From a bacterium (lineage in GTDB: Bacteria; Vulcanimicrobiota; Vulcanimicrobiia; Vulcanimicrobiales; SCRA01): DNA of 27,875 nucleotides. The stretch lies in assembly GCA_004298675.1 (NCBI GenBank), contig SCRI01000028.1, positions 1-27,875 of the forward strand, given 5' to 3'. Every line of letters starts with the position of its first letter. Position 1 is the first letter of the stretch. Under the pieces are notes generated by a model. It searched no databases, was not told where the DNA came from, and saw only the letters and a list, made by a program, of their open reading frames with translations. Positions 1 through 27,875 of this stretch are shown here, one piece after another. The position numbers were made by a program, and so were the translations under genes.

Positions 1-44
1 AGGATCCCGACGATCTGAGCCTCCGTGAAGCGCGATTTCCTCAC
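1..44 (-). CDS. IS3-family transposase OrfA, N-terminal fragment (cut by window edge)
   Basis: A GTG start at 44 preceded by AAGGAG eight bases upstream opens a frame reading (M)RKSRFTEAQIVGIL up to the window edge. This is the typical beginning of the helix-turn-helix OrfA of IS3-family transposases, which provides DNA binding and is normally joined to the DDE OrfB by programmed frameshifting. Only 14 complete codons are visible. Identification rests on this N-terminal signature, the ribosome binding site and the terminal-repeat-like sequence about 75 bases upstream. Confidence 0.65.
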   Translation of the reverse strand, partial: MRKSRFTEAQIVGI

Positions 45-119
45 GCGGTGGTCTCCTTGCTGGGCACTTAGCCCAAGAGCCCACAAATTCCGCTGGCCTA
101 CTTTCCGGGGCTCAGGTCA
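1..119 (-). mobile_element. Left end of an IS3-family insertion sequence (partial)
   Basis: Read on the minus strand, the element appears to begin at 119 with TGACCTGAGCCCCGGAAAG, which resembles the TGA(T/C)CTG-CCCC type of terminal inverted repeat of IS3-family elements. About 75 bases further in comes the start of an IS3-type orfA. The element continues out of the window, so neither the other end nor the target duplication can be seen. Its insertion cuts the istA gene to its right. The boundary at 119 is inferred from the resemblance of the end sequence and from the point where the IstA protein stops looking like its family. Confidence 0.6.
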
Positions 120-1231
120 GTCTCGCCACGACCGGAACACCGCGGGTGGCGAGCGATTTCTACGAAGTCATCAAAAACGACGATACGGTCGTCGTCGACG
201 CGCACGACCACCTTCTTACCGGCCAGGCGGTAGGGAACGGAGTAAAAGTTGCGCAGCACCTGCACATGGCAGTCGCTGCGCACGCGGTGCTCCGACCAGA
301 GCGCCAGTGGGTAGGGTTCGGGAAGCTGGCCGCGGCGCTCAAGTGCGAGCAGATCGTTGGGAACCTTTCCGGTCTGCGAGTGCGGACGGGCGTTGACCGA
401 CCGTTGGTGCCCGGTAACCGCAGCCTGGAGATCGGCGAGCGTGGCGAACGTTCGGCCGCGTAGGTGCTTCTTGAGCGTGCCGTTGCCGCGCTCCACGCTG
501 GCTTTATCGGTGGGCGTTCGCACCCGCGCCGGTGCGGGCGCCACGCCGTAGTGCGCGCAGAAGGCGGCGAAGTCACGCTGGTATGGGCGCAGCCCCATCT
601 GTCGGCGCAAGACCGCCGAGGTGAGGTTATCTGGCACTAGGCGCTGAGGGATCGCGCCGCTGGCCTGCAGCGCCCGCTGGATGCAGCCCAAGAAAGTTGG
701 TCCCGTTTGATCGAGCACGACCTCCAGGTAGCGCCAGCGTGAGTGCGGCCAGATCATCTGGAAGCACCAGGTTCGTACCCGCCGCCCCTGATGATCGACG
801 CGTGCCAGCTCGGTAAAGTCGACCTGCGCCTCTGCGCCGGGCAGATGCTCCAGCCGCTCGTAGACCTTGGGCTCGTGATGGCGCAGCCGGCGCACGGCGC
901 GCTTGACGGTATCGTAGCAGCCGGTGAAGGCCAGGTCGGTGCGCAGTTCCTCGTAGATGCTCCAGGCGGTGCGGCCGACGGCGGTGAGTTCAGTGATGCG
1001 ATCGAGAAAAGGGTCCAGCTTTGAGGGCGGAGTTGCCCGTTGCGGGGCCTTGGCGCCACGGTCGATCTTGTCGAGGTGCCGCCGCACGGTCTTGGGGCAG
1101 ATCCCGAGACGGCGGGCGATCTCCCGGGTTGCCATCCCCTGGCCATGCCAAAGACGGATGGTCTCAAAGAGTTCCAAGCGAATCACCTTTCCCTCCGGAG
1201 CCGTCGGTCTGTGGCGGCTCCGGAGCTTCAT
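98..1231 (-). CDS. istA: IS21-family transposase IstA, C-terminally truncated
   Basis: This is a DDE transposase of the IS21 type. A helix-turn-helix lies at about residues 20-52 (REIARRLGICPKTVRRHL). The catalytic core has D138 in AQVDF, D201 in VPDN and E247 in SVERGN. A C-terminal beta domain follows (NFYSVPYRLAGKKV). IS21 IstA proteins usually continue well past the HPR motif seen near residue 362. Here the last residues (TDLSPGK) are encoded by the terminal repeat of the IS3-type element at 1-119 and end at a TAG within it, so the protein is truncated. The partner ATPase gene istB, expected downstream, is not in the window. The ATG at 1231 has no good ribosome binding site. A GTG at 1186 preceded by GGAGGG gives a start more like the family. 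The copy is probably not autonomous. Confidence 0.85.
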   Translation of the reverse strand: MKLRSRHRPTAPEGKVIRLELFETIRLWHGQGMATREIARRLGICPKTVRRHLDKIDRGAKAPQRATPPSKLDPFLDRITELTAVGRTAWSIYEELRTDLAFTGCYDTVKRAVRRLRHHEPKVYERLEHLPGAEAQVDFTELARVDHQGRRVRTWCFQMIWPHSRWRYLEVVLDQTGPTFLGCIQRALQASGAIPQRLVPDNLTSAVLRRQMGLRPYQRDFAAFCAHYGVAPAPARVRTPTDKASVERGNGTLKKHLRGRTFATLADLQAAVTGHQRSVNARPHSQTGKVPNDLLALERRGQLPEPYPLALWSEHRVRSDCHVQVLRNFYSVPYRLAGKKVVVRVDDDRIVVFDDFVEIARHPRCSGRGETDLSPGK

Positions 1232-1246
1232 GTTCGAGGGAAAGGT

Positions 1247-1300
1247 GGGGGCGTTTTCTTTCTCGCTACCCGGGGGCGCCTTGATTCTCCCTCACAGTCA
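1247..1300. repeat. Possible outer end of the IS21-type element with repeated GGGGGCG
   Basis: Upstream of istA the heptamer GGGGGCG occurs at 1247-1253 and 1272-1278, 25 bases apart. IS21 elements carry multiple short repeats at their ends. Read on the minus strand, TGACTGTGAG starting at 1300 could be the terminal sequence, but no opposite end is available for comparison. Positions are tentative. Confidence 0.25.
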
Positions 1301-1316
1301 GGTGGGCGTGGCTGCG

Positions 1317-1545
1317 TTACTCTTCCTCTTCCCCGCCCTCTAGCGCCAGATAGGTCACCACATCCCAGGCGTTGTGAATCCCGATCACGATGAGCAGCAT
1401 CGTGGCGGCCGCAAGGGCGAAGAGCGCATCTGCTGGTGATCTTGGCAGCAGCACCGCTGTCACGGTAATCGTAAGCAGCCGCTGCGGACCCGGTGATCGT
1501 GTAGAAGCTCGACCACGGAGCGATGAAGAGCGTAGCGGTAGTCAT
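1317..1545 (-). pseudogene. Remnant of a small integral membrane protein (frameshifted, internally deleted)
   Basis: An ATG at 1545 with GGAGG six bases upstream opens a frame reading MTTATLFIAPWSSFYTITGS, which resembles the N-terminus of a family of roughly 150-residue bacterial membrane proteins (PWxxFYxIxGSxAGAL...). The rest of that family's pattern appears in another frame: ALFALAAATMLLIVIGIHNA, followed by WDVVTYLALEGG, an acidic tail and a TAA at 1317. The two halves are out of frame, and the family's middle membrane segments are missing, so I infer an internal deletion with frameshift around 1470. The family resemblance is from memory and no function is known to me. The remnant lies between the IS21 element and the ABC operon. 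Confidence 0.5.
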
Positions 1546-1603
1546 GGGCGTCCTCCGGCATGTCACCGCTACGACACCGTGGGATTTCAGCCCTAGGCCC
1601 GCC

Positions 1604-2305
1604 TCACACCGCGCGGCGATGGAGCTGCGCCTCGGCGCGCTCGCGTTCCTCGGTCGAAAGCAGATCCAGCAGGCGTTCGCGGTTCGATGGGCGGCCCGGA
1701 ACCTCGGCGATAACCCGTGAGGGCGAGCCGGCCAGCACCACCACCCTTTGGCCGAGCCGAAGCGCCTCATCGACATCATGCGTCACGAAGACCACGGCCG
1801 CTTTGGAGTCGGCGACGATCCCGGCCAACAGATCCTGCAGCACGCGGCGGCGCAGCGCATCGAGTGCGGAGAACGGCTCGTCCAGCAGTAGGACCTCGGG
1901 CTGGCGCACCAGCGCTCGCGCCAGTGCGACGCGCTGTGCCATGCCGCCGGAGAGCTGCTTGGGCAGCAGATGTGTCGCCGCCGCCAAACCGACGCGTTCG
2001 AGCAGCGGCGCCACACGCGCGCGCTCCTCGTCGTCGCGAGCGGCGAACGCTACGTTCGCCGTCACGTCCCGCCATGGCAGCAGGCGCGGCTCTTGAAAGA
2101 CGAAGGCCACTTTGCCCTGCACGGCGCGCACGCCGCCGGCGATAGGCGTCAGCCCCGCAATGGCGCGCAGCAGCGTGCTCTTTCCGCAGCCGCTAGCTCC
2201 CACCACGCTTACTACCTCGCCGCGCTCCACGCTCAAGGTGAGCTGATGCAGAACCTCGCGCCCGCCGAGGGTGACGGTGAGCTCGTGCAGATCGATGCCC
2301 TTCAT
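1604..2305 (-). CDS. ABC transporter ATP-binding protein, nitrate/sulfonate/taurine (SsuB/TauB) type
   Basis: This is the cytoplasmic ATPase that powers uptake through the permease encoded just upstream. Walker A is GASGCGKST (residues 36-44), the signature is LSGGMAQR (118-125) and Walker B is VLLLDEPFSALD (from 138), with a following H-loop (VTHDVDEA). The 233-residue length and the Q-loop context FVFQEPRLLPWRD are typical of the SsuB/TauB/NrtD group. Its ATG overlaps the permease stop in an ATGA (2302-2305), indicating translational coupling. It is the last gene of a three-gene operon. The substrate cannot be fixed from the ATPase. Sulfonates, nitrate or other small organic compounds are all possible. 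Confidence 0.92.
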   Translation of the reverse strand: MKGIDLHELTVTLGGREVLHQLTLSVERGEVVSVVGASGCGKSTLLRAIAGLTPIAGGVRAVQGKVAFVFQEPRLLPWRDVTANVAFAARDDEERARVAPLLERVGLAAATHLLPKQLSGGMAQRVALARALVRQPEVLLLDEPFSALDALRRRVLQDLLAGIVADSKAAVVFVTHDVDEALRLGQRVVVLAGSPSRVIAEVPGRPSNRERLLDLLSTEERERAEAQLHRRAV

Positions 2306-3063
2306 GTCGCCAACCCGTCCGTCCAGCGTAGCCAGCGCCGCTCGAGCGCGCGCATGCCCATTTCACTGAGCTTGCCGCAGAGCGCCAACAGCAAAATCGC
2401 GGCCAACACCTCGTCGGTGCGCGAGGTCTGCTGCCCCTCGATCAGCAGAAAGCCGAGGCCGCGCGTTGAGGCCAATAGCTCCGCCGCCACCAGAAAGAGC
2501 CACGCTTGAGTGAGCCCCACACGCGCTCCCACCAGCAGCGATGGTAAGGTCGCAGGTAGAACCACGCGCAGCGCCAGCCGCCAGCCGTCGTAACCATAGA
2601 TGCGTGCCACTTCCACCAGCTTACGATCCACGCCGCGAATCCCCGAGACCAGATTGACGTAGATGGGGAAGAAGGCTCCGATGGCCACCAGCACGATCTT
2701 GGCGCTCTCGCCCACGCCGAGCCAGATCAACAGCAGGGGCACCCACGCCAGCGATGGTACTGCCCGCACCGCTTGCAGCGTGGGATCGAGCAGCTCCTCG
2801 CAACGTCGCGAGAGGCCCACGCACGTGCCCAGCAGCACCGCCACGGCGAACGCAGCGGCGAAGCCGATGAGAACGCGTTCGACACTGGCCCCCAGATGTT
2901 CCCAGAGCGCGCCGCGCGCGGCGAGCTGCTGAAGATAGAGCCATACCAAACGTGGCGAGGCGAGTTGATACGTTGGAATGCGGCCCGTTGCCGTGAAAAC
3001 GAACCAGCCCGCGAAGAGCGCCGCCGGTGCCGCCAGCGGTATCCAGCGTGTGCGCTTAGCCAC
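2302..3063 (-). CDS. ABC transporter permease, SsuC/TauC type
   Basis: This inner-membrane permease has 253 residues and about six hydrophobic segments, the first near the N-terminus (AAPAALFAGWFVFTAT). It carries the cytoplasmic EAA-like loop that docks the ATPase (EVARIYGYDGWRLALRVVLP, then ATLPSLLVGARVGL). These features match the binding-protein-dependent permeases for sulfonate, taurine and nitrate. The ATG at 3063 overlaps the binding-protein stop by eight bases, and the gene end overlaps the ATPase start by four. It presumably acts as a homodimer with the flanking ATPase and binding protein. Confidence 0.92.
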   Translation of the reverse strand: MAKRTRWIPLAAPAALFAGWFVFTATGRIPTYQLASPRLVWLYLQQLAARGALWEHLGASVERVLIGFAAAFAVAVLLGTCVGLSRRCEELLDPTLQAVRAVPSLAWVPLLLIWLGVGESAKIVLVAIGAFFPIYVNLVSGIRGVDRKLVEVARIYGYDGWRLALRVVLPATLPSLLVGARVGLTQAWLFLVAAELLASTRGLGFLLIEGQQTSRTDEVLAAILLLALCGKLSEMGMRALERRWLRWTDGLAT

Positions 3064-4051
3064 CGGAGACCGCGACGTGCGCGGGCGCCGAGTCGATCAG
3101 CGCGACCAGATCTTGCCGCAGATTCGCTCCTGGAACGGCGAGGTGCTCGGCTTCGATGATGGGGATCACCGCTTCAAGCGCCTTACGGTAGGCCGCGCCG
3201 GGCACGGGATCCGGGTAGTGCGTGCGCTCGCGAATCTCAATATCGGCGACGCGGAGCGAGATGCCGGAGGCCTCCGCCAGGATTTGACTGGTTTCATGCG
3301 GATAGGCGATGGCGTAGTGACGCGCGCGTTCGTAGGCACGCAGCACCGCCTGCGTGAGCTCGGGATTGGCGTTGATGAAGTCTTCGCGCGCATTGAGCGC
3401 GCCGTACGTGTTGAAGTTGAGGTTGCGGTAGAGCAGGCGCGAGCCCGCGTCGAGTTGGGTCGCCGCCATGTACGGATCGAGTCCCGCCCAGGCGTCCACG
3501 TTGCCGCGTTCCAACGCCGTGCGCCCGTCGCCGTGCTGCAGGTCCAAAATCTCCACGTCCTGCTGCGTCAAACCCACCTGGTGCAGCGAACGTAGCAGGA
3601 AGAACCACGGATCGGTGCCTTTGGTAGCCGCAACGCGCTTGCCGCGCAGTTCCTTGACGCTGCGCAGCGGCGAGTTCTTGGCTACGACCAGCGCCGTCCA
3701 TTCGGGTTGCGAGTAGAGGAAGACGGTCTTGATCGGCGAGCCGTTGGCGCGCGCCAAGAGCGCGGCGCTGCCTGCCGTGGAGCCGAACTGCACCGCGTTG
3801 CCGGCCAGTAGTCCATTGGCTTTGTTGGAGCCGAGCGAGAGCAGCCAGTCGATCTGCACGCCATGAGGTCGCAGCGCATCTTCGGCCCAGCCGAACTTTT
3901 TGAGTACTAGGCTCGCGGGATTGTAGTACGCGTAGTCGAGCCCGATGCGTTTGGGAATGGCCGCTCGCGTGGCGTTGGGGAGCGCCGCCGCTCCGACGGC
4001 TGCGGCGAAGCCGGCAATCAGCGTCCGCCGGCTGAGAGTCTGCCTAGTCAT
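3056..4051 (-). CDS. ABC transporter substrate-binding protein, SsuA/NMT1-like, Tat-exported
   Basis: This is the periplasmic binding protein of the ABC uptake system, 331 residues. The N-terminus has a twin-arginine signal (LSRRTLIAG, residues 6-14), a hydrophobic stretch and a cleavage region near ATRAA at about 31. The mature part matches the aliphatic sulfonate/nitrate/taurine-binding family: an opening IGLDYAYYNPASLVLKKFG, a central SVKELRGKRVAATKGTDPWF and AYERARHYAIAYP in the second lobe. GGAGG sits four bases before the ATG at 4051. It is the first gene of the operon. The Tat signal suggests folding before export, possibly with a cofactor or simply by lineage habit. The substrate is unknown. 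Confidence 0.9.
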   Translation of the reverse strand: MTRQTLSRRTLIAGFAAAVGAAALPNATRAAIPKRIGLDYAYYNPASLVLKKFGWAEDALRPHGVQIDWLLSLGSNKANGLLAGNAVQFGSTAGSAALLARANGSPIKTVFLYSQPEWTALVVAKNSPLRSVKELRGKRVAATKGTDPWFFLLRSLHQVGLTQQDVEILDLQHGDGRTALERGNVDAWAGLDPYMAATQLDAGSRLLYRNLNFNTYGALNAREDFINANPELTQAVLRAYERARHYAIAYPHETSQILAEASGISLRVADIEIRERTHYPDPVPGAAYRKALEAVIPIIEAEHLAVPGANLRQDLVALIDSAPAHVAVSGG

Positions 4052-4081
4052 GTCGCCTCCGGATGAGATGGGAAAGCGAAG

Positions 4082-4102
4082 ATTATCAAAGTAAATCTAC
4101 TT
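4082..4102 (-). promoter_or_regulatory. Putative promoter and operator of the ABC operon
   Basis: About 30 bases upstream of the binding-protein gene, minus strand, lies GATAAT (4082-4087), a good -10 match. Directly upstream of it is a perfect inverted repeat AAGTA-GATT-TACTT (4089-4102). The palindrome would lie between the -10 and -35 boxes, a usual operator position. No clear -35 is seen and the cognate regulator is not in view. Confidence 0.35.
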
Positions 4103-4239
4103 ACATGCTACGGTATCCGGTTGCGCCTCGTCCATACCCCCACCGAGGGAAGTGGCTGTATCCAAATCCTTGCCGGGGTGCAGACCCTCCGATATTTCGT
4201 GGCCAGCCGTGTCACGTGCTAGGGTCGCCTCCAGCGGCC
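4103..4239. other. Intergenic stretch, no gene seen
   Basis: This stretch lies between the ABC operon promoter and the end of the leftward toxin-antitoxin operon. Frames here are short and have no family features. A small hairpin (CCAC...GTGG around 4140-4155) and GC-rich complementary patches are present. They do not match a riboswitch consensus I can recognise. Confidence 0.3.
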
Positions 4240-4899
4240 CTAGTAGCCGCGCTCACATGACGCTCGCATCCTTCTCCCGAGATCAATCCACCAGGATGCC
4301 AACGCCTGCGGACCTCTGGCGATTGGATGCGGTGTGAGAACACATAGCGTGCCGTTAGACCATGCGACCTCCCCTATGGTGAGGGCTACGCCCGCGATGC
4401 GCTCGTAGTCCGCACGGTACTTCAGGCCGTAAAAAACAGCGAACGTCGGTCGAAATGTCCGTAGCCGGGCGGCAAGCGTAACGATACGCTCGGCGCGGAA
4501 CCTACTTCGATCCGCCTCTTCGGCCAGGTTGCGGGCGTGAAGCGCGGATAGCTCGGCGACGACCGTCTCACCATCCGCTGTTCCCCATTTGTCGCGCTGA
4601 TATAGACTAATCGCGGTGAGGTCTGCAGGCCTCCCTTGAAACGCAAGAAGCAATTGGATGAGGCGACGCCATGTCGGCTGAGTTGGTGGCCTCTCACCGG
4701 TATGTAGGGTGGTAAAGCCGCACGCGAGATGGTGCTGCAGGCAGTCGATGAGGTCGGTCCCGCCCAAGCGAAGCCAAGCCTCGCAGCTGGCATGGCCATC
4801 GCTGCCACCGGGCTCCATTCCCACAAACCAGTAGGGTGCATTCCAGCGTCCGTAACCGAACCACGATCGAGCCGCGCGCTCCATAGCGCCCGGTTTCAC
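4240..4899 (-). CDS. Unknown protein with uracil-DNA-glycosylase-like motifs, coupled to a toxin gene
   Basis: This is a 219-residue protein I do not firmly recognise. Three motifs occur in the order expected for the uracil-DNA-glycosylase fold: YWFVGMEPGG (residues 23-32, like the GxDPG loop), RPTFAVFYGLKYR (150-162, a core strand then loop) and VLTPHPIARGP (188-198, like the HPS loop). The usual catalytic Asp/Asn is not evident. The GTG start at 4899 overlaps the toxin stop (GTGA), so it is translated as the third gene of the toxin-antitoxin operon. An alternative ATG at 4884 would break the overlap. It may be a nucleic-acid-related accessory or simply a hitchhiker. Function is inference only. 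Confidence 0.6.
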   Translation of the reverse strand: MKPGAMERAARSWFGYGRWNAPYWFVGMEPGGSDGHASCEAWLRLGGTDLIDCLQHHLACGFTTLHTGERPPTQPTWRRLIQLLLAFQGRPADLTAISLYQRDKWGTADGETVVAELSALHARNLAEEADRSRFRAERIVTLAARLRTFRPTFAVFYGLKYRADYERIAGVALTIGEVAWSNGTLCVLTPHPIARGPQALASWWIDLGRRMRASCERGY

Positions 4900-5156
4900 G
4901 TGCGGTAGACCTCCCGGCGGTGTCCAATCTTTAGTACCAGAACGAGCAGCGTATCGTCATCGATGTCATAGATCACACGGTAGGACCCAACGCGGATCCG
5001 AAGCATGCTACCGCCGCCCTCGAGCTTCTGATGACCACGCGGCCGGGGATTTGATGCTAGGGCGTCGATTACGCGCGCGATGCGCCGTTGGTCGGCGGTC
5101 CCAAGGTCAAGGAGAGTCTTGCGGGCAGCCCGAGTGAACTCGATACGATAGGTCAC
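4896..5156 (-). CDS. RelE/ParE-family toxin
   Basis: This 86-residue basic protein has the RelE-superfamily layout: MTYRIEFTRAARKTLLDL at the start, a central IARVIDALASNPRP, then GGGSMLRIRVGSYRVIYDI and the closing VLVLKIGHRREVYR. RelE-type members cleave mRNA on the ribosome. The R-x-G-x-Y-R-V-I-Y core and the terminal HRREVY are family hallmarks. It starts with GTG overlapping the antitoxin stop (GTGA at 5153-5156). Its end overlaps the next gene in the same way. It is expected to be held inactive by the antitoxin encoded upstream. Confidence 0.9.
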   Translation of the reverse strand: MTYRIEFTRAARKTLLDLGTADQRRIARVIDALASNPRPRGHQKLEGGGSMLRIRVGSYRVIYDIDDDTLLVLVLKIGHRREVYRT

Positions 5157-5422
5157 GCGCGGTGAAGATCAGCCTTGATGACTTCCCAGGAGATCGTCCC
5201 ATGCTTCCGTGCGTCCTCGCGTGCAGTGCGCGCATCGGCGAGATCTTCCGCGTCCTCTAAGCGCTGAAGTGCCTCCAGCGCCGCTAGTGGCACCAGGGCC
5301 GCCACCGCTTTGCCGCGGCGCGTAAGGATGACCTCCTCCCCGCCGTAAGCGACCCGGCTGACGATCTCGCTGGCGCGCTCGCGCAGCTCCGTCGCCGCCA
5401 CCGAACTGTATGTTTTGGCCAT
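5153..5422 (-). CDS. Phd/YefM-family antitoxin
   Basis: This 89-residue antitoxin has an N-terminal Phd/YefM DNA-binding domain (SSVAATELRERASEIVSRVA, then EEVILTRRGKAVAALVPLAA). A charged C-terminal tail (about 55-89) would wrap the toxin. It binds and neutralises the RelE-type toxin encoded immediately downstream and, in this family, represses its own promoter. The ATG at 5422 lies two bases from a perfect palindrome that also overlaps the predicted promoter. No Shine-Dalgarno sequence precedes the ATG, so the transcript may be leaderless. Confidence 0.9.
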   Translation of the reverse strand: MAKTYSSVAATELRERASEIVSRVAYGGEEVILTRRGKAVAALVPLAALEALQRLEDAEDLADARTAREDARKHGTISWEVIKADLHRA

Positions 5423-5423
5423 A

Positions 5424-5460
5424 ATGTACTAAACGTACATAAAATACGACGTGGAGTCAA
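5424..5460 (-). promoter_or_regulatory. Promoter and palindromic operator of the toxin-antitoxin operon
   Basis: On the minus strand TTGACT (5455-5460) and TACGTT (5432-5437) are separated by 17 bases, an acceptable -35/-10 pair. The perfect palindrome ATGTAC-TAAAC-GTACAT (5424-5440) covers the -10 box and the expected transcription start, ending two bases before the antitoxin ATG. YefM proteins are known to recognise palindromes built on TGTACA, so this half-site fits autoregulation. The predicted start point leaves almost no 5' leader. Confidence 0.6.
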
Positions 5461-5532
5461 GATACCACATGGCCATCGATAGCGACCGTCCGCCCGCTAA
5501 GGCAGCCTGCCGGCCAGACCGATAACCAGCCC

Positions 5533-6686
5533 ATGACAAGCCGGGAACGCGACGACGCCCTCCAGCCGCGCATCCTTGCGCATTATCAGATGGTCGGCCC
5601 GTTGCTGGAGCGCAGCTTCGCCGGCGCTCCCATCGTCTACGCCAGCTTTCCCGCCGGCTTCGAGCAGCCGGCGCGCTACCGCGTGCTGGGCATACCGCTC
5701 TCGGAGCGCAAGCTGCTGTGGGCGTGCCACCGCTACGACGCGGTCGAGTTCTACACGTGGGCTCCGCTCCCGCAAGACGAAGACCGGCTGCGTTTTGCCC
5801 GCATCCTCGTCGAAGGCTCAGCGCTTCCCAAAGCCCATGCCGCCATCGTCACGCAGGCGATGACTGGCCGGACCTGGTGCCGCAGACGCAGCCTTGCGTC
5901 GATGCGCGAACGCAGGCGCTCATTCATCGCCTTGAGGCCGCCGCCGTCGGCACAGACCCCGCCGCCTTCGAACTCGCCGTCTGCGACACGTTCGTGCAGC
6001 TGGGCTTCGCGGCCACGCATCTGGGCGGTCACAAGGCCCCCGACGGCTACGCCGACGCGCTGCTGGGATCGCTGGGCTATCGTGTGATGCTGGAGTGTAA
6101 GACCGGCAAGCAGATCGTGACCAATCCCGACGCCGCCGAGGCCGCCAAGTATCGGGATGCGTATGGTGCCGGCTACTGCGCGTTGATCGGCCCAGCCTAC
6201 AGTGAGGAGATGGAGCTGCTCCACGAGCTGCAGACGCATGCCGTCACGGCCTTCACCGTCGAGGACCTCAGCACGCTGCTCTCGATCGGCGCGAGCGCGT
6301 GCGAAGTTCGACGCATCCTCACGCCCGGCTTCGCCACGGACGTGATCGGCGATCTTCTCTGGGAGCGCACGCACGGCGCGCGCAAGCGCCTCGCCGACGT
6401 CGCCGCCTTCGTGCGCGATGCTGGCTGGCAGGCACAGGTAACGGCGGCGCAGGAAGGTGGGCCCACCAATGCACCACTGTTTACCGTCGATGCCGCCATG
6501 ATGCTCGTCGACGCCGCGCTCCGCCAAGCCGGCAGTACGCAAGCCTGCACGAGAGAAGAAGTGCAGCAGGCTTTCGAGCACCTCACCAATCCGCTGACGG
6601 ACGCCGCCGTCTGGACCGATGAAACGCACCATGCCATCGTCATCACGGCACAACTGCAGCCTTCACCGGAGCTCCGCGGCGCGTAA
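5533..6686 (+). pseudogene. Frameshifted PD-(D/E)XK nuclease-like gene
   Basis: Two frames together make one protein of about 384 residues. The first (from ATG 5533) looks coding up to about 5859 and then turns into Arg/Ser/Pro-rich noise. The second frame becomes coding from 5859 (DDWPDLVPQTQP) to the stop at 6686. One missing G at about 5859 explains the break. The second part has a PD-(D/E)XK signature: Asp in APDGYADAL, then VMLECKTGK with the E-x-K pair, as in restriction-type endonucleases. It is followed by YGAGYCALIGPAYS and FTVEDLSTLL. The first part I do not recognise. It may encode a restriction-like nuclease with a separate N-terminal domain. Its end overlaps the convergent gene at 6663 by 24 bases. 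A sequencing error is an alternative to true decay. Confidence 0.6.
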
Positions 6687-7574
6687 ACGTCGATCGACCG
6701 CCTCGACCGCGGTCTTGTAATCGTCGGGCACCAGGCCGCCGAACTGCTGCTTCAAGTGCAAATCGGCCACGCGCTGCAGCGTGCGTGCGGTGGAGCGCGT
6801 CATCACGGGCTCCAAGCCCACTTCGTCCAAGGCGTCGGCGGACATCCCCGCCTCCTCGGCTCGCCGCTCCGCATGGATGACGTCGGTGCGCAGCAGGAAG
6901 CGCACCGTGTCCATGAACGGCCGGGCATCCATGAACGCGCAGATCGACTCGAAGACCTCGTCCTGGATGCCGTGACGCTCGCTGGCCAGCGCGCACTCCA
7001 GAAAGAGCGCCTCCATGCCTTTCATCACCACAGAGCGCACGATCTTGATGCCGGAGCCGGCGCCCAGCGTCGGGCTCACCACGTCGATGCGCATGTTCCA
7101 CGGGCTCAGCGCGTCGTGAAAGGCTGGAGCGGCCGGACCGCTGGCTTTGATGAGAACGCGATGCCCGTCTTGCAGCGGCGAGCCCATGATGCCGCCGTCA
7201 CCTACCGCGGCGCCGCTGGGCTCCAGCGCCTCGGCCACGCGGCGTTTGACGCTGGGCGTCGCGGAAGCGATGTCCACGTATACATGCTGCGGTCCCAGAT
7301 GATCGCGATAGGCGCGTGCCGCCGTGACGGATTCGCTGCCGGGCACCGCGCTGATGATGTAGTCGGCGGCCAGCGCCAGCTCCGCGGGAGAGCTCACCAG
7401 CGTGACGCCCGCCGTGCGGGCGCGCTCTTGGATCAGCGCGCTGAAGGGTCCCTCGAAGGCGCCGATGTCGTAGGCGGCGATCGCCTTCAAGCCTTCCTGA
7501 CGCAGGCCCGTACCGAGGCCGCTCCCCACCTCTCCGTATCCAACCAGCCCAAGGCGAATCTGTCGACGTTCCAT
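6663..7574 (-). CDS. NAD(P)-binding dehydrogenase, 6-phosphogluconate dehydrogenase-like with DUF1932-type C-terminus
   Basis: This is a cytoplasmic oxidoreductase of 303 residues. The N-terminal Rossmann fold has GYGEVG (residues 12-17) and a following beta-strand IAAYDIG. The loop YVDIASATPSVKRRVAEAL and GDGGIMGSPLQDGHRVLIKA correspond to the substrate region of the beta-hydroxyacid dehydrogenase superfamily. The helical C-terminal half (GSGIKIVRSVVMKGMEALFL) carries the lysine expected to be catalytic and matches the DUF1932 group. Beta-hydroxyacids or similar are the likely substrates. It lies 12 bases after the TRAP permease gene and is the last gene of the operon starting at 12300. Confidence 0.85.
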   Translation of the reverse strand: MERRQIRLGLVGYGEVGSGLGTGLRQEGLKAIAAYDIGAFEGPFSALIQERARTAGVTLVSSPAELALAADYIISAVPGSESVTAARAYRDHLGPQHVYVDIASATPSVKRRVAEALEPSGAAVGDGGIMGSPLQDGHRVLIKASGPAAPAFHDALSPWNMRIDVVSPTLGAGSGIKIVRSVVMKGMEALFLECALASERHGIQDEVFESICAFMDARPFMDTVRFLLRTDVIHAERRAEEAGMSADALDEVGLEPVMTRSTARTLQRVADLHLKQQFGGLVPDDYKTAVEAVDRRLRAAELR

Positions 7575-7586
7575 GCTAGTGCAATC

Positions 7587-9482
7587 TCACTTTCCTGCGA
7601 ACGCGTTTGGCAGCGCGAGTGTGAACCACGGGACGAAGGCCACGATCAGCAGCGCCGCCAGCAGCACCGCGATGTAGGGCAGCATGGAGCGCGCCGTTGG
7701 TCCGATCGCCGTGCCGGCAACGGAGCACGCCACGTAGAAGCCCACGCCCAGAGGCGGCAAGAATGCGCCGATGCCGATGGCCACCAGCAGACAGATCGCG
7801 TAGTGCAACTCGTTGATCCCCACGTGCACGGCCAGCGGCAGCAGCAGCGGTGCCAGAATGAGGATTGCGGGCAGCCCCTCCAAGAGCGATCCGAAGGCGA
7901 TCATGGCCGCCAAAGAGACGATCAGGAAGATAACGGTGCCGGCGTGCCAGTGCTCGATGGCCGTGACCAACGCCTGCGGCACTTGGGCCGCGGAGAGCAC
8001 CCAGGAGAACGCCGAGGCCGCCGCCAGGATGAACAGGATCATCCCCGACATCGTGCTGGCTTTGCTCATCATGCTGTAGAACGTGCGTAGGCCTAGCGCG
8101 CGATACCCGATGCCGGCTAGCACGATGCCGTAACCCACGGCGAGCGCCGAGATCTCGGTGGGTGTGGCCACGCCGGTACGAATGCCGACGTAGAGCATGA
8201 TCGGCATCAGCAGGGGCAGCACTGCGCCCAGCCCCGTGCGCGCGATCTCTCTGGGCAGTGCGCGCTCGCCGCGCGGCCTGCCGCTGCGCACGGCGCGCAC
8301 GTAGATGAGCGCCATCAGGCAGAGCGCCACCACCGCTGCAGGTATGATGCCCGCGGTGAACAGCGCCCCCATCGACAGTGTGGTCACGGAACCCAGCACC
8401 AGCAGGCCCAGGCTCGGCGGAATCGTCTCGCCCATCGCGGCCGATGCCGCCAAGACCGCCGCGCCCTCCTCGAGACTGACGTTCTCGCTCTCCAGCATGT
8501 TGCGCATCACGGGGCCCACGGCGGCCACGTCGGCGGCCTTCGACCCGGAGAGCCCGGAGACCAGATAGAGGCTGACGACGGTGACCTGCAGCAGCCCGCC
8601 GCGAATGTGTCCCACCACGGCATGTGCGAACTTCACCAGACGCGCGCTGATGCCGCCGTGTTCCATCACGGCGCCGGCGAGTATGAAGAAGGGCAGCGCC
8701 AACAGCACGAAATTCGACATTCCGTCGCTCAAGTTCTGAGGGACGGCGATCAGCGGTGTCGCGGGTGATGGCAACAGATAGATCAGCGTGCTCAAGACCA
8801 GCGCGAATCCCACCGGAAAGCCGAACAGTACCGTCACCAAGAAGGCGCCCAGCGCCACGCTGATGGGAATGGCGCCGGTGAATGCACCGGCCCACAGATC
8901 GCGCGTGGCTACCACCAGCACGCTCGTGCCCACCAGCACTGTGCCGGTCGAGAGCGCCGTAGCCAACGGTGTCCGGCTCAAGCGCTCGAGCGCGTAGATG
9001 GCGATCAGCGCCATGCCTACCAGCAACGGCGCCCCTAAGACGGTGGAGGGTATCCCAAGGATCGGCGTCGTCTGCCCCATGTGCAGGTGCAGCAGCGCGA
9101 GCGCGAGATCGCCCGTGCTGCAGGCCACGATGAGGGCCAGCCAATCGGTGGAGGCGCGGCATACGCTGCGCCAGCGCGGCGGCAGCGCGTTGACGATCGT
9201 GTGCACCGCGCTATGCTGATCGCGGCGATAGGCAATGGCTCCGCCGATGAAGGCGAGAATCATCAACACCAAGCCGCCGGCTTCGTCCGTCCAAAGGATC
9301 GAGCTATGGAAGAATGCGCGAGCGGTGATGTTGGCAAGCACCGCCACCAGTTCGCCCAGCATGGCCAGCCCGATCACGATGTCGACGGCCGTGTCGAGCA
9401 CGCTGAGGCAGACGTCGCGCGTCACCGCCGCTGGGCGGGTTGCGGCGAGTTGCCGGGCGGACACGGCGCCGGTCCTATCCAC
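7587..9482 (-). CDS. TRAP transporter fused small and large permease (DctQM)
   Basis: This membrane protein of 631 residues joins the small DctQ subunit (about 25-175, four membrane segments, with ILWTDEAGGLVLMILAFIGG) to the large DctM subunit (about 190-625). DctM motifs are LLALPFFILAGAVMEHGGI, SGLSGSKAADVAAVGPVM and VATPTEISALAVGYG. Such transporters use an ion gradient and a periplasmic binding protein to import organic acids. The GTG start at 9482 overlaps the binding-protein stop by eight bases and has GGAG four bases before it. The fused arrangement is known in the family. The partner binding protein is encoded directly upstream. Confidence 0.92.
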   Translation of the reverse strand: MDRTGAVSARQLAATRPAAVTRDVCLSVLDTAVDIVIGLAMLGELVAVLANITARAFFHSSILWTDEAGGLVLMILAFIGGAIAYRRDQHSAVHTIVNALPPRWRSVCRASTDWLALIVACSTGDLALALLHLHMGQTTPILGIPSTVLGAPLLVGMALIAIYALERLSRTPLATALSTGTVLVGTSVLVVATRDLWAGAFTGAIPISVALGAFLVTVLFGFPVGFALVLSTLIYLLPSPATPLIAVPQNLSDGMSNFVLLALPFFILAGAVMEHGGISARLVKFAHAVVGHIRGGLLQVTVVSLYLVSGLSGSKAADVAAVGPVMRNMLESENVSLEEGAAVLAASAAMGETIPPSLGLLVLGSVTTLSMGALFTAGIIPAAVVALCLMALIYVRAVRSGRPRGERALPREIARTGLGAVLPLLMPIMLYVGIRTGVATPTEISALAVGYGIVLAGIGYRALGLRTFYSMMSKASTMSGMILFILAAASAFSWVLSAAQVPQALVTAIEHWHAGTVIFLIVSLAAMIAFGSLLEGLPAILILAPLLLPLAVHVGINELHYAICLLVAIGIGAFLPPLGVGFYVACSVAGTAIGPTARSMLPYIAVLLAALLIVAFVPWFTLALPNAFAGK

Positions 9483-10491
9483 CGGTCTCCGCGAGAATCT
9501 GCGGCAGCAGGTTTCCGAACTTGGACGTGAACTTCTGGTAGACCGGCGCCATGGCCTTACGGAATGCGCCGCGGTCCACCTCGATGATCTGTACGCCTTG
9601 GCTCTTCGAGTACGCCTCAGCCGTCTTGTTGGCCGCCCCCATCAGATCGAGCCAGTAGGTTGAGGCGCCGGCGCCGGCATGCCGGATGACTTCTTGATCC
9701 GCGGGCGACATCGCGGCGAGTTTCGGCTTGCTGGCCATGAAGAGCGTGGCGTTGTACACGTGACGGGTCAGCGCGATGTGTTTGCAGATCTCGTAGAGCT
9801 TCGCCGACACGAACGAGGGAATCGGCACCTCCAGAGCGCCGATGGTCTTCTGCGAGAGACCGACGTAGACGTCGGGCCAGTCCATCACCACGGGCACGGC
9901 GCCGACGGCTTCGAAGATCGCGGCAAAGACGGGTCCGGCTTGAATGCGGATCTTCACGTCCTTCAGATCGTCCGGGCTCTTGATGGCGCGTTCCGCGCAC
10001 TCCACGTTGCGCCAGGCGTTCTGCGCCCAGCCCAGCACTTCGATGTTGCGCTGCGAGCAATCGGCGGCCAACTGCTTGCCCACGGGTCCGGAGAGCACGC
10101 GCGTGGCCTGCGCGACATCCTTGAAGATGAAGGGCATGTCCAACACGCCCACGGTCGGCACGTATGACTCCACGAAACCTGCCGTATGCATCGCGAAGTC
10201 GATGGTGCCGGTCTGCAGGCCCGCGACGATGTTCGTCTCGGAGCCCAGCGTGCCGCCGGGAAAGATGTCGACCTTGAAGCGGCCGTTGGTCTTCGCGGCC
10301 ACCTCGCTGGCGAAGCGTTGCGCGACCTTCATGCTGGGCGTATGCACGTTGTCGGGGAACGCGAGCTTGAGGCTCTGCGCCTCCGCGCCGCGCGCTGGGG
10401 CTCTAGAACCCAGAAAACCGGTAGCCAACGCCGCGGTCACCAGGCCGCCGCGCTTGATGAATTCGCTACGATCCAAGGGGCGATCCGTCAT
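9475..10491 (-). CDS. TRAP transporter substrate-binding protein, DctP type
   Basis: This is the periplasmic solute receptor of 338 residues. A signal sequence of about 37 residues (SEFIKRGGLVTAALATGFLG) resembles a degenerate Tat or Sec signal. Family features are LKLAFPDNVHTPSMKVAQRF, FKVDIFPGGTLGSETNIVAG and the DDLKDVKIRIQAGPVF segment. In that segment an Arg (in KIRIQ) conventionally pairs with the carboxylate of the ligand, so an organic acid ligand is expected. AAGGAG lies six bases before the ATG at 10491. It sits 13 bases after the NHL protein gene and overlaps the DctQM start. Confidence 0.92.
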   Translation of the reverse strand: MTDRPLDRSEFIKRGGLVTAALATGFLGSRAPARGAEAQSLKLAFPDNVHTPSMKVAQRFASEVAAKTNGRFKVDIFPGGTLGSETNIVAGLQTGTIDFAMHTAGFVESYVPTVGVLDMPFIFKDVAQATRVLSGPVGKQLAADCSQRNIEVLGWAQNAWRNVECAERAIKSPDDLKDVKIRIQAGPVFAAIFEAVGAVPVVMDWPDVYVGLSQKTIGALEVPIPSFVSAKLYEICKHIALTRHVYNATLFMASKPKLAAMSPADQEVIRHAGAGASTYWLDLMGAANKTAEAYSKSQGVQIIEVDRGAFRKAMAPVYQKFTSKFGNLLPQILAETGG

Positions 10492-10504
10492 GGGGCTCTC
10501 CTTG

Positions 10505-11479
10505 CTAGATGCCGGTGCGAACGAGCTTGTGCAGGCTGGGAAGATCGTGTGGTCTGGGCTCGCCTGGGTGCAGATAGACGTCCCACACCGTCCACGAGAC
10601 TTCGCCCAGGTAGATGTCGCCGCGCGAGTCGACGGTAATGCCGTGGGGGGCCGTGAAGCGCCCCGTCGGGAGGCCGCTGCGCTCGTCGATCCGCGCGACG
10701 AGCGCGCCGTCGTGCGCGAGCATGCTGATGCGCGGGCCGAGGTTGGGGAACCTGCGGTTGAGCGCCATGTGCGGACCCAACTCAGCCACGTAGAAGATGC
10801 CGTCCGCCCCGTCCTCCAAGCAGAGTCCGCAGGGGCGATAGAGGTTGTTCCACTGCGTCTCGTAGCGGCCGTGCTCGCCGAAGATCTGGATGCGATGGTT
10901 CTCGCGATCCGCCACGTAGAGCCAGCCCTGCGCGTCGCAGACGATGTTGTGCGGAACGTTGAACTGGCCGGGGTCGGAGCCGCACTCTCCCCACGAGAGC
11001 AGGTGCGTGCCGTCCGGCGCGAACTTGTGGATGCGCGCGTTTCCGTAGCCGTCGGAGACGTAGATGTCGCCCTGCGGTGAGAGCGCGGTATGGGTGCAGC
11101 GATTGAACGGGTGGCCGCTCATGAACCCCGCTGCCTGCCCGGGAATGCCGATCTCCAGCAGCACGGTGCCGTCGGGAGTGCACTTGCGCACGGTGTGGTC
11201 GCCGTCGTCCGTGCAGTAGAGTGCTCCATCGGCCGCGATGTGCAGGCCGTGCGGGTGGTGGAAGAGTTCCTCGCCCCAGGTCGTCAGCACGTTGCCGTCG
11301 CGGTCGAGCACGATCATCGGATGCTCACCGCGGTTGAAGACGAAGACGCGGTCCTGCGCATCGACGGCGACGGCGGCCACGTCCTTCAGGGACCATCCTT
11401 CCGGCAGCTTCGGCCAGTGCTCCGCGAAGCGGTAGGCGTACGGCGCTGCGCCGACCAGCGCCGGTGTTGCGGTGGCCAT
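10505..11479 (-). CDS. NHL-repeat protein, peptidyl-alpha-hydroxyglycine lyase-like
   Basis: This 324-residue beta-propeller protein is built from NHL repeats: PHGLHIAADGALYCTDDGDH (about 76-95), a second repeat ending DIYVSDGYGNARIHKF (138-153), PHNIVCDAQGWLYVADRENH (176-195) and PHGITVDSRGDIYLGEVSW near the end. The layout resembles the bacterial group annotated as peptidyl-alpha-hydroxyglycine alpha-amidating lyase family, in which Arg, Tyr and His residues line the central tunnel. No signal peptide is seen, so it is probably cytoplasmic. The frame stays open upstream to 12184, but the true start is ATG 11479, overlapping the dioxygenase stop (TGATG). With a hydroxylating dioxygenase next door, a hydroxylation-then-cleavage pair is possible. 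This is inference. Confidence 0.8.
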   Translation of the reverse strand: MATATPALVGAAPYAYRFAEHWPKLPEGWSLKDVAAVAVDAQDRVFVFNRGEHPMIVLDRDGNVLTTWGEELFHHPHGLHIAADGALYCTDDGDHTVRKCTPDGTVLLEIGIPGQAAGFMSGHPFNRCTHTALSPQGDIYVSDGYGNARIHKFAPDGTHLLSWGECGSDPGQFNVPHNIVCDAQGWLYVADRENHRIQIFGEHGRYETQWNNLYRPCGLCLEDGADGIFYVAELGPHMALNRRFPNLGPRISMLAHDGALVARIDERSGLPTGRFTAPHGITVDSRGDIYLGEVSWTVWDVYLHPGEPRPHDLPSLHKLVRTGI

Positions 11480-12300
11480 CAGGCGGTGACGGCGGCCGGC
11501 ATGCCGATCTGCGTGCGGCGCAGATGGCGGCGATACGAGCGATCGAAGTTCGTGCGCGCGTGCTGGAGCTGCAGATTGTCCCACACAACGAGGTCGCCGG
11601 GGTGCCAAACGTGCGTGTAGACCACCTCGGGGCGATCGACGTATCCCGCCAGCTCGTGCGCCAGCGCCAGGCCTTCTTCGGCGCTTAGGCCCACGACGCG
11701 GTCGAAGTGGCGTGGGCTGCAGAAGAGCAGCCGCTCTCCGGTGATCGGATGCGGAAAGACCAGCGGATGCGTGGACGTGGGCATTCCCGGGCGCGGGTCG
11801 GGCCCCGGAATCGGGACGTGCTTGTTCTGATCGGGGTAGGTGTGCACGATCTGCAGGTCGGCGATCCGTGATCGCACCTGCGGCGACAGCAGCTCGTAGG
11901 CCAGTTTCACGTTGGCGAATTTGGTCTCGCCGCCGCAACCCTCGGGCGGCGCCTCGATGGCGTAGAGCATCAGACCGCGCAAGGGATTGTCCGACCACGA
12001 GTGATCCACGTGGAAGGCCAGCTCTCCGTGCGGGGTGAGCCCGTCGGGGATCACGTTGGAGACGTAGTTCTGATCTCCGTACTCGCCCTCGGTGGAGATC
12101 TCGCCGAAGATGCGAGCCACGCGCAGCTGATCCTCTTCGCTGAGCTCTTGATCGCGGAAGAGCAACAGCGCATGGCTGTGCCACGCCTCGCGCAGCGATC
12201 GCTGCACATCTTCCGCGACGGGCCGGCGGAGATCCACGCCCAGAACTTCGACGCCTGCGATGGACGAGATCGGACGGAGAGCGAGATTGGTATTGCTCAT
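11479..12300 (-). CDS. TauD/TfdA-family Fe(II)/2-oxoglutarate dioxygenase
   Basis: This is a non-haem iron oxygenase of 273 residues. The iron ligands are visible as H97-V-D99 in AFHVDHSW and H247 in NLQLQHARTNF. The arginine for 2-oxoglutarate lies in the RRHLRRTQIG segment about 15 residues later. The family includes taurine and 2,4-D dioxygenases, which hydroxylate the substrate and release a fragment while converting 2-oxoglutarate to succinate. I chose ATG 12300 because GAGAGG lies seven bases before it. The frame also extends to a TTG at 12306. It is the first gene of a five-gene leftward operon with a TRAP importer, so the imported compound is its likely substrate. Confidence 0.9.
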   Translation of the reverse strand: MSNTNLALRPISSIAGVEVLGVDLRRPVAEDVQRSLREAWHSHALLLFRDQELSEEDQLRVARIFGEISTEGEYGDQNYVSNVIPDGLTPHGELAFHVDHSWSDNPLRGLMLYAIEAPPEGCGGETKFANVKLAYELLSPQVRSRIADLQIVHTYPDQNKHVPIPGPDPRPGMPTSTHPLVFPHPITGERLLFCSPRHFDRVVGLSAEEGLALAHELAGYVDRPEVVYTHVWHPGDLVVWDNLQLQHARTNFDRSYRRHLRRTQIGMPAAVTA

Positions 12301-12407
12301 GGACAAACCTCTCTCTTAACGGCGCGATACCACTTGTGAATCGCGGCCGGTTCTGCTATCGTTGTGTCTATGGAGTATACGCAGTATTTCGCGTATTTGC
12401 AATATAC
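12301..12407. promoter_or_regulatory. Divergent promoter region with GntR-type operator
   Basis: These 107 bases separate the leftward dioxygenase operon from the rightward GntR gene. An AT-rich core contains a perfect inverted repeat ATACGC-N8-GCGTAT (12377-12396), flanked by further GTAT/ATAC half-sites from 12375 to 12407. This is where an autoregulating GntR protein would be expected to control both directions. No convincing -35/-10 pair was fixed. Confidence 0.5.
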
Positions 12408-13079
12408 ATGGTGAACCAAATGTTGACCCTGAGCGACCAAGCGTACGAACGCCTCCGCGGCGCCATCTCGGCGGGCCAGTTGCCGCCCACGCAGGTGATC
12501 CGGGAAGTCGACCTCGCTCGCGAGTATGGGATGAGTCGCACGCCTATCCGGGAGGCCCTGCACCGGCTGCATACCGAGGGGCTCATCCAGCAAGCCGCGC
12601 CTGGACGCTACGTTGCGCTAGAGCTGGGGCCCAAAGAGCTGACCAATATCTATCAAGTGCGCGAGGCGCTGGTGGGCATGGCGGCCCGGTTGGCCGCGAA
12701 ATGCCGCACCCGCGTCGACCTCGCGAAGTTCGAGGACACGCTCGAGGCGCTCGACCGCGCCTGCGAGGCGCATGCGGACGACGAGGCCGACAATCTCGTG
12801 CGCGCCTACTTTCATGCGATCGCCCAGGCCAGTGGTAACGAGTATCTGCACGACATGCTCGGGCGCGTCACCGATCTTTTTCGCTACCGCGCGCTGGCCG
12901 TCAGCCACCCAGAGTGGCGGGACCGGCTGCGGCGGGAGCACCGTGCGCTCGTCGATGCGATCGCCGCTCAAGATCCCGATCTTGCGGAGCGCCTGGCACG
13001 CGAGCTGATCGTGAAATCGCTGGCGATCCGGATCGCGGATCTCGGCGCAACAAACATACCGGCATCATCGACTGGTTGA
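12408..13079 (+). CDS. GntR-family transcriptional regulator (FadR/FCD subgroup)
   Basis: This 223-residue regulator has an N-terminal winged helix (about 8-75: QAYERLRGAISAGQLPPTQV, then SRTPIREALHRLHTEGLI). A helical FCD ligand-binding domain (about 80-210) follows. Two of the usual metal-site histidines can be seen in YFHAIAQASGNEYL and RREHRALVDAI. The third FCD His position appears to be Glu (ARELIVKS). The frame is open from 12336, but residues upstream of ATG 12408 are not family-like and would cover the operator. The next gene follows after nine bases. It probably represses both divergent operons until a pathway intermediate binds. Confidence 0.9.
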   Translation: MVNQMLTLSDQAYERLRGAISAGQLPPTQVIREVDLAREYGMSRTPIREALHRLHTEGLIQQAAPGRYVALELGPKELTNIYQVREALVGMAARLAAKCRTRVDLAKFEDTLEALDRACEAHADDEADNLVRAYFHAIAQASGNEYLHDMLGRVTDLFRYRALAVSHPEWRDRLRREHRALVDAIAAQDPDLAERLARELIVKSLAIRIADLGATNIPASSTG

Positions 13080-13088
13080 GGTACGCTC

Positions 13089-13919
13089 GTGGAGCAGTAC
13101 GACGTCATCGACTCCCATGTCCACTACTGGGAGGCCAACCGCCCCGATCGTCCGTGGAGCAGCGACGGTGCCGATATCGGCCCGCCGCTCTCGGCTGAAG
13201 AGCTCTTGCGCGATGCCGCCGCGGCCGGCGTCTCCAAGATCTTACAAGTCACGCCCAGCATCATGGGCTTCGACAATCGCTATGCTCTGGAGGCCGCGAA
13301 GCGCTACCCCGAGCGCGTCATCGGGGTGATCGGGCGCTTCGATCCCACCGGTAGCGATGTCGCCTCGCGGCTAGCCCACTACGTCGCGCAGCCCGGCATG
13401 CTCGGCGCGCGCATCACCTTGATCAAGCGCTGGGAGCGCTGGCTGCTGGACGGCGTTCTCGAGACGTTCCTGGCGGAGGCAGGGCGCCTGCGGATGCCCG
13501 TGCAGATCTACGCGCCCAACCAAGCCGCACCGCTGCGCGAGGCCGCCAAGCGCCATCCCCAGACGACGTTTCTCGTGGATCACATGACGCTCAGCCACAG
13601 CGATCCCACGCCTTTCCAGCGTTGGGATGATGTGTTGATGCTTTCGGATGTACCCAACGTCTACGTCAAAGTGTCGTACTTTCCCGAAGTTGCGCACGGC
13701 GCTTATCCGTTCAGGAGCGTGCAGCCCTACTTTCAAGGCCTCTACGAGCGCTTCGGTGCGGACCGGCTGATCTGGGGCTCGAACTATCCCCCGTCGCGTT
13801 CGGCCTGCACGTACAAGGAGTCGGTGGAGTTCGTCGCGGATGCGCTCCCGTTTCTGCCGGCCGCCGATCGGCGGAAGATCCTCGGCACCACGCTGTTGAG
13901 AGCTCTCGGCCTGCATTGA
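13089..13919 (+). CDS. Amidohydrolase-2 family (TIM-barrel metal-dependent hydrolase)
   Basis: This is a 276-residue hydrolase of the amidohydrolase-related group that includes lactonases and decarboxylases. The metal-binding H10-x-H12 is in VIDSHVHYW, a further His is H165 in FLVDHM, and the C-terminal core is RLIWGSNYPPS. In many members this last motif has Asp (GSDYP) as the catalytic metal ligand. Here it is N232, a substitution also met in some subgroups. The GTG start at 13089 follows GAGGT by six bases. It is in one operon with the GntR gene and overlaps the exporter gene by four bases. The likely role is hydrolysis of a lactone or amide intermediate. The substrate is unknown. Confidence 0.85.
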   Translation: MEQYDVIDSHVHYWEANRPDRPWSSDGADIGPPLSAEELLRDAAAAGVSKILQVTPSIMGFDNRYALEAAKRYPERVIGVIGRFDPTGSDVASRLAHYVAQPGMLGARITLIKRWERWLLDGVLETFLAEAGRLRMPVQIYAPNQAAPLREAAKRHPQTTFLVDHMTLSHSDPTPFQRWDDVLMLSDVPNVYVKVSYFPEVAHGAYPFRSVQPYFQGLYERFGADRLIWGSNYPPSRSACTYKESVEFVADALPFLPAADRRKILGTTLLRALGLH

Positions 13920-14842
13920 GCCGGAGCGTCCTCGCTCCCCTGCTCCTGGTCTTTCTTTGGTCCACGTCGTTCGTGCCGAGCAGGATCGCGGCGCTCGACG
14001 CGCCCCCGCTGTGGTTTCTGGTGGCGCGCTTCGTGACCGCCGGCCTGTTCTTCACCGTGCTCGCGTTGGCGCTGCGCGTGCCGCTGCCGGCCACGGCACG
14101 CAGGTGGGCGGCGCTTGCGGCGGTCGGCATCTTTGGCAATGCCGGCTACTTGGGCCTCTCGTACGTGGCCCTCGAGCACCTCTCGTCCGCGATGGGAGCC
14201 ATCATCGCCTGCACCAATCCGTTGATGCTGGCGGCTGTGTCGCCGTGGCTGCTGCGCGAGCGGCTCACGCTGGACAAGTCTCTGGGCATGATCCTAGGCT
14301 TCGGCGGCGTGGTCATCGTCATGTTGTCGCGGGGCGGCGGCGGCTCTGCTCGTCCGCGGGACGTGCTGCTGGCGCTGGCCGGCGTGGCCGCGTTCGTCGT
14401 GGCGACCGTGATCTTCAAGCGCATCTCCGAACCGGAGTCGTTGATCGTCGTGAGCGGTGCGGGCTTCGGCTCCGCGGCTATCGTCCTGGCCCCGCTGGCC
14501 TTCGTGTTCGAAGGCGCGCCGCATGCCGCCGGCGGTGAGCCGCTCGTGGCCTCGTTCATCTACCTCGTCGTCTTCTTGAGCGTGGGAACGACGCTGCTGT
14601 GGTATTGGCTGCTGGCTCGTGGCGAGGCCAGCCGCGTCAGCGCCTACTTCTTCCTGGCGCCGGCTTTCGGCATGTTGCTCGGCGCGCTGCTACTGCACGA
14701 GCGGATCTTTCCGCGCGATGCACTCGGCATCGCATGTATCGTCGCGGGGCTCGTTTTCGTGCAGCGCGGCAGCGCGGTCTCAGCATGCCCAGCGGCGCAA
14801 CCTCTGCCACCATCCCGCGATTTCATGTGTCCCAAGCCATAA
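13916..14842 (+). CDS. EamA/DMT-superfamily transporter
   Basis: This inner-membrane protein of 308 residues has about ten hydrophobic segments in two EamA repeats (first from LLLVFLWSTSFVPSRIAAL, second from VLLALAGVAAFVVATVIFKR). Motifs typical of the family include SAMGAIIACTNPLMLAAVSP and the second-repeat EASRVSAYFFLAPAFGMLLG. Members mostly export metabolites or amino acids. The TTG start overlaps the amidohydrolase stop (TTGA, 13916-13919), so it is translationally coupled. Its substrate cannot be read from the sequence. Export of a toxic intermediate or efflux of excess substrate are both reasonable. Confidence 0.88.
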   Translation: MSRSVLAPLLLVFLWSTSFVPSRIAALDAPPLWFLVARFVTAGLFFTVLALALRVPLPATARRWAALAAVGIFGNAGYLGLSYVALEHLSSAMGAIIACTNPLMLAAVSPWLLRERLTLDKSLGMILGFGGVVIVMLSRGGGGSARPRDVLLALAGVAAFVVATVIFKRISEPESLIVVSGAGFGSAAIVLAPLAFVFEGAPHAAGGEPLVASFIYLVVFLSVGTTLLWYWLLARGEASRVSAYFFLAPAFGMLLGALLLHERIFPRDALGIACIVAGLVFVQRGSAVSACPAAQPLPPSRDFMCPKP

Positions 14843-14855
14843 CGAGGAGAAACAC

Positions 14856-15551
14856 ATGAAGATCGGGATCATCGGCACGGGGAACATCGGCGGCGCGCTC
14901 ACGCGCCGGCTGCGCGCTCTGGGGCATGACGTCGCGGTGGCCAACTCCCGCGGCCCCGACTCGTTGCGGGAGCTAGCGGCTGAAACCGGCGCCAAGGCCG
15001 TCACCGCTACGGAAGCGGCGCACGGGCGCGATCTGGTCGTCGTCACGATCCCAGAGAAGAATATCCCGCAGCTTCCGGCGGATCTGTTCGCGGGCGTGCC
15101 CGCGTCGGTAGTCGTGGTGGACACCGGCAACTACTATCCGCGCCAGCGCGACGGGCGCATCGCCGAGATCGAGCAGGGTATGACCGAGAGCCGCTGGGTC
15201 GCCATGCGTCTGGGCCGGCCCGTGGTCAAGACGTTCAACAACATCTACGCGCAGCATCTGCTCGAGCGTGGGAAGCCGCGCGGCACGGCGGGGCGCATCG
15301 CTTTGCCGGTCGCGGGCGACGATCGTGCTGCCAAAGAGACGGTCATGCGCCTGGTGGACGAGTTGGGCTTCGATCCCGTCGACGCCGGCACGATCGACGA
15401 ATCCTGGCGCCAGCAGCCCGGAACGCCTGCCTACACCAAGGACTTCGACGCCGCAGGGGTGCGCCGCGCGCTAGCGGAGGCGAAGCCGGAACGCACGGCC
15501 GACTGGCGCGCAACCGCGACCAGTCCAGGGACGTTCACAACCCCAAACTGA
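14856..15551 (+). CDS. NADPH-dependent F420 reductase-like dinucleotide-binding protein
   Basis: This is a 231-residue Rossmann-fold oxidoreductase. The nucleotide loop is MKIGIIGTGNIGGALTRRL (G7-x-G9-x-x-G12), followed by VAVANSRGPDS, a basic/Ser segment typical of NADP binding. VVVVDTGNYYPR and RPVVKTFNNIYAQHL match the F420H2:NADP oxidoreductase-like group. Many bacterial members lack F420 and have unknown substrates. CGAGGAG before the ATG at 14856 sets the start. The frame itself is open further upstream, inside the exporter gene. It ends the rightward operon, 13 bases after the exporter stop. Confidence 0.82.
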   Translation: MKIGIIGTGNIGGALTRRLRALGHDVAVANSRGPDSLRELAAETGAKAVTATEAAHGRDLVVVTIPEKNIPQLPADLFAGVPASVVVVDTGNYYPRQRDGRIAEIEQGMTESRWVAMRLGRPVVKTFNNIYAQHLLERGKPRGTAGRIALPVAGDDRAAKETVMRLVDELGFDPVDAGTIDESWRQQPGTPAYTKDFDAAGVRRALAEAKPERTADWRATATSPGTFTTPN

Positions 15552-15568
15552 CGCGAGCTAAGCATCGG

Positions 15569-15590
15569 ACGTCACGCGATGCGGTGACGT
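15569..15590. terminator. Hairpin between convergent operons
   Basis: The perfect inverted repeat ACGTCAC-N8-GTGACGT (15569-15590) lies where the rightward operon ends and overlaps the last codons of the acyl-CoA dehydrogenase. A second, overlapping repeat GCATCG...CGATGC is at 15562-15582. No T-run follows on either strand, so it would be an atypical terminator. Confidence 0.35.
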
Positions 15591-16738
15591 TCGATGAGTT
15601 GCTTGGCGATGATGGTGCGCTGGATCTCGTTGGTTCCCTCGCCGATGAGCAAGAGCGGTGCGTCGCGATAGTAGCGTTCGACGTTGAAATCCTTGGTGTA
15701 GCCGAAGCCGCCGTGGATGCGCATCGACTCGAGGGCGCAAAATTCCGCGGTTTCCGTGGCGAAGAGCTTGGCCATGCCGGCTTCCATGTCGCAGCGCTCG
15801 CCGCGGTCCTTCCGCTCGGCCGCCGAACGGGTGAGCAAGCGGGAGGCTTGAACGCGCGTCGCCATGTCGGCTAGCTTGAGCTGGATAGCTTGGTGCTGCC
15901 AGATCTGTTTGCCGAAGGTTTCGCGTTGCTGCGCGTAGCGCACGGCGTCGTCGAGCGCGGCTTGGGCAAGCCCCACGCCGCGAGCGGCGACGTTGATGCG
16001 ACCGAGCTCGAGACCGCTCATGATCTGCTTGAAACCCTGGCCCTCCCGCCCCCCGATGAGATTGGCGGCCGGTACGCGGTAGTGATCGAAGACCACCTCA
16101 CAGGTGTCCAGACCTTTGTAGCCGAGCTTTTCGATTTCGCGGCTGACGGTGAAGCCCGGTCCCTGATCCTTCTCGACGATGAAGAGGCTGATGCCGCGGT
16201 GCGCGGGCGAGGCCGTGGTGTCGGTCTTGACCAGAACGGCAAAGGTATTGCCGTGGAGGCCGTTGGTGACCCAGAGCTTCGTGCCGTTGAGCACGTACCA
16301 GTCGCCCTCGCGCGTGGCGGTCGTGCGTATCGCTTGGAGATCGGTCCCCGCACCGGGTTCGCTGAGCGCGATCCCCCCACGGCGCTCGCCGGTCGCCATC
16401 AGCGGAAGCCAGTGGGCTCGCTGCTCCTCCGTTCCGCCGCGCAGGATGTCGTAGCACATGATGAGGTGACTGTTGAGGATGCCGCTGACGCTCATCCACG
16501 CGTGGGCTATCTCCTCGATGATCGCGGCGTACGAGGCGACGCTTAGGCCGACGCCGCCGTATTTCTCGGGGATCGTCGCCCCGAAAAGCCCGAGCGCTTT
16601 CATTTGCTCGACCAGCGCGGCCGGAAAGGTATCGCTCTGCTCCATCGCGTGAGCGATGGGCCTAATCTCGCGGTCGACGAAGCGGCGAATCTCGTCGACC
16701 GTTTCGCGCTCGAACTCGTCACGATCGGGGCTTAACAT
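15572..16738 (-). CDS. Acyl-CoA dehydrogenase
   Basis: This FAD enzyme of 388 residues introduces an alpha,beta double bond into an acyl-CoA and passes electrons to an electron-transfer flavoprotein. Family motifs are [15 protein letters not shown] (about 130), KLWVTNG, the helical [20 protein letters not shown] and [10 protein letters not shown] near the C-terminus. In the last motif E367 falls at the short-chain acyl-CoA dehydrogenase position of the catalytic base. AAGGAG lies 12 bases before the ATG at 16738, 25 bases after the selenoprotein stop, so it is probably the last gene of the long leftward operon. A short or branched acyl-CoA substrate fits the branched-chain-type transporter and the mutase, but this is inference. 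Confidence 0.92.
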
Positions 16739-16763
16739 GGGCGGCTGTTGCTCCTTGTTTCGT

Positions 16764-17279
16764 TTACGTCAGCCAGCGTTGGCGCACTTGAGCGACTGCG
16801 CTACGCGCGCGCTCCTCGATCTGCGCCTCGGTCAGCGTGCTCAAGGGATGGGCGATCACGACGGGATCGAGGCCCTCCATGCCCAGCGCCGCGCGCTGCA
16901 CGTGAGCTTCGTGAAGGAAAACCTCGGTCACGACGACGGCACTGGGGGTTCCGAGTTCCTCGAGCGAGATGGCGTCATGCATACAGCACGACGTACAGGA
17001 CCCTCAATCGCCGATTGCGGTGAGCACGGCCTGATTCTCGGCGGCGATGCGCGCAATCAGCGCGGGATCGGCCGATTTCGAGAAACTCTCCTTTTTGTAG
17101 AAGCGGACCTCGCCGATACCATCGTCGCGTTGCAACAGTGCAACGACCGCTCGCAGGAGTTTTTGGCCGTTCCACTTGGTGTTGTCGAGAACTCCCAGGC
17201 GTAGGCCGCGCAAACTCGTCAGGCGCGCAGCGAGCGGCTTGGGCTGCGCCTCGACCACGCCGGTCGGATCGTAGATCAT
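16764..17279 (-). CDS. UGSC-family selenoprotein (in-frame TGA = selenocysteine)
   Basis: This is one 171-residue protein read through a TGA at 17004-17006 (codon 92). The 5' half ([20 protein letters not shown] ... [11 protein letters not shown]) and the 3' half ([18 protein letters not shown] ... RQRWLT) are in the same frame, separated only by that codon. The join reads D-U-G-S-C-T-S-C-C, the motif that names the UGSC (seleno)protein family, whose other members have Cys at this place. AAGGAG is eight bases before the ATG at 17279, while the downstream half has no credible start of its own. A SECIS-like hairpin follows the TGA. Four redox-capable residues cluster here (U92, C95, C98, C99). 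The family is thought to be a thiol/selenol oxidoreductase, but its reaction is unknown to me. It follows the 367-residue protein gene by 34 bases in the long operon. Confidence 0.87.
16973..16993 (-). promoter_or_regulatory. Bacterial SECIS element for selenocysteine insertion
   Basis: Starting 11 bases after the TGA, the transcript can fold CGUCGUGC-UGUAU-GCAUGACG: eight base pairs with one G-U wobble and a five-base loop. The loop has G and U at its second and third positions, about 20 bases after the UGA. Bacterial SECIS elements are known to need a stem with a G (usually GU) in the apical loop at roughly this distance, where SelB binds. The match supports reading the TGA as selenocysteine. 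Confidence 0.75.
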
Positions 17280-17313
17280 CGTACGTTCTCCTTCACGTAA
17301 TCGTTGCGCGCGC

Positions 17314-18417
17314 TCACAGGCGGCAGGTTCCGTCGACGCAGAGCGGCCCACCCGCCGAGGGCGCCTGGCCATCCACGGCGCGCAGTACGGGGCTCGTCAT
17401 GTGTCCCCAGCCAGGGATGAAGGCGGAGAAGCGGCCCGCCTCGCCTCCGGCGACGAATAGATGGATGTCGTCCGGCGAGGCCACGATCGGAATGCGCGCC
17501 CCTGCTTCGCGCTTGTACCAGCGTGGGAGGTTGCGGTTATAGATCTTTCCGTAACGGCCGCCGAAGCTGATCTGGTCAAAGGTGTTGGTGGTGTTCATCC
17601 AGAGGTAACTGCGCACGTCGTTGCGGGTCCAGCCGTGCTGCGCGATCGTGGCGGCGTGTTCGGGGCCGATGACCACGGCGCACGAGCCTCCCGAGACCGA
17701 GTTGTTGTGCGCGAAGGTACTCATCGCCGAGATGATGCTGTCGAGGATGCCCTGTGGGTCGTTTGCGATGTGGTTAGTGACGCTGTGTGGCGGCTCGGCG
17801 GCGATCACAAAGACCGTGCTCTGCTCGGGCGCATAACCACGATCGACGTGATAGGGAGCCCAGGGGCTCGCCTCTTCGTTCTCGGCGATGCAGTAGGTGT
17901 ACTTGCCCGGGTGCCCCAGCGTGCTCTTATCGAGATCGCCCGGTATCGCGCCGCCCACAGTCAGCAAGACCAGCCGGATCGCCCGTCCTATCGTGGCGTT
18001 GGCGCGGTTCCCGGAGCCGAAGACGTTGCAGCCGGCGTTCATCCCGATCTCATGCCTGACCGGACCGTTGACTACCAGGAGCGGCGCCGCCATGTGCGTC
18101 GTTGCCTGGACGCCGTTGAGGTTGAAGTGCGCGTCGCAGAGCGCCAGCAGCGCGGCGCGGACGACCGGCGCGTAGACCGGCTTACAGCCCGCCATCACGA
18201 GGTTGACCGCAAGCACCTCGCGCGTGAGGTTTCCGTAGCGTGGCGGAACGCGGCATTCCAGGTAAGCGCCGTCGTCTCCGAGGGCCGTCACCATCGCCGC
18301 TACCTTCTCGGGCGTCGGTGCGACGACTGGGAGCCCGTCGGACCAGGGCTGTTCGAAGTAGAATTCCACGAGATCATCCTGCGGGCGAAGATCCGCAATC
18401 GTCTGTGACATCCTCAT
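17314..18417 (-). CDS. Conserved protein of unknown function, putative partner of the UGSC selenoprotein
   Basis: This 367-residue protein is one whose biochemical role I do not know. Visible features are EQPWSDGLPVVAPTPEKVAA near the N-terminus, a glycine/asparagine-rich core (NAGCNVFGSGNRANATIGRA), NNSVSGGSCAVVIGPEHAAT, and a C-terminal pair C360-x4-C365 in LCVDGTCRL. No signal peptide or membrane segment is evident. From memory, proteins opening with this W-x-D-G-L-P-V-V pattern are found beside UGSC-family genes. I give this as recollection, not evidence. Its ATG overlaps the livF stop (ATGA, 18414-18417), and the selenoprotein gene follows after 34 bases. The C-terminal cysteine pair could exchange electrons with the selenocysteine of its neighbour. 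Confidence 0.7.
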   Translation of the reverse strand: MRMSQTIADLRPQDDLVEFYFEQPWSDGLPVVAPTPEKVAAMVTALGDDGAYLECRVPPRYGNLTREVLAVNLVMAGCKPVYAPVVRAALLALCDAHFNLNGVQATTHMAAPLLVVNGPVRHEIGMNAGCNVFGSGNRANATIGRAIRLVLLTVGGAIPGDLDKSTLGHPGKYTYCIAENEEASPWAPYHVDRGYAPEQSTVFVIAAEPPHSVTNHIANDPQGILDSIISAMSTFAHNNSVSGGSCAVVIGPEHAATIAQHGWTRNDVRSYLWMNTTNTFDQISFGGRYGKIYNRNLPRWYKREAGARIPIVASPDDIHLFVAGGEAGRFSAFIPGWGHMTSPVLRAVDGQAPSAGGPLCVDGTCRL

Positions 18418-19123
18418 GCCTCTCCCAAATATGCGCGTTTGACGTCGGCGTGGCCGCGGATCTCGGCTGCGAGGCCTTGCAGGACCACGCGTCCCTCGGC
18501 GATCACGTAGGCGCGAGTCGCCAGCGCAAGCGACTGTACGACGTTCTGCTCGACGAGAATAACGGTAATTCCCGTCTGGTTGACCTCTCGTATCATGGCG
18601 AAGATCTGCGCCGTCAACAACGGTGAGAGCCCGATCGAGGGCTCATCCATCAAGAGGATGCGCGGTTCGGACATCAGGGCGCGGGCGATCGCCAGCATCT
18701 GTTGCTCGCCGCCGGAGAGCGTTCCGGCAGCCTGGCCACGGCGCCGGCCAAGAATCGGAAAACGTTCCTCCATCGTCCTGACGTTGACGTGTAGACGACG
18801 GCGAGAGCGCGCCGTTTGACCACCGACCAGCAGGTTCTCTTGAACGGTCATCTCGGCGAAGAGATGCCGCCCCTCTGGCACGAGGACCAGCCCGCGCTCA
18901 ACGATCTCGCGCGGACTCTTGCGCTCGATATGCTCGCCGCTGAGCAGTATCTCCCCACTGCGCGCGCGGAGAATGCCCGCGATGCTGTTCATCGTCGTCG
19001 TCTTGCCGGCGCCGTTGGCGCCGACGATCACGACGATCTCGCCCTCGTCGACCTCCAAACTCACCCCATGCAGAGCTTTGAAGTCACCGTAGGAGACGTT
19101 GAGGTTGCGAACGCTGAGCAGGC

Positions 19124-19127
<4 letters not shown>
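18414..19127 (-). CDS. livF: Branched-chain-type ABC transporter ATPase LivF
   Basis: This is a cytoplasmic ATPase of 237 residues. Walker A is GANGAGKTT (36-44), the signature is LSGGEQQMLAIAR (137-149) and Walker B is ILLMDEPSIGLSP (from 157). The GRHLFAEMTVQENL segment and the overall length are typical of LivF, one of the two ATPases in high-affinity branched-chain amino acid/amide importers. Start and stop overlap the neighbouring genes by four bases each. Related systems also carry urea, amides and aromatic or aliphatic acids, so the ligand need not be an amino acid. Confidence 0.93.
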
Positions 19128-19890
<763 letters not shown>

Positions 19891-19894
<4 letters not shown>

Positions 19895-20826
19895 CGTTGG
19901 ACCTGTGCAGCGCGCGCGCGACGCCGCTCGAGCGCAGCGCTGATCGCCGGGGCGATACCGCGCGGGAGGAGTACGAGCAAGACCACCACCAGACCACCGA
20001 AGATCATCAGATAGGCTTGAGGGTACTGTGCCGCGAGGATCTCGGAGACTTGCGACATCAGGACGCCGCCGATCAGTGGCCCCCAGAGCGTACCGATGCC
20101 GCCGAGGATCGTCATCGCCACGGCCTGGAGATCGATTCGCGTAGCGAAGGCCGAGACCGGCTCGACGTAGGTAAGGTACCAGGCATAGCCGCCGCCAAGC
20201 AATCCCGGCATGATCGCGCTGATGACGAAGGCCCAGACCTTCGTGGTGGTGACGTGCACACCGAGCGTCGAGGCCACCTGCTCGTCTTCGCGTAGCGCCT
20301 GAAGGCGTAGCCCGAAGGCGCTACGATCGATGAAGAGCGTTGTGGCGAAGCCGAGCAGACCGATGACGAGTGTCCAGTAGTAGACAGGCAGTGCGTTCGA
20401 GCCGGGTGGGAGGAAGAGTCCTGAGCCGCCGCCCGTGAGCTGCCATGAGTTGGCCACGACTTGGAGTGTCTGGGCCATGCCCAGCATGCCGAGAGCGAAG
20501 AATGCGCCGCGTAGCCGCAACATCAGGTAGCCCAGCGGAACGGCTAGGGCCGCGGAGACCAGGCCGCCGAGCAGCGCCCCCTCCCACCATGGCAGGTGCG
20601 CCCGGATGACCGCGATCGCGGTCGTGTAGGCGCCGAGACCGAAAAACGTAACCTGGCCGAACGAGAGGTATCCTGCGTAACCCGAGATGACGTTCCAAGC
20701 GTAAGCAAGTGCGACGTAGAGGACGGTGATGTAGAGCAACGAGCGCGCGTAGCCATTCAAAAACGGTGGTACGGCAGCGAGCACGGCCACGACGATGATG
20801 GAGATGACGAGCGCGCGTCCGCTCAT
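19891..20826 (-). CDS. livM: Branched-chain-type ABC transporter permease LivM
   Basis: This is an integral membrane permease of 311 residues with about eight to nine hydrophobic segments. LivM features are YAWNVISGYAGYLSFGQVTF (residues 43-62), the ATPase-docking segment LRLQALREDEQVASTLGVHV, and AVAMTILGGIGTLWGPLIGG near the C-terminus. The ATG at 20826 overlaps the livH stop by four bases, and its own stop overlaps livG. It forms the membrane channel with LivH. Confidence 0.93.
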
Positions 20827-21698
20827 GCGCCGCTCTTTCCAAGTAGGCCGGCAGGACGCAGCAGGAGCACGAGGATGAAGAGCACATAGGGCGCGGCCTG
20901 CGCGACCTGCGCCGTGGCGAAGTAGCCGGTGAACGAGATTGCCAGACCGATAACGGCCGCTCCCACGAGTGTGCCGGCGTAGTTTCCGAGCCCGCCTAGC
21001 GCGATGACGGCGAACGAGGCGAGCGTTACATTTGCCCCCGTCTCAGGGTTGACGGTGAAGATGAGGATGAGCAGGCAACCGGAAGCCGCCGCTATCGCCG
21101 TTCCGAGGGCGAAACTCAGCGTACGCACGCGCTCGACGTCGACGCCGCATGCAAGTGCGCCCTGAAGGTTTTGGCTGGTCGCGCGAATCGCGCGTCCCAG
21201 CGCAGTATAGCGAAGTAACATCGCCAGCAACGCCGCGACGATGCCGGAGGCGACGAAAGCGAGCAGACGCGCCTGCGCGATCGAGAAGGGTCCCAATGTC
21301 CAAGCGCCCGTGAGATAGGGCACGGAACGGAAGTTCCCGCTGAAGAACGCCAGCCACGCCCCGACAAAGAAGTAGGAGAGTCCGAACGTCATTAACAGCG
21401 AAGTAGCCTCCGCCGAGGCGAGATCCGTGGGCAGGCGCCGGAGGAAGGCGCGCTGGATCAGCGCGCCTAGTCCGAATGCCAGCACGAAGGCGAGCGGTAG
21501 CACGACGAGTACGCTCGCGTGCAACCGCTCGAAGAGTACCGCGGCGAGCAGCGCCGCGCCGATGACGAACTCGCCATGGGCGAGGTTGACGATGCGCATG
21601 ACCCCGAAGATGACGTTGAGTCCTAGGGCAGAGAGCGCGTAGACACCGCCGACCAGTAGGCCGTCAATCGTCAGTTGCCCGAAGAGCGCTGCATGCAT
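20823..21698 (-). CDS. livH: Branched-chain-type ABC transporter permease LivH
   Basis: This is an integral membrane permease of 291 residues with about eight hydrophobic segments. It shows the family opening LTIDGLLVGGVYALSALGLN and VIFGVMRIVNLAHGEF, the cytoplasmic docking motif GRAIRATSQNLQGALACGVD, and ASFAVIALGGLGNYAGTLVG. The start at 21698 has only a weak ribosome binding site and lies 13 bases after the binding-protein stop. It overlaps livM by four bases, so translation may depend partly on the preceding gene. Confidence 0.92.
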   Translation of the reverse strand: MHAALFGQLTIDGLLVGGVYALSALGLNVIFGVMRIVNLAHGEFVIGAALLAAVLFERLHASVLVVLPLAFVLAFGLGALIQRAFLRRLPTDLASAEATSLLMTFGLSYFFVGAWLAFFSGNFRSVPYLTGAWTLGPFSIAQARLLAFVASGIVAALLAMLLRYTALGRAIRATSQNLQGALACGVDVERVRTLSFALGTAIAAASGCLLILIFTVNPETGANVTLASFAVIALGGLGNYAGTLVGAAVIGLAISFTGYFATAQVAQAAPYVLFILVLLLRPAGLLGKSGA

Positions 21699-21711
21699 CG
21701 CGGATGGAGTC

Positions 21712-22914
21712 CTAGCGTGTCGACCAAGGCGCGAAAGGCAGGCTAGGCGGCCGTTGGGCCAGGGCTTTGGGATAGACGACGAATTGCTTCCCGTTTACCC
21801 ACTGCAGCACCAGTGACTTATAGCCTTGCTGGATGCCGGTCTTCGGGTCTACCTTGTACGTACCCATGACGGTCGGCATCGTTAAGGTGGCCAGCTGATC
21901 GCGCAACTTCGCGGAGTCTAGCGAGCCCACACGCTTGACGGCATCGCCAAGGACCTCGAGTGAGGCGAAGTTCGCAGCCGCATGGTAGTCCGGCGCATGA
22001 CCGAACTCCGCTTCGAAGGTCTTGACGAACGCCGCATTCCCTTGCGTCTTGAGCTCGGCGTTCCAGTTTCCGGTACCCATGACTCCCTCGGCATCCTTGC
22101 CATTCTGTGTGCCGAACGAGAGTTCCGTCGGTCCGACGCCTTCGTAGAGGAGCTTGGGCGCGAAGTTGGCCTGCTTCATCGCGCGCAGCAGGCCCACGGA
22201 GTCGGGTAGATACGAAGCGGCGATCACGATGTCGGGATTGGCCTGCTTCATCTTTTCGACGATCGAAGAGTAATCGGAAGCGTTATGCGGATAGAGCTGG
22301 TTGAAGACGATCGTCATGCCCATCTTCTTCGCAAGGTCGTCGACCCCGGCGACGACGGAGCGCGGAAAAAGGGTGTCTTCGCCGGTAACCGCGATCGATT
22401 TGTAGCCCTTTTCTTTGGCGATCTCCATCGGCCCCTCGACGTAGGCGGCAGCGATTTGGATGCCCTGGAAGATCTCGGTCAGGCCACGCTGGAAGGGTGC
22501 GGTAGAGGCAACCTCGGGCGAGATCATCGGCATGTGATGCTGCTGGGCAACGTTGGCCACCGAGGCCGTGACGGCGCTGGAGTAGGGGCCGACGATCAGG
22601 TCGACGTGATCCTGGTCGATCAGGCGTTGGTAGAGGCGAACCGCGGTGGCGGGATCGCTCGCGTCGTCATAGGTCTTGAGTTCTATCTGGCGCCCTAGTA
22701 GACCGCCCGCGGCGTTTTGCTGCTTGACCCAAAGCTGATAACCTTGAAGTGCGAGCTTACCACTGTCGGCGTAGGCGCCAGTTTCGGATATCGACGCGCC
22801 GATGACGATTGGCTTGTCTGCGGCGCTTGCCGTAAGATGTGGGCCTCCGAGTGCGATGATGAAAGCAGCCCCCGCGACCCCAGCAGCGATCGCTTGCAGT
22901 CGGGTTCTCCTCAT
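21712..22914 (-). CDS. livK: Branched-chain-type ABC transporter substrate-binding protein LivK
   Basis: This periplasmic receptor of 400 residues belongs to the type I (Leu/Ile/Val-binding) fold. The signal peptide is about residues 1-31 (MRRTRLQAIAAGVAGAAFII, cut near TASAA). Family motifs follow: IVIGASISETGAYADSGKLA, LYQRLIDQDHVDLIVGPYSS and the QHHMPMISPEVAST loop. An open frame extends to 23082, but AAGGAG six bases before ATG 22914 and the signal peptide fix the start. It is 16 bases downstream of the GntR gene. The ligand is unknown. The acyl-CoA genes in the same operon point to a carboxylic acid. Confidence 0.92.
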   Translation of the reverse strand: MRRTRLQAIAAGVAGAAFIIALGGPHLTASAADKPIVIGASISETGAYADSGKLALQGYQLWVKQQNAAGGLLGRQIELKTYDDASDPATAVRLYQRLIDQDHVDLIVGPYSSAVTASVANVAQQHHMPMISPEVASTAPFQRGLTEIFQGIQIAAAYVEGPMEIAKEKGYKSIAVTGEDTLFPRSVVAGVDDLAKKMGMTIVFNQLYPHNASDYSSIVEKMKQANPDIVIAASYLPDSVGLLRAMKQANFAPKLLYEGVGPTELSFGTQNGKDAEGVMGTGNWNAELKTQGNAAFVKTFEAEFGHAPDYHAAANFASLEVLGDAVKRVGSLDSAKLRDQLATLTMPTVMGTYKVDPKTGIQQGYKSLVLQWVNGKQFVVYPKALAQRPPSLPFAPWSTR

Positions 22915-22930
22915 GGCAGTCTCCTTACAA

Positions 22931-23647
22931 TTATGGCATGGGTAGTGAGTGAGTCCCTTTCTTCCAATATCCCGAGCGTTCGAGACGCGCGAGCAGAAGC
23001 TCGCAACCGACGCGCACGTGCAGCTTGGCGGTCGTGCGCGCCGCTTCAGTAGAGCCCGATGCCAGAGCGGCGAGGAGAGCACGATGGTGCGGCATCGCTT
23101 TCTTCGACCAGCCCGGAACCAGACGGTGGAACGCGTGCGGAACGCTGCGCGTCACCTGGCGAAGCATGCGGGAAAGGCGCGGCGAGTGCGCGCACCGGTT
23201 GATGAGACGGTGAAACTCCCAGTTGAGGGCATCGATGGTCTCACCAGAGCGTTGCGTGAGTGCGCGCTCCATGCGCCGCTGAAGTTGTTGACATGCCTGA
23301 AGCGACGGTTGATCGATAGTCAGCGCGGCGCGGGCAGCCAGCTCCCCACAGAGAAATTCATGCACGAGATAGGCGTCGCGAATATCCGCGCGTGTCATCG
23401 GTATCACGCGCACGCCGCGAGCCTTTGCGATCTCGACAAGTCCCTCGCGCTCCAGCGCAAGGAGCGCGGAGCGGACTGGCGTGATGCTGGTACCGAGCCC
23501 GCCGGCAAGGTCCGCCATGCGCAGCCAAGTCAGCGGCGCGAGGCGTCCCGCGATGATCAAGTCGCGCAGGTGGGTGAGCGTACGCACCGAGAGCGATGAC
23601 GCCTCGTCGGGGGGAAGGGGTTCGAGGCCCCGCAGCATGCCGTTCAT
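22931..23647 (-). CDS. GntR-family transcriptional regulator (FCD subgroup) within the mutase-transporter operon
   Basis: This is a 238-residue regulator. Its winged helix (about 20-75) reads RTLTHLRDLIIAGRLAPLTW, then SITPVRSALLALEREGLVEI. The FCD domain (about 88-225) has candidate metal-binding histidines in NWEFHRLINRC, MPHHRALLAAL and TAKLHVRVG, so a small carboxylate bound through a metal is the likely effector. Its ATG overlaps the stop of the small mutase subunit (ATGA, 23644-23647), and livK follows 16 bases after its stop. It probably controls this operon and perhaps the divergent genes at 25785. Confidence 0.9.
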   Translation of the reverse strand: MNGMLRGLEPLPPDEASSLSVRTLTHLRDLIIAGRLAPLTWLRMADLAGGLGTSITPVRSALLALEREGLVEIAKARGVRVIPMTRADIRDAYLVHEFLCGELAARAALTIDQPSLQACQQLQRRMERALTQRSGETIDALNWEFHRLINRCAHSPRLSRMLRQVTRSVPHAFHRLVPGWSKKAMPHHRALLAALASGSTEAARTTAKLHVRVGCELLLARLERSGYWKKGTHSLPMP

Positions 23648-24039
23648 CGCTGCGGCCCGCCGCGTCCGTAACGCATGAAAGCGGCGACGACCTCCGAGAG
23701 TGGGGATCCGGTGGGAAACACGTCGGAGACGCCCAGTGCACGGAGGGTCTCGACGTCAGCCGGGGGGATCGCTCCGCCCACGAGCACCGGGACTTCTCCA
23801 GCGCCCTGCGCGTGCAGACAGGCGATGAGTTTACGGCTAAGACTCACATGTGCCCCTGAGAGCATGCTCAAGCCGACGACGTCCGCGTCCTCCTGAACGA
23901 CCGTCGCCGCGATCTGTTCGGGTGTCTGGCGTAGCCCCGTGTAGATGACCTCTGCGCCCGAGTCGGCGAGCGCGCGCGCAATAACCTTTGCCCCGCGATC
24001 GTGTCCGTCGAGTCCCGGCTTCGCGATGACGATGCGCAT
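23644..24039 (-). CDS. Methylmalonyl-CoA mutase small subunit (B12-binding)
   Basis: This 131-residue cobalamin-binding domain is encoded apart from the catalytic subunit. D11-G-H13-D-R-G16 in GLDGHDRGAKVIAR is the DxHxxG motif whose His replaces the lower ligand of B12. GLSMLSGAH and VLVGGAIPPADVETL complete the nucleotide-tail pocket. The start ATG 24039 overlaps the large-subunit stop (TGATG). The frame remains open upstream, but those residues overlap the large subunit out of frame and are not family-like. Together with the large subunit it makes an active adenosylcobalamin-dependent acyl-CoA mutase. Confidence 0.92.
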   Translation of the reverse strand: MRIVIAKPGLDGHDRGAKVIARALADSGAEVIYTGLRQTPEQIAATVVQEDADVVGLSMLSGAHVSLSRKLIACLHAQGAGEVPVLVGGAIPPADVETLRALGVSDVFPTGSPLSEVVAAFMRYGRGGPQR

Positions 24040-25634
24040 CAGATGACGATAGGCTCGCGGAATTCGCCGAATACGCCGCGCAGCAGGTTGCAGATTTCGC
24101 CTAGCGTGCACAGCGACTCCACCGCTTCGATCAGCGGTGGCATGAGATTCTCCTCGCTGCCTGTTGCCGTGAGCAGGGCCTCGAGCGCCCGTTTCGCGCG
24201 TGCCTCGTCGCGGCGCTGCCTGACGGCGCGCAGGCTCTCAATTTGGCGATGCACGGAGGAGTCGTCGACCTGGAAGAGCTCGAGCTTGCGGGTCGCGTCT
24301 TCGGTGCGGAAGCGATTGACCCCGACGATGATCTCCTCGCCGGACTCGAGACGTCGCTGACGCTGGTAGGCTTCGTCGGAGATCAATTGCTGGATATAGC
24401 CGCGCTCGATGCAGGGGACCATCCCACCTTGAGCTTCGACCTCTTCCATCAACGCCAGCACTTCGCGTTCCGTCGCGTCGGTCAGCGACTCGACGTAGTA
24501 CGATCCGCCCAAAGGGTCGGCGACCTCGGCGCTGCCGGTTTCAAAGGCAAGGATCTGCTGCGTGCGCAGGGCCAGCTCCGCGCTCTGCTGTGTGGGAATT
24601 GCGAACGGCTCGTCCCAGGCGGCGGTGAAGATCGAGCTCGCGCCTCCGAAGATCGAAGCCATGGCCTCATAAGCGACGCGGATCGCGTTGTTGATGGGCT
24701 GTTCGGCCTGCAGTGTGCTCCCGCCGCAGACGAGGCCGAAGCGGAAGGCCCACGAGCGTGGATCTTGCGCACTAAAACGCTCGCGCATCACGTTTGCCCA
24801 AATACGGCGGGCGGCACGATATTTCGCGATTTCCTCAAAAAAGTCGCTGTGCGTGTAGAAGAAGAAGCTGATGTTGCTCGCAAAGCTGTCGATCGGCAAC
24901 CCGCGCGCGAGACAGCGTTCCACGTACGTGACGCCGTCTAAGAGCGTAAAGGCCAGCTCTTGCACGGCGGTGGCGCCCGCATCGCGAAAATGTGCGCCCG
25001 CGACGCTGATGGCATTGAAGCGCGGAACCTCGTTGGCGCAATATTCGATGGTGTCGACGATGAGGCGAAGCGAGGCCTCGACTGGATAGATCCACGTGCC
25101 GCGCGAGACGTACTCTTTGAGGATGTCGTTCTGAATCGTCCCCGAGATTCTGCGCAGATCGGCGCCTTGGCGCTTAGCGACGGACACGTACATCGCGAGG
25201 AGCACCGCTGCCGTGGCGTTGATGGTAAACGACGTCGTAATCTCGTCGAGACGGATTCCAGTAAAAAGACGCTCCATATCCTCGAGTGTGTCGATCGCGA
25301 CGCCGACGCGCCCGACCTCCTCCTCGGCGCGTGGATCGTCCGAGTCGTAGCCGAGCTGCGTTGGAAGATCGAGAGCGACGCTCAGGCCGGTCTGCCCTTG
25401 CTCGAGCAGGTACCGGTAGCGCGCATTCGACTCTTGCGCGGTACCGAAACCGGAGTACTGACGCATCGTCCAGAGCTTGCGCCTGTAGCCTTCGTGCTTG
25501 ACACCGCGCGTAAACGGAAAGACGCCGGGGTCGCTTACGTGCTCGCCATAGCGCGAACCGTTCCAATCGGCGGGCCCATAAAAGACCTTGCGTGGAATGC
25601 CCGAAGGCGTCGTGAATTCACGCTTCTCGTTCAC
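24039..25634 (-). CDS. Methylmalonyl-CoA mutase large subunit
   Basis: This catalytic TIM-barrel subunit of 531 residues lacks the B12 domain, which is encoded next door. Motifs are KLWTMRQYSGFGTAQESNAR, QTGLSVALDLPTQLGYDSD, SGTIQNDILKEYVSRGTWIY and SNISFFFYTHSDFFEEIAKY. Y60 and R178 occupy the places of Tyr89 and Arg207 of the known methylmalonyl-CoA mutase. These are the residues that distinguish it from isobutyryl- or 2-hydroxyisobutyryl-CoA mutases, which have Phe/Ile and Gln there. The enzyme would interconvert methylmalonyl-CoA and succinyl-CoA. The start is GTG 25634, without an obvious close ribosome binding site. It is the first gene of an eleven-gene leftward run. Confidence 0.92.
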   Translation of the reverse strand: MNEKREFTTPSGIPRKVFYGPADWNGSRYGEHVSDPGVFPFTRGVKHEGYRRKLWTMRQYSGFGTAQESNARYRYLLEQGQTGLSVALDLPTQLGYDSDDPRAEEEVGRVGVAIDTLEDMERLFTGIRLDEITTSFTINATAAVLLAMYVSVAKRQGADLRRISGTIQNDILKEYVSRGTWIYPVEASLRLIVDTIEYCANEVPRFNAISVAGAHFRDAGATAVQELAFTLLDGVTYVERCLARGLPIDSFASNISFFFYTHSDFFEEIAKYRAARRIWANVMRERFSAQDPRSWAFRFGLVCGGSTLQAEQPINNAIRVAYEAMASIFGGASSIFTAAWDEPFAIPTQQSAELALRTQQILAFETGSAEVADPLGGSYYVESLTDATEREVLALMEEVEAQGGMVPCIERGYIQQLISDEAYQRQRRLESGEEIIVGVNRFRTEDATRKLELFQVDDSSVHRQIESLRAVRQRRDEARAKRALEALLTATGSEENLMPPLIEAVESLCTLGEICNLLRGVFGEFREPIVI

Positions 25635-25784
25635 TGGAACGCCGACACCCCCTGTACCGCACCGCTGGAGGTTGCTCGATTCGAGTGGAGCCTACCCGGC
25701 GTTCAACGCCACTAGATTCTCGCTGGGAACTGTCTTATACTGGCACGATAGCATACTAAATGTTTTTAGACAAGGGGGTTATTT
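25635..25784. promoter_or_regulatory. Divergent intergenic region between mutase operon and crotonase operon
   Basis: These 150 bases separate two outward-facing operons and are AT-rich near 25735-25770. The sequence ATACT occurs at 25737-25741 and 25753-25757, a 16-base direct spacing. TATACT (25736-25741) and CATACT (25752-25757) are candidate -10 boxes for the rightward genes. TATAAG (minus strand, 25734-25739) is a candidate for the leftward operon. Clear -35 boxes are missing. One of the local GntR proteins may bind here. Confidence 0.35.
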
Positions 25785-26582
25785 TTGGCGCGCGAGAGTT
25801 ACGCGACGATCACGGTAAGCCGCCGCGCGAGCGAACATATCCTCGTTATGACGCTGAGCCGTCCGGAGGTTCACAATGCGATCAGCCTCCGCATGATCGA
25901 TGAGATGACCGAGGTACTCGCGGAGGCCGCCGGCGACCCGCAATGGGGCTGCCTCGTGGTCACGGGGGCGGGCGAAAAGACCTTTACATCCGGCGGGGAC
26001 CTAAAGGAATTCGCGCAATTGCGCACGCGGGAGCAAGCCGAGGAGATGTCCATACGAATGCAGCGGCTGGTCCGTGCTGTCCGCAACGCACCGCTGCCGG
26101 TGCTGGCCGCGATGAATGGGGACGCGTACGGCGGGGGGCTCGAGTTCGCGCTCGCCGCGGACGCGCGGGTGCTCGACGAACGCGGACGCTTGGGCTTCCT
26201 GCAGGTGACGATCGGCGTAACGCCCGCCTGGCGCGGAGTCTCCCGTGCGAAGGAGCTGCTCACGCGCTCAACGGCGTTCATGCTGATGTCCACGGGCGAG
26301 GTGATCGATGCGCAACAGGCCTTAGCGTACGGTCTCGTGAACCGCATCGCCGGAGCGGGGAGGGCGTTGGCGGAGACGCTCGAGCTCGCGGGGAAAATCG
26401 CCTCCCATCCACCACTTGCCGTGCGCACGATCAAGCAGATGCTGAACGCACCGCCGGGCGACACGGACGCGGACTTGGAGAGAGAGGCGGCGGCCTTCGC
26501 GGGAGCCTGGATCTCGGCCGATCACTGGGAGGCGTTGGCAGCGCGCCGTGAGGGGCGCTCCGGGAGGTACACGGGTACATGA
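25785..26582 (+). CDS. Enoyl-CoA hydratase/isomerase (crotonase) family protein with altered active site
   Basis: This is a 265-residue crotonase-fold enzyme. The oxyanion-hole segments are FTSGGDLKEFAQL (residues 67-79) and MNGDAYGGGLEFALAADARV (110-129). Of the two catalytic glutamates of classical hydratases (Glu144 and Glu164 in the rat enzyme), the first is present as E120. Exactly 20 residues later, where the second should be, lies Q140 in GFLQVTIGVTP. Simple hydration may therefore not be its reaction. Isomerisation, decarboxylation or hydrolysis are known within the fold. The TTG start at 25785 follows a G-rich ribosome binding site. Its stop overlaps the next start (ATGA). Confidence 0.88.
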   Translation: MARESYATITVSRRASEHILVMTLSRPEVHNAISLRMIDEMTEVLAEAAGDPQWGCLVVTGAGEKTFTSGGDLKEFAQLRTREQAEEMSIRMQRLVRAVRNAPLPVLAAMNGDAYGGGLEFALAADARVLDERGRLGFLQVTIGVTPAWRGVSRAKELLTRSTAFMLMSTGEVIDAQQALAYGLVNRIAGAGRALAETLELAGKIASHPPLAVRTIKQMLNAPPGDTDADLEREAAAFAGAWISADHWEALAARREGRSGRYTGT

Positions 26583-27214
26583 GCTTTTTCGACGCCCTCT
26601 ACGCAGGCGCCGCGAGCGTTTACGGCGAGGCCCCCGATGAGTTCTTAGTCGAGCACCTGCCACTCGGCGGCGTGCGTAGCGCGCTCGATGCCGGTGGCGG
26701 CGAAGGCCGGCACGCGCTGTGGATCGCACGAACAGGTGTCACAACCGAGCTGATCGACAGCTCCGAGGCCGCGGTGAAACGCTGTGCGTCGCGCGCGCGC
26801 GACGCCGGGCTGGCACTCCACGCAAACGCTGTGGATCTGCGCAGCTGGGAGCCACAGCGCGTCTACGACGTCGTGATCGCCGCGATCGTCCTCCATGCAT
26901 TCAAGATCACCCGCGCCGCCGACGTCGCGCAGCGCTTGCGCCGCGCAGTCGCGCCGGGAGGCTATCTCTATCTCTCGGCTCACCTTGCCGGTGGTGCCGA
27001 GGAACGCATGCGCCGCGAGACGGCCCAAGAGGAGCGTGCTGAGCGCTCCTTTTACGCGCACGATCATATCAAGACGCTGTTCACGGAAGAAGAGATGCGG
27101 GCGATGGCGGCCTGGGAGCCGGTTGCGAGCGAGCGCGTCGAGGGCGAGCGCTGTCCGCGCCCGGAGTGTCCTTATCCGCACGACGTGCTGCGCATTCTCG
27201 TGCAACGCCGTTGA
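26579..27214 (+). CDS. Class I SAM-dependent methyltransferase (TehB-like)
   Basis: This is a 211-residue soluble methyltransferase. Motif I is ALDAGGGEGRHALWIA (residues 35-50, D37-x-G-x-G-x-G). The acidic end of strand 2 is ELIDSSEAAV, and VYDVVIAAIVLHAF and APGGYLYLSAHL form the later core strands. The arrangement resembles the tellurite-resistance TehB and related small-molecule methyltransferases. The C-terminal segment has two cysteines in CPRPECPYPHD. It overlaps the crotonase stop by four bases and precedes the CoA-transferase by 46 bases. The substrate is unknown, and a selenium- or sulfur-methylating role would be speculation. Confidence 0.82.
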   Translation: MSFFDALYAGAASVYGEAPDEFLVEHLPLGGVRSALDAGGGEGRHALWIARTGVTTELIDSSEAAVKRCASRARDAGLALHANAVDLRSWEPQRVYDVVIAAIVLHAFKITRAADVAQRLRRAVAPGGYLYLSAHLAGGAEERMRRETAQEERAERSFYAHDHIKTLFTEEEMRAMAAWEPVASERVEGERCPRPECPYPHDVLRILVQRR

Positions 27215-27260
27215 AATGTGCGCCAGGAGTCCGGGCTAGGGCCGCTAACGAATCTCCGTT

Positions 27261-27875
27261 ATGAGGCCGCTGGAGGACATTCGTATCATCGCCGTCGAGC
27301 AGTACGGGGCCGGTCCGTTCGGGAGCATGCACTTAGCCGATCTCGGCGCCGACGTGATCAAGATCGAGGACCCCCACGGCGGCGGAGACGTCTCGCGCTA
27401 CATTCCACCGTACCAGTCGGAAGAGGACAGCCTCTTCTTCGAGGCCTTCAACCGCAACAAGCGTTCGCTCTCGCTCGATATGCGGAGCCCGGCGGGCTAT
27501 GCGGTCTTCCTGGATCTCGTCGCCCACGCCGACGCCGTCTACTCGAATCTGCGGGGAGATATCCCCGAACGCCTCCGTCTGCGCTATGCCGACGTGAAGG
27601 ACGCCAATCCCGCGATCGTCTGCTGTTCGCTTTCGGGCTTCGGCATGACGGGTCCCAAGCGCGCCGCCCCGGCCTACGACTACATCTTGCAGGGCATCGC
27701 GGGGTGGATGAGCGTCACGGGCGAGCCCGACGGTCCGCCGGCAAAATCCGGGCTTTCGCTCGTCGACTACTCGGCGGGGTACGTGGCCGCGCTGGCGCTC
27801 ATGTGCGGCATCCATGCGGCGCGCCGCGACGGCATCGGGATGGATTGCGACACGAGCCTCTTCGATACGGCGATG
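27261..27875 (+). CDS. Family III CoA-transferase (CaiB/BaiF type), cut by window edge
   Basis: The first 205 residues of a CoA-transferase are visible and continue past the window. The N-terminus has the family pattern PLEDIRIIAVEQYGAGPFGS, HLADLGADVIKIEDPHGGGD and FEAFNRNKRSLSLDM. The loop PAKSGLSLVDYSAGY carries D169, the number and context of the catalytic aspartate in formyl-CoA transferase that forms the acyl anhydride intermediate. The ATG at 27261 follows an in-frame stop at 27246-27248. No strong ribosome binding site is present. Placed after a crotonase and opposite a mutase operon, it could activate the imported acid by transferring CoA from succinyl-CoA or another donor. Confidence 0.92.
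   Translation, partial: MRPLEDIRIIAVEQYGAGPFGSMHLADLGADVIKIEDPHGGGDVSRYIPPYQSEEDSLFFEAFNRNKRSLSLDMRSPAGYAVFLDLVAHADAVYSNLRGDIPERLRLRYADVKDANPAIVCCSLSGFGMTGPKRAAPAYDYILQGIAGWMSVTGEPDGPPAKSGLSLVDYSAGYVAALALMCGIHAARRDGIGMDCDTSLFDTAM

Follow-up and report, generated by a model that had tools for sequence, protein, structure and literature searches.

The gene on the minus strand at positions 17279-16764 of the window, that is, of the entire 27,875-nucleotide stretch of DNA that was analyzed, is nearly certain, based on its sequence, to encode a selenoprotein of the UGSC family that is made by recoding of an in-frame UGA. We propose, with a probability of roughly 0.6, that this protein and the product of the gene directly upstream of it constitute a two-subunit, thioredoxin-fed selenol reductase, which would resemble the Grd and Prd systems and function in CoA-linked catabolism. 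UGSC is a published selenoprotein family without an assigned function that was supposed to be thioredoxin-like in the Global Ocean Sampling survey of 2008, in which it was the fifth largest selenoprotein family with 255 Sec sequences, one of its members being fused to a domain termed “Unknown_1” (PMC2398784). A review from May 2026 still lists no role for it, and the view taken in the preliminary description of this DNA, that the reaction of UGSC proteins is not established, agrees with the literature from 2008 to 2026 that was consulted. What is new relative to that literature is the constant partner gene, the thiol tails and the kinship to GrdB and PrdB. Tying UGSC to a single partner, to GrdB/PrdB rather than to thioredoxin, and possibly to a relay fed by thioredoxin reductase leads to questions that can be addressed at the bench, and the existence of Cys forms in cultured organisms, such as the Cys pairs of Candidimonas nitroreducens and Paralcaligenes ureilyticus, makes the function of UGSC accessible to such tests.

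The reading frame starts with an ATG at 17279, which is preceded by GAAGGAGAACGTACG, a good ribosome-binding site, and ends with a TAA at 16766-16764. Read-through of the in-frame TGA at 17006-17004 gives a single frame of 171 residues with Sec at position 92 (U92) in the context IGDUGSCTSCC. The preliminary description had recognized this TGA, the resulting D-U-G-S-C-T-S-C-C and the strong ribosome-binding site of the upstream half, all of which were borne out by our analyses; its coordinates were also all correct, and the strand, which it had left out, is minus. Its placement of the protein in the UGSC family stands as well, as the read-through product scored above both curated cut-offs, with 148.4 bits against NF041046 (cut-off 125) and 188 bits against PF24696 (cut-off 25; E 2e-55). 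The window protein has the [U/C]GSC motif with a UGA-encoded Sec followed by a bacterial SECIS, its family alternates between Sec and Cys at this position, its host has selA, selB, selC and selD, and it has no feature that would exclude it from the family.

The raw frame is broken at the UGA, as would be expected if this codon were an ordinary stop and the locus a pseudogene or two separate genes. Members of the UGSC family are found in 18 of 149 genomes of the phylum, however, and exactly one TGA is present in 26 of their 28 matches, while a Cys codon replaces that for Sec in 13 loci from the Pseudomonadota, Actinomycetota and haloarchaea, whose frames are unbroken. Homologues that end at the position of the UGA, which had been named beforehand as an observation that would count against recoding, were looked for and did not occur. 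In addition, the divergence between copies from the same genus falls mainly on third codon positions on both sides of the UGA (e.g., 7/2/31 and 3/3/21), which indicates that both halves, including the one 3' of the UGA, evolve as coding sequence. Together with the full Sec machinery of the genome, described below, these data leave the reading of the UGA as a stop with almost no probability, and as far as sequence can do so they refute it.

On the minus strand, positions 16993-16973 form a hairpin, CGUCGUGC-UGUAU-GCAUGACG, in which an 8-bp stem closes a 5-nt loop whose second and third positions are G and U. The stem, the loop and the expected placement of the G and U were as previously described, except that the spacer between the UGA and the stem measured 10 nt rather than 11 nt. 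In isolation this hairpin is weak evidence, and not being rare it does not by itself speak against an ordinary stop: a comparable hairpin lies at the same distance from 0.6% of TGAs in any frame, and 18% of the sequences obtained by recoding the peptide synonymously retain one, so it could arise from the coded peptide, and its folding z was −1.86. It is the conservation of the hairpin in Sec copies, as compared to Cys copies, that makes the case for a SECIS. The 25 Sec copies have a mean stem of 7.8 bp, with at least 7 bp in 23 of them and GU in the loop of all 25, whereas the mean stem of 14 Cys homologues is 4.4 bp, only five have at least 7 bp, and the loop has GC or another pair of bases in 13. 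The GU of the loop mostly requires one of two minority codons, either TGT, at 21% of the Cys codons in the genes of the window, or AGT, at 12% of their AGY codons. An alignment of 21 distinct copies showed standard pairing in 94.6% of cells, versus 9.5–55% when the partner strand was slid, and two pairs had changed on both sides. The fused UGSC copies have a different stem (CACCCGC/GCGGGTG), in a register shifted by one, and a 6-nt loop that starts with CGU.

The preliminary description had concluded that the organism must decode Sec, and had named a lack of all sel genes as evidence to the contrary. The search for these genes that it called for was carried out in the source genome (3.03 Mb, 98.5% complete) and identified a tRNA-Sec (71.7 bits), selA (543 bits) with selB directly downstream of it, and selD, the last carrying one in-frame TGA (G000:C43:69356-70279), indicating that SelD is itself probably a selenoprotein in this genome. 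UGSC is encoded four times in the source genome, with a single TGA in every gene; the preliminary description had not noted the three further copies, nor the partner gene and the likeness to GrdB/PrdB that are treated below. Sec-type copies occur in 16 genomes, of which 12 had a tRNA-Sec of at least 70 bits among the best 100 candidates per genome, and three of the other four (G030, G127 and G129) had a SelB above cut-off; in the fourth, G120, which is 83% complete, neither a tRNA-Sec of at least 70 bits among the best 100 candidates nor a SelB above cut-off was identified. Nine of the 12 genomes from other lineages with Cys forms had no tRNA-Sec of at least 70 bits, an absence that is not proof because it was scored on the best 100 candidates per genome.

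Two other loci of the source genome concern selenoproteins or thioredoxin. A PrdB/GrdB-like selenoprotein of ~220 aa with its UGA in LLTGG-U-PLC is encoded at G000:C18:47112-47774 (L061, L069), and is classed as a relative of PrdB, since its score of 185 bits against TIGR04483 lies below the cut-off of 300. The only clear classic thioredoxin (PF00085) is encoded directly upstream of selA and selB (G000:C71:76691-79229), and a thioredoxin gene also lies within ~3 kb of selB in G016, G076 and G128.

The partner gene lies directly upstream of the UGSC gene (minus strand, 17314-18417) and encodes a protein of 367 aa with a VMAGC motif containing Cys78 and the C-terminal tail CVDGTCRL. No match to it was identified in Pfam or NCBIfam, and 16 of its relatives matched no Pfam family at E 0.01 or better. 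A partner of ~360 residues is encoded beside UGSC in all 13 of the Cys loci in the Pseudomonadota, Actinomycetota and haloarchaea, and in the phylum it accompanies UGSC in all but two loci, both of which are cut by a contig end. The two genes are 1.8 kb apart in G128, and the partner is fused behind UGSC in L012, L040 and L058. Cys78 in VMAGC is invariant in 16 partner sequences, as are DG, GP, N and GR positions. Adjacency of the two genes does not prove that their products form a complex, but based on this constant company we consider that UGSC and its partner probably act as one functional unit.

The two genes are part of a minus-strand operon that, in order, encodes the large and small subunits of a two-gene enzyme of the methylmalonyl-CoA mutase type (23644-25634; TIGR00641, 666 bits and TIGR00640, 150 bits, both above cut-off), a regulator that is GntR/FadR-like by reading (22931-23647), a LivKHMGF importer, the partner, UGSC, and an acyl-CoA dehydrogenase (15572-16738; PF00441/PF02770/PF02771). 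The importer comprises a LivK-type substrate-binding protein (21712-22890; PF13458), transporter genes of the LivG-LivM-LivH type that were named by reading of the ORFs (19124-21698), and a LivF-type ABC ATPase identified by family search (18414-19127), the end of whose gene overlaps the start of the partner gene by 4 nt. This operon is retained in the same order in two genomes of the same genus (L072, L073). Other UGSC loci encode CaiB CoA-transferases, amidohydrolases, enoyl-CoA hydratases, and importers of the TRAP or Liv types. These contexts fit a small organic acid that is imported and then degraded by a CoA-linked route.

Operons with CaiB-type CoA-transferases, amidohydrolase-2 proteins and acyl-CoA enzymes would also suit a non-reductive reaction in which a CoA-linked or heterocyclic substrate would be hydrolyzed, isomerized or dehalogenated, with the selenol or thiol as the nucleophile and thiols serving only to keep the Sec reduced. 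In keeping with such a reaction, Cys forms are numerous in haloarchaea and sphingomonads, and the fold of the partner gave weak hits to class I fumarase and cyclic amide hydrolases. The partner model had a pLDDT of 78 and a pTM of 0.83, and although these hits reached E 1e-5 in Foldseek, they had a TM of only ~0.25 with an rmsd of ~17 Å and a Z below 6.5 in a second alignment. We consequently did not assign the partner to either group; the best second-alignment Z for fumarases was 5.8, and the partner had no Pfam match. Since the invariant UxxC pair of UGSC and the recurring thiol tails, described below, also indicate a redox cycle, we regard a non-reductive role as unlikely, while giving it some weight.

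Kinship to GrdB and PrdB was written down as a hypothesis ahead of the similarity tests that follow. Several UGSC proteins weakly matched the families of PrdB, GrdF, GrdH and the selenoprotein B of glycine reductase (TIGR01917, TIGR04483, NF040794 and NF040795; E 0.004–0.007). Against TIGR01917, TIGR04483 and TIGR01918, the window protein itself had no match up to E 5, other members gave E 0.004–0.03, and the curated cut-offs were not reached. In hhalign comparisons with a PrdB-like alignment, UGSC gave P values of 2e-5 to 5e-4, with Sec aligned on Sec and Cys on Cys, and the PrdB-like selenoprotein of the source genome matched UGSC_fam reciprocally (E 7e-4). The UxxC active-site segment thus occurs in the same context in both groups, as a strand-UxxC-helix-E..G(I)P(T/S)-strand segment common to GrdB, GrdF, GrdH, PrdB and UGSC, in a likeness that spans ~50–70 residues and is far under the curated cut-offs. 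The Grd systems are linked to thioredoxin, and such a link and a two-subunit organization are what we propose for UGSC. The differences are that UGSC proteins have only ~170 aa, score far below the cut-offs, and have a partner that is unrelated to any Pfam family and therefore has no likeness to the pyruvoyl subunits of the glycine and D-proline reductases. No pyruvoyl-type second subunit (GrdE/PrdA) was found when the partner and its relatives were compared with Pfam-A at E ≤ 1.

A UxxC motif and the occasional proximity of genes for TrxB-like proteins are what would be expected if UGSC were a general redox protein of the thioredoxin type, such as a disulfide reductase or peroxidase, with incidental neighbors. 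The AlphaFold model of the window protein (pLDDT 93, pTM 0.87) consists instead of five strictly alternating strand-helix units, with the Sec predicted at the start of the helix that follows the third strand. The thioredoxin core, a beta-alpha-beta-alpha-beta-beta-alpha arrangement with CxxC or UxxC after its first strand, was not found in this model, and hhalign to thioredoxins gave a P of 0.1; the predicted topology and this value rule against a thioredoxin fold. As the constant partner gene and the catabolic operons also argue against it, we consider a thioredoxin-like role quite improbable. Based on the alignments and the model, the evidence points to the UxxC segment of UGSC being kin to the selenol domain of glycine and D-proline reductases rather than to thioredoxin.

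Sequence searches with profiles of UGSC, the partner and the PrdB-like protein gave no convincing solved relative, and the model of the partner also had no convincing structural match. Among solved chains aligned to the UGSC model, the best neighbor was 8s7v_H from the MCR-activation complex (Z 10.7, rmsd 3.3, 132 aligned), which came first by ~1 Z unit, the others being general flavodoxin/CheY-like folds; a distant link to this methanogenesis activation protein is possible at the level of fold only. By hhalign, the partner was not akin to PrdB (P 0.29), and UGSC compared with the partner gave a P of 0.46.

Thiol-bearing tails or domains were identified in most UGSC branches. In the branch of the window, the sequence of every partner closes with C-x-DG-[TA]-C-x-L or a near variant of it. 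Six systems have a partner devoid of this tail, and their UGSC has an extra C-terminal domain bearing CxxC or CxDGxC; the appended CxxC module is found in L010, L029, L030, L035, L054 and L055, and we take it, by reading, to be of the NifU type; in the branch of the window, only the partner's CVDGTCRL tail is comparable to it. In six further systems, from sphingomonads and haloarchaea, a single Cys lies within a few residues of the C-terminus of UGSC. No obvious thiol tail was seen in L011/L037, L017, L036, L039 or the fused copies. UGSC has a TrxB-like gene in its vicinity at five loci (L015, L047, L055, L058 and L078), as compared to ~0.3 expected by chance over the loci viewed, by our estimate at 2–4 genes per genome, and most UGSC loci have no TrxB within 6–10 kb. 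At L047 the TrxB-like gene (TIGR01292, above cut-off) shares an operon with UGSC and CaiB, and of the only two TrxB-like genes of the source genome, the divergent one is ~3 kb from the fused UGSC gene.

Based on these observations, we propose a two-subunit, thiol-dependent reductase in which UGSC provides the selenol and its partner binds the substrate. From its position where the helix that follows the central strand begins, the Sec selenolate would attack a substrate held by the partner, and Cys95 of the UxxC would resolve the Se-adduct to give a selenenylsulfide. Electrons from thioredoxin and a thioredoxin-reductase-like flavoprotein could then be relayed by the partner's flexible CxDGTCxL tail, a role that in other branches may fall to the C-terminal CxxC domain or C-terminal Cys of UGSC. 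A small organic or amino acid taken up by the cell is the probable substrate, and in the window the product would enter CoA-linked breakdown, because genes for an ABC importer of the branched-chain type, an acyl-CoA dehydrogenase and an enzyme of the methylmalonyl-CoA mutase type belong to the same operon. The step that we infer is a thiol-fed reduction of the Grd/Prd kind, which is not classed as glycine or proline reductase because the curated cut-offs are not reached and the pyruvoyl subunit is not found. We suggest more tentatively, at slightly under even odds, that UGSC and its partner represent an undescribed two-subunit branch of selenol reductases of the GrdB/PrdB type. This branch would have an unrelated subunit for the substrate and a thiol relay of its own, and would serve CoA-linked catabolism in organisms other than Stickland-fermenting anaerobes, among them haloarchaea with Cys forms.

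Second copies of the partner gene were observed in tandem beside UGSC-partner pairs at L015:8512-9459 and L016:35-1018, and at L057:8650-10299 the second copy is a fusion, the UGSC half of which is without the motif. At the left end of the window, positions 98-1231 hold a transposase-like gene, which by reading presumably resembles IS21 IstA.
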